Source of the DNA: Leptodesmis sichuanensis A121
Lineage (GTDB): Bacteria > Cyanobacteriota > Cyanobacteriia > Leptolyngbyales > Leptolyngbyaceae
Assembly (NCBI RefSeq): GCF_021379005.1
Contig: NZ_CP075171.1
Span: forward strand, 4,650,001-4,714,000
DNA: 64,000 nucleotides
Reading direction: 5' to 3'
Positions within the stretch are counted from its first letter, which is position 1, and every line of letters starts with the position of its first letter. The position numbers and the translations under genes were made by a program. Positions 1-64,000 of the stretch are shown here, one piece after another. The notes under the pieces were generated by a model that saw only the letters and a program-made list of their open reading frames with translations, ran no database searches and was not told the origin of the DNA.

Positions 1-133
1 TGACATTTTCTTGAATTTCCACAAATGTGCCAATTTTCGTTTCATCTCCAACTTTGCAGCCATAAAGGTTGACAAGTTGAGGATGAAAGATTTTCACATC
101 TTTTCCTAGATTGACATCATTATTTATTGGCAT
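1..133 (-). CDS. Hexapeptide-repeat sugar acyltransferase, N-terminal fragment
   Basis: Partial gene running off the left edge; only the first 44 residues are visible, from an ATG at 133 with an AGGAAGG ribosome-binding site about 9 bases upstream. The peptide begins MPINNDVNLGKDVKIFHP and continues with VNLYGCKVGDETKIGTFVEI. This is the start of a left-handed beta-helix acyltransferase of the WbpD/FdtC type, which transfers an acyl group to amino-sugar nucleotides used in surface glycans. Assignment rests on the hexapeptide spacing only. The genes upstream on the same strand (kinase, YdcF, Wzc, exporter) make a polysaccharide role plausible. Confidence 0.6.
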   Translation of the reverse strand, partial: MPINNDVNLGKDVKIFHPQLVNLYGCKVGDETKIGTFVEIQENV

Positions 134-280
134 CGCTTTTTACCTTCCTGGTTGCTTAGTCGCCACTACGTTTTTCTTAATTTTTCTTCGAGCGAATATT
201 TTTAAGTGATTGAGTGAGGGCAATCTACTAACAGTTCATAATTTCTGTGGAAATCTATAAACTTTGATGCAATAGGCTTT

Positions 281-334
281 ATGGATGTCTGGGTAGTCTT
301 ACTCAAGATGGATGTCTGGGTAGTCTTACTCAAG
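281..334. repeat. Perfect 27-bp tandem duplication
   Basis: Two identical 27-bp units abut at 281-307 and 308-334 (each starts ATGGATGTCTGGG and ends ACTCAAG). They lie in the 418-bp gap (134-551) between the kinase and the acyltransferase fragment. I see no gene in that gap; the AT-rich remainder has no convincing terminator or promoter. Confidence 0.9.
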
Positions 335-551
335 TAGTATTACCCAAATCGCTCTAAAGAGAATTACCTTGAGATGCTCCCAGTAAATTCTTCTTCTAAT
401 TATTTAACAATGTATGTCCATCAAATAGCAAGATTACTTAAGTGTCTTTATCCAACTTTTATATGAGAGTCATCCATCTTAAGAAGACGCTGAATTACTA
501 GACATTTAAGGGAATAGAACATCAGAAGTACTGTTGTTCTATTTAAAGACT

Positions 552-2306
552 CTAGGGCCTGATGAGATACCGTTCTGCTTTTCTTTGAGTCAAAACAGCA
601 TTCACTTGCTGAAGTTGAACTTTAGCCAGTAAGGCAACTATTACGATCGCACTCAGAATCAGTGGAATAATCACAAACGATTGGTTAAACCCAAGATTGA
701 ATCCCAACCCTAGACTTACACCAAAGATGGCTGTAATGAGCGCCAGTGTGACAGCCAATAATCTGCGATCGCCATTGACGACCATTTGTGCGATCGCTAA
801 GTTGATGGCAATCCCACTGATCGTGCCACTCACCACACCTAATCCAGCGCCCAACAAGACTGCTGAGCCTGTAACTGTTTCAACTGCACCAGAAAAAATT
901 TGTGCAATGACAATACCACCCAACACTGCCGCTGGTAGAGTGCTAGAAGCGGCTCCAAACCGCCAACCAGAAGAGCGCATTAACCAGGCAGCCGTCTCTA
1001 ATCCGATGGCACTGCCGACAAGTGTACCCACTTGAGCGGATACTACGGAGCCAGCGATCGTCCCAAATACGAAAGCAAACCAACTGGTTAACCAGCTTAA
1101 GCCCACAAAAAATATCCCTAAAAGTCCCAACAAACCATAGGAAAGAAGATGGTTTGGCAATGGCTGACGGGCGGTTTGTACCTGGACATTAAGGCTGTAG
1201 GTTTTTGCCAGTGTATTCGCGTGTAACAGCAATTTACGACGGTAGGTTTTCCCGGGCATCAAGTTACGGGTATCTACAGTGACCTGGCATGTAACCTGAT
1301 TGCTAGTGAACGTAGAGGGTTCAACAGAAATCCAACGGTAGATATCACTAGAGGGGTCATGGGGATGGGGGCTAACTTCCCACGCTCCCTCCAACAAAGT
1401 ATCTGGAATAGCATTGGTAATGTCTACTGTTTGAGTCAATACTGGGCCACATCGAACTGTTGTGAATTCCAGGGTGGATTGGCTAAATTGAGCTTCTGGG
1501 GGGCGTAATGGCATGGCAGGGAGAGCCGCCAGAGCCGCTACTGCATCGGGATAGCGATCCTTTAACCGAGGTTCCACCATCTTTTCTAACCAGTTCACCC
1601 AATGTACATTGAGTTTAGGCACCAGATGTTTAAAGCTGACCCGGTAACTGATATCCACTAAATCGCCAATGCGATCGGATTTTGTGGCTGTTAGCAGACA
1701 GATCAAGGTCATGCCTAAGCCATAAAGATCAGACGCTTCTGTCAATTGACGATTAAACAATTGTTCGGGAGGCATGAATCCCAGGGTGCCTTTGACCACA
1801 CTACTGACACCAACTTCCCCCTCACCCACGCGAGCAAAGCCAAAATCAACTAGATAGACGTTACCGTCCCTATCTACCAAGATGTTTTCAGGTTTAATAT
1901 CCCGATGAATCACTGGAGGGATGCGATTTTGCAGATAGACCAGTACCTCTAGCGCTGCGATCGCAATTTTTCTGACCTCATCGGGGCTGAAGCTACGAGC
2001 GGTTGCCAGAGATTCTGCCTCTTTATACTCCTGCACCATGCAGAAACCGTCAGGAGTTTGAAAGGAATCCAGATAACGAGGAATGCCTGGGTGATCCAGT
2101 TCCTTCAGCAGTTGAATTTCGCGATTGTAAGCATCATAGTTAGACCAGCTTGCCCCTGTTTTAGCAAACTGAAACTCTTTAATCACTACTTTGCTTCCGT
2201 CTCTAGTATCGGTCGCGAGATAAGTGACCCGTCCTCCCATGCGGTTGTGCCCCAGCTCCCGATCAATCTCATAATATTGGCTGGAAAAATCTGGAAAATG
2301 GTTCAT
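552..2306 (-). CDS. Membrane-anchored serine/threonine protein kinase
   Basis: Hanks-type (PKN2-like) kinase of 584 residues. The kinase domain fills about residues 10-265: the ATP-binding lysine is in VVIKEF (K43), the catalytic loop reads HRDIKPEN, the metal-binding motif is VDFGFA, and the activation segment ends in PPEQ. A beta-rich stretch (about 275-380) resembling a sandwich domain follows. The C-terminal third has several Gly/Ala-rich hydrophobic segments, so the kinase should be membrane-held with a cytoplasmic catalytic head. The ATG at 2306 was chosen over an in-frame TTG at 2318, whose AGGA lies only two bases upstream. It follows the Wzc and YdcF genes on the same strand. Its substrate cannot be told from sequence. 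Confidence 0.88.
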   Translation of the reverse strand: MNHFPDFSSQYYEIDRELGHNRMGGRVTYLATDTRDGSKVVIKEFQFAKTGASWSNYDAYNREIQLLKELDHPGIPRYLDSFQTPDGFCMVQEYKEAESLATARSFSPDEVRKIAIAALEVLVYLQNRIPPVIHRDIKPENILVDRDGNVYLVDFGFARVGEGEVGVSSVVKGTLGFMPPEQLFNRQLTEASDLYGLGMTLICLLTATKSDRIGDLVDISYRVSFKHLVPKLNVHWVNWLEKMVEPRLKDRYPDAVAALAALPAMPLRPPEAQFSQSTLEFTTVRCGPVLTQTVDITNAIPDTLLEGAWEVSPHPHDPSSDIYRWISVEPSTFTSNQVTCQVTVDTRNLMPGKTYRRKLLLHANTLAKTYSLNVQVQTARQPLPNHLLSYGLLGLLGIFFVGLSWLTSWFAFVFGTIAGSVVSAQVGTLVGSAIGLETAAWLMRSSGWRFGAASSTLPAAVLGGIVIAQIFSGAVETVTGSAVLLGAGLGVVSGTISGIAINLAIAQMVVNGDRRLLAVTLALITAIFGVSLGLGFNLGFNQSFVIIPLILSAIVIVALLAKVQLQQVNAVLTQRKAERYLIRP

Positions 2307-2421
2307 AGAGCCGCTCAATATCCTAAAAGAACTTGAACCGGAGACACAAAGTATTCTTGTATTAAAGAATACGAGAAAACGGTAAAAGTAAAAAGTTTTT
2401 TAAGTCACTATAACGTAGTAA

Positions 2422-3150
2422 TTATGTGGCCTGAATATGGCACTTCCAATCAGCAATTTTGTTCAATACTTCAGGTTGAGGTTGCTTTACCTGTTCCAAA
2501 GGTCTTGGTTGAAAGCGGTTGGTTAAGGCATAATGAGCCAACGCTGCATACTCGCGGGTAATTAGTAAGATGCGTTGACGGGAATTCCACTGAGAGGGAA
2601 ATAGACTGGGATGGGGAATGACCGTAAAGCCAAAACTACGAAATGTCAGAAATGACCTCAACAGATGCGGCTGGTCGGTAATTAAAAGAATCTTCGGATG
2701 CTTCTGAGGATTCAGCAGGGCTGCAGTAAAAATAGCATTTTCTTCGGTGGATTGAGAACATCGTTCACCACTGATAACGCGCCCAGGAATGCCATTATCT
2801 TTGAGACGCTCGATCATTTCGGGGGCATCCAGCATACCACTGGCAAAAATTTTTTTGGCTCGCTTGGTTTGCCATTGTTCTTCAACTACTTCAACCCGAC
2901 GATGGCGCAACTCTTCACCCCGCCCCACGACAACGATCGTATCCACTGGCTCCCCTGAATCAGACGGCAAAGAAAATGTTAATCCCCAGGTCGTCAGGGT
3001 AATTCCCACAGGAGAAGTAATAGCCAGCGAACTGAGGATCAAGATAGCGATCGGAGCCAGTACCCGATGTCGCCAGCGACGAGAACTGATCAACCAAAGG
3101 ATGCCTAACAGCGCCAGTAGGATTAGCGCTTTCATGGTAAACATGGTCAT
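2422..3150 (-). CDS. YdcF/ElyC-like (DUF218) membrane protein
   Basis: 242-residue protein of the DUF218 (SanA/ElyC/YdcF) family. Two hydrophobic segments lie within the first 55 residues, then a Rossmann-like domain starting DTIVVVGRGEELRHRR and containing the family's STEENA and LLITDQPHLLRS motifs. Members are linked to envelope polysaccharide or peptidoglycan metabolism; the reaction is unknown. It sits 41 bp downstream of the Wzc-type kinase on the same strand, which supports a role in exopolysaccharide production. A second in-frame ATG at 3144 is possible. Confidence 0.85.
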   Translation of the reverse strand: MTMFTMKALILLALLGILWLISSRRWRHRVLAPIAILILSSLAITSPVGITLTTWGLTFSLPSDSGEPVDTIVVVGRGEELRHRRVEVVEEQWQTKRAKKIFASGMLDAPEMIERLKDNGIPGRVISGERCSQSTEENAIFTAALLNPQKHPKILLITDQPHLLRSFLTFRSFGFTVIPHPSLFPSQWNSRQRILLITREYAALAHYALTNRFQPRPLEQVKQPQPEVLNKIADWKCHIQAT

Positions 3151-3191
3151 TTCATCACAGAGACAGCAAAGCGAGATGGCTGGAACAGCAA

Positions 3192-5465
3192 CTATCTTTC
3201 ACCTAATTTCTTAATTGTGGAGGGTAAGATTTCATCCGCTACCAATTGTTCCTCTAAGCTTGGTGAATAATATCGATGGTAGGAATCATAAAGGCTGCCA
3301 GTATATTCTTTGGAACCGTTGGCAACCATTCCCAATATGGCAACTGGCGATAATTTGAGCGTCTCCAGGGCCTTAGTCAACTCAGAACTCTTGGTCTTAC
3401 CGAGTCCCACAACTATCACAACCCCATCAGACTTGGAGGCCACCAATCTTGTATCTGCTAGCCCCTGCAGGGGTGGAGTATCATAAATGACCAGATCGTA
3501 GCTCTCCTGAAATTTTTCCATCAAGTTCTGCATCTTTTGAGATGACAGCAGCTTGGTTGGATCGGGCGGTATCTGTCCGGCGGTTAACACAAATAGCTTT
3601 TCTTCGATCGGGGACTGCTGAATTACCCGTTCAACGTCCAGATCCAGGGAGATGACATTACTGAGGCCATAGGTGTTTAGCAATCCCAGGCGGTTATGCA
3701 GTTGAGGCAATCGCAGGTCAGTGTCCACTAGTAAGACTCGTTGCCCCAGTGCTGCCGCTGCCTGGGCAAGATAGACGGAAACCGTAGATTTTCCTTCTCC
3801 GGGTACGGATGAACTGATGACGAGCGAGCGAATTTGAGTATCGGAGTTTAACAAACGAATATTGGTATATAGCGAACGAAACGCTTCCAGAAATGGAGAG
3901 GCCGCATGTTGATGAGATTTGGTATCCAGTCCAATCCGCTGACGCACCTGCTGCACCAATCCTGCCAGATCGGCCATGGAAGCAAACTTGTTCGAGGTTA
4001 GCTTTTCATCCTCTTCCAGATCTGGATTGAAGGGAATTACACCCAGGATTGGTCGCTTAGCGAGATTCTTAATGTCATCAGGAGTATGAATTGCGTTACT
4101 CAATTTATCCAGTAACAAAGCAACGCCCACCCCCATTAAGATACCTAGAATCACCCCTAACATGGCCATGCGTTTAACATTAGAAGTCGATGGAATGGGT
4201 TCCCCAGGAGGAGTGAGAATCTGCCAGGGGGTTTTGCGTTGACCCGCATCGATGCGTAACGCTTCTCGCTTGGTTAAAAACTGATTCAGATTATCTGTGG
4301 CAATTTTGAGTTCCTGCTGAATGTCAGTATATTGTCGAGAAACAGTAGACAATTGTTTGATGCGTCGATTTAAAGCATTTTGAGCTTGGGTGAGAATTTG
4401 CACGCGAGCTTCTAAATCTCGAATTTTACTGGCCGCCTGCTCTTGAACCCGTTGCCCTTCTCGCCGGAGTAGAGGGAGCAAGTTTTTCTGTTGCCCTTCC
4501 AGGACTTGAATATGGGGAGCCGTTTCTCGAAACGTACTGGATTTTTTAGCAATCTGGCTTTCTACCTCCAGCAGTTGATCCAGTAAAGCCTGATACCGTC
4601 TATTGTCCTGCAGGACAGAAGAGGCTGCCGATTCATCCTTGGTAGACTGAGCCAGTTGATTGTTTAGGTCGGCATAGATGGCGCGGGCTTCGCTGAGCCT
4701 AATCTGAGCCTCGATCAACTGTTGTCCTACTGCAAGGCTTTGTGCAGATAGCTCCTTTCCAGTAGAGTCGGGATCGATCAAATTATATTGCTGACGGAAT
4801 GCTTGCAGCCTATCTTGAATGTCTGCCACTCGCTTTTGTAACTGAGGCAGTTGATTATCAACAAAATCAATCCCCTGGCGCACATCGGCTAACCGTTCCT
4901 CTAAGCTGTAGTTCAGGTAGGCTGCTGAAACTTGCTTCAAAACGGCTTTCACTTTCTCAGGATCTGTGTCTTGAAAACTTACGCTCAAAATCTCCGCTTT
5001 GGGGGTGGGTGTGACCTTGAGCGAGCCAGCTAGTTGGTCGTAGGTAATGTTCGAATATTGCGATCGCAGCTTTTTAGCAATTGGGTCAAGAATCTTGGGG
5101 CTGGTCAGCAGTTTCAGCTTTGTGTCGTCAACTTGCCCTTTTTCTTCCTGATCTTTGTTACTTAAGGTTTGGGGGACAGAAGAAATCACCTGGGTTTCAA
5201 CGGTCACAGGTTTGGTTAAGATCTCAAAACTGCCCTGATAGGTGGGAGTGCTGGTTAATGCCTTAAGTACTGCGGCAGATGCGACCAGGGTCGTAACACC
5301 CGCGATGACTGGCAATCTGCGCCGCAAAGAGGCCACTACCTGGCCAAGGTTCAAGCCACCTTCATCACCTTCGTCGGGCTGAGAGGGATTGGCTAAAGGC
5401 AACCATTGAAATCGCCGCAGGTCGCCGTTACTTAGTGATGCTTGAGAAGCTCGATCGTTGTCCAT
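3192..5465 (-). CDS. Wzc-type polysaccharide co-polymerase / BY-kinase
   Basis: 757-residue inner-membrane protein controlling export and chain length of surface polysaccharide. A Wzz domain (about 25-120) has a first membrane segment near residues 53-72 (VIAGVTTLVASAAV). A long coiled-coil periplasmic region (about 190-400) follows, then a second membrane segment with the PCP-type proline-rich lead-in (GVILGILMGVGVALLL). The C-terminal bacterial tyrosine kinase has Walker A SSVPGEGKST, Walker A' VLLVDTDLR and a tyrosine cluster near the C-terminus (YTGSLYDSYHRYYSP), the usual autophosphorylation tail. Kinase and co-polymerase are fused here, unlike the split Firmicute version. Likely cotranscribed with the downstream YdcF and Ser/Thr kinase genes. 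Confidence 0.93.
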   Translation of the reverse strand: MDNDRASQASLSNGDLRRFQWLPLANPSQPDEGDEGGLNLGQVVASLRRRLPVIAGVTTLVASAAVLKALTSTPTYQGSFEILTKPVTVETQVISSVPQTLSNKDQEEKGQVDDTKLKLLTSPKILDPIAKKLRSQYSNITYDQLAGSLKVTPTPKAEILSVSFQDTDPEKVKAVLKQVSAAYLNYSLEERLADVRQGIDFVDNQLPQLQKRVADIQDRLQAFRQQYNLIDPDSTGKELSAQSLAVGQQLIEAQIRLSEARAIYADLNNQLAQSTKDESAASSVLQDNRRYQALLDQLLEVESQIAKKSSTFRETAPHIQVLEGQQKNLLPLLRREGQRVQEQAASKIRDLEARVQILTQAQNALNRRIKQLSTVSRQYTDIQQELKIATDNLNQFLTKREALRIDAGQRKTPWQILTPPGEPIPSTSNVKRMAMLGVILGILMGVGVALLLDKLSNAIHTPDDIKNLAKRPILGVIPFNPDLEEDEKLTSNKFASMADLAGLVQQVRQRIGLDTKSHQHAASPFLEAFRSLYTNIRLLNSDTQIRSLVISSSVPGEGKSTVSVYLAQAAAALGQRVLLVDTDLRLPQLHNRLGLLNTYGLSNVISLDLDVERVIQQSPIEEKLFVLTAGQIPPDPTKLLSSQKMQNLMEKFQESYDLVIYDTPPLQGLADTRLVASKSDGVVIVVGLGKTKSSELTKALETLKLSPVAILGMVANGSKEYTGSLYDSYHRYYSPSLEEQLVADEILPSTIKKLGER

Positions 5466-5625
5466 CTCAACCTTTCCACCCTCTTAACCCTGCCATGTTT
5501 TCCATGGAGATATCTGAAACTTTGACTACTGATCAATAAAAACATCGATGGCCTTATCTTAATTGATGCACGTAATATAAACCTTATCCGTAAGTTCTGG
5601 GTAAACATGGGTTTAGAAAATCTAC

Positions 5626-5700
5626 TTAAACCAAGTCCAGCTAGAGAACGGTCGTTTTCCGATCAGAGAAACTCCGGTTCTGGACTTAGACAAGGTTTAG
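5626..5700 (+). repeat. Palindromic dispersed repeat A, copy 1
   Basis: About 75-bp imperfect palindrome with arms TTAAACCAAGTCCAG and CTGGACTTAGACAAGG, and an inner stem AGAACGG/CCGGTTCT. Near-identical copies occur at 8015, 12613, 30958, 32050, 56087 and 57460 (inverted); a decayed copy is at 38539 and a half copy at 58014. It lies in the 387-bp gap between the Wzc gene and the ABC exporter, where I see no gene. Confidence 0.9.
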
Positions 5701-5813
5701 AAATGCGATCGCACCCCTAAAAAGCCTCGGTTGACCCACAACCATTATGAACTGGCGCTGGCTATCCAGCCCGTAATGGAAATGGGTTAACCGAAACTTC
5801 ATAGTTTTGCTGT

Positions 5814-5870
5814 CTTAAGCTAAGAGTTCTCCCTTAAGCTAAGAGTTCTCCCTTAAGCTAAGAGTTCCCC
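5814..5870. repeat. Triplicated 19-bp tandem repeat at a gene end
   Basis: Three head-to-tail units of 19 bp (5814-5832, 5833-5851, 5852-5870), each starting CTTAAGCTAAGAGTTC. The third unit contains the last five codons and the stop of the ABC exporter gene; the other two lie just downstream, so the gene's 3' end has been copied twice. Confidence 0.92.
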
Positions 5871-7670
5871 AGTTTCCTGTAAAGCGTGTAGTCGCTGATA
5901 AATTCCACCGTGATTGAGTAATTCATCATGGCTACCCACTTCCGCAATCCGGCCTTTGTCCAGCACCACAATCTTGTCCGCTTCCCGCACAGTACTGAGG
6001 CGATGGGCAATGATGATCAGAGTGCGGGTACCCAAGATCGATCGCATCGCCAGTTGAATCGCCCGCTCAGACTCGTAATCCAGACTGGAAGTGGCCTCGT
6101 CAAATACCAGCACATCCGGATTCATGATCAATGCTCTGGCAATGCCAAGGCGCTGTCGCTGGCCGCCGGAAAGGCGCACGCCCCGTTCACCGACGATCGT
6201 GGCATACCCTTTCGGCATGTGCTGGATAAACTCATCTGCCTGGGCAATCCGGCAGGCTTCTCTGACCTGTTCCAGAGTAGCTGTAGGGTTGCCATACGTG
6301 AGGTTGTCCAACAGCGTACCGTTGAAGATATCAACCTCCTGGTGGACGATCGCCAGGCGTTTCCGGTAGGCCGTAATATCTAGCCTGCGAATATCCTGAC
6401 CATCAATTAAGATCGCACCGCTATCGGGTTCAAAGTAGCGGAACAGTAACTTCACCAGCGTAGATTTCCCAGAGCCGGAGCGTCCCACCAGTGCCACAGT
6501 TTGATAGGGGGCAATCAGCAGGTTGATGTTCTGTAACACCGGGCGACCGGGATTGTAGCTAAAGGTCAGGTGTGAGAAGTCTACCTTACCTGTGAATTGG
6601 TAGGTTGGTGCCGTCGTGGGATCAACAACGAGATTGCCTGCATCCTGACCTGGAGCCAGTTGCATGAACTCATGGAACCGCATCATGGAGGCATAACGAC
6701 GGGCAAACACTTCGGCCAGTTGGCAGATCGGTTCTACTTCGGCATAAGCCATGCTGGATACCGTCAGGATGGTAATGAAGTGACCGATCGAAATCTGATT
6801 TTGCACGGCTGCCAGCAGAGTGAACACCAATACCAGAAAGACACAGGTTTGCACGATCGTGCGTTCCCAACTGGCCAGAATGACATAACCTTTGTGAATG
6901 CGGTAGTCCAGCACTTTGAACTCGCGATCGAGCCGTTGTTGCTGTCGGGTCAGTTCCTGCGCTTCCGTGGCGAACGCCTTGACGGTCTTGATATTGGTAA
7001 TGATTTCAGAAGTCCGGCTTTCGGTATCCTCCATATATTTGTCAAGTTTCTCTTCCTGATCGGCCAGTTTCTTTAACCCGGAGAAGCTAAAGGTAAGGAT
7101 GCCAATGAAGGAAACGAGCAGCAGGAGGGCGATTTTCCATTCAATCAACCAGATCACGACAAAGATACCAACGACCCGGAAAAGCTTAGGAATCAGTTGG
7201 CCTGTCACTTCGGGGTACGTCCAGGTATGGTTAGATAGTCCTTTAGCGACCCGTGCCGCAATTCGTCCGGGATTGTTTTCGTCGTAAAACTCCAGAGGTA
7301 GGGTCAGTACCTTTTCTAAAGCTTTGCGAGCGTGATCTCGACGGGCACGAAACGCGGTATCCCAGTTAAACCAGGGGCCAAGCCAGGGCTGAATCGGTGC
7401 CCTCCCAACCGATATAATTCCAACCAGGACGAGCAGCACAATTAAAGATAAGGATTGATCCGGAAGTTGACCTGTGACCTGAGCGGTAAAGGCAACCAGG
7501 GATTGAACGGGGCGATCGAGGGGTTGATTAGATAACACATTCAGAATCTGCCCGATCGCGTAAGGGACAAACAGATCAATGATTTCAAATAGACTCATCG
7601 CCCCCACACTCAGGAGGGAGATCAGCCAGTATTTACGGTAGAAAGACACAATGTCCTGAAACTTGGCCAT
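5853..7670 (-). CDS. ABC exporter, fused permease and ATPase
   Basis: 605-residue half-transporter (MsbA/lipid A-exporter type). An N-terminal six-helix membrane domain covers about residues 1-330. The nucleotide-binding domain follows: Walker A GRSGSGKST near 400, Q-loop HQEVDIF, signature LSGGQRQRLGIARAL and Walker B VLVFDEATSS. It works as a dimer, moving a lipid or peptide substrate outward. The ATG at 7670 has GGGGAAG upstream. The substrate is not visible in the sequence; the neighbouring polysaccharide genes suggest, but do not prove, an envelope lipid or glycan. Confidence 0.9.
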   Translation of the reverse strand: MAKFQDIVSFYRKYWLISLLSVGAMSLFEIIDLFVPYAIGQILNVLSNQPLDRPVQSLVAFTAQVTGQLPDQSLSLIVLLVLVGIISVGRAPIQPWLGPWFNWDTAFRARRDHARKALEKVLTLPLEFYDENNPGRIAARVAKGLSNHTWTYPEVTGQLIPKLFRVVGIFVVIWLIEWKIALLLLVSFIGILTFSFSGLKKLADQEEKLDKYMEDTESRTSEIITNIKTVKAFATEAQELTRQQQRLDREFKVLDYRIHKGYVILASWERTIVQTCVFLVLVFTLLAAVQNQISIGHFITILTVSSMAYAEVEPICQLAEVFARRYASMMRFHEFMQLAPGQDAGNLVVDPTTAPTYQFTGKVDFSHLTFSYNPGRPVLQNINLLIAPYQTVALVGRSGSGKSTLVKLLFRYFEPDSGAILIDGQDIRRLDITAYRKRLAIVHQEVDIFNGTLLDNLTYGNPTATLEQVREACRIAQADEFIQHMPKGYATIVGERGVRLSGGQRQRLGIARALIMNPDVLVFDEATSSLDYESERAIQLAMRSILGTRTLIIIAHRLSTVREADKIVVLDKGRIAEVGSHDELLNHGGIYQRLHALQETGELLA

Positions 7671-8263
7671 ACTTCCCCTGCTCTAGCAACACAACCTATC
7701 TCTTCACCCAGTTAGCAATCGTGGTCTTAACTCAGCCCCCAGGAACGATCGCTATACTACAAGTATTTTTTGTATTACATTCTAGTATCCTAATAAAGTT
7801 TTTGCCAGATTTGGCCAAAAACAACGCAGTGCAAATTAATATAATTAGAGAAAAATTACATAGATTTTGCAATTCTTTCTGGGAGTGGGGGCTCTATGCA
7901 GTCTTGATAAAGCCACTGTAAATTCACTAGCCACGAAGCAGACTTTTGGTTAGTCTCACTAGAGAGTATCTACAGAATTAGCCGGATCAGGGGCGGTTGC
8001 CTGGTAGAAAGAAATTAAACCAGGTTCAGCTAGAGAACAGTCGTTTTCCGATCAGAGAAACTCCGGTTCTAGACTTGGACAAGGTTTAATTCAACAATCG
8101 GGAACTTTTTGCCTCTGCCCGCATCTTGAGTCTTAGGGGTGCTATTTACCATTATATCCGTAACAATACTTAGGTCTGCGTAATTTTATTTACCTTCTAA
8201 ATCTTTGGCTGAAGTGCTGAAGCCTGATTCTTTTACCCCTTGTCTTATCTCTCACTTAGTGCA
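7671..8263. other. 593-bp divergent intergenic region
   Basis: Separates the ABC exporter (minus) from the PEP-CTERM gene (plus), so it should hold both promoters. It has an AT-rich block (about 7750-7910) and palindromic repeat A copy 2. An open frame at 7721-7921 has no supporting features and I do not regard it as a gene. Confidence 0.6.
8015..8089 (+). repeat. Palindromic dispersed repeat A, copy 2
   Basis: Same family as 5626-5700: opens TTAAACCAGGTTCAGC, has the shared centre GATCAGAGAAACTCCGG and closes GACTTGGACAAGGTTTAA. The bases around it carry no other recognisable feature. Confidence 0.9.
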
Positions 8264-8965
8264 ATGAATGACCAAAGGCCCGTGGTAGTATCAGTTTCAA
8301 AAGCTCTTATCTCAACAGCGGCAGGTATCGCTGCTATGGTTGGGGTGCTGAACTCCAAAGCTGCCATGGGGGCGACCGTCACCTATGACTTTACGGTCGA
8401 TGTTTATACGGGTGCTTACATCGGTAAGTACAATGGCAGCTTCAGTTACGATGGTTCTACAACACTGGTTCCCTGTAGGAGTGGGGGTGTTCCAACTGTC
8501 TGTGCAAATCGTATAGAAAACAAGCTCACAGTACAATTCGACTTCCTGGGAAACACATATACTGAAAACCAGGAGCGGGATCTGAGCGCTGATTATCCCA
8601 GAGTATTTTTTCCCTTGTCCGAAACGTCTGGGGGGTTGAGCTTTTTGGTGGTTGCACCTCAAGCACCCGTAGGCTTTTTTATTCTGGGGCATGAGTTTAG
8701 GGTTGGCAATGTAGAAGGGGATGATCCCTATGACTCTGGAGTTGCAGTCGGTAGGGTAGCTTACACATTAAGATCCCCACAGCCTGATCCTCAACCTGGC
8801 CCATTCCCTGACCCTGCTCCTGATGATGGAGGAGTTGTGGCTGTGCCTGAGCCTTCAGAGATTGCTGGCAGTTTCCTGGCGCTAGGTTTGCTGGGTATGG
8901 GATGGTATTGGCGGCGCAGTAAAGCAGCTAAAACAGTTGTGATTGATCAGGATAAGAACCGGTAA
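8264..8965 (+). CDS. PEP-CTERM sorting-domain protein
   Basis: 233-residue exported protein of unknown function. An N-terminal signal peptide (about residues 1-36, KALISTAAGIAAMVGVL then AAMGA) precedes a beta-rich middle, a Pro/Asp-rich linker (PQPDPQPGPFPDPAPDD) and a C-terminal sorting signal: VPEPSE, a hydrophobic stretch and WRRSKA. PEP-CTERM proteins are handled by exosortase and are often linked to extracellular polysaccharide, which fits the genes to the left. The ATG at 8264 is preferred to an in-frame TTG at 8240 because it directly precedes the signal peptide; neither has a strong ribosome-binding site. Confidence 0.82.
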   Translation: MNDQRPVVVSVSKALISTAAGIAAMVGVLNSKAAMGATVTYDFTVDVYTGAYIGKYNGSFSYDGSTTLVPCRSGGVPTVCANRIENKLTVQFDFLGNTYTENQERDLSADYPRVFFPLSETSGGLSFLVVAPQAPVGFFILGHEFRVGNVEGDDPYDSGVAVGRVAYTLRSPQPDPQPGPFPDPAPDDGGVVAVPEPSEIAGSFLALGLLGMGWYWRRSKAAKTVVIDQDKNR

Positions 8966-9026
8966 TGAAAATATCAGGATCAGGGGACTATTCGTCGGTA
9001 GTGTTTCAAATCTGTTGTTTTTGCTT

Positions 9027-9055
9027 GTAGAGACTTTTCGCCGGAACGTCTTTAC
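9027..9055. repeat. Short REP-like hairpin between convergent genes
   Basis: Imperfect hairpin with arms GTAGAGACTTTTC and GAACGTCTTTAC around a CCG loop. It resembles the widespread cyanobacterial GTAGAGACGTTCC repeat and lies between two convergent genes, so it may also end transcription. A related hairpin is at 60135-60155. Confidence 0.6.
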
Positions 9056-9076
9056 GAAGTACCGCTTGAAGGGCGT

Positions 9077-10561
9077 TTACACCTCCCAGCCGGAAGCTGG
9101 TTCAGCCGCACGGGGAAGGGATTGGGGCGGAACCGGATAAGCAGAGCTAGGGGGTACGAGTTCAAGTTGGTGGGATTTGGGTTTGGCGGGAGTGGGCTGG
9201 CTGCGACGACGGCGGGAGACATTTTCTTCACTGGTATCTTCGGCCACGATTTCATATAAAAGGGCCAGTTTGTCGGGATCGTTTCCTTTACGAAGAATGC
9301 GTCCCAGGCGTTGAATGTATTCTCGGCTGGAGCCAGTGCCTGAAAGGACGATCGCCACACTGGCATCGGGTACATCCACTCCTTCATTGAGAACTCGTGA
9401 AGCAACCAGGGTACGGTATTCCCCCTGCTTAAAGCGCGTCAGAATATCATGGCGTTCTTTGATCCCCGTTTGATGCGTGATCGCTGGAATCAGAAATTCT
9501 TGAGAGATGCGATACACCGTTGCGTTGTCATCGGTAAAGATGAGGGTGCGTTCCGGGTAATGGTTGGCTAACAAATCCGCCAAGACTCGCAGTTTGCCTT
9601 CGGTGCCAAAGGCGATCGCTTTTGCTTCCCGATGCGCCAACATCGCCTTGCGTCCTGCTTTGGAACGAGCGCTGGCCTGAACAAAGCGTTGCCAGCCCTG
9701 AGTGCTACTGAGGTAGATGTTGGCTTCCTGCAAAAAGGCGTTACGAGTCTGAATCAATCGCTCATAGCGCTCCCGTTCCTGGGGCGACAGATGCACTTTA
9801 ATTTGCACCGCTTTGTGATGAGCCAGAGCTGTTCCTGAGAGTTCCTCCGCTGTCCGCCGATAAACTTCCGGCCCAATCAGCACCTGTAAATCGGCGTGTT
9901 TACCATCGGTGCGTTCTGGAGTTGCCGTTAGTCCGAGGCGGTAAGGAGCGATCGCATACTCGGCAATCACCCGATTAAAGTCGCTGGGCAAATGATGGCA
10001 CTCGTCAAACACCAGCAGCGCGTACTGATTCCCCAAGGTTTCGGCATGAATGGCAGCGCTATCGTAAGTGGCAACCAGGATCGGCGTGCGATCGCGGGAA
10101 CCACCCCCCAACAAGCCAATTTCCACATCTGGAAAGGCGGCCACCAGATGGGCGTACCACTGATGCATTAAGTCCAGGGTCGGCACCATCACCAACGTAC
10201 TGCGTTGCGTAGATTGCATCGCCAGTTGGGCCAGGTATGTCTTACCAGCCGCTGTCGGCAAAACCACTACTCCCATGCGTCCGGCTTGCTTCCAGGCTTC
10301 CAGAGCTTCCTGCTGGTGAGGATAGGGGGCCATTTCCAGGCTGGGCACCAGTTCGATTTCCTGGAACTCTCTGGCATTGTCGATAACCTGGATGTCCGCA
10401 TTCCGTAACGACAACACTAAAGGACGGTAATGCATGGCCGGAACTCGGAATTTCTCAATCCGATCGTCCCATAGAGCATAATCCATCCACTCCTTGCCGC
10501 GTGGCGGTGGATGCAAGATCAAAGTGCCGCGATCGTAGGTCAGGGTGGGAGTTCGTGCCAT
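9077..10561 (-). CDS. XPB/Rad25-like superfamily 2 helicase
   Basis: DNA helicase of 494 residues. The N-terminal domain (about 1-90, starting MARTPTLTYDRGTL) is followed by RecA-like domain 1 with Walker A LPTAAGKTYLA and the DEAH-type box FDECHHLPS, then motif III GLTATPERTDGK. Domain 2 has VASRVLNEGVDVP and the arginine-finger motif QRLGRILRKG. The order matches archaeal and cyanobacterial XPB-type enzymes, which unwind DNA in repair; the exact role here is unknown. The ATG at 10561 was chosen because AGAGGG sits six bases upstream; the ATG at 10579 would overlap the previous gene and lacks such a site. It follows a Uma2 gene with a 10-bp gap and may be cotranscribed. Confidence 0.85.
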   Translation of the reverse strand: MARTPTLTYDRGTLILHPPPRGKEWMDYALWDDRIEKFRVPAMHYRPLVLSLRNADIQVIDNAREFQEIELVPSLEMAPYPHQQEALEAWKQAGRMGVVVLPTAAGKTYLAQLAMQSTQRSTLVMVPTLDLMHQWYAHLVAAFPDVEIGLLGGGSRDRTPILVATYDSAAIHAETLGNQYALLVFDECHHLPSDFNRVIAEYAIAPYRLGLTATPERTDGKHADLQVLIGPEVYRRTAEELSGTALAHHKAVQIKVHLSPQERERYERLIQTRNAFLQEANIYLSSTQGWQRFVQASARSKAGRKAMLAHREAKAIAFGTEGKLRVLADLLANHYPERTLIFTDDNATVYRISQEFLIPAITHQTGIKERHDILTRFKQGEYRTLVASRVLNEGVDVPDASVAIVLSGTGSSREYIQRLGRILRKGNDPDKLALLYEIVAEDTSEENVSRRRRSQPTPAKPKSHQLELVPPSSAYPVPPQSLPRAAEPASGWEV

Positions 10562-10571
10562 TCCATGCCCT

Positions 10572-11375
10572 CTAAGCATCCAGATCTGGATCCGGCTCTA
10601 TCCCTAACGATCGCAATTGTGCCGCCAGTCGTTCTGCCCGTTGGCGTTCCTGCTCGGCTCGCTGGCGTTCCTGCTCTGCCCGTTGGCGTTCCTGCTCCGC
10701 CCGTTGGCATTCCTGCTCCGCTCGCTGATGTTCTTGCTCGGCTCGTTGGTGCTCTAATTCCGCCCGTTCTGCTCCCGTCGGAATCACTGTTCCCGTTCTA
10801 TCACACCAACGTAACCAGCGATCCTGCTTTCCCTCAAACTGGCCGTCCCATAACGTTAACCCCAGACCAACCTCTGCAAACCAGGGTTGCTCCAATTCGT
10901 GATAATGGTTTGCCCGATTCTCAAAAACGTACAGGTCAATCTCTCCCAGTTGCTGCAGGGGATCAAATACGGCATAGTAACCTACACCAATGCGGGCGTA
11001 ATCCCTGAGCTTGCTATCCAGTTCATTCCCTTCCCGATTAGACACAATTTCAATCACTACATCGGGCGGCTTACCAAATTCCCAAACGAAGTACGTGCGA
11101 TTTTTTTTCTGCGTCCAATCCTGAGGGACTTCCACATCCAGGCTCAAAAACACATCCGGTACCAGAGGCGGTTTTCTACTGGCATAAAATACTCCCACAT
11201 TGGCTGCCACTAAAAAAGGCCGTTCCCCCAGCACAGAAGCATTGGTGTATAGGGGTTCTGTTAGTAAGCGTTGTTGTTTTTCCGAAATTAAGTTGTCCAC
11301 AGGGGTATCATCTTCGATCGCCAGATGGCTGATATCTGGCAACTCATCCACTTCGGTCGATAAGCTTTGGGACAT
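10572..11375 (-). CDS. Uma2-family (DUF820) PD-(D/E)XK protein with heptad tail
   Basis: 267-residue Uma2-family protein. The nuclease-like fold covers about residues 20-190: DVFLSLDVEVP, then PDVVIEIVSNREGNELDSKLRDYARIGVGYYAVFDP, which carries the family's D-E-x-K-like residues. The C-terminal 60 residues are a charged coiled coil built from the seven-residue unit RAEQERQ, ending LAAQLRSLGIE. Uma2 proteins are abundant in cyanobacteria and are described as putative endonucleases, with no established cell role. The ATG at 11375 is preferred to a GTG at 11396. The gene at 12724 encodes the same tail in shorter form. Confidence 0.85.
   Translation of the reverse strand: MSQSLSTEVDELPDISHLAIEDDTPVDNLISEKQQRLLTEPLYTNASVLGERPFLVAANVGVFYASRKPPLVPDVFLSLDVEVPQDWTQKKNRTYFVWEFGKPPDVVIEIVSNREGNELDSKLRDYARIGVGYYAVFDPLQQLGEIDLYVFENRANHYHELEQPWFAEVGLGLTLWDGQFEGKQDRWLRWCDRTGTVIPTGAERAELEHQRAEQEHQRAEQECQRAEQERQRAEQERQRAEQERQRAERLAAQLRSLGIEPDPDLDA
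10639..10764 (-). repeat. Six 21-bp tandem repeats inside a Uma2 gene
   Basis: Six consecutive 21-bp units (boundaries at 10639, 10660, 10681, 10702, 10723, 10744) encode the RAEQERQ heptads of the coiled-coil tail. Units diverge gradually toward the 10744 side, as expected for expansion by slippage. Confidence 0.9.
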
Positions 11376-11517
11376 GGTACGCCTGTCTTTATGCACTACT
11401 TGCCATACTACGCGATTCGGTCAGTTTTATCTGACTCTCTAGCCGATCTGGAGGCAAGACTGATGGACTGGTTCTGCTTTCGCGTAGGATTGCTAAAGTG
11501 TTGCGTTGGCTGCAGGT

Positions 11518-12615
11518 ATGTCACAGGCTGAAATTGGGGTTGCCGTTGTGGGCACGGGATTTGGTCAGAAGGTTCATATTCCGGCGTTTCAAGCTCATCA
11601 CCGGACACGAATTGTAGCGGTTTATCATCGAGATCTAGCCAAAGCGCAGGCGATCGCTGAGGCGCACTCCATCCCGTATGCCTGCCAAACCGTAGAAGCA
11701 ATTGTCGCTTTGCCGGACGTGCAGGGAGTTAGCATTGCCACGCCTCCGTTTTTGCATTACCCGATGGCGAAAACGGTATTGCAAGCTGGCAAACATTTGC
11801 TGCTGGAAAAACCCACTACTCTCAACGTGCGTGAGGCCCAGGAATTACACCAACTGGCTACAGCTAAAGGACTGATTACGACGATGAATTTTGAGTTTCG
11901 CTGTATTCCAGCCTGGATGCGCTTGGCGGAACTGCTGGCTGACGGTTATGTGGGTCAAAAGCGATTGATCAAGGTTGACTGGTTGGTTTCCAGTCGGGCG
12001 GATGCCTCCCGTCCCTGGAACTGGTACGCCCAAAAGTCGCAGGGTGGGGGTGCCTTGGGGGCGATCGGTTCCCATGCTTTCGATTATCTGGACTGGTTAT
12101 TTGGGCCAGCCAAACGGCTGTCTGCTCAGTTATCAGTTTCCATTCCGATGCGCCCTGACCCTATGAGCGGTGGACAACTGAGACCTGTGGATGCCGATGA
12201 TACCTGCCTGATCATGATGGAATTGGCCGACGGTACTCCGGTGCAAATCTCCCTCAGTGCAGCCACTTATCAGGGCCGGGGACACTGGGTAGAGGTCTAT
12301 GGCGATCGTGGGACTCTCGTCTTGGGCAGCAGTAATCAGAAGGATTATGTACATGGCTTCCAACTCTGGGGCAGCCAGCAGGGAGAACCCCTGGCAGAAC
12401 TGGAGATTCCTGAACGGTTGGCTTTTCCTCGCACCTGGGAGGATGGGCGGATTGCTCCCTTTGTTCGCATTGTTAATCGCTGGGTGCAGGGAATTGATCA
12501 AGGGCAGACCCCGGTTCCTTCGTTGCAGGAAGGAGTTTATTCTCAATTACTCATGGATCTATGCCATCAATCTGACCTCACTGGCACCTGGGTAGAAGTC
12601 CCTTCTGGTTCCTAA
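11518..12615 (+). CDS. Gfo/Idh/MocA family NAD(P)-dependent oxidoreductase
   Basis: 365-residue dehydrogenase. The Rossmann domain opens VAVVGTGFGQKVHIPAF (GxGxxG class), and LLEKPTT is the conserved EKP motif near residue 97. The C-terminal alpha/beta domain includes GGGALGAIGSHAFDYLDWLFG. Members oxidise or reduce sugars, inositols or related substrates, and the substrate cannot be assigned here. The ATG at 11518 is preferred to an upstream TTG at 11506. Its TAA stop forms the first bases of a palindromic repeat A copy. It is divergent from the Uma2 gene to the left. Confidence 0.88.
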   Translation: MSQAEIGVAVVGTGFGQKVHIPAFQAHHRTRIVAVYHRDLAKAQAIAEAHSIPYACQTVEAIVALPDVQGVSIATPPFLHYPMAKTVLQAGKHLLLEKPTTLNVREAQELHQLATAKGLITTMNFEFRCIPAWMRLAELLADGYVGQKRLIKVDWLVSSRADASRPWNWYAQKSQGGGALGAIGSHAFDYLDWLFGPAKRLSAQLSVSIPMRPDPMSGGQLRPVDADDTCLIMMELADGTPVQISLSAATYQGRGHWVEVYGDRGTLVLGSSNQKDYVHGFQLWGSQQGEPLAELEIPERLAFPRTWEDGRIAPFVRIVNRWVQGIDQGQTPVPSLQEGVYSQLLMDLCHQSDLTGTWVEVPSGS

Positions 12616-12686
12616 ACCCAGTCCAGCTAGAGAACTGGAGTTTTCCGGTGAGAGCAACTATGATTCTGGACCTGGACAAGATTTAG
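12613..12686 (+). repeat. Palindromic dispersed repeat A, copy 3
   Basis: Starts exactly at the TAA stop of the upstream oxidoreductase (TAAACCCAGTCCAGC) and ends GGACCTGGACAAGATTTAG. The inner arms differ from the consensus but still pair. Its position suggests a 3'-end or transcript-stability role. Confidence 0.85.
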
Positions 12687-12723
12687 ATAGAATTTGGTCA
12701 ACCCGTTATCAGGAGTTTCCCCG

Positions 12724-13494
12724 ATGGTTGTTACTCCAACTCCGCTGCCATCCCAGCCCACCCTCCAGATCCGCTGGGAAGCCTTACCTGAGGATTTCAA
12801 ATTAGACGATGAACCCGTGGAAAACGTTGGTCAACCCCTGATTGCTGGCGCTTTGCGAGAAAGCCTGGAACTGGTTGGATATATTCAGCCAGAGATGTTG
12901 ATTGCCTCGAATCTGGGAATTTGTGCCACGGTGAATGACAATCTGGTCATCAAAGCTCCGGACTGGATGTATGTTGCAAGAGTTGCGCCTCTGCCACCCA
13001 ATACCGATCGCCGGAGCTATACCCCTCATCTGGAGGGAGATGTTCCGCAGGTCGTGATGGAATTCCTCTCTGAAACGGAAGGCAGCGAGTATTCCTCCAA
13101 ACAGACCTTCCCACCGGGTAAATGGTTTTTCTATGAGCAGATTTTACAGATTCCGATTTACGTCATTTTTAATCCGGCTCAGGGAGCGTTAGAGGTGTAT
13201 CAACGGCAGGGCGATCGCTATCAGCTAGTATCACCTCCTGATCATCAGCGTTACTGGCTGGAGCCAATGAATTTGTTCTTAGGGGTATGGCAGGGTGAAA
13301 AAGAAGGTCGATCAGGGTACTGGTTACGCTGGTGGGATGCTGCCGGAAACCTCTTGCCCTGGGCCGTAGAACAGATGGAGCAACAGCAGCAACAGCTAGA
13401 GCAGGAACGTCAGCGAGCCGAGCAGGAACGCCAACGGGCAGAACGACTGGCGGCACAATTGCGATCGCTGGGGATTGACCCGGAGCAGGTGTAA
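12724..13494 (+). CDS. Uma2-family (DUF820) protein
   Basis: 256-residue Uma2-family protein of the longer subtype, with extra N-terminal residues on family position IRWEALPEDFKLDDEPVE. The nuclease-like core includes VVMEFLSETEGSEYS and FYEQILQIPIYVIFNP. The C-terminus is a short QERQRAEQERQRAERLAAQ coiled coil ending LRSLGIDPEQV, nearly the same tail as the Uma2 protein at 10572. The start is well supported by AGGAG eight bases before the ATG at 12724. It converges on livF. Confidence 0.83.
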   Translation: MVVTPTPLPSQPTLQIRWEALPEDFKLDDEPVENVGQPLIAGALRESLELVGYIQPEMLIASNLGICATVNDNLVIKAPDWMYVARVAPLPPNTDRRSYTPHLEGDVPQVVMEFLSETEGSEYSSKQTFPPGKWFFYEQILQIPIYVIFNPAQGALEVYQRQGDRYQLVSPPDHQRYWLEPMNLFLGVWQGEKEGRSGYWLRWWDAAGNLLPWAVEQMEQQQQQLEQERQRAEQERQRAERLAAQLRSLGIDPEQV

Positions 13495-13524
13495 GCGTTT
13501 TGGCGAGGGTGGGGGGCGAGAGGG

Positions 13525-14238
13525 TTATCCCAAGTAGGCTTGCTTGACACGATCGTCATTTAATAAATCTGCTGCCTTGCCAGTGAGGGTAATGCGTCCG
13601 GCATCCAGGACGTAGCCCCGATCGCCATGTTGTAGGGCTAGATTGGCATTCTGTTCCACCAGCAGGATCGTTACGCCCGTGGTGTGGAGATTTTGGATAA
13701 TGCTGAAAATTTCCCGGACGATCGCTGGGGCTAGCCCCAGACTGGGTTCATCCAGCAGCAGCAATTTGGGACGACTCATCAAAGCACGGGCGATCGCCAG
13801 CATTTGCTGTTCGCCGCCGCTGAGAGTTCCAGCCAGTTGGTTGCGTCGTTCGGCTAACCGGGGAAAGGTGAGGAACTGCTGTTCAATGTCAGCTTTAATG
13901 CCCAGGCGATCGGAGCGGGTGTAAGCTCCCAATTCCAAATTATCCAGTACTGTCTGTCGGGCCAGAATTCGTCGCCCCTCTGGACTGTGAGCAATCCCCA
14001 GCGCCACCACTTCATGGGCGCGTCGCCGAGTAATGTCCTGTCCATTGTAAATAATCCGGCCACTGCGGACATTGAGAACTCGGGAAATGGCTCTCAGCGT
14101 GGTAGTTTTTCCGGCTCCATTGGCCCCAATGAGGGTTACTACTTCCCCTGGATTGATCGTCAGGTCAATGTCTTGCAACGCCTGAATACCGCCGTAGCTC
14201 ACACTCAGTCCGATAATTTCGAGCAAGGGATCGGGCAT
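13525..14238 (-). CDS. livF: Branched-chain/neutral amino acid ABC transporter ATPase LivF
   Basis: 237-residue ATPase of the high-affinity amino acid transporter (NatE in cyanobacterial terms). Walker A is GANGAGKTT, the signature LSGGEQQMLAIARAL and Walker B LLLLDEPSLGLAP, with the LivF-specific GIAHSPEGRRIL and the VEQN stretch after the H-loop region. It forms a heterodimer with LivG, encoded 56 bp upstream on the same strand. Genes for the permeases and the binding protein are not in the window, as is common in cyanobacteria where nat genes are scattered. Confidence 0.93.
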   Translation of the reverse strand: MPDPLLEIIGLSVSYGGIQALQDIDLTINPGEVVTLIGANGAGKTTTLRAISRVLNVRSGRIIYNGQDITRRRAHEVVALGIAHSPEGRRILARQTVLDNLELGAYTRSDRLGIKADIEQQFLTFPRLAERRNQLAGTLSGGEQQMLAIARALMSRPKLLLLDEPSLGLAPAIVREIFSIIQNLHTTGVTILLVEQNANLALQHGDRGYVLDAGRITLTGKAADLLNDDRVKQAYLG

Positions 14239-14294
14239 AGGAAATTTTGGATTTTAGATTTGGGATTTTGGATTGGTTAGCCTTAGATGCAAAA

Positions 14295-15101
14295 TTATTC
14301 TCCTCCTAAGTAGGCTTCAATCACAGCGGGATCGTTTTTGACTTTTGCGGGATCTCCCAGGGCAATCAGTTGGCCGAAATCGAGGACAGCGATGCGATCG
14401 CACAACCCCATCACCAGGGGAACATGATGTTCAATTAAGAGTACCGTCAGGTTGAATTGGTCTCGAATGCTGCGAATGAAGCCACTCAACTGATGTTTCT
14501 CATTGGGGTTCATGCCTGCTGCAGGTTCGTCTAACAGCAGCACTTTGGGATTTAAGGCCAGGGCACGGGCAATTTCCAGGCGGCGCTGATCTCCATAAGC
14601 AAAGTTTTTGGCTTTTTCTGCAGCCCGATCGCTCAATCCCACCAGGGACAGCAACTCCTGCGCCTTCTCATAGGTTAACTGTTCTTCCTGGGGGGCGGGC
14701 GGCAGGCCGAGAACTCCAGTTAATAAACCGCTGCGAGTATGAACGTGCTGGGCAATCATAACGTTTTCCAGTGCTGACAGATCCCCGAATAGGCGAATAT
14801 TTTGAAAGGTGCGGGCAATTCCCCGGGCGGCAATCCGGTAGGGACGCAGGCGCGAAATGATTTCGCCATTGTGGAGCATTTGCCCACTGGATGGTTGAAT
14901 CAACCCGGTGAGCAGGTTGAACAGGGTGGTTTTTCCGGCTCCATTTGGCCCAATCAAACCAAAAATCTCACCCTGACTAACCGCAAAGGAAACATTGTTC
15001 ACCGCAACCAATCCCCCAAAGCGGCGTGTTAATCCTCTGGCTTCTAGCACGGTGGGGGAAGGAGGAGGGGCGACTGTATCAGCCAGTTGTGCCTCAGTCA
15101 T
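14295..15101 (-). CDS. livG: Branched-chain/neutral amino acid ABC transporter ATPase LivG
   Basis: 268-residue ATPase partner of LivF (NatA type). Walker A is GPNGAGKTT, the family-specific GIARTFQNIRLF follows, then a signature of the YGDQRRLEIARAL form and Walker B LLLDEPAAGMNPNE. The end DPAVIEAYLGGE is typical of LivG. The ATG at 15101 is chosen; a TTG at 15116 also lies in frame and neither has a strong ribosome-binding site. It is transcribed ahead of livF, probably as one unit. Confidence 0.92.
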   Translation of the reverse strand: MTEAQLADTVAPPPSPTVLEARGLTRRFGGLVAVNNVSFAVSQGEIFGLIGPNGAGKTTLFNLLTGLIQPSSGQMLHNGEIISRLRPYRIAARGIARTFQNIRLFGDLSALENVMIAQHVHTRSGLLTGVLGLPPAPQEEQLTYEKAQELLSLVGLSDRAAEKAKNFAYGDQRRLEIARALALNPKVLLLDEPAAGMNPNEKHQLSGFIRSIRDQFNLTVLLIEHHVPLVMGLCDRIAVLDFGQLIALGDPAKVKNDPAVIEAYLGGE

Positions 15102-15234
15102 AGGGGAGTGGAGCAATCCTGATCACGTTGGATGGAAAAATCATACCGCTTTGTCCGAATGAGTTATTAAGACTAGCTTCATCTGTCCCCTCTAGAATAA
15201 AAGCGACACAGATCAGCGATCGCGCATTAACTCT

Positions 15235-15618
15235 ATGCCTGTTGATTGGAAACTTTGTCAAGAAAACTGTGAGCGTCGGTAAGCTGAAGCCCTCCGACAA
15301 AGGGAAGTTCAACGTCAGAAAGCGCGTGAGATGGTTCTAACGGCGATCGCTCAACTGGCACCGGCCTATCCCCTGGTGGAACGAGTTTACCTCTTCGGGT
15401 CAGTCACTCAGGCCGATCGCTTTCATACTAACTCAGACATTGATGTGGCCGTTGAAGGGACAGATGCCGGAACCTACTTTGCTTTCTGGCGCGACTTGGA
15501 GCGTCTCTGTTTTAATTGGATAATTGATCTAAGAGAAATTAACACTCCATCTCACTTCACTGAAACTATCAAGCAGCAAGGAGAGTTAGTTTATGAACGC
15601 CCAGATCTTGCTGCTTAA
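15235..15618 (+). pseudogene. MNT-type nucleotidyltransferase antitoxin with internal stop
   Basis: Minimal nucleotidyltransferase with the GS-x9-DxD signature (LFGSVTQADRFHTNSDIDVA). Reading from the ATG at 15235 gives a plausible N-terminus (MPVDWKLCQENCERR), then a TAA at 15280-15282, then the same frame continues AEALRQREVQRQKARE into the intact domain. A CAA-to-TAA change would explain this. Translation could restart at the ATG at 15331 and give 95 residues, so the core might still be made. In MNT/HepT modules this protein is the antitoxin that modifies HepT. Its end overlaps the hepT start at 15593, the usual arrangement. Confidence 0.75.
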
Positions 15619-15654
15619 AGCGAATATTGATGCTGATTTAGTTGCAATCCTGAC

Positions 15655-15844
15655 TGACTGACAAATCTCCTGAACACCCGCTGCATCACCAGGAAATCAA
15701 TTTCCTGGCTTATCGCCAAAGTCATCTCAAGACGACTGGACAAGAGTTGCAGTCCATTTGCATGGACTTGCGCTGTTAGCCCAAAATTTATCTTAGGGCG
15801 GGCTGACAACAGAGACTTGAGCCTTTCAGAACTTTTGTCAGTCA
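15655..15844 (+). repeat. Hairpin-rich MITE-like element B, copy 1
   Basis: 190-bp element bounded by perfect 11-bp inverted repeats, TGACTGACAAA and TTTGTCAGTCA. Inside are the near-perfect hairpin CAGGAAATCAATTTCCTG and the pair AGTCATCT/AGACGACT. Copies lacking one end are at 31030-31193 and 46404-46502. It carries no gene of its own and sits inside the hepT-like gene. Confidence 0.8.
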
Positions 15845-16090
15845 ATCAGCCTCTACACCGTATTTGAAAACATTAGCCTGAATGTAGCAAAAACATTTGA
15901 AAACCAGATTGATGACAAAAGCCAGTGGCATTCAGTGTTGCTAAGACGCATGACCTTGGAAATTGAAGGAATACGGCCTTGTCTTTACTCTTTGGAAACC
16001 TATCAATGTCTAGATGAGCTAAGACGATTTCGCCACTTTTTCGCAATGCTAATTCTATATCCCTTGATCCAATTCGGGTTCGTTTAGTGG

Positions 16091-16225
16091 GGTGCATATC
16101 ACTTTTGCCCTCACCCTAAATCCCTCTCCCAACTTGGGAGAGGGACTTTGAGATGGCTCGGCTCCCCTTCTCCCAGGTTGGGAGAAAGGGCTGGGGGATG
16201 AGGGCCTGCCAAGGTGACATACTCT
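16091..16225 (+). repeat. 135-bp MITE C, copy 1, with 10-bp target duplication
   Basis: Starts GGTGCATATCACTTTTGCCC and ends AAGGTGACATACTCT; the ends form imperfect inverted repeats. The core has two hairpins, CCCTCTCCCAACTTGGGAGAGGG and the CTTCTCCC/GGGAGAA pair. It is flanked by identical 10-bp copies of CGTTTAGTGG (16081-16090 and 16226-16235). Another full-length 135-bp copy lies at 55844-55978. Confidence 0.85.
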
Positions 16226-16409
16226 CGTTTAGTGGTATCTAGTGCTCAACAGATCAAGGAACTTTATGGTGATGATGTAAGGTGGTTTAAATCATTTTTA
16301 GATTCCATGCGGACAGATTAATGAGTTGAAAGCAAATCAACTCATGATCAGCCATTCAATTCAATAATTTGATGGGAAAAATACACTTTAAAATAGGAAA
16401 ACTGCACTC

Positions 16410-17270
16410 ATGCGGGCCAGGATTCGGGATACGGAAATTTATTTTGATGTGGAAGGGGCGGGGTTAGTGCCGGACGGTGCCCGCATGAAAGAGAAACCCG
16501 TGGCCTTTGTGATTCATGGGGGGCCGGGAGTCGATCATACCTCCTTCAAACCAACCTTTTCGCCCCTCAGCCAAAAGCTGCAACTGGTGTATTTCGATCA
16601 TCGAGGCCAGGGACGATCGGCACGGGGGCCAAAAGAAAGTTACACCCTGGAGAACAATGTGGAGGACATGGAAGCCCTCCGTCAGCATTTGGGGTTGGAC
16701 AAAATTGTCGTGATTGGTGCGTCTTACGGGGGGATGGTTGCTCTCACCTATGCCAGTCGCTACCCGGAATACGTTTCTCATCTGATTGCGATCGTTACCG
16801 TACCGGATGCTCGATTTCTGGAACGAGCCAAGCAAATTCTGGCGGAACGGGGGACAGAAGAACAACAGGCGATCGCCCAACACTTGTGGGATGGCACTTT
16901 TCGGGATGAGGAACACCTGCGGGAGTACTTTCAGATTTTGGGGCCGATGTATTCCCTCACCTTTGATCCTGCTGCTCCCCAAAACAGTTGGAAACGAGCC
17001 ATTCTATCCGCTGATGCGATTAATGAAGCGTTTGGTGGCTTTCTGCGTGCCTACGATGTCCGCGACCAACTGCACAAGATTACCGCTCCTACCCTCGTAA
17101 TCGGGGCACGCCATGATTGGATCTGTCCACCGGAATTTTCCGAAGAGATTGCCGCCCTGATCCCCAATTCCGACTTGCGGATTTTTGAGAACAGTGGGCA
17201 TGGAGTTCGGGCCGATGAACCGGAAGCCCTGCTGGATGCGATCGCAGGCTTCATTGTCTACAAACGCTGA
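16410..17270 (+). CDS. Alpha/beta hydrolase, proline iminopeptidase-like
   Basis: 286-residue hydrolase of the S33 peptidase/epoxide-hydrolase-like group. The oxyanion motif is HGGPG, followed by YFDHRGQGRS. The nucleophile elbow is GASYGG, the acid is probably in ARHDWICP and the catalytic His is in NSGHGVRADEP. HGGPG plus DxRGxGxS is the hallmark of prolyl aminopeptidases and relatives, but the substrate is uncertain. The ATG at 16410 has an AGGA about 12 bases upstream. It stands alone between the broken toxin genes and a small secreted protein. Confidence 0.85.
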   Translation: MRARIRDTEIYFDVEGAGLVPDGARMKEKPVAFVIHGGPGVDHTSFKPTFSPLSQKLQLVYFDHRGQGRSARGPKESYTLENNVEDMEALRQHLGLDKIVVIGASYGGMVALTYASRYPEYVSHLIAIVTVPDARFLERAKQILAERGTEEQQAIAQHLWDGTFRDEEHLREYFQILGPMYSLTFDPAAPQNSWKRAILSADAINEAFGGFLRAYDVRDQLHKITAPTLVIGARHDWICPPEFSEEIAALIPNSDLRIFENSGHGVRADEPEALLDAIAGFIVYKR

Positions 17271-17350
17271 CAATTGCCTCTGAAAATCTTTAAATTAGTC
17301 CCATGAAACAGGCTACCTGCCCACTGCTGAGTTATGTGCCTGCGTAATGG

Positions 17351-17737
17351 ATGATGGATATGAAAAGCACATTTAACAGGCGTTCTCCCAGATCGGCGAT
17401 CGCCATCCTGACCTTTAGCTTCATCCTATTCACTGCAACGGCCAGCCTGGCTGGTCAACCCGGAAATGCTTCCAATCCTTCCGACAGAAGTGCTACTCAG
17501 GAACAACCCATCCCGCATCCCTCTGGGTCTGCTAATCCCTCCGCTCAACCCTCTACGTCTTCCCCTCAGCCGTCTAAGCAATCCACGAATCCCATGGAGA
17601 GCGATCGGGTGAATGTCGAAGATGTTTACCCGGAATACTGTCGGATCTACTTCCCCAGTCGCGGAACGGTCAGTCTATTTGATTATCGTGAGAGGATGTA
17701 TCGGTGCCTGTATGGGCCAGATCGATGGTTATTTTAG
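17351..17737 (+). CDS. Small secreted protein, Ser/Pro-rich
   Basis: 128-residue protein not recognised as a known family. It has a signal peptide (about residues 17-35, AIAILTFSFILFTATASLAG), a low-complexity Ser/Pro/Gln linker and a compact C-terminal segment (about 85-128) with two cysteines (EYCRIYF and YRCLYG) that could pair after export. Three ATGs occur in the first four codons, so the exact start may be 17351, 17354 or 17360. It ends 20 bp before the methyltransferase start. Confidence 0.65.
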   Translation: MMDMKSTFNRRSPRSAIAILTFSFILFTATASLAGQPGNASNPSDRSATQEQPIPHPSGSANPSAQPSTSSPQPSKQSTNPMESDRVNVEDVYPEYCRIYFPSRGTVSLFDYRERMYRCLYGPDRWLF

Positions 17738-17757
17738 CTCAGGAAGCAAATTCGTCT

Positions 17758-18357
17758 ATGTCTCAACGAAAGCAGTGGTTGTTCGATCGCTGGGCACCCA
17801 GCTATGATTTCCTGTTGCCATCCGTCTTCTACCAGGCCATTCACCGACGGCTGCTCGAATACGTGCAGTTCTCTGATCACCCTGTAGTTCTGGATCTGGG
17901 CTGTGGCACGGGTCGTCTCCTGAATCGCTTAGCTGACCATTATCCTGATCTCTCCGGCACAGGGTTAGACTTCTCTGCAGAAATGCTACGTCAGGCGCGG
18001 CGTTCCAATCAGCATCATCCTCGACTGATCTTTGTGCAGGGTAATGCGGAGGCGCTTCCTTTTGCGGATCAGCAGTTTACGGATGTCTTTAATACCATCA
18101 GCTTTTTGCATTATCCCGATCCTGGTTCTGTACTGGCTGAAGTGCGACGAGTCTTGCAACCGGGTGGTCGATTTTACCTGGCGGACTTTACCTGGAAAGG
18201 GCGCGATCGAGAACCTTGTCGGGTGAACTTGCCAGGGAATATCCAGTTCTACAACGCTCAGGCCCGCGAAGAATTGGGGAAACAAGCCCAATTGCAATGT
18301 TTGGGTCACCATTACCTGCTGGGTCTTGTCTTATTGACTATTTTTTCCAGAAATTAA
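17758..18357 (+). CDS. Class I SAM-dependent methyltransferase
   Basis: 199-residue methyltransferase of the UbiE/Methyltransf_11 type. Motif I is VLDLGCGTGRLL, followed by GLDFSAEMLRQA (motif II acidic residue), NAEALPFADQQFTDVF and the post-motif VLQPGGRFYLADF. The substrate cannot be inferred. The ATG at 17758 was selected because it begins the conserved region and clears the upstream gene; an ATG at 17725 and a GTG at 17704 are also in frame. The C-terminus is short relative to relatives, ending LLTIFSRN. Confidence 0.82.
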   Translation: MSQRKQWLFDRWAPSYDFLLPSVFYQAIHRRLLEYVQFSDHPVVLDLGCGTGRLLNRLADHYPDLSGTGLDFSAEMLRQARRSNQHHPRLIFVQGNAEALPFADQQFTDVFNTISFLHYPDPGSVLAEVRRVLQPGGRFYLADFTWKGRDREPCRVNLPGNIQFYNAQAREELGKQAQLQCLGHHYLLGLVLLTIFSRN

Positions 18358-18461
18358 TCGCCGCCGCCTTTACCCGTTTGTCCGGATTCTGAAAAAACAA
18401 GTTAAGATAAATTAACAATTAATTCGTAGCTATAACAGCAAGGACTTAGAGGGCGCGATTT

Positions 18462-20348
18462 ATGAAATTTTCTTGGAGAACGGCCTTGTTATGGGCATTG
18501 CCCGCCTTGGTGATCGGGTTCTTTCTATGGCAGGGGTCTTTTGCCACCTCTCCCGCTAGCTTAAGTAAGAATGCGGCAAATACGCGCATGACCTATGGCC
18601 GTTTTCTGGAATATCTGGATGCTGATCGCGTCGTTAGCGTCGATCTATATGATGGGGGACGCACGGCGATCGTAGAAGCGGTCGATCCAGAACTGGATAA
18701 TCGCGTGCAACGACTGCGGGTAGACCTGCCAGGAAATTCTCCTGAAGTCGTGTCTCGCTTGAGACAGGAAAAAATCCGGTTTGATGTTCACCCCGTCCGT
18801 AATGATGGAGCGCTCTGGGGACTGTTGGGCAACCTGATCTTCCCGATTCTGTTGATTGGCGGCTTGTTCTTCTTGTTCCGTCGGTCTGGCAATGTGCCCG
18901 GTGGCCCCGGACAGGCCATGAGTTTTGGTAAGTCCCGTGCTCGCTTCCAGATGGATGCCAAAACTGGGGTGATGTTTGATGATGTGGCTGGGATTGAAGA
19001 AGCGAAGGAAGAGTTGCAGGAAGTTGTGACCTTCTTGAAGAAGCCTGAACGGTTTACGGCGGTGGGTGCCCGGATTCCCAAAGGGGTGCTGCTGGTTGGC
19101 CCTCCGGGAACTGGGAAAACGTTGTTGGCCAAGGCGATCGCAGGGGAAGCTGGAGTTCCCTTCTTTAGTATTTCCGGTTCAGAATTTGTGGAAATGTTTG
19201 TGGGGGTCGGTGCTTCCCGTGTTCGCGACCTGTTCAAGAAAGCCAAGGAGAATGCACCCTGCATCGTCTTTATTGATGAAATTGACGCAGTCGGTCGGCA
19301 ACGGGGAGCTGGAATTGGCGGCGGCAACGATGAACGGGAACAAACCCTGAACCAGTTGCTGACCGAAATGGACGGCTTTGAAGGCAATACCGGGATCATC
19401 ATCATTGCGGCGACCAACCGTCCTGATGTCCTGGATGCGGCGCTGCTCCGTCCTGGCCGCTTCGATCGCCAGGTAACAGTGGATGTGCCCGACATCAAGG
19501 GCCGTCTGGAAGTACTGAACGTCCATGCCCGGAATAAGAAGATTGCTCCGGAAGTGTCTCTGGAAGCGATCGCCCGTCGGACTCCTGGATTTTCCGGTGC
19601 GGATCTGGCGAACTTGTTGAACGAGGCAGCGATTCTCACGGCCCGTCGTCGGAAAGAAGCGATCACGATGCTGGAAATCGATGATGCGGTTGATCGGGTG
19701 ATTGCTGGCATGGAGGGCACTCCCCTGGTGGACAGCAAGAGCAAGCGGTTGATTGCCTATCACGAAATTGGTCACGCCATTATCGGCACTTTAGTTAAGG
19801 ATCATGACCCGGTACAAAAGGTAACGCTGGTGCCACGGGGACAGGCTCGCGGACTGACCTGGTTCTCCCCCAGTGAAGAACAAAGCCTGATCTCGCGATC
19901 GCAAATTCTGGCCCGGATTATGGGTGCGCTGGGAGGTCGGGCAGCCGAGGAAGTGGTGTTTGGCGACGCGGAAGTCACAACTGGAGCAGGTAACGATCTG
20001 CAACAGGTCACTTCGATGGCGCGGCAAATGGTGACCCGGTTTGGTATGTCTGACCTGGGGCCATTGTCACTGGAAGGACAATCTTCGGAAGTGTTCCTGG
20101 GACGGGATTTAATGGTGCGCTCTGAATACTCCGAAGAGATTGCCGCCCGGATTGATGCTCAGGTTCGTTCCATTGTTGAACACTGCTATGATGAAGCCCG
20201 TCGCCTGATTCGGGAAAATCGTATGGTGATTGATCGACTGGTGGATCTCCTGATTGATAAAGAAACGATCGATGGCGAAGAGTTGCGTCAAATCGTTGCT
20301 GAGTATACAGATATACCCGAAAAGGAACAGTACACTCCACAGTTATAA
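18462..20348 (+). CDS. ftsH: ATP-dependent zinc metalloprotease FtsH
   Basis: 628-residue membrane protease that extracts and degrades membrane proteins; in cyanobacteria FtsH complexes turn over photosystem II D1 and regulators. Two membrane segments flank a lumenal/periplasmic domain (about 8-25 and 120-140). The AAA+ module has Walker A GPPGTGKT, Walker B FIDEID and the second region of homology [20 protein letters not shown]. The zinc site HEIGH is at residues 434-438, with Ile where HEAGH is most common. Which cyanobacterial paralogue it is (FtsH1-4) cannot be told without a tree. GAGGG precedes the ATG, and a strong terminator follows at 20376. Confidence 0.96.
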
Positions 20349-20375
20349 TCTCGAAACTCTCAGTAAGTAGACGAA

Positions 20376-20405
20376 CGGGGATGACGGCACATCATCCCCG
20401 TTTTT
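20376..20405 (+). terminator. Intrinsic terminator after ftsH
   Basis: Perfect 9-bp stem CGGGGATGA / TCATCCCCG with a 7-base loop, followed by TTTTT. It begins 27 bases after the ftsH stop. The convergent lipoprotein gene ends at 20420 and could use the same stem from the other side, though with fewer A/T residues. Confidence 0.9.
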
Positions 20406-20419
20406 GTTTGGCAGCCATC

Positions 20420-21106
20420 TTATAATTGCCGGGAAGTGGGGAGGCAGGGAAATGAGTCTGACGCGCCTTTTACTAATCTATTGGGTAGATTCGTTGAATC
20501 AGGTTTAGGGTTGGCTAACTCATCTTTCCGCAAAATCTGGTTATCGGTTCCCAAAATCCGCAATTCACAAATTCCCGTAGCACCGAGAGCAACCAGGGCA
20601 AACGCTCCATCATTGCCACTATCCCGAAGCACCTGCCCATTGTTAAAGGTAACTTCTACGGCTCCCACTTTTGGATTCAGGATCTGCCCATACAGGATCA
20701 GGTAGCGATCGCTTGCTTCCGGCCTGGAATGGCTGACTCCATAATCAATCAGTTGCTCTGCCGTTTTTTGATCGGTGGCTTTAGAACTATTTTCCATCCC
20801 AAAACTATCGCCACTACTGACCTGCCATCCCATGCCCTGCCGTTTCATCACCTGATGACCAAACACTTGCTGGGTAAATGCTTTACCATCCTTCGTCGGG
20901 CACATTGCACTATATAAGACAATCACACCCTTGGCCCAGCGATAAGTTCCCAAGACCTGAAACCTCTGAGCCGCTTTTTTGCCTGGTGTGGGGCAAGCTA
21001 TGTGTTGATGAATCACATGAGTAGGAGCGTCAGTCAACCAGGCGTAAACACACCCAGATGTTGACACCATCATTAGCCCAGCCAACCAGGTCAGCAGTCG
21101 TTTCAT
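20420..21106 (-). CDS. Putative lipoprotein of unknown function
   Basis: 228-residue exported protein. The N-terminus MKRLLTWLAGLMMVSTSGC has the charged start, hydrophobic core and a lipobox-like S-T-S-G-C, so it is probably lipidated at Cys19. The rest is mixed alpha/beta with a beta-rich region (VGAVEVTFNNGQVLRDSGNDGAFALV) that could be a small sandwich domain. I do not recognise a named family. Confidence 0.7.
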   Translation of the reverse strand: MKRLLTWLAGLMMVSTSGCVYAWLTDAPTHVIHQHIACPTPGKKAAQRFQVLGTYRWAKGVIVLYSAMCPTKDGKAFTQQVFGHQVMKRQGMGWQVSSGDSFGMENSSKATDQKTAEQLIDYGVSHSRPEASDRYLILYGQILNPKVGAVEVTFNNGQVLRDSGNDGAFALVALGATGICELRILGTDNQILRKDELANPKPDSTNLPNRLVKGASDSFPCLPTSRQL

Positions 21107-21216
21107 GCCTTGTTGCTTCAGACTTCAACTATCTCATCTCTCAAGTCTGCCCTGAGCTTTTGGGAAGTCGCTTCAAGATTGAGATTATCTTAATAATTTC
21201 TGGCAGCGCATCTTCC

Positions 21217-21675
21217 TTATGTTGGATTGCAACGAATTTCAATCAAAAATCCGTCTGGATCATAAAAGTAAATGCCCCGTCCGGTAGGACGGCTGACTGG
21301 CCCATGATCGATCGCCACCTGATTTTGGTGCAGAACTTCCACGGCCTGATCAAAATTCTCAGGGGCAATATCAAAGGCCAGATGGTTGGCACGAGTGAAC
21401 TGCTGGCGGGGATCAGGATGGGGAGGAGCCAGATCCGGTTCCCAAAACAAATCCAAAACAATACCATCCGGTGTCACAAAATTGGCAACTTTCCCTTGTG
21501 CGACTAGATCCTTTAAGGTAACCGGAACCTCGGCCCCGGTTAATTCATGCAGTCCTAGAAGCGTGCCATAGAAATAGCGGGATGCCTGCATATCCCGGAC
21601 ATTTAGGGCAATATGGTGTACTCGACGTAAGGTTCCGGTAGGCAGAGTTTGAGAGGATAAAGAGGTGGTTAGCAT
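21217..21675 (-). CDS. VOC-family (glyoxalase/dioxygenase fold) protein
   Basis: 152-residue vicinal-oxygen-chelate protein. It has two paired beta-alpha-beta-beta-beta modules, the first starting RRVHHIALNVRDMQASRYFYGTLLGL and the second starting NHLAFDIAPENFDQAVEVL. Likely metal ligands are H in VHHIALNV, the acidic residue in the first module, H in NHLAFD and E in FLIEIRCNP. Substrate unknown; relatives include glyoxalase I and fosfomycin-resistance-like enzymes. The ATG at 21675 is preferred to a GTG at 21693. Confidence 0.83.
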   Translation of the reverse strand: MLTTSLSSQTLPTGTLRRVHHIALNVRDMQASRYFYGTLLGLHELTGAEVPVTLKDLVAQGKVANFVTPDGIVLDLFWEPDLAPPHPDPRQQFTRANHLAFDIAPENFDQAVEVLHQNQVAIDHGPVSRPTGRGIYFYDPDGFLIEIRCNPT

Positions 21676-21716
21676 AACATGGAGATCGAGCACAATCAGG
21701 ATTATCTTCAGGGTAC

Positions 21717-21944
21717 ATGAAACGGTTGAGTGTTCAGGTAAAACCCAATTCCAAACAGCAGCAGTTGAAGGTGGAAGCGGATGGTTCCCTAACGGTTCAC
21801 CTTAAATCACCGCCTGTAGATGGCAAAGCGAACGCAGAATTGATTCAACTTTTAGCAAAACACCTGTATGTGCCAAAATCTTTAATTCGGATTCGTACAG
21901 GAGCTACTGCAAAACAAAAGATTATTGAGATTGATACCAATTAA
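21717..21944 (+). CDS. YggU/UPF0235 (DUF167) family protein
   Basis: 75-residue protein matching the whole YggU family: [34 protein letters not shown] and [15 protein letters not shown]. Function unknown across bacteria; the fold is small alpha/beta. Divergent from the VOC gene, and 34 bp ahead of the Nudix gene on the same strand. Confidence 0.88.
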
Positions 21945-21978
21945 AAATTTTTTGCTTGTAAGGGTGAGGGAGCACTCA

Positions 21979-22518
21979 ATGGGTTTAGAGCAGGCTACAG
22001 GGAGCGACAATGCTTCCCGCACTGAGGTTGCGATCGCCATCCTATATCGTGATGGCAAGTTTCTCATGCAACTTCGGGATGACTATCCAACTATTATCTA
22101 TCCGGGGCATTGGGGCTTCTTTGGTGGACATTTGGAACCGGAAGAAAGCCCAGAAATGGGAGTGCGTCGGGAATTATTGGAAGAAATTGGCTACTGTCCC
22201 CCCATCTTGACCCTGTTTAGCCGTCGGGATAATCTCCATCTCACTCGCCCTGGCTATTTCACCCGCCATGTTTACTACGGTCAATTAGATGTGGAGTTAC
22301 ACGACCTGATCCTGGGGGAAGGCTTGGATCTGGATCTATTAACTCCAGAAGATGTGCGGCGTGGCGATCGCTACTCTACCCGAATTCAACAGGTTCGTCC
22401 CCTTGGCCCACCACATCAGCAGATCTTATTGGATTTTATGGCAAGTAGGGAGGGGATTGGGAGTTGGGGAGTGGGAATTGGAGATCAGGCATCGGGGAGT
22501 GGGGATCGAATTGGGTAA
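21979..22518 (+). CDS. Nudix hydrolase
   Basis: 179-residue Nudix protein. The Nudix box is complete (GGHLEPEESPEMGVRRELLE followed by EIG), giving the metal-binding helix. These enzymes hydrolyse nucleoside diphosphates linked to another moiety; the substrate here is unknown. The ATG at 21979 follows GAGGGAG by six bases and is preferred to a TTG at 21925, which would overlap the yggU gene. The last 20 residues (GIGSWGVGIGDQASGSGD) are low-complexity and come from a GGGGAGTGGG-type simple repeat that ran into the gene. Confidence 0.85.
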   Translation: MGLEQATGSDNASRTEVAIAILYRDGKFLMQLRDDYPTIIYPGHWGFFGGHLEPEESPEMGVRRELLEEIGYCPPILTLFSRRDNLHLTRPGYFTRHVYYGQLDVELHDLILGEGLDLDLLTPEDVRRGDRYSTRIQQVRPLGPPHQQILLDFMASREGIGSWGVGIGDQASGSGDRIG

Positions 22519-22589
22519 AGAGTGATCAATCGCGTCTGGATGAAGATGGTCGCAGTGTTCAGTGGATTATGAAGGGTGGAATTGAAGCA

Positions 22590-22802
22590 ATGGTGGAGCC
22601 AATTACAGTCAAGGTGAATGGTGAATTACAACATTGTTTGCCTGATACCGCATTACCTGATTTTTTACAGCAGTTGGGCATGAATCCTCGCCTGGTTGCT
22701 GTGGAGTACAATGGTGAGATTTTGCACCGTCAGTTCTGGGAGACAACGCAACTGCAAGCGGGCGATCGTCTGGAAATTGTGACGATCGTGGGTGGGGGAT
22801 AA
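22590..22802 (+). CDS. thiS: Sulfur carrier protein ThiS
   Basis: 70-residue ubiquitin-fold protein that carries sulfur as a C-terminal thiocarboxylate for the thiazole half of thiamine. It has VKVNGELQHC at the start, VAVEYNGEI in the middle and the essential Gly-Gly end (VTIVGGG). The ATG at 22590 gives the family length; an ATG at 22569 is also in frame. No other thi gene is in view. Confidence 0.88.
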   Translation: MVEPITVKVNGELQHCLPDTALPDFLQQLGMNPRLVAVEYNGEILHRQFWETTQLQAGDRLEIVTIVGGG

Positions 22803-22889
22803 TCTCGCGATCGCAGGAAATCCCACGATTACAAGCCACTCCCTAACTGCATTCTCTGGAACAGGATCTATCCCGTTAAGCCTGGCAGG

Positions 22890-23774
22890 CTAGAACATCC
22901 ACTCCATACTGATGCCATATCGAGTATCTTTTTTCTGCTTAGAGTTTTGCTTCTCTACCTCTGTAGATACTCGTAAATTGTGGGTAAGAGCAAACCCAAA
23001 GGAGAGCTTAGTCACACCGACTTCATCACTTTGCTGGGGGGCAACCCAGGTTTGCATCAGGGAAATATCAGCGGCTCCCGTGCGAGACAGAACAGCCTGT
23101 ACCCGGAACCCAACATTCAAGCCATCCGTAATATAACGAGGTGTTTCCAGATAGCGGTAGCCCAAGACGGGTGCGAGGTTGAAATAGCCTCCCAGGGGTA
23201 ATAAGTAATACCGGAGATCGGCTCCTCCAGCCTTGCGTTTGCCTGTAAAGGTTGCCTGGTAGTCCCCACTGAGGGTTAAGCCAGTTGCGCCAAGGCGAGC
23301 CAGGAAAATATCTTCCACTCCCACATTCCAACCCAACGAATCAAAGGTGGAGGGGAAATAGGACAATCCTAAGCGGGCACGAGTCCGAAAACTGGGATCT
23401 CGTTTGATGTCTTCCAGCACATTTGGGATTTTCTGCTCCCATTTCTCTAAAACTGGACTGCTGCGATCGCTTTCTTCCTGGGTTGCATCTGGCCTGGACT
23501 CCGTTGCCTGCGCTATGGGAGAGGGGGAGAGGGGGAGAACTCCGATCGCCTGTTCCCTATCCTCTACTTCCTGTTCCCTGTTGCCGATTCCCAACTCCCA
23601 ACTGCTCATCCTCTGTCCTCTATCCAGCGTTAACTCGTTTGCCGCCGGATTTAGATCACTCGCAGCATGGGAGTCTACAGGTAATGGAGAACTCCAACCT
23701 GGAGCCCCAATCAATAGGGACACTACTGGTAAGGCAACTGTCAACAGGGGCGATCGTCTATTCATCCAGGTCAT
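22890..23774 (-). CDS. Exported beta-rich protein, possibly outer-membrane
   Basis: 294-residue secreted protein. The start is decided by AGGAGG nine bases before the ATG at 23774, followed by a signal peptide (SPLLTVALPVVSLLIGAPGWS). Residues about 50-100 are a low-complexity linker (ELGIGNREQEVEDREQ) derived from the same simple repeats seen elsewhere in the window. The C-terminal 200 residues alternate hydrophobic and polar positions and end in an aromatic (SMEWMF), as outer-membrane beta barrels do. No named family recognised. It is encoded opposite acsF's direction of entry, with a 135-bp gap from the acsF stop. Confidence 0.68.
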   Translation of the reverse strand: MTWMNRRSPLLTVALPVVSLLIGAPGWSSPLPVDSHAASDLNPAANELTLDRGQRMSSWELGIGNREQEVEDREQAIGVLPLSPSPIAQATESRPDATQEESDRSSPVLEKWEQKIPNVLEDIKRDPSFRTRARLGLSYFPSTFDSLGWNVGVEDIFLARLGATGLTLSGDYQATFTGKRKAGGADLRYYLLPLGGYFNLAPVLGYRYLETPRYITDGLNVGFRVQAVLSRTGAADISLMQTWVAPQQSDEVGVTKLSFGFALTHNLRVSTEVEKQNSKQKKDTRYGISMEWMF

Positions 23775-23948
23775 CCCATTTTTCCTCCTCACACACCTCC
23801 TTAAGTTTCCCACAAAAAACTCTGCACCTGCCAGAAATTGTAGATGCAGAGTTCTCAGGTCTTACTTCAGCCAGGGTAGAGATCGAAGGTGAAATGATGA
23901 GATGACATGATGGTGGGTATTTCTGACTCTCTCATCACTCCATCATCT

Positions 23949-25025
23949 CTACTGCGGTGCGCCTTGAGTATGGGCGACAGTGATTGGCTTCATCAGGTAG
24001 AGTTTCAGGAACTGCCAGCCGTTAGAAACGTAGTAGGGCAGTTTTTGCAAGAACTGCACGGCTTTAGGGGTGTTGGAGCTGGCAATTTCCGTCAGCTTTT
24101 CATTATTGCGAACGCACACTTCCAGGCGATCGTAAAACTCAGGATTGTTGACATCCAGGACGATCGGGAAGACACGAGCGGATGTTTCGTTGGTTTTATC
24201 AATCACATACTTGTCGTATTCCCGTGCGTCCAGGCCCAACGTGGCGTAGAAACCAGCCCGCTGCACATCATTCAAGTACATGGTGGCAAATACGGATAGC
24301 AGGAAGAAACGACACCACAGTCTGGCCTTCCAGTCATTTAACATTTGAGGCTGTGCCCGCATGATGGCATCGAAGAAGTCACCGTGGCGGTTCTCATCCT
24401 GACACCAGTTTTCAAAGAAGCGGAAGATCGGGTAGACCCGATTTTCGGGATGGGCTTCCAGATGGCGGTAGATGGTGATGTAACGCCAGTAACCAATCTT
24501 CTCCGATAGGTAGGTGGCGTAGAAGATGAACTTGGGTTTGAAGAAGGTATACTTGCGGCTCTTCGTCAAAAAGCCCAGATCTAACTGCAAATTGAAGTCT
24601 GACATGGCCTTATTCAAAAAGCCTGCATGGCGAGCTTCATCACGGGACATCAGGTTAAAGCACTCTGCCAGCACTGGACTTTTATCTTTCAGCTTGCGGC
24701 TTAATTCCTTGTAGAGCAGGAAGCCGGAAAATTCAGCGGTGCAGGAACGCTCCAGAAACTCAATGAACAGACGACGAGTTTCGCCATCGATGTGATCCCA
24801 GGATTGCTCAAACTCCTCATCCCGCACAAAGTGGTGACGGTTGTAGTCTGCGCGAAACTCTTCCAGGATGGCTTTCAGTTCATCTTCGTTTGCAGAAATG
24901 TCCATTTCTGCCATTGCGTCAAAGTCCGTGGTGTAGAAGCGAGGCGTTAAAATCGTCTCCTTCGCTGGCACTTTGACACCAGGGCGGATTTCTTCAAAAC
25001 CAGGCTTTTTAAGGGAATCTACCAT
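23949..25025 (-). CDS. acsF: Mg-protoporphyrin IX monomethyl ester oxidative cyclase AcsF
   Basis: 358-residue aerobic cyclase that makes the isocyclic E ring of chlorophyll (Mg-protoporphyrin monomethyl ester to divinyl protochlorophyllide, with O2). It is a ferritin-like di-iron enzyme: the carboxylate/histidine pairs are seen in [24 protein letters not shown] and [11 protein letters not shown]. The N-terminus [21 protein letters not shown] and the length match the cyanobacterial family closely. It acts at the membrane with Ycf54, which is not in view. Flanked by 219 bp upstream containing a C/T-rich simple repeat. Confidence 0.97.
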
Positions 25026-25244
25026 GAGTCGTTTATTACCGCGATCGCTACGTCAAACAGTCTACCAAGCCACGCCCCAACAATTTGATACCGAACTGTT
25101 AAGACTTGCAACAAGGGAAAAAGTTTTATGAATCTTCACCCCTCCACTGCCCTACTTTTCCCTCCCGACTCCCCATTCTCCACTCCCATCTCCTGCCAAA
25201 CTCTTTATCATGGGTAGAATCGCTTCCTTACAGCACGACAGGTT

Positions 25245-25460
25245 ATGAATAACGTTGGTACTGCCTATGTTCTCTGGCTAGGGTGTCTGCTGCAATTGCA
25301 TGGCCTGCAGCGACTCTATAACGGCAAAATCTTTACTGGCTTACTCTGGCTGTTTACTTTTGGGTTGATGGGTTTTGGGCAACTGTTTGACCTGATTCTG
25401 ATTCCCGGAATGGTGGAAGAACCCACATTCCGCACTTTCAACTGGCACATCAGGGATTAA
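25245..25460 (+). CDS. TM2-domain membrane protein
   Basis: 71-residue protein with two predicted membrane helices (AYVLWLGCLLQLHGLQRLY and TGLLWLFTFGLMGFGQLFDLI) separated by YNGK, the layout of TM2-domain proteins. The family's glycine-rich turn and the FDLILIPGMV end fit well. Function unknown. Confidence 0.75.
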   Translation: MNNVGTAYVLWLGCLLQLHGLQRLYNGKIFTGLLWLFTFGLMGFGQLFDLILIPGMVEEPTFRTFNWHIRD

Positions 25461-25600
25461 CGACGCAGCCACGGACTCCCAGAAGCCTTGGCCAGAGATT
25501 TATCTCAATAAACAGCATCTATTCTCAACTGCGCTCTAATGGTTCATGCGAACTAATAGCCTCATATTCTTTGCTCAGCAAGGCTTTCAGGGTTAAATGT

Positions 25601-25717
25601 TTGAGTGTGACACTTAAAGGGCGGAAAGTGGGGAAGAACATAACGCCAAGTGGAAAGCGCGTCAGGGCCTTCTACCAGCGGGTGCGACTCAAAGTCAACC
25701 TGCAATTCATCGGGTGA
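25601..25717 (+). CDS. Possible small basic protein, coupled to the next gene
   Basis: 38-codon frame from a TTG at 25601 with CAGGG eight bases upstream. The peptide is strongly basic (TLKGRKVGKN, SGKRVRAFYQRVRLK). Its TGA overlaps the ATG of the next gene as TGATG, an arrangement typical of translational coupling. No family recognised, and it could instead be the tail of a decayed longer gene, since the frame is open further upstream. Confidence 0.35.
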   Translation: MSVTLKGRKVGKNITPSGKRVRAFYQRVRLKVNLQFIG

Positions 25718-25959
25718 TGACCCATAAGTTTGCTCCCACTGCGATCGCCCGTCCCACTCCCCATCAATTGACCATCAAACTATTAAAAGCGGCCCATAAC
25801 AGGGGCGGCAAGCTTTCCGTTACTCAAGGTGTGCTAGATACGGAAGCCAGTTTTGCAGACGTTGAAGCCACACTGCGAGAACTTGCCAAAACAGGCTATG
25901 TCCACGTTTATAACGATCCCGAAACTGGTATCGTAACCTACGAATTCCGGGAACTGTAA
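25717..25959 (+). CDS. Small winged-helix-like protein
   Basis: 80-residue protein of unknown function. The pattern LTIKLLKAAHNRGGKLSVTQGVLDT followed by FADVEATLRELAKTGYVHVYND looks like a compact winged helix, with a helix-turn-helix and a wing ending TGIVTYEFREL. Could be a small DNA-binding or protein-binding regulator; that is inference from the pattern only. The start overlaps the stop of the preceding small frame. Confidence 0.65.
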   Translation: MTHKFAPTAIARPTPHQLTIKLLKAAHNRGGKLSVTQGVLDTEASFADVEATLRELAKTGYVHVYNDPETGIVTYEFREL

Positions 25960-26073
25960 CCCCCTAAGCATGGCTTCACGCAGCGATCGCAATGACTTCT
26001 ACGAACTGTTGAACATCACTTCAATGCCGCCCCCCAAAACCCTTTAGCTTTCTGGGTTTCTGAGGTATCAGAA

Positions 26074-27018
26074 CTATTGACGACGGGCAATTAAGGTGCG
26101 GTGGCGTGGATCGCTGGCAACAGTAACAATGTACTCTAACCCTGCGGTCTGCATGGCCGCTTCCATATCAAAGGTGTAGTAATCGTCTGACCAGGGTTCT
26201 GTGCTTTTCATCAGAGTGAACAACACGGGGGGCAGGTTTTGAATCACTGGAGATTTCGGGTTGTTATCTACTACCGCCAGATAGCCGCCAGGACGCAGAA
26301 TCCGCTGGACTTCTTGAAAAATAGCAAGAGTGGCTTCCCCTGGTAGTTCGTGGGTCACAAATTGGAGTGTCACCAGATCGAAGCAGCGATCGGCAAATCC
26401 CGTTGCTTCTGCCTTGCCATGAATCCATTCAATTTCATGGTTCACATCCCGTCGCTGGGCCACTGCCAGCATATAGGGAGACAAATCCAGGCCGATCGTA
26501 TGGACTGGGCCAGTCTGCCTGGATTGGTAGTAATGGTGCAACGTCAAAGTGGAAATTCCTACCGAACAGCCAATATCGAGAATATCTCGGACTTCTTGGG
26601 GACCGTACTCCGCCAGTACTTGATGAAAACTACCGCGCAACCGGGCCTGGGCTTCCTCCCAGGTAAGGGATTCTTGTGGCCAGACTCGCAGTGCCATTGC
26701 GTAGGTTGCAGGTTCGGCTTCAAAGGCAGCAGGCCAGCACAAGTTTCCAGCATCGTAGGCGTGAAAAGGCACCTGATAATAGTCTGGATAGGCGATCGCT
26801 GGATTCGTAAACTGCCCCAATAGGTTTTGAATGCCAGAGTTCTCCAGGTCTTCGTAAATTTTGCGCCAGGGCACCCCATTTTTCTCGGCAGTTTTAATCA
26901 GCACCCGTCGGGCCTGTTGCTTCATCACCGCATAAATCGGTGGTGTTTGAATCAGAACATTGACAAACCGGGAAAGCAGATCATCCCCAGCCCAGGCAGG
27001 TTTACTTTTGTGATTCAT
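26074..27018 (-). CDS. Class I SAM-dependent methyltransferase
   Basis: 314-residue methyltransferase. An N-terminal helical domain (about 1-120) precedes the SAM fold: motif I DILDIGCSVGISTL, GLDLSPYMLAVAQRR, then HGKAEATGFADRCFDLVTL and ILRPGGYLAVVDN. The longer N-terminus resembles plastid/cyanobacterial enzymes acting on prenyl or aromatic rings, but the substrate is not established. The ATG at 27018 was chosen; a GTG at 27042 adds eight residues. Confidence 0.82.
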   Translation of the reverse strand: MNHKSKPAWAGDDLLSRFVNVLIQTPPIYAVMKQQARRVLIKTAEKNGVPWRKIYEDLENSGIQNLLGQFTNPAIAYPDYYQVPFHAYDAGNLCWPAAFEAEPATYAMALRVWPQESLTWEEAQARLRGSFHQVLAEYGPQEVRDILDIGCSVGISTLTLHHYYQSRQTGPVHTIGLDLSPYMLAVAQRRDVNHEIEWIHGKAEATGFADRCFDLVTLQFVTHELPGEATLAIFQEVQRILRPGGYLAVVDNNPKSPVIQNLPPVLFTLMKSTEPWSDDYYTFDMEAAMQTAGLEYIVTVASDPRHRTLIARRQ

Positions 27019-27180
27019 CAGACTATTGACGGTTGAAGTCACGGCGTTTCTTATTCTAAAGCCTGAGGTTCAATCCCATCAGCAACCAGTTTGTATAGGG
27101 AATCACAACATAACGCCCCAGTTCGGCGGCAGGCTGCGCAGTGGATCATCCGCTGCAGCCGATTGTTGGGCAGAGATGGA

Positions 27181-27510
27181 TCAGATGCATTTGCCAGCGT
27201 ACTCAATAAGCTCCATTGGTGTAGTAGCGCGTTTGAGACATTTAAGAATCTCTGCTAAGTCACTATCCAAGTTCTCTGAAAACGAATTACCAGATTCAAG
27301 AATTGTGGCAAGCTCGGTCAGAATATCCAGGCTTGTCGGCTTTGGACTTGACCTGATATCGATCAGTACTGGTAGCTGCCGCCAAGGCAACAGCGTATTC
27401 ACGAATGACGGTGTTTGCTTTAATTGGGCATGGACAACCTGCCACAAATCTTCATTGGTATCGTAGATGCAGGTATTACAGCGGCCCGTTAATTTTGTTG
27501 TTGAGACCAT
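27181..27510 (-). CDS. Hypothetical protein downstream of ureB
   Basis: Open frame of 109 residues that overlaps the last 35 bases of ureB. Composition is balanced ([39 protein letters not shown]) and looks protein-like, predicted mostly helical. No family recognised. It occupies the place where ureC would be expected in a ureABC operon but does not resemble any part of UreC. Might be a real gene translated from within the ure transcript or a remnant. Confidence 0.4.
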
Positions 27511-27781
27511 ACACTTCCCGACTACCAGCCAGTGCCACTAGATTGACGGCTTTTTCATCGCCCGGTTCAAACCGAACTGCCGTACCAGCGGGAATATCTA
27601 AGCGCATCCCACGAGCCTGTTCGCGATCGAACCGCAGCGCATTGTTGACTTCATAAAAGTGGAAGTGAGAACCGACTTGAATGGGGCGATCGCCCGTATT
27701 TGCCACCGTGATTGTTACGGTTGCTCGGCCTGCATTCAGTTCAATTTCGCCATCTTCAATAAACATTTCTCCAGGAACCAT
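27476..27781 (-). CDS. ureB: Urease subunit beta
   Basis: 101-residue UreB, complete. It begins [16 protein letters not shown] and contains [16 protein letters not shown]-type text (here [20 protein letters not shown]), FYEVNNAL and [15 protein letters not shown]-like residues ([16 protein letters not shown]). It is part of the nickel urease with UreA and UreC, hydrolysing urea to ammonia and carbamate. It is separated from ureA by 274 bp holding a broken acetyltransferase gene, an unusual gap for this operon. Confidence 0.95.
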
Positions 27782-27855
27782 ACTATATCTCCTAATCAGT
27801 TTGATAATCCATTGGCTTGCAAATCTCTTTCTGAATGTCGTAGCCTGCTACGTTC

Positions 27856-28046
27856 TCATACACCCAGCCATTGCATTCCCAGTTTCTCTAGAGTCCGAGT
27901 CGATGGATTGTGTTCGGGCAAGATTTGAACTGCTACGGCTTACACCTCATCTCCAATGTTCGCTCCAGGGTATCAGGATTACTCATCAGGGCTTCCAAAT
28001 GTTCTACGGTGCAGGGAATGAGTTGTAGGCGATCGGTGAGAATCAT
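27856..28046 (-). pseudogene. GNAT acetyltransferase remnant with internal deletion
   Basis: The ATG at 28046 starts a typical RimJ/RimL-like N-terminus (MILTDRLQLIPCTVEHLEAL) that runs about 30 residues. The following DNA, in a shifted frame, then encodes a typical GNAT C-terminal motif, ILPEHNPSTRTLEKLGMQW, ending at a TGA at 27856. The middle, with the acetyl-CoA-binding motif, is missing. So this is a decayed acetyltransferase sitting between ureA and ureB. Confidence 0.7.
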
Positions 28047-28055
28047 AGGCTGAAT

Positions 28056-28358
28056 TTAGCGAATAGGATTATGCACCGTCACCAACTTTGTGCCATCAGG
28101 AAAGGTTGCTTCTACCTGCACTTCATGAATCATTTCCGGCACCCCTTCCATCACGTCTTCGCGTTTCAACAGGGTTGCGCCATAGCTCATCAAATCCGCT
28201 ACGCTGCGGCCATCCCTCGCCCCTTCCAGCACGGCTGCTGTAATGTAGGCGATCGATTCGGGATAGTTCAGCTTCAACCCCCGCTCCTTACGACGTTCAG
28301 CCAACAAGGCTGCGGTAAAAATTAACAATTTGTCCTTTTCTTGAGGCGTGAGTTGCAT
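28056..28358 (-). CDS. ureA: Urease subunit gamma
   Basis: 100-residue UreA, complete. It starts [14 protein letters not shown], has [20 protein letters not shown] and ends [20 protein letters not shown], all family-typical. It follows ureD with an 18-bp gap on the same strand, so the two are cotranscribed. Confidence 0.96.
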
Positions 28359-28376
28359 TCTCCATCACTCCCGATG

Positions 28377-29249
28377 TTACAGTTGCCAGACTCTAGGAAT
28401 ACAGGTCGAACGATGCAGATACGTTTTTCTTACCAGTTGCCAGACAGCGATTAACCATTGGCGTGCTTCTATTGTAGAGGCACCCCGGTAGCGACACAGT
28501 AAACCAGCCATCAATCGGGTTACACCTGCTTCACCGCGATCGCCCTGCCACAGCGCTCTGGCCTGTTCCACCAGTGCGGGGGGCACATCCTGTCCCACAT
28601 AAGCAAAGCTGCCCACGATCGGATATCCCGCCAAACCATGCGGACTGTGAAAGGTCTCCTGACTCCCCAACAACCCCTGGCGATCGATCCAGAGCGGTTT
28701 TCCCTGTTGCCAGACTTCTGTGTGCGATCGCCACTCTCCCGTTAAGAACTGTTCTCCTCGTGCCGTTCTGCCAAAGCGGGTCAACTCCCAACCCAGCCAG
28801 TGGGCACCGGGAGCTAATTCAATCCGGGTTGTCTGACGATACAAGGCCTGGTCAAATACGATCGTTTCCTGGGGCAACCACTCCAGGCAGGCGGCCTCTG
28901 CAACGTGTATGTGAATGGTCTGCTGGGCTTCCTGGCCATTAGTGCGGTAGATCTTGTTGGCGGCGGCGGTGGTCATCAAGACCTGAGCTTCCGGCTGTAG
29001 ATGAACTTTGACTGCTAACCGATCGCCCCCCACAATGCCCCCAGCCGTATGCAGCATCACGGTATGACAAACTTCTTCCCCTTCGGGATAGAGCGATCGC
29101 TGCACTTTTAAAGGAGCCTGCATGTGGCTGTGGATCATCTGCGTGCCCTGCCCCACACGACCATAGGTGAGTTCCAGATGGCCCTGCCAGTTGGACGAGA
29201 CTGGATGAGAGATTGGCAATTCACTAAGTTGAGTTCTATTCATGCCCAT
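28377..29249 (-). CDS. ureD: Urease accessory protein UreD
   Basis: 290-residue UreD/UreH, a scaffold that with UreF and UreG delivers nickel to the urease active site. Family text includes VMLHTAGGIVGGDRL, TTAAANKIYRTNG, EWLPQETIVFDQA and RFGRTARGE. It is first in the ureD-ureA-ureB block, transcribed away from the small protein gene at 29413. The ATG at 29249 is chosen; 29243 is also possible, and a TTG at 29279 would add ten residues. No NtcA-type GTA-N8-TAC was seen in the 163-bp upstream gap. Confidence 0.94.
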   Translation of the reverse strand: MGMNRTQLSELPISHPVSSNWQGHLELTYGRVGQGTQMIHSHMQAPLKVQRSLYPEGEEVCHTVMLHTAGGIVGGDRLAVKVHLQPEAQVLMTTAAANKIYRTNGQEAQQTIHIHVAEAACLEWLPQETIVFDQALYRQTTRIELAPGAHWLGWELTRFGRTARGEQFLTGEWRSHTEVWQQGKPLWIDRQGLLGSQETFHSPHGLAGYPIVGSFAYVGQDVPPALVEQARALWQGDRGEAGVTRLMAGLLCRYRGASTIEARQWLIAVWQLVRKTYLHRSTCIPRVWQL

Positions 29250-29412
29250 AAACCATATCAGGATATTCCCGCCCCCCAACCTGAACTTTTTCTGAAAGTC
29301 CGGTAGAAGGCCAAATCGAGCGATCGAGTACTGAACTAATAGCAGGCAGAAGGCGGAGAATTACCTCCCGTAGGATAGGAGGAATTCATTACCCCAAAAG
29401 GTTCCTAAGATA

Positions 29413-29655
29413 ATGGAAGAGCTTCAGCAAGATCCCTACATTCGTCTAATTGAACAACTGCTGCAATGTCCTAATGGGCAGGAACCTGAAGTACTAGATG
29501 CCCATCCTGAATTGCTGAATGCCGATCTGGTACAGATTATGGTGCAAGTGGCCTCCGGGTTTGCCCATAATGACAATCCCGATGCCGCCCGGTTTCTGGT
29601 GCATGTTGCGCGGGAATTGGCCAAGCAACTCGGCCTATATTCTAGGATGGGTTAG
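29413..29655 (+). CDS. Small cyanobacterial helical protein
   Basis: 80-residue, acidic, all-helical protein. The pattern [33 protein letters not shown] and [17 protein letters not shown] matches a short N-terminal module found at the head of many cyanobacterial TPR/CHAT-type proteins; here it stands alone. Function unknown. A weak GGTTCC... leader and no clear ribosome-binding site. Confidence 0.65.
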
Positions 29656-29730
29656 CGCCGTGTAACGCATCAATATCTAGAGTCAGATCTAGGATGGGAT
29701 GCATTACGACGATCGCCTATCCCATCCTAT
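29643..29730. repeat. Inverted repeat in the coaBC leader
   Basis: TAGGATGGG at 29643 and 29690 and the reverse complement CCCATCCTA near 29720 make alternative hairpins; the stretch GTTAGCGCCGTGTAACGC resembles a widespread cyanobacterial dispersed repeat. It lies immediately before the coaBC start and could affect its transcript; that is inference. Confidence 0.6.
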
Positions 29731-29744
29731 GCAAGCATACGGTA

Positions 29745-30959
29745 ATGCAAAGAAGCCACGTTTTAATTGGTGTTGGAGGCGGGATTGCGGCCTATAAGTT
29801 GGTTGAAGTGGTTTCGTCTTTGGCGAAAGCTGGCTTAGAAGTCCGCTGCATTCTGACAGCAGCGGCTCAACAATTCGTCACACCGCTCACCTTTGCCACT
29901 CTGTCTCGTCATGCCGCTTATACCGATCGAGATTTTTGGCAACCCGTTCATGGCCGTCCTCTGCATATTGAATTGGGGGAATGGGCTGAGGTTTTGCTGA
30001 TTGCGCCCCTGACGGCAAATACGCTGGCCAAACTGGCTTATGGGATGGCCGATAATTTGCTGACCAATACGGTGCTGGCCTCCACCTGTCCGGTATTGCT
30101 AGCTCCCGCGATGAATACAGAGATGTGGGAACAACTTGCAGTGCAACGGAACTGGCAGCAGGTACACCAGGATCCGCGTTACCATCCGGTAGGGCCAGGA
30201 GCCGGGATATTGGCCTGCGATCGCGTAGGAGCCGGACGCATGGCAGAACCGGAAGAAATTTTGCCGTACATTCATTCCCTTTTGTACACCCAGGGAAACC
30301 GGGATCTGACGGGCAAAAAAATTCTGATCAGTGCGGGGGGAACACGGGAATTCCTCGATCCAGTGCGATTCATCGGCAATCCCTCGACCGGCAAGATGGG
30401 CATGGCTCTGGCTCAGGCGGCGGCTCATCGAGGTGCAGAGGTGATTCTGGTGCATGGCCCTCTGGAGGAAATGGTGATGCAAACTCTGCCAGCCAAGATT
30501 CACACCGTTCCAGTTATTTCAGCCTCTGAGATGCAGCAGGCGATGATGCAGCATCTGTCGATCGCCGATTGGATCATCATGGCGGCGGCTGTGGCTGACG
30601 TGAAACCCGCCAATTACAGCGTTGAAAAACTGCCCAAGTCTGCTCTGCCAGATAGCTTACCCCTATCTTCAGTGCCGGATATTGTGGCGACCCTGGCGCA
30701 GTTTAAACAGGCCCATCAACGTTTAATCGGCTTCGCGGCTCAGAGTGGGGATATTATTACCCCGGCCAAGGAAAAACTACAACGAAAACACCTGAATGCG
30801 ATCGTCGCCAATCCCATTGATCAACCCAACAGCGGATTTGGCAGCGATCAAAACCAGGCCGTTTTCATTGATGCTCAGGGCCGACAACAGGCGATCGCGC
30901 CCTGCACGAAATTGCACATGGCGCACCAACTCCTGGATTTCATACAAACGATCCCTTGA
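29745..30959 (+). CDS. coaBC: Bifunctional CoaBC (PPC synthetase/decarboxylase)
   Basis: 404-residue fusion for coenzyme A synthesis. The N-terminal flavoprotein CoaC (about 1-185) decarboxylates phosphopantothenoylcysteine: [10 protein letters not shown], the catalytic His in [17 protein letters not shown] and the flap cysteine in [13 protein letters not shown]. The C-terminal CoaB (about 190-404) ligates cysteine: [34 protein letters not shown] and the KDPK-like region. The ATG at 29745 begins the conserved domain; an upstream TTG-type extension at 29694 would run through the inverted repeat. Its TGA stop abuts palindromic repeat A. Confidence 0.95.
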
Positions 30960-31025
30960 ACCAAGTCCCGCGAGATGAACGGTCGCTTTCCGATCCGAGA
31001 AACTCCGGTTCTGGACTGGGATAAG
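30958..31025 (+). repeat. Palindromic dispersed repeat A, copy 4
   Basis: Begins within the coaBC stop codon (GAACCAAGTCCCGCG), has the shared CGATCCGAGAAACTCCGG centre and ends GGACTGGGATAAG. Repeat element B follows within a few bases. Confidence 0.85.
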
Positions 31026-31029
31026 AGAC

Positions 31030-31193
31030 TTCTCAGTTGTCAACCCGCCCTAAAATAAATTTTGGGCTAACAGCGCAAGTCCATGCAAATGGCCTGAAAC
31101 TCTTGTCCAGTCATCTTTAGATGACTTTGGCGATAAGCCAGGAAATTGATTTCCTGGTGATGCAGCAGGTGTTCAGGAGATTTGTCAGTCAAC
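31030..31193 (-). repeat. Hairpin-rich MITE-like element B, copy 2
   Basis: Inverted relative to copy 1. The outer end GACTGACAAATCTCC lies at about 31192 and the two hairpins (CAGGAAATTGATTTCCTG and AGTCATCTTTAGATGACT) are intact. The other end stops at TTGTCAACCCGCCC near the repeat A copy and lacks the terminal TGACTGACAAA. Confidence 0.8.
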
Positions 31194-31197
31194 CAGC

Positions 31198-31321
31198 TTT
31201 TGCCCTCACCCTAAATCCCTCTGCCAAATTGGGAGAGAGACTTTGAGATGGCTCGGCTCCCCTTCTCCCAACCTGGGAGAAGGGGCTGGGGGATGAGGAC
31301 CTGCAAAGGTGACATGCTCTC
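31198..31321 (+). repeat. MITE C, copy 2, overlapping a coding end
   Basis: Core identical in layout to 16091-16225 (CCCTCACCCTAAATCCC ... GCAAAGGTGACATGCTCT) but lacking the GGTGCATATC end. Its right end supplies the last 36 or so codons and the stop of the LuxR-type gene on the minus strand. Confidence 0.85.
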
Positions 31322-31927
31322 CTTTTGTTTGAGGTGAATGTTCTGCAAATGCTTCTTAACCGTATTGGGTGCAATCAACAATTCTGAAGCAATTTGTTTA
31401 TAGGTATAATTCGCCCGTTGTAACAACCAAATTTCAGTCTCGCGATCGGTTAAGTTATATTTTCTGGCTTCTTCCTGGGCAATGCTTTTGATCAGCTGGT
31501 AATGATCCTTGAGTACCAGCACAATACAGTCTTTTCCCAGGGTGTGTAGCTTCATATAGCGAACGTGAACACGGAAGGTTGTAGAACTATTAATACAAAT
31601 TTTGGTGTTGATAAACCAGTGCTGTCCTGGAAACTGATGACGGATATCTGCTAGAGAGTCACAAAAATAGATAATCTCTTTGGGAAGCAATTCAGAATGT
31701 TCCCGGTCTTGATTGACTTGCCGCAAGATACGGCAAGCACATTCATTGGCATAAACAATTTTTCTGTCAGATGTAATAACCAGCACCCCATCCGTCAATT
31801 GGGTTAACACTTCTTGAACCGTCGGGTCTTGTAAGTTGATTAAGTTTTGTTCTACAGAATCCGGTTGTCCTTTGCCTTGTTCCTGCTCTTGAATCAGCTT
31901 TTCAACTGGTATTCTAGTAAACATCAT
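31211..31927 (-). CDS. PAS-LuxR transcriptional regulator with repeat-derived tail
   Basis: 238-residue regulator. A PAS-like sensor (about 35-150, TDGVLVITSDRKIVYANECA) precedes a LuxR/GerE helix-turn-helix (about 163-205: LTDRETEIWLLQRANYTYKQ then IASELLIAPNTVKKHLQNIH). Normally the fourth helix follows; here the frame enters MITE C right after HLKQKESM and ends SRAISKSLSQFGRGI, encoded by repeat DNA. The DNA-binding helix is present but dimer contacts may be lost. The ATG at 31927 has AGGG upstream. Target unknown; it faces away from the SUKH gene. Confidence 0.78.
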   Translation of the reverse strand: MMFTRIPVEKLIQEQEQGKGQPDSVEQNLINLQDPTVQEVLTQLTDGVLVITSDRKIVYANECACRILRQVNQDREHSELLPKEIIYFCDSLADIRHQFPGQHWFINTKICINSSTTFRVHVRYMKLHTLGKDCIVLVLKDHYQLIKSIAQEEARKYNLTDRETEIWLLQRANYTYKQIASELLIAPNTVKKHLQNIHLKQKESMSPLQVLIPQPLLPGWEKGSRAISKSLSQFGRGI

Positions 31928-32648
31928 GTTGCTAACCCTGATTAAATGATGAGAAACTCAGTGCAATTCTGCACAAGTCAATAGCGCAAACTTGCTAAAA
32001 CTGGTTTATTGGGATCTGACATTCATTCCGAACTGCTATAGCGTTTCTCAACCAAGTCCAGCTAGAGAACTGCCTATCAGAGAAACTACGGCTCTGGACT
32101 TGGACAAGGGTTAATTCAAGCGAGGCATCACCAGAGGCTTAAGCTCCTGGTTGGCAGGGATGTACTGTACCTCATGCGATCGAGAATTGCTATAGCAAGA
32201 GCAGCAGGTGAAATAAACTCAGCAGAACCAAACTTTTTTCAGGAACTCCTAAAATCAGACTAATTTCCATGTCTTCGGAATTTAAGAGGATGTTTTATCC
32301 CTTGCATGAATCCATAGATCAATCACTTATTCTTTTCAGGAGCAGGTCTTTTCTAACCAGAAATATAACATTATCTCTATGAGCTTACCTGCAATTCGAT
32401 CACTTTTTTAATGATGGTTTACCTAAGTTTTCACTTCCATCTCGGATGATGTCAGGAATAGCCCCGTGCCTCAAACAGGGGGGTAGATGTGCCCCCTTGC
32501 CTACACTGTCCTTGCCTTTGCCCTTGCAGTCCAGATTTATTCGAGCTTCCGTTTGTCCAGGTTATCTAGTACAGTTCCTCCTGATGGGAGTTTCGCTGTT
32601 AACAGGAATTTTGCCCCCTATCCCTGTTGAGTGATGTGAGGAAGAGGT
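31928..32648. other. 721-bp intergenic region
   Basis: Between the divergent regulator and the SUKH gene. It contains palindromic repeat A copy 5 and otherwise AT-rich DNA. A short open frame at 32446-32634 shows no protein-like features. Promoters for both flanking genes presumably lie here, but no motif is convincing. Confidence 0.6.
32050..32114 (+). repeat. Palindromic dispersed repeat A, copy 5 (shortened)
   Basis: AACCAAGTCCAGCTAGAGAA then a deletion of the GTCGTTTTCCG segment, then ATCAGAGAAACTACGG and CTGGACTTGGACAAGGGTTAA. Outer and inner arms still pair. Confidence 0.88.
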
Positions 32649-34319
32649 ATGAGTGCGTTTGACTGGAAGAGCTTTCTGCAGCAATGGAGTCAAGCTATTC
32701 TGGAATCGATGACAGAGGAGCAATTGGCCCAACTTCCTCCAGATGTCATCGCAACGGGTTGGTTGGGATATCCGGGAGCCACCGAGCAGCAGTTAGCTCA
32801 GGTAGAAGCCCAGTTGCGGATGCCGCTTCCCCCCTCCTACCGGGAGTTTCTCAAGGTGTCGAATGGTTGGCGACAGATGACTCCCTTTATTCACAAACTC
32901 TGGTCTACGGAAGGCATTGCTTACTTTGCTTCGCGACATTTGCAATGGATCGAAGCCTTTATAGAAACCCATAAAAGTGCTTATTTGAACTTTGCTCAGG
33001 CCCAGGAACTAGGCGATTTCTGGGAGCCTCTGAGTGTTTCAGACGATGAATACTTTACTTATGGCGAGGAACAGGACTGTAGCCAGATCCGAGTGGAGTA
33101 CCTGAAAACGGCGATCGCAATCAGTGATGTTGGTGAATCTGCCATCTACCTACTTAATCCACAAGTCGTGACGGAGCAGGGAGAATGGGAAGCCTGGTTT
33201 TTTGCAGATTGGCTCCCCGGTGCCGATCGCTACCGCTCTTTTCAGGAAATGATGGTAGCGGAGTATCAAAACTTTCTGGAATTACGGGATACGCCCTCTG
33301 AGCAAGCTGTTGAACCGTCGGAACCCATGCCAGAGCGTGAAACTGAAGATAGCCCTGCATCACCCATAGCATTCTTAGCGACAGAACCCGATGCAACAAG
33401 TATGACAGGGCCAGAAGTCTGGCGATCGCTGAAACGACTAACCATTGAGTTTCAGTCCCGGCAACGGGGTGACTACCGGGAATATCGAACGATCGCCAGT
33501 GCTGGCCCCAGCTATCCCTCTCATACCTGGTCTGGCCTCAAGCTGGCTAAACTGCAATCCTGGTTGCGACAAGAACTGACCCAAGAATTGCCTGAAGAAT
33601 TGCCTCAAGGATTACCTCAAGAGGTACCAGGCAAACGGGCTGAGCTAGTACAACAAGGCGGAAGTCTACATACCATTCCAATCCGCCCTCATCCCCCAGC
33701 CCCTTCTCCCAAACAGGGAGAAGGGGAGCCAGATCAAAGTCCCTCTACCCACTTGGGAGAGGGATTTAGGGTGAGGGCAGATTGGTATACGAACTTACGC
33801 CACAGAGCACTAGTCGCAGATCACCACCCCGCTTCCCTACCCTCCAATGCCCCTGCACATAAACCGAAGTCTGCACCAGAACGATCGCACCCCATCTCCA
33901 AGTCCGTTCTAGAAATTGATCAACTCGAAATCTGCCAGAACAATCATCCGCCTGTTCATATCCAGGTAAATTCTGCCAAAACCCAAAAAAGTCTGGCGGT
34001 GAGCGGTTTTTTGATCAGCCAACTTCCCTTCTCGATGGAAGTGGTGTTTAAGCTGGTCGGCCCGCCGTCGCCTGACCCAGGGATTCCTTCCGTCACCTAC
34101 AAAGCTCAGCTCTATGCCCAAAATCGAACGACGGGCCAGTGGGCCATTCTGGGTGAAACTCAATCAGGTGCTTTAAAGGGCGATCGACAAAGCTATATCG
34201 CTCATCTGAATGGCAGAGCTTTAGACCCTGGCTTATATCGCCTGCAAGTCTTCACTACCCTGCATGGGGCCGTCACAGGTCTGACCTCCTTTGAACTACC
34301 GTTGCTGAATGTTGTGTAG
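32649..34319 (+). CDS. SMI1/KNR4 (SUKH) domain protein with C-terminal beta domain
   Basis: 556-residue protein. The SUKH domain occupies about residues 35-215: GWLGYPGATEQQLAQVEAQL, LPPSYREFLKVSNGWR and a late YLLNPQVV strand. A poorly conserved linker follows, with ELPEELPQGLPQEVP-type repeats and, at about 346-380, a stretch encoded by MITE C. The C-terminal 140 residues form a probable beta-sandwich (LEIDQLEICQNN, QLPFSMEVVFKLVGP, GLYRLQVFTTLHG), similar in pattern to the gene at 34465. SUKH proteins include toxin-immunity factors and regulators in bacteria; no cognate toxin is visible. The ATG at 32649 follows GAGGAAGAGG. Confidence 0.8.
   Translation: MSAFDWKSFLQQWSQAILESMTEEQLAQLPPDVIATGWLGYPGATEQQLAQVEAQLRMPLPPSYREFLKVSNGWRQMTPFIHKLWSTEGIAYFASRHLQWIEAFIETHKSAYLNFAQAQELGDFWEPLSVSDDEYFTYGEEQDCSQIRVEYLKTAIAISDVGESAIYLLNPQVVTEQGEWEAWFFADWLPGADRYRSFQEMMVAEYQNFLELRDTPSEQAVEPSEPMPERETEDSPASPIAFLATEPDATSMTGPEVWRSLKRLTIEFQSRQRGDYREYRTIASAGPSYPSHTWSGLKLAKLQSWLRQELTQELPEELPQGLPQEVPGKRAELVQQGGSLHTIPIRPHPPAPSPKQGEGEPDQSPSTHLGEGFRVRADWYTNLRHRALVADHHPASLPSNAPAHKPKSAPERSHPISKSVLEIDQLEICQNNHPPVHIQVNSAKTQKSLAVSGFLISQLPFSMEVVFKLVGPPSPDPGIPSVTYKAQLYAQNRTTGQWAILGETQSGALKGDRQSYIAHLNGRALDPGLYRLQVFTTLHGAVTGLTSFELPLLNVV
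33684..33786 (-). repeat. MITE C-type palindrome inside the SUKH gene
   Basis: Inverted copy of the MITE C core in frame within coding DNA, translating to PHPPAPSPKQGEGE and then STHLGEGFRVRA. Its flanks, CATACCATTCCAATC on one side and GATTGGTATAC on the other, form a different inverted end from the 16091 copy, so this is a related but distinct subtype. Confidence 0.8.
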
Positions 34320-34464
34320 TTGACTGGTTAAAGATTGCAGCCAGGGTGGCGGCTGAGTTGGAACAACTTAGAACTGCAAAATGATCTTAGGGTAGTATTA
34401 AGCGGCATAGCCTGTATTTGGGTTACTGGCAAATCCTGCTCCCTGATTTGTGGTCACTACCGTA

Positions 34465-34917
34465 ATGAGCGATTCCCATATCACTGTTGTTCCGATTACT
34501 TGTCGCTTTTCCAATCTCAAGGTCTTTACAACAGATGCCAATCAGGCGTTTTCAGAAGCGGCGCTACAAGGGGATCAGCCTTTTTCATTGAAGGTGACGG
34601 TAGAATTTTCAGGGCCAGGTGCGATCGCGCTGATGCCCCTGACTCCTTCCATTCAGGTTGAATTTTATACCAAACCTCTCAGTCCAGAACCGGGCATCGT
34701 ATTAGGCAAGGTGGAAATCAAAACCAGCCCTAACCTGTTGATTTACTCGCCTGTCCTGACGCTGGCACCTCCCCTCTCCATTGGCCTGCGTCCCAACACC
34801 ATTTACTGTGTAGGAGCCGTGCTGCGAGTAGGTGCTCCCAATTGGCCCTCGTTGATTAATGGATACACAGAAGAACTGACGATCGAAGTGTATATAGCGA
34901 TCCTAAATGGATTATGA
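34465..34917 (+). CDS. Hypothetical beta-rich protein with IS-derived C-terminus
   Basis: 150-residue protein without a known family. Its strand pattern (CRFSNLKVFTTDANQAF, QPFSLKVTVEFSGPG, GLRPNTIYCVGAVLRVG, EELTIEVY) parallels the C-terminal domain of the SUKH protein just upstream, so the two probably share a fold and origin. The last eight residues (YIAILNGL) come from the left end of the IS630 element at 34895. Without that element the frame would run EVYTTSESIAGSKTSKTT to a TGA at 36041-36043, a 158-residue protein. The ATG at 34465 is preferred to a GTG at 34450. Confidence 0.65.
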   Translation: MSDSHITVVPITCRFSNLKVFTTDANQAFSEAALQGDQPFSLKVTVEFSGPGAIALMPLTPSIQVEFYTKPLSPEPGIVLGKVEIKTSPNLLIYSPVLTLAPPLSIGLRPNTIYCVGAVLRVGAPNWPSLINGYTEELTIEVYIAILNGL

Positions 34918-35484
34918 GAAAAAGCCATAGGTAAAAAGCTTTGGAAAGCTAAAGGTTTGGTGGTGAGTCACAAGCTCAAAGAGGAACTTAACGACATTGA
35001 ACGATTGACACAAGTGGTAGTACTCTCGAATGAATCGCTTTGCCTGCAACCAAATATCCTCAATTGGGTTTTGCTTGGGATCATTGGGCGCAAAGCGAAT
35101 GCAAGTGATTTTCCAGTTGGACTCATCGAGTCCTTGATTGACCGATTCAAGATACTGTTTTACCTCTTGGGAGCGATGATAGCTGGCTCCATCCCAAATC
35201 AACGCAATCCGACTGTTCGGACATTGGCTCAGCAGATATTGAAGAAAAGCAATCGTGCCATCGCTATTGCCAGTTTCAGATGCTTGAATCAGGCACTGCT
35301 GTGTGTAGATATTCACGGCTCCATAGTAAGTCTGCCTGCTGCGTTCATTGGTGATGGGAACCTCGATGCGTTCGTTTGTTTTGCCCCACACATACCCACA
35401 TAAGTCCCCCCACAACAGATGGCATTCATCCTCAAAGAAGACCACCAACTCGCCCGAGATGATCTCCTGCCGATGCGCCTCCAA
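34912..35484 (-). CDS. IS630 transposase, catalytic (DDE) part
   Basis: 190 residues holding the DDE core: VVFFEDECHLLWGD with the first Asp, IALIWDGASYHRS with the second, and FAPNDPKQNPIEDIWLQAK with the last acidic residue. It lacks its own proper start; it is made by shifting from the upstream frame at an A7 run (35503-35509 on the plus strand). The nominal start is a TTG. It overlaps the 34465 gene's stop by six bases because that stop is inside the element. Confidence 0.85.
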   Translation of the reverse strand: MEAHRQEIISGELVVFFEDECHLLWGDLCGYVWGKTNERIEVPITNERSRQTYYGAVNIYTQQCLIQASETGNSDGTIAFLQYLLSQCPNSRIALIWDGASYHRSQEVKQYLESVNQGLDESNWKITCIRFAPNDPKQNPIEDIWLQAKRFIREYYHLCQSFNVVKFLFELVTHHQTFSFPKLFTYGFFS

Positions 35485-35950
35485 CCAAGCCGTAATCTCC
35501 TGTTTTTTTCTCTACTAACGCTGGGTCTGCCTTCGGATTGCGCTTTTGCGTTTTCTTCCAGCTAATCCCAGCTTGCTCAAACAGGGTGTAGTAACTTTGC
35601 TTGGAGTCAAAGACTACTCCATACTCCTGTTCAATATGCGCTTGCAACTCAGCCAGATTCCAGTAATTCTTGTGCTTTAACCAGCTAATCACCGCCTGCC
35701 GTTGCTCTGGTTCTAGATAGCCGACTGAACCGCAATACCCCAGTTTCAACCCAGAAACCCCCAACTGTTCGTAGATCCTACTCCATTTGCTAATGAAACC
35801 TGAACTCACACCGATACTCTCCCCAATCTCTCGATGCTTATATCCTTTGAGAAACATTTGGACCGCTACTGCTCGTTTGAGTTCACGCGCATCTGGATTA
35901 GACTTGATGAAGTCATTCAGGTCTTCTAGCATAGAACCATTTCCAACCAT
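35432..35950 (-). CDS. IS630 transposase, DNA-binding part
   Basis: 172-residue frame with the paired helix-turn-helix region of IS630 transposases: ELKRAVAVQMFLKGYKHREI, SIGVSSGFISKWSRIYEQLG and YLEPEQRQAVISWL. The true product is lost after PALVEKK, where the correct continuation (QEITAWLEAHRQEI) lies in the +1 frame; the remaining residues are out-of-frame. An internal ATG at 35932 is an equally good start. Confidence 0.82.
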   Translation of the reverse strand: MVGNGSMLEDLNDFIKSNPDARELKRAVAVQMFLKGYKHREIGESIGVSSGFISKWSRIYEQLGVSGLKLGYCGSVGYLEPEQRQAVISWLKHKNYWNLAELQAHIEQEYGVVFDSKQSYYTLFEQAGISWKKTQKRNPKADPALVEKKTGDYGLVGGASAGDHLGRVGGLL

Positions 35951-36091
35951 ATTGCAGTCGTCTCTAGATTCTCACATCTGATTTGGGATTGCTATACCAC
36001 CTCTGAGTCCATCGCTGGTTCAAAAACTTCAAAAACAACCTGACCCTTGTCTGCCCCACCCAGCCCTGCCATTGCCTGTTCCCTATTCTCT

Positions 36092-36616
36092 CTACCTCGC
36101 CTCCCGTCCATCGGGCATCTTAGCGCCTTTGAGAATCGCTCCTTCTAAATTAGCGCCCGCCATTTTGGCATTTCGCAGATTGGCCTGTTGCAAATTCGTG
36201 TTACTCAAATCGGCTCCCTGTAAGTTGGCTCCCTGCAGATTGGCTCCCTGCAGATTGGCTCTCTGTAAGTTGGCTCCTGCTAGATCGGCTCCATACAGAC
36301 TGGCCTCTTGCAGGTTAGCGCCCTGCAGATCAGCCTGCCGCAGTTTCACCAGTCCCAGATTGGCCTTTTGCAGCATACTGTTGCTCAATTTGGCATAGTT
36401 CAGATTAGAGCCTTGCAGGGCCGCAGCCGTCAGGTTGGCCCCTTGCAGGTTGGCTCCTTCCAGGTTGTAGCTGTAGAGAGTCACTTCTGACAGATTACAG
36501 GCTTCACAGTCAAGGTTTTCCACCAGGCGCTTCACCTGCTCTGGGTTGGCGGCGATGCTGGCCGTTGCCAGAGTCACGACGATCGCACCCGAAATCATCC
36601 AACTGGAGCCTTGCAT
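36092..36616 (-). CDS. Secreted pentapeptide-repeat protein
   Basis: 174-residue protein with a signal peptide (SSWMISGAIVVTLATASIAA). A segment NLDCEACNLSEVTL with two cysteines follows, then about twenty A(N/D)Lxx pentapeptides (ANLQGANL, ADLAGANLQR) that form a right-handed four-sided beta helix. Such proteins are very common in cyanobacteria; function unknown. The tandem codons also appear as near-identical TTGGCTCCCTGCAGA units in the DNA. Confidence 0.88.
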   Translation of the reverse strand: MQGSSWMISGAIVVTLATASIAANPEQVKRLVENLDCEACNLSEVTLYSYNLEGANLQGANLTAAALQGSNLNYAKLSNSMLQKANLGLVKLRQADLQGANLQEASLYGADLAGANLQRANLQGANLQGANLQGADLSNTNLQQANLRNAKMAGANLEGAILKGAKMPDGREAR

Positions 36617-36630
36617 CTGGATTTCCTCAC

Positions 36631-37536
36631 TCAGGATAAAAATTTATTCAACATCGGTAATAGCCCAGTCATTAATGCATCCGCATATTCTTCGTGCAGA
36701 CCCAACGAGCCGGGCATCCGGAGTACCTGCACCCCAGAAAAATGCACCACAATTTCCATTTCTTCTCTGGACTTGGGCGGCGTTTGTTCACCAATCACCA
36801 TTAAAACTGGGACCGGCAGTGGTTGGAAGTAGTCGATAAACTGCATACGATCGCGCACCGGATCCAGTGCCCCCGTCACGAAAGCAACTGAGGCAAAGCG
36901 TGCCCCCCATCCACGACTGGCCTGCCATTTCTCCGCCATCAAAGACCGGGTAATATGTTTGGGATCAGCGTACACATGCCGCTGATACATCCAGCGCAGA
37001 AACCAGGGCAGGGTATTGAGAAAATAGAGGAACTGGCCCAGGATGGGCAGCCGGACAATTTGCTGGAGTACCTTGTAAGCCTTGCGATGCTCTCCCATAG
37101 CTGTGGGTAAGGGGCCGCGCCAGGTCGGAGCCGTGAGGATGACGTAAGACCAGGGGGCAGGAGATTGTTGGGCTAACTGCATCACATAACCTGCGGCATG
37201 GCCACCCGCAATCACCACGACAGGATCCGAGAAAACCGACTGGACGAAACTGCGTAAAAAACCGTGGTAAACAGCCGGTTTATAGTCGATGCCAGGGCGA
37301 TCGGATTCGCCAAAACCGGGCCAATCCACGGCAATCACCTGAAACCGCTCGGCCAACTGTTCGGCCAGCCCCCGCATTTCGGCCCGACTGGAAACCGTAC
37401 TGAAGGCAGGCAGCAAGAGAATCTGCTTTCCCTCCCCTAAAACCTCATAAATCACTGAAACTGGTTTGCCTTTCCAGTTCCAGACATACGTTTGAACAGT
37501 ACCACCGATTCCTAAGCTGACGGACGATCGCGACAT
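36631..37536 (-). CDS. Alpha/beta-fold hydrolase lacking the serine nucleophile
   Basis: 301-residue alpha/beta hydrolase fold protein. The core is normal: LLLPAFSTVSSRAEMRGLAE, VIAVDWPGFGESDRP and the late VLMVIGEQTPP strand. The nucleophile elbow reads IAGGHAAGY, with His where the catalytic Ser would stand, so the classical triad is absent. I have the impression that this His is common in this cyanobacterial subfamily. It may be a non-hydrolytic member or use other residues. It lies 14 bp upstream of the pentapeptide gene on the same strand. Confidence 0.82.
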   Translation of the reverse strand: MSRSSVSLGIGGTVQTYVWNWKGKPVSVIYEVLGEGKQILLLPAFSTVSSRAEMRGLAEQLAERFQVIAVDWPGFGESDRPGIDYKPAVYHGFLRSFVQSVFSDPVVVIAGGHAAGYVMQLAQQSPAPWSYVILTAPTWRGPLPTAMGEHRKAYKVLQQIVRLPILGQFLYFLNTLPWFLRWMYQRHVYADPKHITRSLMAEKWQASRGWGARFASVAFVTGALDPVRDRMQFIDYFQPLPVPVLMVIGEQTPPKSREEMEIVVHFSGVQVLRMPGSLGLHEEYADALMTGLLPMLNKFLS

Positions 37537-37716
37537 AACTGATTAACTGGCAGACACACGACAATAGTTTAGGTGGGCGCTAATAATCTATCGCTGATCG
37601 GTACACCAGGGAGATAGGTCTTTTCCCACAACCTTAAGTTTATCGGTCAAAATAGGCAGAAGTGGAAAGAGCGATCGCACCATAACAGAATACGTATACC
37701 GTGAAGGAGCATAATC

Positions 37717-38145
37717 ATGCCACAGGCAAAACAAGGGGATACGGTCAAGGTTCATTACACCGGCAAGCTAGATGATGGCACGGTGTTTGACTCTTCCCAG
37801 GAGCGGGAGCCTTTGGAGTTCACCATTGGCACAGGCACCATTATCCCTGGCTTTGAACAAGCGGTGATTGGCATGTCACCGGGCGAATCGAAAACGGAAG
37901 TGATCCCACCCGATCGCGCCTATGGTCCCTACCTGGAAGAAATGGTCTTGCAGATCGAACGTCAACAACTCCCAACCGATCTGGATCCAGAAGTGGGTCA
38001 GCAACTGCAACTGCAACATCCCACGGGTGAAGTGATTCCCGTGATCATTACAGACGTGTCATCATCTACAGTCACTCTGGATGCCAACCATCCTCTCGCA
38101 GGCGAAGACCTCACGTTTGATATTCAACTGGTTGCGATCGCTTAA
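37717..38145 (+). CDS. SlyD-like FKBP peptidyl-prolyl isomerase
   Basis: 142-residue FKBP. It has VKVHYTGKLDDGTVFDSS, the GTGTIIPGFEQAVIGM loop, and an inserted flap (about 68-120, EMVLQIERQQLP) characteristic of SlyD, followed by LTFDIQLVAIA. It lacks the His-rich nickel tail of enterobacterial SlyD. It catalyses proline isomerisation and acts as a chaperone in the cytoplasm. AAGGAG lies seven bases before the ATG. Confidence 0.93.
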   Translation: MPQAKQGDTVKVHYTGKLDDGTVFDSSQEREPLEFTIGTGTIIPGFEQAVIGMSPGESKTEVIPPDRAYGPYLEEMVLQIERQQLPTDLDPEVGQQLQLQHPTGEVIPVIITDVSSSTVTLDANHPLAGEDLTFDIQLVAIA

Positions 38146-38296
38146 TTCAAGATCAAGGCAGAGGGCAGAAGGAAACATCTATCGCCATGCTTCAGACCAA
38201 GTCTGGGCCATGAGCGGCCTCCTGCCTTATCTGCCTGCTTCTCTATCCCATTCAGGCATCGATACGTTACGCAGTACTCACACATCCCACAAATCT

Positions 38297-38509
38297 TTAG
38301 GCTTCGTCGTAGGCTTCCAGATCCAGCAGGTACAGATAGGGTTCTACCAGTTCAGGCCGTTGAAAGGCGATCGCCCGTAATAAATGCCAGTCCTGCAGCC
38401 CCTCAAAAGCCGTGGTATAGTCGTCCTGCTCTAAGCGCGTTGCCAGCTTTTCCACATCAGTAGCGGTCAAGGCAGCAACCTGAGTTTGTTCTAAATGCAA
38501 TGTCATCAT
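38297..38509 (-). CDS. Small conserved cyanobacterial protein
   Basis: 70-residue acidic helical protein (VAALTATDVEKLATRLEQDD, LQDWHLLRAIAFQRPELVEP, YLLDLEAYDEA). I take it to be a conserved cyanobacterial hypothetical; no function is known to me. GGAGG nine bases before the ATG at 38509 supports the start. Encoded alone. Confidence 0.7.
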   Translation of the reverse strand: MMTLHLEQTQVAALTATDVEKLATRLEQDDYTTAFEGLQDWHLLRAIAFQRPELVEPYLYLLDLEAYDEA

Positions 38510-38538
38510 GGCCAGCGACCTCCCGCTTTTACACTTTC

Positions 38539-38596
38539 CCAGTCCAGAACCGGAGTTGCTTTATGGAGAAATTCCAATTTGTGAACTGGACTTGAG
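38539..38596 (-). repeat. Palindromic dispersed repeat A, decayed copy
   Basis: Inverted and diverged: CCAGTCCAGAACCGGAGTT and AACTGGACTTGAG are recognisable, but the centre is unlike the others. Less certain than the other copies. Confidence 0.6.
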
Positions 38597-38709
38597 TTAT
38601 CCAGGAACGAAGCCCAGAAATTTCCCTGAGAGCAATGTCCGTGTTTACCCGTACCCCAATATTATCCCACCCACTGGCCACGGCCCTGGATGTTCACAAC
38701 GGATTAATG

Positions 38710-39357
38710 TTAATCGAGTATTTCTTTAACAAAAGTTTGTAGCTGCTCTAACACTACGGGTTGAATCTCATGCCCCATGAAGGGATATTCCTGATATTGC
38801 ACGGGTACTCCCAGGGCTTGCAAACTATCTCTCGTCCGGTGAGCCGCCTGCACAGGAACTACCATATCCTGTCTGCCATGCACGATAAAAACGGCAGGAG
38901 TATCAGTGGTTTGGAGCCGCGGGGGAGCGTGCAAATAGCCACTCAACACCATCAATCCGGCGAGAGGCAGTTGTAATCCTACATCCAATGTCATTGCGCC
39001 GCCCTGAGAGAAGCCTCCCAGAATCGTGCGAGAAAAGGGAATTTGTAACTGGTCGGTGAGGGAGTTGAGGAAATTGGTCAATTGTTCCCGGCTCTGGGTG
39101 AGATCGGGGCGATTGCCAAATTGGGCCGTTCCCATAAACCGATAATCCTGCGGCAAGTCATACCACATCTTGCCAACGGGATTATAGGGGTGAACAAAAG
39201 GGGCATCTGGAAACACCAGTTGATAGTCTCCCAGATCCATAAACTCTGCCAGCCCTAGTAAATCCTGGCAGTTCGCGCCCCAACCATGCAATAAGACAAT
39301 CAAGCCTTTGGCAGGCTGTTTGGTCTGGGCGGGGATAGTGATGGCGTTTAAAGACAG
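38710..39357 (-). CDS. Carboxylesterase/phospholipase-type alpha/beta hydrolase
   Basis: 215-residue alpha/beta hydrolase 6-like esterase. LLHGWGANCQDL is the oxyanion region, GGFSQGGAMTLDVG the nucleophile elbow, VHGRQDMVVPV the acid, and GHEIQPVVL the catalytic His. No ATG, GTG or TTG lies between the homologous start and a low-complexity C/T-rich run. A CTG at 39357 preceded by GAGGA at seven bases would give the natural N-terminus (then SLNAITIPAQTKQ). A TTG at 39486 would add 43 unlikely residues. The substrate is probably a short-chain ester. Confidence 0.8.
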   Translation of the reverse strand: MSLNAITIPAQTKQPAKGLIVLLHGWGANCQDLLGLAEFMDLGDYQLVFPDAPFVHPYNPVGKMWYDLPQDYRFMGTAQFGNRPDLTQSREQLTNFLNSLTDQLQIPFSRTILGGFSQGGAMTLDVGLQLPLAGLMVLSGYLHAPPRLQTTDTPAVFIVHGRQDMVVPVQAAHRTRDSLQALGVPVQYQEYPFMGHEIQPVVLEQLQTFVKEILD

Positions 39358-39397
39358 AAGACGTTCCTCAACTCGATGTGCTCTGATTTTATAGCAG

Positions 39398-39482
39398 TCA
39401 GGGGGGGAGGGGGGGGGAGAAGTGGAGGGGGAGAGGAAGTGAAGGGCGGGAGAGGAAGTGAAGGAGGGGAGATGATGGGGAA
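39398..39482. repeat. G-rich simple repeat
   Basis: Very G-rich, low-complexity stretch (runs of G with AGGAAGTGAAGG-type units) upstream of the esterase on the minus strand and just before the dehydrogenase on the plus strand. It resembles the cyanobacterial simple repeats also present near 22442, 58050 and 62900. Confidence 0.7.
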
Positions 39483-39552
39483 GCAAAATGATGGCAAAGT
39501 GAGATAAGTCCCATACTCCATCACTCCTTTACCCTTTCACCCCATCACTCTC

Positions 39553-40542
39553 ATGAAAGCCCTCTGGTTGGAAAATCAACAATTGCACCTGCACACCGAT
39601 CTACCCATCCCCACACCTCCGGCAGGGGAAGCGCGGATGCGGGTGTTGCGGGCGGGAATTTGTAATACAGACCTGGAATTGTTAAGGGGATACTACCCGT
39701 ACAGCGGGATTCCAGGTCATGAGTTTGTTGGGGTGGTGGAACAGGGGCCAGATACTCTGGTCGGGCAGCGGGTGGTGGGTGAAATCAATGCGGTGTGTGG
39801 TCAGTGTCGCTTCTGTTTGCAGGGGCACTCAACTCATTGTGAAAATCGCACGGTACTGGGGATTGTCAACCGCCCCGGCGCCTTTGCGGAGTACCTGACC
39901 TTGCCGATCGCCAATCTCCATCCCGTGCCAGACAGTATTACCACCGATGCCGCGACTTTTACTGAACCTTTAGCGGCAGCGCTGGAAATTCAGCAACAGA
40001 TCAACATCAGTCCTGCTGACAAGGTGCTGGTGGTGGGGGATGGCAAGTTAGGTCAGTTGGTGGCTCAAACACTAGCCTTAACGGGATGTGATTTATTAGT
40101 TGTGGGTCGCCATGCAGCAAAACTGGCCAATCTAGAAGCACGCGGAATTGCCGTTGGATTTGCGGATGCGGTGGACGATCGCCACTTCGACATCTCCGTA
40201 GAATGTACCGGCAATCCAGAGGGATTTGCGATCGCTCGTCGTGCGTTGCGTCCCCGTGGTACTTTGGTTTTGAAAAGCACCTATGCCGGAAATCTCACCC
40301 TGGATGCGTCGTCCCTGGTAGTAGATGAAATCACGTTGATCGGTTCCCGGTGTGGCCCTTTTGCTCCAGCGTTGGAACTTTTGAGTACCGGGCAGGTGAA
40401 TGTGCTGCCCCTGATCCAGGCTCGTTATCCCTTATCGGAAGGACTCGCGGCCTTTGTCCATGCCCAACAGAAAGGTGTGATGAAAGTATTATTACCGACA
40501 TTCCGCCCTTTGAAGTGTCACATCGGGAATTTAGTCGCATAA
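39553..40542 (+). CDS. Zinc-type MDR alcohol dehydrogenase with IS-altered C-terminus
   Basis: 329-residue medium-chain dehydrogenase/reductase. The catalytic zinc ligands are in AGICNTDLEL and PGHEFVGVV; the structural zinc site is CGQCRFCLQGHSTHC. The NAD(P) domain opens VLVVGDGKLGQLV. The last 15 residues (PTFRPLKCHIGNLVA) derive from the left end of the IS1634 element inserted at 40495; the original gene would end KVLLDMS at a TGA now at 42257-42259 (317 residues). Because only three residues are lost, the enzyme could still fold. Substrate unknown. Confidence 0.85.
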   Translation: MKALWLENQQLHLHTDLPIPTPPAGEARMRVLRAGICNTDLELLRGYYPYSGIPGHEFVGVVEQGPDTLVGQRVVGEINAVCGQCRFCLQGHSTHCENRTVLGIVNRPGAFAEYLTLPIANLHPVPDSITTDAATFTEPLAAALEIQQQINISPADKVLVVGDGKLGQLVAQTLALTGCDLLVVGRHAAKLANLEARGIAVGFADAVDDRHFDISVECTGNPEGFAIARRALRPRGTLVLKSTYAGNLTLDASSLVVDEITLIGSRCGPFAPALELLSTGQVNVLPLIQARYPLSEGLAAFVHAQQKGVMKVLLPTFRPLKCHIGNLVA

Positions 40543-42241
40543 TTTTCTAAAAGGCTGACAGCGGAGGGGGTGCTGTTGAACGGCGAATTGATTGTGCAGA
40601 ACCTGGATCATCTGGGCATCGTGGCCGGATTGGTAGACGAGTTAAAGATTGTGGAGCAGATCAACCAACATTTGGGAGAAGACCCGCGAGAGCAAATTAG
40701 CCCAGGGGTGGCGGTAAAAGCCATGATTCTGAATGGATTAGGGCTGGTATCTGCGCCGTTGTACCTGTTTGAACAATTCTTTGTGGGGAAAGCAACGGAA
40801 CATTTGCTGGGCGCAGGAGTACTGGCGGCGCATCTCAATGACGACCGGTTAGGACGAGTCCTCGACGCCCTGTACTTGGGCGGACTAAGCCCAATATTTA
40901 TGGCCATTTGCCTGACGGCGGCCCGCAAATTTGGAGTCGTGTGCAAGAGCGCCCATTTCGACTCGACTTCACTTTCGGTGGAGGGCGAGTATTTGCCGGA
41001 GTCCCAGGTGACTGAGGGCGTTGCCCCTGTTCCGATTCACATCACCTATGGCTATTCGCGGGACCGTCGTCCTGACCTGAAGCAGTTTGTGATGAATTTG
41101 GTGTGTTGGGGGGATGGAGAGATTCCCGCGTTCATTGAGTTAGCCGACGGTAATCAGTCCGATAAAACCCGCTTTGCTGACTTGATGCAGGAGTTTAAGT
41201 CGCAGTGGAACTTTGAGGGGTTGTATGTGGCGGATGCTGCCCTCTACAGTGAGCAAAACTTGCAACAGGTGTCCGGGTTGCGATGGCTGACCCGAGTGCC
41301 GTTGACGCTGAATGCAGCATCGGAGTTAATCAGCCAGTTGGCAGACGCTGCGTTCGAGACTACGGAACTGGAAGGGTATCGGATTGCGACTGTCTGCTGC
41401 GACTATGGCGGTGTCCAACAGCGATGGTTGGTGGTCGAAAGCCAGAAACGCAAACAGGCTGACCTCAAGAAGTTAGATAAAACCTTGACCCAGGCAACCG
41501 CCCATTGGCAATCGCAATTACGACAATTATGCGCTCAAGAATTTGCTTGCGAAGCTGATGCGATAGCCGCACTCGAAAAATTTGGACAGAAGCTACCGTG
41601 GCATCAACTGGATGGAATGGGTGTGAAGCAAACGGTGCACTATGACAAACCGGGTAAGCCCAAACGGGGTCATCCTCCCAGTCGCATTACCTATCACCCT
41701 CAAGCCTCGTTAACTTTGAATACTACGGTTGTGGCCAGACATCAGCAACGGGCTGGGCGCTTCATTCTGGCAACCAATGTTCTCGAGTCTGAGCAATTAA
41801 GCGCGCAACAGGCGCTGGAGGAATACAAAGGGCAACAAGGGAATGAGCGGGGCTTTCGGTTTCTCAAAGACCCTCTGTTCTTTGCTTCCAGTGTCTTCCT
41901 CAAATCCCCAGAACGGATCATGGCACTTGCTATGATCATGGGCTTGTGCTTGCTCGTGTACAACTTGGGCCAACGCCAACTCCGTCAAGCACTTCAGCAG
42001 GCCAACCAAACCTTGCCCAACCAGCTTGGCAAAGGCACTCAACGCCCGACCCTACGTTGGGTCTTTCAGTGTTTTATGGCAGTGCATTATGTCGTGCTCA
42101 ATGGGGTTCAGCAAGTGGTCAATCTCACTGACGATCGCCGCCATATTCTCCAATTTTTCGGTTCTGCCTGTCGGCGGTATTACTTACTTTGTTGAGGACA
42201 ATCTTAATCCTATTGTGCCAGTTGGAAGTGCGGAATGTGAG
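40495..42241 (+). mobile_element. IS1634-family insertion sequence with 6-bp target duplication
   Basis: 1747-bp element. The ends are CCGACATTCCGCCCTT on the left and, inverted, CTCACATTCCGCACTT on the right. TTATTA occurs at 40489-40494 and 42242-42247 as the target duplication. It carries one long transposase gene and interrupts the dehydrogenase six codons from its end. Confidence 0.88.
40570..42195 (+). CDS. IS1634 family transposase
   Basis: 541-residue DDE transposase, apparently intact. The core has AHFDSTSLSVEGEY with the first Asp, LYVADAALYSEQNL with the second and GNERGFRFLKDPLFFASSVF with the late E-rich region, as in IS4-like/IS1634 enzymes. The start is a GTG at 40570; a TTG at 40576 is also possible, and GCGGAGGGG upstream is the candidate ribosome-binding site. 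The intact frame suggests the element was recently active. Confidence 0.92.
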   Translation: MLLNGELIVQNLDHLGIVAGLVDELKIVEQINQHLGEDPREQISPGVAVKAMILNGLGLVSAPLYLFEQFFVGKATEHLLGAGVLAAHLNDDRLGRVLDALYLGGLSPIFMAICLTAARKFGVVCKSAHFDSTSLSVEGEYLPESQVTEGVAPVPIHITYGYSRDRRPDLKQFVMNLVCWGDGEIPAFIELADGNQSDKTRFADLMQEFKSQWNFEGLYVADAALYSEQNLQQVSGLRWLTRVPLTLNAASELISQLADAAFETTELEGYRIATVCCDYGGVQQRWLVVESQKRKQADLKKLDKTLTQATAHWQSQLRQLCAQEFACEADAIAALEKFGQKLPWHQLDGMGVKQTVHYDKPGKPKRGHPPSRITYHPQASLTLNTTVVARHQQRAGRFILATNVLESEQLSAQQALEEYKGQQGNERGFRFLKDPLFFASSVFLKSPERIMALAMIMGLCLLVYNLGQRQLRQALQQANQTLPNQLGKGTQRPTLRWVFQCFMAVHYVVLNGVQQVVNLTDDRRHILQFFGSACRRYYLLC

Positions 42242-42263
42242 TTATTAGACATGAGTTGATGCA

Positions 42264-42428
42264 TTGAAGGAGAACTGCATTAGGGTCACTGCGGCTCCAG
42301 AATCAACAACAGACCGACAACCTGCGGCGATCGAAGAACAGCGAGTAGAAACCAGTCCAACCTTTCCCCAGGTGCCAAGGGCGTGGTTGTATGAGCTTTT
42401 AGAGGAGGCAAGAGAGGATGAAAAATGA
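42264..42428 (+). CDS. Possible small ORF downstream of the dehydrogenase
   Basis: Open frame of 54 codons from a TTG at 42264, with an acidic, protein-like end (SPTFPQVPRAWLYELLEEAR). It begins five bases after the original dehydrogenase stop. No family recognised; it may be the 3' remnant of a longer gene. Confidence 0.3.
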   Translation: MKENCIRVTAAPESTTDRQPAAIEEQRVETSPTFPQVPRAWLYELLEEAREDEK

Positions 42429-42434
42429 CAACGC

Positions 42435-42556
42435 TCTAATGAGAGTTCTAAGTTTTGAGTTCTCAGTTCTCAGTTCAAAGTTAACTCAAAACTTAACACT
42501 TAACACTTTACTTTCAGTTGAGAGTTAACTTAAAACTCAAGACTTAAAACTTAGAA
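42435..42556. repeat. Simple AAGTTTTGAGT-type repeat tract
   Basis: About 120 bp made of variations on GAGTTCTCAGTT, AAAACTTAACACTTAACAC and AAAACTCAAG. The same kind of tract lies at 56063-56250, where it surrounds palindromic repeat A. No gene in this stretch. Confidence 0.75.
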
Positions 42557-42562
42557 CTTGCC

Positions 42563-43453
42563 TTATCCTTTCACCGCTCCTGCCGTTAAGCCCTGGACAA
42601 TCTGACGTTGGAAGAGCAGCACCAGAATTACCAGCGGAATCGTACCGACCACAGTGGCCGCAGCGATCGGGCCATAGGGAATCTCAAACACAGAAGTACT
42701 GCCTAACTGGGCAGATGCAACGGGAATGGTTTTCATTGTCTCTTCAGTGATGAAGGTGAGGGCAAAGATGAATTCATTCCAGGCGGCAATGAAGGTGAGA
42801 ATCCCTGTTGTTACTAAAGCGGGTAATGTCAGGGGAGCCAGAATTTGCACTAGCATTTGTCCAGTGTTGTAGCCATCTACTCTGGCTGCATCTTCCAGTT
42901 CCCGTGGCAATTGTGCGAAGAAACTCCGCATCACCAGAATGGTCAACGGTAGATTCAATGCTGTGTAAGGAATGATCAATGCCAGGTAGTTATTACCCAG
43001 GTGAAATAACTGAATCACTTCCAGCAATCCTTGTAGCAACAGAATGCTGGGGAATAGGGTAATCAACAAGACTCCCAACTGCACTAAATTGCCTCCGAGA
43101 GGTCGCAAGCGTGCTAAGGCATAGGCAGCAGGCGTACCGATCGCGAGACAGGCGATCGTGGAAACTGAAGAGACAAAGGTACTGTTGAAGATGTACCGCA
43201 AGAAGGGCCGACGGGTGAACAGTTCGATGTAGTGCTGCAGGGTAATCCGACGTGGAAAATAGATTGTTGGCAGGGCCGAAATGTCTTCATTGAATTTGAA
43301 GGAGGTCAGCACCTGCCACAGAATCGGCGCGAGACAGAAGATGACGATCGCCACCACCGCCAACCAGAAGAACACATCACCAAGGGAAATGCTCACTCGT
43401 CTCCTGGAAGGTTCAGTGGTAGCAGACTGGTTAGGGTCGAGAAAGGTAGCCAT
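42563..43453 (-). CDS. Carbohydrate ABC transporter permease (MalG type)
   Basis: 296-residue inner-membrane permease with six membrane segments, the first at about 25-48 (VFFWLAVVAIVIFCLAPILW). The cytoplasmic EAA loop (ELEDAARVDGYNTGQMLVQI) contacts the ATPase. It is the second permease of a binding-protein-dependent sugar importer (such as the glucosylglycerol/trehalose class in cyanobacteria). The partner permease, normally directly upstream, is absent, and an IS630 remnant starts 160 bp upstream, so the operon may have been cut or the subunits are encoded elsewhere. Confidence 0.9.
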   Translation of the reverse strand: MATFLDPNQSATTEPSRRRVSISLGDVFFWLAVVAIVIFCLAPILWQVLTSFKFNEDISALPTIYFPRRITLQHYIELFTRRPFLRYIFNSTFVSSVSTIACLAIGTPAAYALARLRPLGGNLVQLGVLLITLFPSILLLQGLLEVIQLFHLGNNYLALIIPYTALNLPLTILVMRSFFAQLPRELEDAARVDGYNTGQMLVQILAPLTLPALVTTGILTFIAAWNEFIFALTFITEETMKTIPVASAQLGSTSVFEIPYGPIAAATVVGTIPLVILVLLFQRQIVQGLTAGAVKG

Positions 43454-43643
43454 GAATGGTTCAGCAAGTAAAGAGCGATCGACACATTTGTTGCACCTGA
43501 TTTTAGCGAATCCGCCAGCCCGGTTCTAAAAAACTGATGCATCTTAACCATCCGCCATTGCCTTTCACCAGTAGATAAACATCCAGGGTAGTTGGCTGAG
43601 ATCATCTCAGACCTATTGCCTCGGCAATAAAATAGAATGCATT

Positions 43644-43937
43644 CTACAACGCAGCATAAGCAATCAATGGATGCTTGAAATAATTTCTAATCCGAGCAGG
43701 TAGCTTCTGTAACTTCCGCAATTGAGATAACACTCGCCCTTTCAACTGCTTCAAATTACGACTCGGTGGTTTGTCATGCACGCCCTGCTTCACATCACCA
43801 TTGAAGTATTCAGTTGGATTCAATTCTGGCGAATAGGAGGGTAAGTAAAATAACTCAATCTGCTCGAGGTGTTCTCGTAACCACTGTTTCACGCTCTGTT
43901 GCCGATGCACGGGATGCCGGTCCACAATCCAAAATAG
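43644..43937 (-). pseudogene. IS630 transposase, C-terminal half
   Basis: Encodes WIVDRHPVHRQQSVKQWLRE and FYLPSYSPELNPTEYFNGDV, the second and third catalytic regions of an IS630 transposase, then the C-terminal tail. It is the end of the frame that starts at 46258. Removing IS66 and one copy of its 8-bp target joins RQRKLF to WIVDRH and gives a 346-residue open frame. Confidence 0.85.
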
Positions 43938-45503
43938 GTAACTACTCAGGCTGAGGCAAGGGTGATTGAGGGTTACCAGCAAACAGGTTGAACAGAGCAT
44001 CCAAGACATTCAGCCCCTGCTTGCGCAAGGTCGCCAGGTAACCCCGGATGCGACAAAACTGTCTAGCCCCATCCTCAGAACGAAAACTACCCGAAATTTT
44101 CTGCTTCAGTTTCATCATGCGCAGATCCCGTTCGGCCTGATTGTTGTCAAACGGGAGACGGAAATCCTGCATAAAACTGAGCACCGACCCTTGATGCTGC
44201 TGGAGACGCTCCAGCAGGTTGCGTGGGGGAGAGCGTTTGGGTCGTCCGCGTTTCCTGGCTCTGGTCTTAACAGGCGCAGGGAGCGGATTTGCCGCAAATC
44301 CCTCCTTCAAGATGGCTTGATAACGAGCCTCAAAGGCAACCCAATCTGCCGAGGGTAAGGCGCTTTTACCCTCAGCCTTGAGGGTCTCAACCCAGTGGTA
44401 AATAGTCACCAACAGTAGGCTCATCTGAAAGGCCCACGCTTGACCATAGTGCTCTAGGATGAACTGCAACTCTCTGAGGTGATGGGCATTACATAGGACA
44501 TGCTCACACTCATAACCCTGGTAGCTTTTCCAGCCATCATGGACAGCATGGCCCCTAAACTCCGGCAAAATCCCCATCTCATTCATCGCCGCCTGACCCC
44601 GTTTAGGATGCACAAAGTAGTAGGTCAACCCATCGGTTGCCGCCACATGCAGCCACCACAGACACTGATTGACCCGCAGCCCGGTTTCATCGAAGTGAAC
44701 CACATCCGAGTCCTGGATGGCTCGCTGAATCGCTGACTCGATGGAGGTGAGGTCCTCAAAACACTGCTCTCGACTGGTGTAGAGAGTGCCTTCTGAGACC
44801 ATCACCCCTACCAGATCTCTGAGGGTCTCACAGACTCGATTTGAGGGCAATAATTGCCCTTCCATCAGATACACCATCATTCCCTTGATGCGGGGACCGT
44901 ACTGAACCACTGTGGCGGCCTCGGGTGGAAAACTCCCCTGGTTCACCTGGCCACAATGGGGGCAACTTTTCACTTCGACTTGATGCTCGCTTACCTTTAG
45001 CTCTATCGGCGGCAGGTCAAACACTTGACGCGCTAAAACCTCTTCCGCGGCTACTGTTGCTAATGAGCTGCCACACCCACGACACACTTCGACTCGGTGC
45101 CGCTCTACGACATCCGGTTCTCTCCGCCATTCGAGGGTTTGTCCCTGATGACCGGCTTGACCCCCGGATGACTTTTCACTTTTACGACGTAAGCTGTTGG
45201 TGCGTTTGCCAAACCCATCACTTGAGGGTGGTTTACTACTGTTGCGACTATCTTTGCTTAAACGCCCTTGCAGTTCTTTGACTTCGGCTTCCAGGCTGTT
45301 GAGGCGCTCCAGTAACTGGGTGACTAAACTCACGACGGCCACTTCTCCCTGGGCGTAGATAGACCGGATCTCGGCTTCACTCAGTTGCAGGAAACGCTTT
45401 GATTGGCTCATGCTAGGCCTCTGTGACCTGTGTCTGGATTACAATAGCTGACTTCCATGACAATTCTCAAAAAGTAGTGATTTTTTTAAGCCTGAGTAGT
45501 TAC
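43938..45503 (-). mobile_element. IS66-family insertion sequence with 8-bp target duplication
   Basis: 1566-bp element with perfect 15-bp inverted ends GTAACTACTCAGGCT. The identical octamer CAAAATAG is found at 43930-43937 and 45504-45511. It carries a single transposase gene and no separate TnpA or TnpB, like the short (ISBst12-like) IS66 group. Confidence 0.93.
43942..45411 (-). CDS. IS66 family transposase
   Basis: 489-residue intact transposase (TnpC type). An N-terminal coiled coil (about 25-55) precedes the KPPSSDGFGK basic motif and the paired zinc ligands CRGCGSS and CPHCGQ. The DDE core has VVHFDETGLRV, AVHDGWKSY and LPFDNNQAERDLRMMKLKQK. The C-terminus is short. The frame is complete. 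Confidence 0.93.
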   Translation of the reverse strand: MSQSKRFLQLSEAEIRSIYAQGEVAVVSLVTQLLERLNSLEAEVKELQGRLSKDSRNSSKPPSSDGFGKRTNSLRRKSEKSSGGQAGHQGQTLEWRREPDVVERHRVEVCRGCGSSLATVAAEEVLARQVFDLPPIELKVSEHQVEVKSCPHCGQVNQGSFPPEAATVVQYGPRIKGMMVYLMEGQLLPSNRVCETLRDLVGVMVSEGTLYTSREQCFEDLTSIESAIQRAIQDSDVVHFDETGLRVNQCLWWLHVAATDGLTYYFVHPKRGQAAMNEMGILPEFRGHAVHDGWKSYQGYECEHVLCNAHHLRELQFILEHYGQAWAFQMSLLLVTIYHWVETLKAEGKSALPSADWVAFEARYQAILKEGFAANPLPAPVKTRARKRGRPKRSPPRNLLERLQQHQGSVLSFMQDFRLPFDNNQAERDLRMMKLKQKISGSFRSEDGARQFCRIRGYLATLRKQGLNVLDALFNLFAGNPQSPLPQPE

Positions 45504-46258
45504 CAAAATAGTTTCCGCTGGCGCTTGGCGATCAACCGCTGGCAAAATCGGATGAACAGTTCTGCTGCCAACGTGCAAGTGTAGAGCATAAACTGGACTC
45601 CTCCCTGGTTACTCACACTGGCAATGTAATTGACGCGCTCTCGGTTGCGCTCACTGGGACGAATCTCAGGAGACGTGCCCAGCAAGGCATACCCTCGTCC
45701 GCCATACTCAGTCGAGGACACGCCTGATTCATCCCCCCAAGCAATCTCTGCTCCTTCGGTTTTGGCCCGTTGCTCAATCTCCGGATACTCGTGTTCCAAC
45801 CACCGTTGTACCGTCTTTGGGTCTTGCTCGTAGGCTCGCTCTACGGGTTTCTTGGGCGTGTACCCCCAGCGTTTCAAATACTCTCCCACCGTGCGAATTG
45901 GCATTTTCACCTGACACACTTGCTCCATTAATGCCTGCACCGCTCGTCTTGTCCACAGGGCACTATCAATCTGGTAATCTTCCGGAAAATGATCTTGCAT
46001 CGCCGTTTGCACGGCCTCTTCCTGCCAGCGCTCCAAGGTTCGCCCCTCCCCCACTTGTCGTCCCCGCTCTAACTGATAGAGAGCATCCTCTCCATAATGT
46101 TCATACTCCCACCACCATTCCCATACCGTGTTGCGGTGAACGCCCAAATACTCACTAATGTCTTTAACCCGTTTGCCCTGCTCTCGGAGGCGAATCGCTT
46201 GCTGCCGCAGGTAGTTTTGGGTTTCTATCGAGAGGTGCCTGGCATCTGGTTTATCCAT
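45504..46258 (-). pseudogene. IS630 transposase, N-terminal half
   Basis: Starts at an ATG at 46258 with AAGGAGG as a strong ribosome-binding site. It encodes helix-turn-helix regions (LREQGKRVKDISEYLGVHRN), an RTVGEYLKRWGY module and the first DDE region AEIAWGDESGVSS, then stops at the IS66 boundary after RQRKLFW. Its continuation is at 43644-43937. Confidence 0.87.
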
Positions 46259-46317
46259 CACAAACCTCCTTGTGCCTGTATATTCATTATGTCTTGTGTT
46301 TAGTTGCCGGAGCAATA

Positions 46318-46402
46318 ACCCCTAACCCCCTTCCCTACAAGGGAAGGAGGCTTTGAAGAGTTTCCCCTCCCCGATGCGGAGATGGGCTAGGGGAGGGGTT
46401 TT
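46318..46402. repeat. C/G-rich palindromic repeat
   Basis: CCCCTAACCCCCTTCCCT followed by its complement-like AAGGGAAGGAGG, then CCCCTCCCC and GGGGAGGGG. Similar in style to MITE C but a different sequence; it lies directly at the IS630 edge. Confidence 0.65.
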
Positions 46403-46403
46403 T

Positions 46404-46502
46404 CTGCAACTCTTGTCCAGTCGTCTTTAGATGACTTTGGCGATGAGCCAGGAAATTGATTTCCTGGTGATGCTGCGGGTGTTCAGGAGATTTGTCAGTC
46501 AA
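46404..46502 (-). repeat. Hairpin-rich MITE-like element B, copy 3 (partial)
   Basis: About 100 bp matching element B from the outer end GACTGACAAATCTCC (46502 side) through both hairpins, then stopping at CAACTCTTGTCCAG. It joins directly to a transposase remnant and to the C/G-rich palindrome. Confidence 0.8.
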
Positions 46503-46781
46503 CCAGGCCCAACCGAGCGCATCTTTGGCTTGCTGTTGTTTGGCACTCCAGGGAGATTCGCTGAAAAAGTGATGTAAGTTTTGTTGATTGTTTAACCCAA
46601 CGGCTTTTGCAATCGCAGGCAATGATTTGCGTTTGATTTGACTAATCAGGCCCAAGTGTAGGAACTTGAAGGCTTCAAAGCTGCGTACCTCTGGGAATAA
46701 CCCCGCATACAACTGGCAGTATTCATCCACAAATCGAATCGTCGGTCGAGCTTCTCTTGAGTGCGATACAAAACTCCACAA
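46502..46781 (-). pseudogene. IS701-like transposase, N-terminal remnant
   Basis: About 90 residues with protein-like text typical of cyanobacterial IS701-type transposases: TIRFVDEYCQLYAGLFPEVR, FEAFKFLHLGLISQIKRKSL, GLNNQQNLHHFFSESPW. The frame then runs into element B and has no catalytic residues. No proper start; 15 bp separates it from the phoH2 fragment end. Confidence 0.7.
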
Positions 46782-46796
46782 CTTCCCAGCCTTAGT

Positions 46797-47774
46797 TCAC
46801 AGCAGGGTAGCGGCTCGCTCGGCCAGGTCAGAGCGTTCCCCCTTAAGCAAGGTTATGTGACCTGCCAGCGGTTCCTCCTTAAATTTCTCGACTACATAGG
46901 TCAGGCCATTACTGGCGGCATCCACATAAGGATTATCAATTTGATCCAGGTCGCCCGTCAGCACCACTTTTGTCCCTTCTCCGGCGCGGGTCAGGATGGT
47001 TTTAACTTCATGGGGAGTCAGGTTCTGAGCTTCATCCACAATCAGAAATTGTTTGGGAATCGTACGACCCCGGATATAAGTTAATGGCTCGATTTGCAGC
47101 ATTCCCTGTTCTATCAGTTCTTCGTGGCCGCGTCGCCAGTGGCTGGGTTTGCCAGAAGGATCCTGAGTACCAAAAATCAAATCGAAGTTGTCATAGAGGG
47201 GCTGCATCCAGGGAGTGAGTTTTTCACTGATATCTCCGGGCAGGTAGCCAATGTCTTTGCCCATTGGAATGACGGGGCGGGAAATCAGCAAACGGGTATA
47301 CAGACGTTCATCAGCAACTTTTTGCAGGCCTGCGGCGATCGCCAGCAACGTCTTCCCCGTTCCTGCCTTGCCCACCAGCGTCACTAGGGAAATAGCATCA
47401 TTCAGTAACAGTTCCAGGGCAAACTTCTGTTCCCGATTGCGGGGATAAATGCGCGACACGCCACCATGCGGTAATTTGTGCAGGGCGACCACCTTACCAC
47501 TCTCACCCTCCACCGTTGCCAGTGCCGTGTGCGAGGGATTGATCGCATCCACCAGAGTCAGCATCTGGTTGGGGAAAAATTCCCCAGGCAGCGCCAAGTA
47601 GCCTTCTTTGAATAACTGGTTCATGTCCTCGGCACTGACCAGTACTTCCGCCAGCCCGGTATACAGTTCCTGCACATCCACCTTGTCGGTCTTGTAGTCT
47701 TCCGCTACCAGTCCCAGGGCATCGGCTTTGATTCGCAGGTTGATGTCCTTACTGACCAGCACGACCGGACATTG
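46797..47774 (-). pseudogene. PIN-PhoH ATPase (PhoH2), C-terminal part
   Basis: The P-loop half of a PhoH2 (YlaK-like) protein. The end of the PIN domain (CPVVLVSKDINLRIKADAL) is followed by the PhoH ATPase with Walker A TLVGKAGTGKTLL, Walker B FLIVDEAQNLT and KVVLTGDLDQID. It lost its N-terminus to the ISKra4-type element at 47775. PhoH2 proteins couple a PIN RNase to an RNA helicase. Joining to 49443-49784 recreates a 439-residue open frame, the normal family length. Confidence 0.9.
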
Positions 47775-47882
47775 ACATGGGTGCGATGCGAAAAAGATGG
47801 CTTTGAGGAGAGGCAGCAAAAGCTGAGAAAAGACAGGATATGCACAATGATCGGTGCAGAGTGAAAAAACATCCTGTCTCTA

Positions 47883-48767
47883 GTGAATATGAATATACCT
47901 GCAACCCTGGATCTCAACCAAGCCATTGAAACATTTAAGCAAACCATTGCCCCACTGCTGGCCGTGGGGGAAATTTCCAGTTGGGATGGAGTGGCGTTGA
48001 AAGCACGGGAGGAGGCAATCCGCGCCGCGGCTCTGGTGCTAGCCGGCCAGGTGATTGCCCTGCTGCTGCACGAACTCAGTGAGCATCCAGATAGCCAACG
48101 AGAAGCCAACCAACGGACCCGCTCATCACGAGGCTTCATGGCTCGCAGTCAAGGCAAACGCCGGGTCAAGGTATTAACCGTAGGCAATGTCGTCGTTGAG
48201 TTCAAGGTGGGCTACATTCTCAATGGGGTCTCTCAGCAGAAGCGGAAAGGCAAGCGGAAAGCCGGTCAACGGGGGCCATCCCAGGGACAGGGATTCTATC
48301 CCCTGCTGCGTTGGTTGGGACTGGAAGAGCAAGTCAGTCCCCTGGTTTGGAGCGTGGTTGCAGCGGCAGGGATGCTGTCGAGGTCCTTTGCGCAAGCGAC
48401 TGAGCAGTTGCAGCAATGGGGCATTGAGTTGAGTGAGAAACGGGTGGTGCGACTGACCTATGGTTTTGGTCAAATCGGCCTGGCGTTAACCGACCAGTGG
48501 CTGGCTCAGTTGCAGCAAGGCCAACTGCCCACTGGCCAGACCTTTGAGGGACAGAGAGTGGGGTTGAGTGTCGATGGCGGGCGCACCCGGTTGCGATACA
48601 ACAAACGGGGTAGACGACGGGCGACCAAGCGGCGGGGGTATCGGGGCATTGGCGAGAACCCAAACTATTCACCCTCTATGCCATCGATGAGCAGGGCCAG
48701 CGCATCAATACAGTCAAATTACCGGTCATTAATGACGGCACCTTTACCGGTATCGAAGGATTCATGA
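47883..48767 (+). CDS. ISKra4 transposase, first frame
   Basis: The N-terminal part of an ISKra4-type transposase: SRGFMARSQGKRRVKVLTVG, GFYPLLRWLGLEE, VGLSVDGGRTRLRY (first catalytic Asp). The true product leaves this frame at 48659-48665, where the heptamer C CCA AAC stands in the phase expected for -1 programmed frameshifting; the next frame reads LFTLYAIDEQGQRINTVKLP. Residues after that point in this frame are not real. Confidence 0.82.
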   Translation: MNMNIPATLDLNQAIETFKQTIAPLLAVGEISSWDGVALKAREEAIRAAALVLAGQVIALLLHELSEHPDSQREANQRTRSSRGFMARSQGKRRVKVLTVGNVVVEFKVGYILNGVSQQKRKGKRKAGQRGPSQGQGFYPLLRWLGLEEQVSPLVWSVVAAAGMLSRSFAQATEQLQQWGIELSEKRVVRLTYGFGQIGLALTDQWLAQLQQGQLPTGQTFEGQRVGLSVDGGRTRLRYNKRGRRRATKRRGYRGIGENPNYSPSMPSMSRASASIQSNYRSLMTAPLPVSKDS

Positions 48768-48801
48768 GCCTGCTGGAGATGTATCTGGTCAAATTGGGGT
48801 T

Positions 48802-49404
48802 GTGCACGCCCAGCAAGTGTTGCTGCTAGCCGATGGCGCTCCTTGGATTTGGCACCGGATTCCCGCCCTTCTGGAACGCTTGGGCCTGCCCAAAGACCGA
48901 CTGATTGAGTTGATTGACTTTTACCATGCCAGTCAGCATTTGAAGGATTTTGCTGAGGCGGCTTTTAGCAAAGCTCAAGTGGCACGGAAATGGTTCGAGG
49001 CGGCTCGTTCTAGCCTCAAACGGGGTAAGTTGGCGCAACTCCTGACACAGATGCAGCAGATTCTGGCTCAGAAACACACGCGCCAACAACGCAAGGCAAT
49101 GACAACCCCATTCAACTACTTTAATGACCAACCCCAGCGCTTTGCCTATGGGCAGGTACAGGCAATGAATCTACCGATTGGCAGTGGAGCCATTGAGAGT
49201 CTAATCCGCCAGGTGGTCAACCTGCGGCTCAAGGGAAATGGCAAGTTTTGGTTGCCTGAACATGCAGAAATTCTGCTTCAAGGTCGCTGTTATTGGGCGG
49301 CAGGACGATGGGACACCTTCTGTGCTGAAATTTTGACTGCCAAACTCGATGCCAAGCGGCTAGAAATTGTCGAGCCCAATGCGAGTGACTTAGCGGTGGC
49401 CTAA
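48802..49404 (+). CDS. ISKra4 transposase, C-terminal part
   Basis: 200 residues with VLLLADGAPWIWHRIPALLE (second catalytic Asp) and PIGSGAIESLIRQVVNLRLK (the late E region). A second -1 shift, at a GGGG run near 48796-48799, separates it from the middle frame. That second shift is not at a canonical slippery site and may be a mutation that silences the element. The nominal start is a GTG. Confidence 0.8.
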   Translation: MHAQQVLLLADGAPWIWHRIPALLERLGLPKDRLIELIDFYHASQHLKDFAEAAFSKAQVARKWFEAARSSLKRGKLAQLLTQMQQILAQKHTRQQRKAMTTPFNYFNDQPQRFAYGQVQAMNLPIGSGAIESLIRQVVNLRLKGNGKFWLPEHAEILLQGRCYWAAGRWDTFCAEILTAKLDAKRLEIVEPNASDLAVA

Positions 49405-49435
49405 CCTACCCATTTTTTCCGCTTGGCACCCCATT

Positions 49436-49784
49436 GACATTGCCGCTTCAGTTCCAGACCTGTTGCCAGGATCGCATTATCACCGCGATCGCGCTCCAGT
49501 TCTGGCGGCAACTCCAGAAAGGTTTCCCGGTGACACAGCGTGACCCGCAACTTGCCCCCATCGTTAATCTCCACGCCGTCCAGAAGGTGCCCTTGCTGGC
49601 GCAGTTCGTCTAATCGACGGGAGGCTTCCCGGGCATTGCGGCCAGTCATCTCCGGTTGTTTTTTAAACCGGTCAAGTTCCTCAATAATGGTAATGGGTAG
49701 TACCACGTCATTGTCCTTAAACTGCATCATGGCGGCGGGATCGTGGAGCAGTACATTGGTATCAAGGACAAAGACTTTCTTCAT
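49436..49784 (-). pseudogene. PIN-PhoH ATPase (PhoH2), N-terminal part
   Basis: The PIN RNase domain start: KKVFVLDTNVLLHDP with the first acidic residue, then ITIIEELDRFKK and RGDNAILATGLELKRQ. It starts at an ATG at 49784; a TTG at 49793 adds three residues. The gene is cut by the ISKra4 element, and the rest is at 46797-47774. A fragment with three of the PIN acidic residues could be made but would lack the ATPase. Confidence 0.88.
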
Positions 49785-49861
49785 AGGATTCAAATTTGGA
49801 AGCGAACTCAGGCTTCCAATTGTAGCGAGTTGTGTGTGCGATAAACCGGAGTAATGGATTA

Positions 49862-51385
49862 ATGCATAAATTGAATCGATGGCAATGGGCGGCTCAGGTG
49901 GCCGTGATCGGTGTTGGATTAGCCCTGAATGCCGCTCAAACAGTGCTGGCTGAGGTTGTGCCCATCACCCTGCTACACCTGAACGATATTTACGAAATCA
50001 CGCCCGTTGAAGGGGGCAAGCGAGGCGGACTGGCACGAGTAGCAACCTTGCGGAAACAATTACTGGCCAAAAATCGCCATACCTTCACAATTCTGGCAGG
50101 GGATGCCTTCAGTCCATCGGCCCTGGGAACGGCCAAGGTGAATGGAGAACGATTGGCCGGAAAGCAGATGGTTGTCGTGATGAATGCCGTCGGCTTTAAC
50201 TATGCCACTTTTGGCAACCATGAATTTGATATTTCTCAGAATGACTTTTTGCAGCGGCTGCAGGAATCCAAGTTTGAATGGATTTCCAGCAATGTCAGTG
50301 ACGCAGCCGGACACCCATTTCCCGGAGTGGTGCGCGATCGCATCCTCACCATTCGGAGTCAGCAGGGTAAACCCGTGCGGATTGGTTTATTCGGAGTCAC
50401 CCTGGATAGCAATCCCCAGGACTATGTGCGGTACGAGGATGCGCTGCGAACAGCCAGGGAACAGGTGGCAAAGCTGCGTAATCAGGTTGATGTTTTGGTC
50501 GCCATCACTCACCTGAGCCTGCAACAAGATCAACAGTTAGCGGCAACCTTTCCTGGCATTGATCTGATCCTGGGTGGCCACGAACATGAAAATATTCAGC
50601 AATGGCGAATCGTCGATCGTCCCCAGAAGCAAAGCTGCCTGGATTCCGGTGTACCTATCTTTAAAGCCGATGCCAATGCCCGTACCGTGTATATCCTCGA
50701 TCTGAACTATGATACGGATACTCGCTGCCTGACGATCAAGTCCCGCTTACAGCCGATTACTCCAGCGATCGCTGAAGATCCCGCTACTGCTCAGGTTGTC
50801 AAGAATTGGGTGCAACTTGGCTATCAGGGATTCCGAGAACAGGGCTTTGACCCAGAACAAACCGTCGCTACCATTTCTGAGAGCCTGGATGGTTTGGAAA
50901 GCAGTGTTCGCAATCAACCCACTAATCTGACTCAACTAATTGCTCAGGCGATGCTGCGAGAAGTCGGCAATGCGGATCTGGCAATTTTCAATGGTGGCTC
51001 GATTCGGATTGACGATCGTCTCCCTGCCGGAGCCATTACTCAATACGACATTATTCGTGTCTTACCCTTCGGCGGCAAAGTCCTCTCGGTACAAATGCCC
51101 GGTGAATTACTGCAACGAGTCCTTCAGCAGGGACAGGCCAATCGAGGAACAGGTGGCTTTTTGCAAACCGCGAATGTCACCCGTTCTACCTCTGGAGAGT
51201 GGTTGATTCAGGGACAACCGTTGCAACTCCAACGCACTTATGCCGTCGCCATTAATGACTTCCTCATGACTGGAAAAGAGCAAGGCTTAAACTTCTTAAA
51301 TTTCAATGCTCCCGGAGTCGTGAAATTGACTGAGAAACGCGACATTCGCTTTGCCGTAATTCAGGAATTACAGAGTAAACCTTAA
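49862..51385 (+). CDS. Periplasmic 5'-nucleotidase (UshA family)
   Basis: 507-residue metallophosphoesterase. A signal peptide (QWAAQVAVIGVGLALNAAQT) precedes the catalytic domain with LLHLNDIYEI, AGDAFSPS, GNHEFD, THLSLQQD and GGHEHE motifs, the two-metal site. A C-terminal 5'-nucleotidase domain (about 340-500) has FNGGSIRIDDRLPAG and INDFLMTGKEQG. It dephosphorylates nucleotides outside the cytoplasm. The ATG at 49862 gives a clean signal peptide. Confidence 0.92.
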   Translation: MHKLNRWQWAAQVAVIGVGLALNAAQTVLAEVVPITLLHLNDIYEITPVEGGKRGGLARVATLRKQLLAKNRHTFTILAGDAFSPSALGTAKVNGERLAGKQMVVVMNAVGFNYATFGNHEFDISQNDFLQRLQESKFEWISSNVSDAAGHPFPGVVRDRILTIRSQQGKPVRIGLFGVTLDSNPQDYVRYEDALRTAREQVAKLRNQVDVLVAITHLSLQQDQQLAATFPGIDLILGGHEHENIQQWRIVDRPQKQSCLDSGVPIFKADANARTVYILDLNYDTDTRCLTIKSRLQPITPAIAEDPATAQVVKNWVQLGYQGFREQGFDPEQTVATISESLDGLESSVRNQPTNLTQLIAQAMLREVGNADLAIFNGGSIRIDDRLPAGAITQYDIIRVLPFGGKVLSVQMPGELLQRVLQQGQANRGTGGFLQTANVTRSTSGEWLIQGQPLQLQRTYAVAINDFLMTGKEQGLNFLNFNAPGVVKLTEKRDIRFAVIQELQSKP

Positions 51386-51434
51386 GATACGATCGCCAAG
51401 ATCTTGCAGGATGCATTCGCGATTGCACACCCCA

Positions 51435-52028
51435 TCACCCCACCTGCCCCGCTGCAAGGATTTCCTCTGCGGTCAATTCAAGATCAGGAAATGAGAGTAA
51501 TTGCACACGCTGCTTGCCCTGATAGCAGCCTGCTTCTCGATACCCGTCAGCCGCCAGCACCAGTAAAATCACAACACTTTCTTGGGGATCCACAATCAGG
51601 TATTCAGGAATGCCGATCGCCGCATACTGAGCACGTTTACGAAGGTAATCCCTGTCCCGGTTTGTTTTGCCCGGACTGACTACCTCCACAACTAATCGCG
51701 GTGGGGGCATATTCAGCGTAATCGTCATCCGCTGGTTGGGCTTAGCTCGATGCACCTCATCCACAACCACCAGATCTGGATAGCGATTCGCCGCATCCCC
51801 ACTTTCCAGAATGGGGGTTTGGAGTTCGCAGCTATGTACCTTCACCTGCTGAAATGGAATACCATTTTCCACCAGTTTCAAGAATAGAAACATCGCAATG
51901 TCATTGTTAAACCAGGTTTCCGGTGGCAATTCTGTCAATACTCCATCAATTAATTCAGCCCGTCTTTCCAGTCCTGAATCGTCCAGGGCCAGATAGTCTG
52001 CAAAGGTCAGCTTACGAGTGGAAGTCAT
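51435..52028 (-). CDS. Uma2-family (DUF820) protein
   Basis: 197-residue Uma2-family protein without a coiled-coil tail. RRAELIDGVLTELPPETW, YPDLVVVDEVHR, PRLVVEVVSPGKTNRDRDY and IGIPEYLIVDPQE give the nuclease-like core. Third of four members in this window. The ATG at 52028 fits; the gene is convergent with the 5'-nucleotidase. Confidence 0.87.
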   Translation of the reverse strand: MTSTRKLTFADYLALDDSGLERRAELIDGVLTELPPETWFNNDIAMFLFLKLVENGIPFQQVKVHSCELQTPILESGDAANRYPDLVVVDEVHRAKPNQRMTITLNMPPPRLVVEVVSPGKTNRDRDYLRKRAQYAAIGIPEYLIVDPQESVVILLVLAADGYREAGCYQGKQRVQLLSFPDLELTAEEILAAGQVG

Positions 52029-52136
52029 AATGTACTGTCAGAAGGCTTGTGGATAAGAACATGAGAGAGGCTGTCTTTGTCATTTGTCCTTTGTTATTTG
52101 TGAACAATCGCTAATTAAAGACTAATGACAATACTC

Positions 52137-53159
52137 TCATAATGTCATATCTGGCCCGATCGGAATGATGCCCCCTGGATTCAGCGGAAACAGATTACCG
52201 TAATACTCCCGTTTTACGGCTTCTAAACTACAGGTGTCAGCCACGCCAGGAAAGTGATACAGATCCCGCAGGTATGGCCCTAGATGCGGATAGTCCTGAA
52301 TGCGGCGACGGTTACACTTGAATAAACCGTAATAGACAATATCAAAGCGAAACAGAGTGGTAAACAGGCGAACATCGGTTAAGGTAATGCGATCGCCACA
52401 CACATACTGTCGATTTGCCAACACCTGATCAATTTCATCCAGCGTTACAAACAGGGCATTACAGGCTTTTTCGTAAGCTTCCTGAGTTTGAGCGAATCCA
52501 CAGCGATATACACCATTATTCACAGTATGATAAATTTTCTCATTCCATTCATCGATCGTCGCTTTTAACTCTTCTGGATACAAATCGATTTCGGGATGCT
52601 TGGCAAAGGCATTCATCTCCGAGTTCAGCATCACAATAATGTCTGAGCTTTCATTATTGACGATCGTTTTCGTTTTCCCATCCCACAATACGGGAACGGT
52701 GCAGCGTCCCCCATAGCCCGGTGCAGCCAGTTCATACAAATCCGCCAGGGTACGACAGCCTGCTTCCGGCACGTCCAAAATCCAACCGCCCTCTTCTGGG
52801 GCAGGAGAGACGATCGACACCGCGATCGCTTCCTCCAATCCTTTCAATGCCCTGACTACCAGTGTCCGGTGTGCCCAGGGACAACCCCACCCCACATACA
52901 GCTTGTAGCGTCCTGCGGCAGACGGATAGGTCGCATCCGGGGCTGTACTGATGGCATTGCGAAACTGGCTCTCTGGACGGATGTATTCGCCCACCTTGTT
53001 GCGGGGAGCCAGATTGGACATCATCAGGTGCCACATCTGCGTCCAGACAAAGCGCCCGGTTTGAATCATCAGCTTGGGAGGGAGCGATCGCCCTTTCTTG
53101 CGACCAGTTTGAGATTTTGTAGAGTTGCCAGCCTGGGGCGCATCAGAAGGTTGTGCCAT
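52137..53159 (-). CDS. Glutathionyl-hydroquinone reductase (YqjG/Ecm4 type)
   Basis: 340-residue glutathione-transferase-fold enzyme of the Xi class. The signature WGCPWAHRTLVVRALKGLE carries the catalytic Cys. TVPVLWDGKTKTIVNNESSD is the glutathione-binding cis-Pro region, and GDRITLTDVRLFTTLFRFD and YYGLFKCNRRRI are in the helical domain. It reduces glutathionyl-hydroquinones. The N-terminal 35 residues are basic and poorly conserved. Confidence 0.9.
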   Translation of the reverse strand: MAQPSDAPQAGNSTKSQTGRKKGRSLPPKLMIQTGRFVWTQMWHLMMSNLAPRNKVGEYIRPESQFRNAISTAPDATYPSAAGRYKLYVGWGCPWAHRTLVVRALKGLEEAIAVSIVSPAPEEGGWILDVPEAGCRTLADLYELAAPGYGGRCTVPVLWDGKTKTIVNNESSDIIVMLNSEMNAFAKHPEIDLYPEELKATIDEWNEKIYHTVNNGVYRCGFAQTQEAYEKACNALFVTLDEIDQVLANRQYVCGDRITLTDVRLFTTLFRFDIVYYGLFKCNRRRIQDYPHLGPYLRDLYHFPGVADTCSLEAVKREYYGNLFPLNPGGIIPIGPDMTL

Positions 53160-53224
53160 AACACCTGCCCATGAGAAGATACGACTCGTTTACGACGCTA
53201 CCACACCAAGCAGAAGTAGTACGT

Positions 53225-53332
53225 ATGGACAACGATTTATTGCCATTTTTGGCCGGAGTGGGATTGCTGGTGGTCTACCTGATCTTTTCTGCCCTCACCG
53301 AGATGGGCACCAAATGGCCGTGGCGGAAATGA
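53225..53332 (+). CDS. Short single-span membrane peptide
   Basis: 35-residue frame starting MDNDLLPFLAGVGLLVVYL, one hydrophobic helix (about 7-25) and a charged end (TKWPWRK). The form is like the small one-helix subunits of photosynthetic or NDH-1 complexes, but I cannot assign it to a named one. It is divergent from the glutathione-transferase gene, 65 bp away. Confidence 0.5.
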   Translation: MDNDLLPFLAGVGLLVVYLIFSALTEMGTKWPWRK

Positions 53333-53450
53333 TCTCATTCAGGATTCACTAAGTCATTGATGTACTTGTAAACATAGTGTGTCAAGTGGATGGCTTTTCT
53401 GTATTGTTTCGAGGCCAATCCAGGTAAGACAGTGATCCAACTAATTTGAA

Positions 53451-54054
53451 TTAAATCAAAAAGAATTCATCTTGCCATTGTTTAGCAACCCTATCCCAGC
53501 CAAAAGTTGGCTTAATTGCTAAAGCTTCACGTCTGAGGAATTCTTGTTTCTCAGGATGCTTGAGTAAATCAATGACAGCCTCAAGGAAAGCTTGATTCAC
53601 AGCAGGTTCACCAGCACAACCATCGATTTGAATTCCAACTTGTACCGTCTCAGCCAAGGCTGCAAAATTGGTCACAATACAGGCACAGCCACACGCTTGA
53701 GCTTTAACTGCAGCAATGCAAAAAATCTCAACAGGAGTCGCGCAGGGGTAAACATAAATACCTGATTTAAACAGTTCTTCAATTAACTGTTGATGCCCAA
53801 CCCGGCCATATTCATAAACATTTGGTTGTTGTAAAAGGGGCAAGAATTTTTCTTTTTTGCCCTTGAGATGGGGAAATTTAGCAATTAATGGTGAATTCGC
53901 AATAGTATCATACGTTTTCCACCCGTAAAATAGATGTAGCTCGGCATCAGGAACTTCAGCTAAAACAGCTTGCCAATGGGTTAAAAGATGCTCAATGCCT
54001 CGTAAATAATCACTAATATAAATTAGTCGTTTAGGATTTCTAACAATCCCTTGT
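53451..54054 (-). pseudogene. Glycosyltransferase (GT4-like), C-terminal part
   Basis: The nucleotide-sugar half: RNPKRLIYISDYLRGIEHLL, ELHLFYGWKTYD, NVYEYGRVGHQQLIEELFKS and the donor-site CATPVEIFCIAAVKAQACGC. The retaining-GT E-x7-E pattern is not obvious. The ISL3 element at 54055 cuts it off from its N-terminal half at 55302-55809. Joining the two with a single TCCCTTGT gives a 367-residue open frame. Surface-glycan synthesis is likely from the fold only. Confidence 0.82.
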
Positions 54055-54085
54055 GGTTCTCCCGTTAGTACTGTGATAACTTTAT

Positions 54086-54712
54086 TTAATCAGAGAAGCA
54101 GGCTAATAGTCTTTCTCGAAAATTGTTGAAATTGACAAAGCCATAAGCTTGCCGTTTAATCAATTTAATTCGGTTGTTGATTCCCTCCATTGCGCCACTC
54201 GTTGTGCGATTCCGAAAGTAGTTGCTAATCCCATCTAAATGGTTACGAATCGTTGTGCTTGCTTCACTATAGACGACTCGCGCTTGATCGAGCCACCCTT
54301 GGATCTGACGCTTGCCTTCCTCAACGGTTAATGGTTGTTCATAAATCGCGCGAAACTCTTCTTTCCACTCATAGGCTTTTCCTAATCGCTTTGACCGTTT
54401 CAGAATCTCTTCTAACTTTGTCTTTTCTTCTGCTGTTAAATCCTTGCCATTCTTGAGCAAAATGAATTTGCTACCTCGGTCTGATACACCCGATTGTCTA
54501 CGAATTTTATTTAACTCCTCATTGACTAATTTCATGACATGAAAGCGGTCAATCACTACCACGGCATTGGGAAACACTTTCTTGACTACCTTTGGGAACC
54601 CTCCCCACATATCCACGCTCACCTCTTCAACTTTTGCACGCACCTCTATGGGCTGCTGCTTCAGGGTTTCAATAATGTCTTCCTGTTGGTGACTGTCAAT
54701 CACTTCAATCAA
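54086..54712 (-). CDS. ISL3 transposase, catalytic part
   Basis: 208 residues of the DDE_Tnp_ISL3 domain: DMWGGFPKVVKKVFPNAVVV, DRFHVMKLVNEELNKIRRQ, YSEASTTIRNHLDGISNYF and the end TSGAMEGINNRIKLIKRQAY. It is separated by a -1 shift from the upstream part; the shift lies at an A7 run (54816-54822 on the plus strand). The nominal start is not its own. Confidence 0.85.
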   Translation of the reverse strand: MIEVIDSHQQEDIIETLKQQPIEVRAKVEEVSVDMWGGFPKVVKKVFPNAVVVIDRFHVMKLVNEELNKIRRQSGVSDRGSKFILLKNGKDLTAEEKTKLEEILKRSKRLGKAYEWKEEFRAIYEQPLTVEEGKRQIQGWLDQARVVYSEASTTIRNHLDGISNYFRNRTTSGAMEGINNRIKLIKRQAYGFVNFNNFRERLLACFSD

Positions 54713-55245
54713 TTTCCCGGCCTCAACGTCGCCGATAACGGTGGCGAAGTTTTGATGCCCTTTCCGCTTGCTGATTTCATCAATCCCAATGCGTTTGACT
54801 CCTGCCCATCCCGTGTTTTTTTCTGTGCATACTGATGCTTGAAAATCCCTTCAATGCGCTCAAAGCTTAATCCTTCTACGCGACCCACTTGCTCCATACT
54901 TGACAGTTGTACTTGCTGGTAAATATGCTCCTCATAGCGTCGAGTGTACTGCCGTCCTGCGTCCATAAATGTCAATGACTCAGTAAAATAACGTTGGCAA
55001 TCACGACAATAAAACTGACGACGAGCAATTTTCAAATAAGTGACTTGGCCAAAAATCGATAGGTCTCGAATCAAAATCGGACGGTTTTGATGCAACTCTG
55101 AACTTAATTTCTTACAGTGTGGACAGCTAGATTCTTGATTGAGCAAGCGCAACTTTAAGTACACTTCATTGTCTTTTTGAATGCAATTTTCAACCGTAAC
55201 GTGAGGGAAGTTAAGCAATCTATCAAGATGTATGTCCATTGGCAC
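54709..55245 (-). CDS. ISL3 transposase, zinc-finger and N-terminal part
   Basis: 178-residue frame with the ISL3 zinc finger (CPHCKKLS with a later CRDCQ), VTYLKIARRQFYCRDCQRYF and a helix-turn-helix (VQLSSMEQVGRVEGLSFERI). The genuine sequence ends around FKHQYAQKK and should continue NTGWAGVKRIGIDE in the -1 frame. The remaining residues in this frame are out-of-frame. Confidence 0.84.
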   Translation of the reverse strand: MPMDIHLDRLLNFPHVTVENCIQKDNEVYLKLRLLNQESSCPHCKKLSSELHQNRPILIRDLSIFGQVTYLKIARRQFYCRDCQRYFTESLTFMDAGRQYTRRYEEHIYQQVQLSSMEQVGRVEGLSFERIEGIFKHQYAQKKTRDGQESNALGLMKSASGKGIKTSPPLSATLRPGN

Positions 55246-55301
55246 AATCCCTGACTGAAAGTATCATATTATACGATTTTCACCCCGGATCCGGAAGAGC
55301 C

Positions 55302-55809
55302 TCCCTTGTTTTTCAAAATCAGAAAGTTTGATGCCATTTCTGGTCATTAGAAGCTTCTCCGCAGGAATCCAGTTTGGCAAAAACGATCGATGATAGTTAG
55401 ATAAAACAAAGAGCTTATTGAAACTTGATAAAAACTCCTGCCGTTGATTCTCTGCGATCGCAGACAGGAATTGAGGATTATCATGCAACCAAATGGCTAT
55501 TTTCCTAGCTTTAAGATTCATCACCATTGGATGCAACCAATAGCGATGAATAATCAGAATATCAAATTCATCCTCTGGATTGAATAACTCAAGAGAGCAG
55601 TAAGAAACCCCATTATAGATTCCTGCAAATTTTCCACAAGGATTAAACACGGTCACCTGATAACCCAGATTGACAAGCTCCTCGCTTAAATAGATAACTG
55701 CTTCCTCGCTCCCTCCAATGCCGTATTCGACTGAAGGGGCAGCCCAATCTTCTCCATGGAGTAATGGCAGATTTGAGTAAATAACGATCGAATTTGCTGG
55801 CCAACGCAT
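55302..55809 (-). pseudogene. Glycosyltransferase (GT4-like), N-terminal part
   Basis: N-terminal acceptor half: IVIYSNLPLLHGEDWAAPSV, EYGIGGSEEAVIYLSEEL with the conserved GGSE loop, LFVLSNYHRSFLP and TRNGIKLSDFEKQ. It starts at an ATG at 55809 (an in-frame TTG at 55827 is also possible). After FEKQ it enters the ISL3 end. Its 5' side is 35 bp from MITE C copy 3, so the real N-terminus might also have been affected. Confidence 0.8.
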
Positions 55810-55843
55810 AGTTAACTGGATAACCAAACCATTAAAGGTCTTG

Positions 55844-55978
55844 GGTGCATATCACTTTTGCCCTCACCCTAAATCCCTCTCCCAATTTGGGAGAGGGACT
55901 TTGAGATGGCTCGACTCCCCTTCTCCCAACCTGGGAGAAGGGGTTGGGGGATGAGGGCCTGCAAAGGTGACATGCTCT
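55844..55978 (+). repeat. 135-bp MITE C, copy 3
   Basis: Full-length copy (GGTGCATATCACTTTTGCCC to GTGACATGCTCTC), the same length as the 16091 copy. No clear target duplication here (flanks AAAGGTCTTG and GAAGGTAAAC share only a core). It lies upstream of the glycosyltransferase start in a 446-bp gap (55810-56255) without genes. Confidence 0.88.
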
Positions 55979-56086
55979 CGAAGGTAAACGACGTTCTCAG
56001 AAAAAGTGCGATCGTCCGTCTGCTTTCTATCCCCTACCCATCTTCAGCGAAAAAGCGAACAAAGTTTTAAGTGTTAAGTTTTGAGT

Positions 56087-56162
56087 TTTAAACCAAGTCC
56101 AGCTAGAGAATGGTCGTTTTTCGATCAGAGAAACGCCGGTGCTGGACTTGGACGAGGTTTAA
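56087..56162 (+). repeat. Palindromic dispersed repeat A, copy 6
   Basis: TTTAAACCAAGTCCAGC to CTTGGACGAGGTTTAA, embedded in a simple repeat tract of AAGTTTTGAGTTTTAA-type units (56063-56250). Confidence 0.9.
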
Positions 56163-56255
56163 GTTGAGTTTTAAGGCGATTTCCTGAAAAATTGATAACC
56201 GCAACTTTTACTGCAAACTTAAAACTGAGAACTCAAAACTTAACACTTCCTACAT

Positions 56256-57050
56256 CTAAGCTAGATTCAATGCCAACTGCAATTGGGGCTTTGTCTGGGT
56301 TTCAGGGACTGGCACCGGATTTACGGTAACAGCGGGACAGTAACGGGCGAAGGTGCAACGATCGCACTGTTTACCGGGAGTAGGTTCCCAGCCGCGATCG
56401 TGCCGTAATCGCACTGCCAGATTACTGATCATCTTCTGTACCCGCTCTTGATGATCACGGGTGGCTTTGAAGCGAATCTTCTCCCCACTCCGCAGAAACA
56501 GCAAACTGAGGTACTTTAGACTCTGACGATAGGTCTGCTCCAGTGCCAGATAGTACAGCCCAATCTGCACATCAATTTCTGACGAATCAGGTAACTTCCG
56601 CTCTCGGCTCGATTTGTAATCAATCAGTTCCAGACCATCCGGCAAAAAGTCGATCCGGTCGTAACGGCCCACAATCATAAACTCCAGATTCTCGGCCTGC
56701 AGATACCCCTGAATTTTGCCTTCCACAGCCAACGGCGGATTCATGGCGACCTGATTGGCAATAAAGGTGCGGTAATACTTCTCCAAAATCTCCATGCCTT
56801 CCAGGATTTGATTGTTACTTAACCCGGAGGAATGCTGTCGCCAGCAATAGTGAATCCATTGCAGATCCGGTAGGGGAGCCTGGTAGTGCCAATCCCAGTG
56901 AAACTGAGCCAGGGCTTGATGGAGTGCCGTTCCTAAAGCCGGAGAGCCAAAAAACTCACTGGCCACCACCCTACGTTCATACCGCAGGTAGTAAGCATAG
57001 GGACAGCGATTGTATGCTTGTAGTTTAGTTGCCGAGATCTGGTATGTCAT
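56256..57050 (-). CDS. PD-(D/E)XK nuclease with Fe-S-type cysteines (RecB-like)
   Basis: 264-residue nuclease. The N-terminal ISATKLQAYNRCPYAYYLRY carries the first cysteine. The catalytic motifs follow: H in ALGTALHQALAQFH, D in VGRYDRIDF and the D-Y-K triad in ELIDYKSSRERK. A C-terminal CDRCTFARYCP supplies three more cysteines, completing an AddB/Cas4-type iron-sulfur site. Such small stand-alone nucleases are common in cyanobacteria and presumably act in DNA repair. No cas genes are near, so a CRISPR role is not supported. Confidence 0.88.
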   Translation of the reverse strand: MTYQISATKLQAYNRCPYAYYLRYERRVVASEFFGSPALGTALHQALAQFHWDWHYQAPLPDLQWIHYCWRQHSSGLSNNQILEGMEILEKYYRTFIANQVAMNPPLAVEGKIQGYLQAENLEFMIVGRYDRIDFLPDGLELIDYKSSRERKLPDSSEIDVQIGLYYLALEQTYRQSLKYLSLLFLRSGEKIRFKATRDHQERVQKMISNLAVRLRHDRGWEPTPGKQCDRCTFARYCPAVTVNPVPVPETQTKPQLQLALNLA

Positions 57051-57176
57051 GGGACAACGAGGGCAGAGAGAGTTTGGGAGAAGTTGGTCACGGGGCGTTG
57101 ATCATCAGCCATCAGTCATTGGTCATCAGTCATGCATAAAGGACAAAGATGGACGAATGACAAAGGACAGATAGTT

Positions 57177-57407
57177 TTAGTTCTGTCCGATCGGTCGCTT
57201 GAACAGCGTATCGAGATAAATGCGGGAGGCTTGCCGATGATGCAGCTTTTCCGGAGCTGTTTCACTCTGGTTTTGTAATAGGAATAGGGAGAGTGCTGCT
57301 GTAATCACCCGATCTTGATCCCAGTCAGGGCGCATCTCGAGGTAATTTCTCAGGGATTCATGCAGAATTTCGGGGACTTCGACTAGCAAACTAACAGTGG
57401 TATTCAT
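57177..57407 (-). CDS. DUF2811 family protein
   Basis: 76-residue cyanobacterial protein. The family text SLLVEVPEILHESLRNYLEM, RPDWDQDRVITAALSLFLLQ is complete; it is predicted helical, with a ribbon-helix-helix-like pattern. Function unknown. Confidence 0.85.
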   Translation of the reverse strand: MNTTVSLLVEVPEILHESLRNYLEMRPDWDQDRVITAALSLFLLQNQSETAPEKLHHRQASRIYLDTLFKRPIGQN

Positions 57408-57459
57408 GGCATCTCAAACTTACAGGGAATGGATGGTTGAGGAAGTAAGCAGGCAAGAA

Positions 57460-57531
57460 TAAACCTTGTCCAAGTTCAGAACTGAAGTTTCTCTGATCGG
57501 AAAACGACCGTTCTCTAGCGGACTTGTTTAA
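57460..57531 (-). repeat. Palindromic dispersed repeat A, copy 7 (inverted)
   Basis: Reads TAAACCTTGTCCAAGTTCAG to CTAGCGGACTTGTTTAA, the reverse complement of the consensus. It lies 52 bp upstream of the DUF2811 start. Confidence 0.9.
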
Positions 57532-57809
57532 TTTCTAGCGATGGAACATTGGAACACACAAATAACAAAGTGAGCCAATTCTGGCTGCGATCGTTCCGTT
57601 CTCCCATCAGGGGGCTGTGGAAATCGTCAGCGAGAGTCAGCACGTTCATCTCTTGGTCGCACCATTCTCAATCGAATTCTCAGGGTTGTCAATGTTGAGA
57701 AATATTACACCCTGCTTTATAGACAAAAAAGGTTTACGAAAGAATCGGCATTTGAGGCCACTTTTCGTTGCTCTTCTTAACAAAAACCGGGGTGAATTTT
57801 AAAGGTGGC

Positions 57810-58010
57810 TGGAGAAAAGAGAAACCGCGATCGCTGGGGAAAAAGCCGATTCTACCGTGCAACCTGTGGAAAACTTTGACAAACCTGGGGAAAACCTGTG
57901 GAGATAGTGTGGAAAAAAAATCCCAAGCTTGTGGAAAGAATGTGGAATTCCTGGGGAGAAGTAGAGTCTTTTTTAAAATTTGTAAATTTTTTGAACCTTC
58001 CCAAATTTAC
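57810..58010 (+). other. Candidate replication origin: DnaA-box array plus AT-rich tract
   Basis: In the 664-bp gap between DUF2811 and photolyase. Two perfect cyanobacterial DnaA boxes (TGTGGAAAA, the complement of TTTTCCACA) are at 57865 and 57908. One-mismatch versions are at 57835, 57886 and 57930; two-mismatch versions are at 57810, 57897, 57941 and 57952. All point the same way. Six of them (57886, 57897, 57908, 57930, 57941, 57952) are spaced by 11 bp or 22 bp, so they share one face of the helix. An AT-rich tract (57965-58008, with TTTTTTAAAATTTG) follows directly, like an unwinding element. DnaA genes are not adjacent, so this is a candidate only. Confidence 0.4.
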
Positions 58011-58013
58011 TCG

Positions 58014-58052
58014 CTAAACCAAGCCAGAGAACGCTCGCTTTCCTATCCCCCC
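58014..58052 (+). repeat. Palindromic dispersed repeat A, half copy
   Basis: CTAAACCAAGCCAGAGAACG followed by CTCGCTTTCC, the left half only, running into a CCCCAATCCCCAGT simple repeat. Confidence 0.65.
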
Positions 58053-58071
58053 AATCCCCAGTCCCCAATCC

Positions 58072-59511
58072 CTAATTCCCTCCAACCCGCTCCCGCTGCT
58101 GCTGATACAGCGCCTTGAACCGCCGTTGCTGTTGATTGTGATCGACGATCGGAGCCGGATAACCACAGCGATCGCGGTCTGCCGACGAAATTTTTCCTGT
58201 TACCAGTTCCTCAGTTTCCACGCTTCTGAGTTCCGGCAACCACTCCCGGATGTATTCTGCTTCTGGGTCAAACTTTTGCGCCTGACTGGCCGGATTAAAG
58301 ATGCGCAGCGGTTTGGGATCCATCCCACTGGAGGCACTCCACTGCCAGCCCCCATTATTAGCGGCCAAATCCCAATCCATCAGGCGTTGCATAAAATACT
58401 GCTCGCCCAATCGGGTATCAATGATCAAATCCTTGGTGAGAAAACTGGCCACAATCATCCGACAACGGTTGTGCATCCAGCCAGTTTCATTCATCTGACG
58501 CATGGCGGCATCGACGATCGGATAGCCCGTTCTGCCTTCACACCAGGCTTGAAACCATTCCTCGTTATTTTCCCAGGGAAAGGCTTTGAAATGGGGGCGG
58601 TAGGGGCCTTCAGCCAGTTCTGGGAAGGCATACAGGGCGTGCTGGTAAAACTCTCTCCAGGCCAATTCCTGCTGCCAGGACTGAATACCTTGGCGAGCTT
58701 CATCACTACGCGCCTGTTGCTCTACTTCCAGGGTGGCGGCCCAGACGGTACGAATGCCGATCGCCCCAAACTTCAATGCAGCACTCAACTGCGAGGTGCC
58801 AGGATGGGCGGGGAAGTTCCGCTCCTCCGCATAATCCGTAATGGCACGATCGCAAAATTCGGCTAATCGATCAGCCGCTCCCAACTCTCCGGGTTCCAGG
58901 ATTAAGGGTGTATCCCAGATGAACCCTAAATCTTTAGCTGTCGGCAAGGGAATGGTTCCGGCTTGTTGGGCGATCGCCTGCTCGTTCTCCGTTAAGCCTG
59001 TAGCCTGCTGCAATGTTTCCACAGGGGGCTGTTTGGCTTGGCGGCTCCAGTTGCGCCAGAAGGGGCCGTACACGGTATAGGGTTGCCCAGAACTGGTGGT
59101 CACGGTTTTAGGCGCATGCAGTAGTTGATCCCAAAAGGCGCAGACTTCAATGCCCTGCTCCCTCAAAGCAGCAGCAACAGCACGATCACGATCGCGGGCG
59201 TAGGGTTCCACGTCTCGATTAAAGAAAACAGCCGTAGCATTCAACGCCACCGCTAAAGCCGCAATGCCCTGTCGCGGATCGGTGTTGAGAATCAGAAGCT
59301 GACTGCCTGCCTGAGCATACTGCTTTTGCAATTCCTGCAAACACCCGATCATATAAACCGCTCGTACCGGAGCCACGTCATGGCGCAGGATATTGGGATC
59401 CAGGCAAAAGACTCCCACTACCCTGGCCGATCGTTGCCGCGCTGCCGCCAGCCCGACATTATCAGAAATCCGCAAATCGCGTCGGTGCCAGAACAGGATC
59501 AGTTGGGACAT
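58072..59511 (-). CDS. phr: Deoxyribodipyrimidine photolyase (class I CPD)
   Basis: 479-residue light-driven repair enzyme. The N-terminal alpha/beta domain starts [20 protein letters not shown] (antenna chromophore site). The FAD domain includes [52 protein letters not shown] and [16 protein letters not shown] with the electron-transfer tryptophans. It resembles the 8-HDF-type cyanobacterial enzyme. The ATG at 59511 begins the domain. It is 11 bp downstream of the Nudix gene and probably in its transcript. Confidence 0.95.
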
Positions 59512-59522
59512 AAACTGAGGAT

Positions 59523-60080
59523 TTAAGAGGATTGCTCCAGAAAAGGACGAGCCAGCAGAAAACTGCAAATGGACTTGGCATCAATCAAGTCGCCGACATG
59601 AATTGCCTTTTCCACTTCTTCCAGGCTCATTAATACTACTTCCAGATCCTCATCCTTATCCCTCTCCGGTGGTTCTTCCAGAAGTTCTAAATTCTGCGCC
59701 AGGAAGGCATAAATAATTTCATCCGAGTATCCTGGAGCGACGAAAAATTCACCCAACCGTTGCCACTGATGAGCACGGTAGCCCGTTTCTTCTTCAATTT
59801 CTCGTTTGATGGTTTCTTCCGGACCTTCATTCGCCTCGATCGTCCCTGCCGGAAACTCCAGAATGCGTCCCCGTGTGGTGAAACGGTATTGCCGAATTAG
59901 CACTAATTTGCCGTCGGGTGTGACCGGAACCGCCAAAGCGCCCCCAGGATGACGAATGCACTCCCACTCGCCTTCGTTTTTGTTGGGAAGACGCAGGCGG
60001 CTGACTTCAAAGCCAAATTTCTGACCTTTATAAAACAGGCGCTGCTTGAGTAATTGAGGGGGTTCTCCACCAAGAGGCAT
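59523..60080 (-). CDS. Nudix hydrolase, ADP-ribose pyrophosphatase type
   Basis: 185-residue protein with the domain [20 protein letters not shown] and the Nudix box [20 protein letters not shown] then TGY. The [14 protein letters not shown] and [13 protein letters not shown] residues resemble ADP-ribose/GDP-mannose pyrophosphatases. It hydrolyses a nucleoside-diphosphate sugar; the exact substrate is not known. It sits between folK and phr on the same strand. Confidence 0.88.
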
Positions 60081-60134
60081 AGGTGTTAGTCAGGGAATAA
60101 AGGGATTAGGGACTGGGGATTGGGGATTGGGTAG

Positions 60135-60155
60135 AGGCGTTTCGGTGAAACGTCT
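60135..60155 (-). repeat. Short hairpin between folK and Nudix gene
   Basis: Stem AGGCGTTTC / GAAACGTCT with a GGT loop, of the widespread cyanobacterial AGACGTTTCACC repeat. It follows a GGGGATTGGGGATTGGG simple tract. May slow or end transcription between folK and the Nudix gene. Confidence 0.6.
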
Positions 60156-60158
60156 GGG

Positions 60159-60668
60159 TTAGGGAATTAAATGAACCTCTGAACAGTCTACCGTTTGTAC
60201 GAGGTCAGCGATCGCTTTACCGGAAACAGGTTCAATCCAGTCGGGGGCGATTTCAGCCAGGGGTATCAGGACAAAGGCCCGCTCAGTCATACGGGGATGG
60301 GGAATTTGCAGGTTGGGAGTATGGAGAATCCGATCGCCATACAGCAACAAATCCAGGTCTAAAGTGCGGGGTCCCCAGCGTTCTCGGCGCACCCGGCCAA
60401 ATTGTTTTTCTATATCCAACAACACCTGCAGCAGGGCATGGGGTTTTAAGCTGGTGGTCAGCAGGATGCAGCCGTTCAGGTAATCGGGTTGAGGAGGCCC
60501 AACAGCTTTGGTTTGATACCAGTGCGATCGCGCCTGCAGAGAAATCTCCGGAGTGTGGGCCAGGGATATAATCGCTGATTCTAATGTTTGCAGGGAGTTG
60601 CCCAGGTTGCTCCCCAGGGCGATCGCACTCCGTACCGATGCACTGTTGGGGGCAGGGATGGCTGACAT
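60159..60668 (-). CDS. folK: HPPK (2-amino-4-hydroxy-6-hydroxymethyldihydropteridine kinase)
   Basis: 169-residue folate enzyme that transfers pyrophosphate from ATP to the hydroxymethyl-pterin. It has SAIALGSNLGNSLQTLESAI, QTKAVGPPQPDYLNGCILL, FGRVRRERWGPRTLDLDLLL and IPHPRMTERAFVLIPLAEIA, all family signatures including the metal-binding D-x-D. It follows rca by three bases. Confidence 0.95.
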   Translation of the reverse strand: MSAIPAPNSASVRSAIALGSNLGNSLQTLESAIISLAHTPEISLQARSHWYQTKAVGPPQPDYLNGCILLTTSLKPHALLQVLLDIEKQFGRVRRERWGPRTLDLDLLLYGDRILHTPNLQIPHPRMTERAFVLIPLAEIAPDWIEPVSGKAIADLVQTVDCSEVHLIP

Positions 60669-60671
60669 CGC

Positions 60672-62018
60672 TTAGGGCCTGGTTGCTTTATCGTGAGGCC
60701 GTTGGATGATGTTTTCTACCACACGGCGACGCTCTTTGGTGGTTCCAACCAGCCGGATGTAATCGTTGCGGTGGTCGGCAAGGCAGGATTCTAAAGCCGC
60801 GATCGCGCTGGCTCCATCCCCTTCAAATATGCCGTAGCAGTTCCAGGAGTTTGTTCGGAAGCGGCGTTCATCCACATACTCAATGCCCAAACGCAGACCC
60901 TGACCCAGGATCCGGTTGACTTCTGTCACCAGGTCAGGAGTCAGGCGGGTGCTGGAGGGTTGACCGGGATAGCTGGAAGGCGTGGGGGAGTGGAGGCGTG
61001 GGGGAGTGGGAGAGGATCCCTGGAGGTTGCCGTTGGGGGTGTTTTGGTAGGAGCGGAAGAATTGGTTAGCAGGGGAGTAGGTGGTTTCTTGTTTGGGCGG
61101 GGTGCGATCGCGGGTGTCTCCCAGCTTGCGGTTGAAGTAGAGGGATTTGTTGTATTCCTCGGCGAGGCGCATTTCCTGAACCCGCTGCTGTTCCTGCACC
61201 ATTTGCTTACCTACTGCGATCAGGTGTGGCAGGCTGAAATCGGGTTTACGGAATTCCGGCGGACGTTCGGCGCTATTCACCACTCGCAAGGAAATGCGCT
61301 CCAGACCCACATCCTGGATTAACTGCCGCACCTGTTCATCATAAAGCCGCGATCGCAATGCTCCATAAAAATCGATCGCCTGATCCGGAAAGGTATCCAC
61401 CAGTTTTTCAATATCGGCATGAGCGACCTGATCTACCTCAAAGATGCCTGCCACAATGCCAATGCGATCACTGCGATCGGGTTCCCAGAAAAACTTTTCC
61501 ATCCGCCCATCCCGAATCAGCGGTTGATACAGGGTGGAAAAGTCGTTACCGGTAACAATAATGGGAATCCGTTGAATCGGCTCGGAATCATAGGAGCCAG
61601 GTAACTGGACATTGGTAGGATTATCGGCAATGTTCATCAATGTGCCGTTCACCAACTGGGTATTGACGGTGTATTGGGTGTACTGATCAACCCGTCCCGC
61701 TCCGGCATCAATATCATTAATCATCAATACGGCCATCTTGCCGCGTACCTTCACCATTTCGGCGGCTTCCCGGTAGCGCAAGCGAATCAGGCGGGCCGGA
61801 TCCCCCGCATCGGGGCTTTCTAACTCTCCCGCCGACATATGAACAACATTCACGCCCATGCGATCGAACACCAGTTCACACTGAAAGGATTTCCCCTCTC
61901 CCTTACGGCCATGAATTCCCAAAATCAGCGGTACTTTGACATTGGGCAAATCCAGGTAATTTTTGGTGATGTGGACAGACAATTTGTCCAGAAAGCGGGG
62001 CGAGATGTAGAAACCCAT
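60672..62018 (-). CDS. rca: Rubisco activase with C-terminal SSUL domain
   Basis: 448-residue AAA+ protein. The ATPase (about 1-290) has the P-loop GIHGRKGEGKSFQCELVF, Walker B VLMINDIDAGAG and an arginine-rich RDGRMEKFFWEPDR. A Pro/Ser/Thr-rich linker (about 300-355) joins it to a C-terminal Rubisco-small-subunit-like (SSUL) domain (about 360-448): LVTEVNRILGQGLRLGIEYV, FRTNSWNCYGI and ALESCLADH. In beta-cyanobacteria such activases release inhibitors from Rubisco and are brought into carboxysomes by SSUL. The gene is the first of the rca-folK-Nudix-phr block. Confidence 0.95.
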   Translation of the reverse strand: MGFYISPRFLDKLSVHITKNYLDLPNVKVPLILGIHGRKGEGKSFQCELVFDRMGVNVVHMSAGELESPDAGDPARLIRLRYREAAEMVKVRGKMAVLMINDIDAGAGRVDQYTQYTVNTQLVNGTLMNIADNPTNVQLPGSYDSEPIQRIPIIVTGNDFSTLYQPLIRDGRMEKFFWEPDRSDRIGIVAGIFEVDQVAHADIEKLVDTFPDQAIDFYGALRSRLYDEQVRQLIQDVGLERISLRVVNSAERPPEFRKPDFSLPHLIAVGKQMVQEQQRVQEMRLAEEYNKSLYFNRKLGDTRDRTPPKQETTYSPANQFFRSYQNTPNGNLQGSSPTPPRLHSPTPSSYPGQPSSTRLTPDLVTEVNRILGQGLRLGIEYVDERRFRTNSWNCYGIFEGDGASAIAALESCLADHRNDYIRLVGTTKERRRVVENIIQRPHDKATRP

Positions 62019-62126
62019 AGAAAACGTTGCGCCAGTAAGTTAGGTTAATCTCTATTATCAGATAGCTCTGGGGCGCGAAATGTCCGCATTCATAAAAGCT
62101 GCCGATTTGAGCAACTATATTTCCTT

Positions 62127-62852
62127 ATGCAACTCACTCTCAATCAACTGACCAACCTCACACCCAAAGATGCGGAATTTAGTTCACAAGTTCTGCTTAC
62201 CATTGCCCCCGGAAATAGTCTCGTACTGGAGAATGTGAGTTGGCAGGCATTTGAAAAGTTGCTGCTGGATCTGGGAGAAACCCGTGCGGCGCGAGTGACT
62301 TACGATCGAGGAATGTTGGAAATTATGGCTCCCTTGCCACGCCATAAGTATTACAAAGAGGCTGTAGGAATTCTGGTTCAGGATCTGGCGGATGAACTCG
62401 ATCTGGATTATGAAACGCTGGGGTCTACAACCTGGAAGCGACAGGACGTTTTAGGCGGTATAGAAGCCGATAACTGCTTTTATTTCCAAAACGAACCTCT
62501 AATCCGGGGCAAGCTTGATATTGACCTGGCTCACGACCCACCCCCAGATCTGGTGCTTGAGATCGACATTACCAGCAAATCCCTCGATCGCATGGCAGTT
62601 TACGCACGACTCGGCATTCCTGAAGTGTGGCGCTATGACAACGGCATATTGAAAATCTACCAATTGCAGGAGCAACAGTATCTGGAAACAGACACCAGTC
62701 TCGCTTTCCCCATGTTTCCCGTTCAGGAGATTATCCCCTTCATTGATCAGCACTTGTCGCTGGGTAAAAAAGCCATGCGTCGCGCTTTTCGTGAATGGGT
62801 TTGGCAAAGAACTACGGCAGATAGAGAGACTACAGGCGATGCTACAGACTAA
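62127..62852 (+). CDS. Uma2-family (DUF820) protein
   Basis: 241-residue Uma2-family protein. MLEIMAPLPRHKYYKEAVGI, RQDVLGGIEADNCFYFQNEP, PPDLVLEIDITSKSLDRMAV and RLGIPEVWRYDNGIL form the nuclease-like core with D, E and K positions present. It is divergent from rca. Fourth copy in the window; its tail lacks the heptad repeat. Confidence 0.87.
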   Translation: MQLTLNQLTNLTPKDAEFSSQVLLTIAPGNSLVLENVSWQAFEKLLLDLGETRAARVTYDRGMLEIMAPLPRHKYYKEAVGILVQDLADELDLDYETLGSTTWKRQDVLGGIEADNCFYFQNEPLIRGKLDIDLAHDPPPDLVLEIDITSKSLDRMAVYARLGIPEVWRYDNGILKIYQLQEQQYLETDTSLAFPMFPVQEIIPFIDQHLSLGKKAMRRAFREWVWQRTTADRETTGDATD

Positions 62853-62899
62853 CTGAGAAAGATATTAAGGATTATGTGAATTCGCTATCCTGGCTATAT

Positions 62900-62958
62900 C
62901 CCCCCAATTCCTAATTCCTAATCCCCAATCCCCGATCCCTGATCCCCAACCCCTTCCT
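62900..62958. repeat. Heptanucleotide-like simple repeat before panB
   Basis: Degenerate tandem heptamers (CCCCAATTCCTAATTCC, CCCCAATCCCCGATCCC), typical of cyanobacterial STRRs. It ends within a few bases of the panB start, leaving little room for a normal ribosome-binding site. Confidence 0.8.
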
Positions 62959-62961
62959 CCC

Positions 62962-63750
62962 ATGCCCATCACCACTCAACAATTAATCCGCTTCAAGCAA
63001 GAAGGCCGTGCGATCGCGGCATTAACCGTTTGGGATTATGCGCTGGCCCAAATTTTAGATGAAGCGGGAGTTGATTTACTGCTGGTAGGAGACTCTCTGG
63101 GCATGGCGATCCTGGGATACGATACCACCTTACCCGTAACCCTGGATGAGATGATCCATCATGCCAAGGCTGTCCGGCGGGGCACCAGGCGAGCCTTATT
63201 GGTCGCCGATCTACCGTTTATGACTTATCAGGAAAGTGTAGAGCAGGCATTTCATTCTGCAGGACGACTATTAAAAGAGGCTGGGGTACAGGCTGTTAAG
63301 TTAGAAGGTGGTCATCCGACTGCAATTACAACCGTGGCTCGTCTGGTCGAAGCGGGAATTCCCGTCATGGGTCATGTCGGATTAACCCCTCAATCTGTCC
63401 ACCAGTTGGGTTATCGGCAACAGGGGGGTTCCCAGGAAGCGGGAGAAAAGATCTTATCGCAGGCGATCGCTTTAGAGCAGGCCGGAGTGTTTGCGATCGT
63501 CCTGGAACATATCCCTAGCGACCTGGCCTGTCAGATTACCCAAAAATTGATGATTCCCACAATCGGCATTGGGGCAGGGCCGCACTGTGATGGGCAGGTA
63601 CTTGTCACCTCTGATGTTCTGGGGTTATCGAACCGCCAACCGCCCTTTGCTAAGGTGTATGCAAATTTGCGCGAGGCGATCGCTCAGGCCGTTGGGGAAT
63701 ACACAGCCGAGGTGAGAGCGCGATCGTTTCCAGATCAGCCCCCCTTCTAG
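62962..63750 (+). CDS. panB: Ketopantoate hydroxymethyltransferase
   Basis: 262-residue (beta/alpha)8 enzyme that adds a hydroxymethyl group to alpha-ketoisovalerate on the way to pantothenate. Family residues include [72 protein letters not shown] and [18 protein letters not shown]. It starts at an ATG at 62962, just after a simple repeat. Together with coaBC at 29745 it belongs to the coenzyme A pathway. It converges tail-to-tail with the LCP gene with no gap. Confidence 0.96.
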
Positions 63751-64000
63751 TCAAGGGATTTGCGCTTGCTTTGGTACGGCATCCTGACCCAGTTGTACGG
63801 TTACGTCAGAGTTTAAATCGCCAGTTCCTTCTACCCGAACTTCCCCAAAGCCGAGTACTTTACGGACGGCCTCAGCACTTTCCAGATCTCCCTGTTGGGC
63901 AACGATGCGAGTCACAGTTAACGGTTCCCCATAGGGGTCAGTGACAACGACATTGCTGTAGCCCGCGTGCTGAAGACGTTGCAGGATGTTCTGCGGAGAT
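63751..64000 (-). CDS. LytR-CpsA-Psr family protein, C-terminal end
   Basis: The last 83 residues of a gene entering from the right edge; the stop is TGA at 63751-63753, directly after the panB stop. The visible part reads NILQRLQHAGYSNVVVTDP, TRIVAQQGDLESAEAVRKVL and VRVEGTGDLNSDVTVQLG, which is the LytR_C (DUF2207-type) C-terminal domain found after LCP domains in cyanobacteria. LCP proteins attach polymers to the cell wall. The catalytic LCP domain is outside the window. Confidence 0.75.
   Translation of the reverse strand, partial: SPQNILQRLQHAGYSNVVVTDPYGEPLTVTRIVAQQGDLESAEAVRKVLGFGEVRVEGTGDLNSDVTVQLGQDAVPKQAQIP

What the first reader, a model, noticed from the sequence alone, without database searches (positions are those of the whole stretch)
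57810..58010. Helically phased DnaA-box array with adjacent AT-rich tract: candidate oriC
Seen: nine same-strand matches (zero to two mismatches) to TGTGGAAAA in 150 bp, six on an 11-bp ladder with one empty rung at 57919, then about 44 bp of AT-rich DNA. Known: TTTTCCACA is the usual cyanobacterial DnaA box and oriC regions carry box clusters next to an unwinding element. Inference: this is the replication origin or a DnaA-titrating site. Same-face phasing of this regularity is unusual for a cyanobacterial site. No dnaA or dnaN is adjacent, which argues for caution.
Basis: partly seen in the sequence, partly recalled or inferred. Interest (0 to 1): 0.78.

Follow-up and report, generated by a model that had tools for sequence, protein, structure and literature searches.

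The report
DnaA-box ladder controlling DUF2811 gene
This is not the chromosome's replication origin but an ancient, rigidly spaced row of binding sites for the replication-starting protein DnaA, kept in front of one small gene of unknown function (DUF2811) in nearly all cyanobacteria sampled and usually lost with that gene when dnaA is lost, which suggests an unstudied link between DNA replication and this gene.

Summary
The array is real: nine same-strand DnaA-box-like sites at 57810-57960, six on an 11-bp ladder, AT-rich DNA beside it. It is not oriC. In this closed 5.35-Mb genome the canonical origin lies 446 kb away between dnaA and dnaN, with a denser, mixed-strand box cluster. The window array is one of three extra-origin ladders in the genome: here upstream of DUF2811, at 1.58 Mb upstream of a DUF2811 paralogue, and at 3.78 Mb just downstream of guaA. 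In 62 of 70 DUF2811 loci sampled from more than 20 cyanobacterial families, the same ladder (rungs near 0, 21/22, 43/44, 54, 65) sits 200-510 bp upstream of DUF2811, always in one orientation. Two flanking elements are also conserved: a TTGACA promoter block, and a GATAAGAATT motif usually 20 or 42/43 bp past the last rung. DUF2811 occurs in all 100 dnaA-bearing class genomes tested for both genes, but in only 3 of 14 lacking dnaA (one copy decayed). Best reading: a DnaA-bound control region coupling DUF2811 transcription to the DnaA cycle, resembling Bacillus subtilis sda. A datA/DARS/DBC-like titration role is not excluded. DnaA binding and regulation are untested. No paper in the library mentions DUF2811.

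The parts
57835..57843 (+). outlying box TGGGGAAAA, 30 bp before the first conserved rung
   Evidence: counterpart 30 bp before first rung in G013 (L168)
57865..57873 (+). rung 0, exact box TGTGGAAAA
57886..57894 (+). rung 21, TGGGGAAAA
57897..57905 (+). rung 32, TGTGGAGAT; TGTGGAGA conserved at this rung in several relatives
57908..57916 (+). rung 43, exact box TGTGGAAAA
57930..57938 (+). rung 65, TGTGGAAAG (rung 54 empty, as in relatives of this subtype)
57941..57949 (+). rung 76, TGTGGAATT
57952..57960 (+). rung 87, TGGGGAGAA (TGGGGAAAA in most relatives)
57961..58010 (.). AT-rich tract; position of the conserved (G/A)ATAAGAATTGCAAA motif, degraded in this copy
57654..57712 (-). conserved upstream block of DUF2811 (rc ~ GTAACATTTCGCAGCATTGACAAC...GCACAATGATGCGACC) holding a promoter-like TTGACA-17-GAGAAT at 57692-57664
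57177..57407 (-). DUF2811 (PF10929), 76 aa; the ladder's constant partner gene
   Evidence: E 3e-25
56256..57050 (-). PD-(D/E)XK (Cas4-like) protein, conserved neighbour of this DUF2811 paralogue; not part of the element

Best explanation
The array is the upstream part of an ancient DnaA-responsive control region of the DUF2811 gene. Shown from sequence: a directional, helically phased row of DnaA boxes at fixed rung spacing; a conserved motif in register after the last rung; a conserved promoter-like block between ladder and gene; presence at nearly every DUF2811 locus sampled across Cyanobacteriia; usual absence of DUF2811 where dnaA is absent. Inferred: DnaA (probably ATP-DnaA) assembles head-to-tail on one DNA face, and this nucleoprotein complex, about 145-270 bp upstream of the -35 element in the window copy, activates or represses DUF2811, so DUF2811 output follows DnaA activity in the replication cycle. 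The complex would also hold some DnaA. DUF2811 is probably a small effector in the DnaA circuit.
For: Own genome: extra-origin ladders occur at two DUF2811 genes and downstream of guaA. In 40 ladder sites from relatives, DUF2811 or its usual neighbour (PD-(D/E)XK or UPF0093) recurs on the same side of the W/V/A-type ladders while the other flank varies. Class-wide, 62 of 70 DUF2811 upstreams have a ladder (score >=3) at 205-510 bp, against 0 of 70 on the opposite strand and 1 of 1620 own-genome windows. Box-to-box distances pile at 11, 21-22, 33, 43-44, 65. GATAAGAATT (<=1 mismatch) follows the ladder in 47 of 69, mostly 20 or 42/43 bp after the last rung, and 0 before it. Conserved promoter block; it holds the only sigma-70-like hit in the region, on the DUF2811 strand. 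Co-occurrence: 100/100 dnaA+ against 3/14 dnaA- genomes carry DUF2811, Fisher p 6e-13. dnaA-less G081 keeps DUF2811 but has no box cluster, while congener G146 with dnaA has the full ladder; dnaA-less G172 has a stop-riddled DUF2811 and eroded ladder. TTTTCCACA is a footprinted cyanobacterial DnaA box (PMC4674748).
Against: No binding or expression data. The ladder lies far upstream (200-510 bp from the start codon). The guaA-downstream ladder has no DUF2811, so not every ladder regulates it. Some dnaA+ genomes have eroded ladders at DUF2811 (G042, G106, some f2 and f27 copies). Three draft genomes have dnaA but no detected DUF2811. dnaA-less G207 keeps DUF2811 and a partial ladder. The co-loss rests on few independent lineages, counted by family and genus label without a tree.
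Confidence: 0.68

Rival explanations
1. A datA/DARS/DBC-like site whose main job is to titrate or reset DnaA; DUF2811 is a neighbour or co-factor rather than the regulated target.
For: Three extra-origin ladders per genome, one (guaA) without DUF2811. Rigid architecture independent of distance to the gene (205-510 bp). B. subtilis lacking all six extra-origin clusters initiates early (PMC5295017).
Against: A pure titration site would not need to stay upstream of one gene, in one orientation, through paralogue duplication and relocation. Distance from dnaA is indistinguishable from uniform (KS p 0.37, 20 copies).
Confidence: 0.22
2. A replication origin, primary or secondary, with AT tract 57961-58010 as unwinding element.
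For: Phased boxes next to an AT-rich tract. dnaA-independent or multi-origin replication is known in some cyanobacteria (PMC7198777).
Against: Canonical cluster lies between dnaA and dnaN. Ladder flank motifs are absent from 21 regions fetched as origins. The extreme AT tract is not conserved; a ~15-bp motif is.
Confidence: 0.04
3. Binding site of another protein that happens to prefer TGTGGAAAA.
For: Binding not tested here; ladder architecture differs from oriC.
Against: Same 9-mer as oriC boxes; in the dnaA-less genomes the strict 21-bp pair is absent genome-wide in 11 of 14.
Confidence: 0.06

Closest known systems
Bacillus subtilis sda promoter and its DnaA-box array
   Same: Multi-box DnaA array outside oriC, upstream of a gene; there DnaA directly activates transcription and ATP-DnaA is strongly preferred (PMC4447404)
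   Different: Unrelated gene; here a strictly same-strand 11/21-22-bp ladder, farther from the gene, with a conserved in-register terminal motif, class-wide in Cyanobacteriia. That Sda is also a small protein is from general knowledge.
B. subtilis DnaA-box clusters (DBC)
   Same: Several extra-origin clusters per chromosome (PMC5295017)
   Different: Here the clusters are orthologous and tied to specific genes (DUF2811, guaA)
E. coli datA / DARS1 / DARS2
   Same: Non-coding DnaA-box sites outside oriC
   Different: Those keep a conserved relative distance to oriC (PMC5010248 abstract); here distance is indistinguishable from uniform. IHF/Fis sites not tested
Cyanobacterial oriC (dnaA-dnaN)
   Same: Same box TTTTCCACA/TGTGGAAAA
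   Different: Mixed-strand layout; lacks ladder flank motifs

Membership tests
bacterial oriC | cluster of DnaA boxes | tested here: met
bacterial oriC | densest cluster, at dnaA/dnaN | tested here: not met
   denser cluster at 4262287-4262482 between dnaA and dnaN
bacterial oriC | GC-skew minimum | tested here: inconclusive
   no clear V in 54 sampled 20-kb stretches
bacterial oriC | conserved AT-rich unwinding element | tested here: inconclusive
   AT tract present in window but relatives keep a short motif instead
DnaA-regulated promoter (sda-like) | DnaA-box array upstream of one particular gene, conserved | tested here: met
   62/70 DUF2811 loci
DnaA-regulated promoter (sda-like) | promoter between array and gene | tested here: met
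   sequence only: conserved TTGACA block, one sigma-70-like hit
DnaA-regulated promoter (sda-like) | DnaA binds and alters transcription | not testable with these tools
   needs ChIP/footprinting and expression
datA/DARS | conserved relative distance to oriC | tested here: not met
   uniform not rejected, KS p 0.37, 20 copies
datA/DARS | IHF/Fis sites; stimulates DnaA ATP hydrolysis or exchange | not testable with these tools
   biochemical
PF10929 DUF2811 | profile score above curated cut-off | tested here: met
   88.7 bits against 26.6

The most novel reading that the evidence does not exclude
Ladder plus DUF2811 form an undescribed cyanobacterial DnaA control module: DnaA assembled on the ladder sets DUF2811 levels, and DUF2811 acts back on initiation or on the cell cycle, filling the place of Hda/SeqA/YabA/Sda-type regulators.
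Probability: 0.4. Interest if true: 0.85.

Novelty: new variant of a known kind. Interest (0 to 1): 0.7.

Why it matters
How cyanobacteria control DnaA and replication is little understood; in several, DnaA is dispensable or lost (PMC7198777). A conserved DnaA-box element tied to one uncharacterised gene that usually disappears with dnaA gives a concrete handle: a candidate DnaA-regulated gene and possible regulator, plus DnaA target loci outside oriC to test by ChIP and knock-out in ordinary laboratory strains.

Tried and rejected
Origin by GC skew: no clear V, undecided. Ladder tied to phr: no cluster reaching the threshold in the 80 phr loci, and none of them holds a detectable DUF2811. Fixed position relative to oriC: not supported. 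Shared flank motifs with oriC: none. Known RNA: only sub-threshold Rfam hits, ignored. DUF2811 fold: single-sequence AlphaFold pLDDT 66, no PDB fold or sequence match; a ribbon-helix-helix reading from the sequence pattern is only a hunch. A perfect dnaA-DUF2811 co-occurrence was rejected: three draft genomes have dnaA without detected DUF2811, three dnaA-less ones keep DUF2811, and two dnaA-less genomes (G078, G256) also lack a dnaN hit, so they are unreliable.

Full report
Observation. Nine + strand matches to TGTGGAAAA (0-2 mismatches) lie at 57810-57960; six are on an 11-bp ladder with rung 57919 empty, and an AT-rich tract follows. Five boxes with at most one mismatch in 166 bp were never reached in 20,000 first-order shuffles.

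Not the origin. The window is 4650001-4714000 of a single 5,348,817-bp contig. dnaA is at 4260379-4261737 and dnaN at 4262626-4263795; between them 4262287-4262482 holds five exact and three one-mismatch boxes on both strands. Of 64 exact TTTTCCACA in the genome, the other multi-box ladders are at 3780818-3780878 (just 3' of guaA) and 1581681-1581801 (upstream of a second DUF2811). GC skew sampled in 54 stretches of 20 kb showed no clear V and did not decide.

A conserved element. Same-strand box pairs occur in 28 of 29 relatives, while the reversed control pattern has almost none. Comparing genes around 40 ladder sites gives three locations. Type W/V, the window type (rungs 0, 21, 32, 43, 65, 76, 87 in W; 0, 21, 32, 54, 65, 76 in V), is upstream of DUF2811 and a PD-(D/E)XK gene. 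Type A is upstream of a DUF2811 paralogue and usually a UPF0093 gene. Type T (three boxes, often 0, 21, 52) is just downstream of guaA in 11 sites. W and A lie 7 kb apart in G013, which suggests duplication. In W relatives rung 32 is usually TGTGGAGA and rung 54 is empty, exactly as in the window.

Class-wide. For 70 DUF2811 loci from more than 20 families, 62 have a ladder (score >=3) 205-510 bp upstream, none on the opposite strand; background is 1 of 1620 windows, very probably the array itself, which lies in the sampled stretches. Distances pile at 11, 21-22, 33, 43-44 and 65 bp. GATAAGAATT (<=1 mismatch) follows in 47 of 69, usually 20 or 42/43 bp after the last rung, and never precedes the ladder. 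Between ladder and gene lies a conserved block (rc GTAACATTTCGCAGCATTGACAA...GCACAATGATGCGACC); in the window it holds the only sigma-70-like match of the region, on the DUF2811 strand (TTGACA 57692, GAGAAT ending 57664). Origin regions fetched from 20 other genomes plus the own oriC do not share these flank motifs.

Link to DnaA. In the 114 class genomes tested for both genes, 100 of 100 with dnaA have DUF2811 and 3 of 14 without dnaA do (Fisher p 6e-13, not corrected for relatedness). All 11 class genomes lacking DUF2811 in that sample also lack dnaA. dnaN is found in 12 of the 14; G078 and G256 lack it too and are set aside. The remaining losses fall in at least three groups by family and genus label (f23; f18 genus g41; f31), with decay in f17 genus g70 (G172); no tree was built. 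G081 (no dnaA) keeps DUF2811 without boxes, while its congener G146 (dnaA) has the ladder. In a larger class sample DUF2811 was found in 286 of 291; of the five without it, three drafts have dnaA and the other two are G078 and G083.

Mechanism. Shown: conserved directional phased array, in-register motif, promoter block, constant gene, dnaA dependence in evolution. Inferred: DnaA assembles on the array and modulates DUF2811 transcription. The closest characterised case is sda of B. subtilis, where DnaA directly activates transcription through an upstream array and ATP-DnaA is preferred (PMC4447404). A titration role like B. subtilis DBCs (PMC5295017) is the main rival. DUF2811 has no mention in the paper library and no fold match.

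Limits.

Noticed in passing
own genome 3780818-3780878 (L108): Three-box ladder (0, 21, 52) just downstream of the guaA stop, conserved downstream of guaA in 11 sites; no DUF2811 nearby.
   Followed up: partly
G078, G256 (genus g42): Single- or two-contig genomes of 99% completeness with neither dnaA nor dnaN detected; may be masking or real.
   Followed up: no
window 54086-55245 between 53451-53843 and 55264-55827: A two-ORF transposase-like stretch appears to interrupt a glycosyltransferase-like gene (read from ORF translations; families not searched).
   Followed up: no
window 57100-57135 and 58040-58085: Short low-complexity repeats beside the element; the second recurs at 16 other places in the genome.
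   Followed up: no
own genome 1834790-1834820 and 3975130-3975160: Two identical 31-bp stretches TGTGGAAGGGGTTCAAGGTGAAGTTGTGGAA, probably a dispersed repeat.
   Followed up: no
G042, G106 (genus g34): dnaA and DUF2811 present but ladder nearly gone: a candidate lineage where DnaA control of DUF2811 has lapsed.
   Followed up: no
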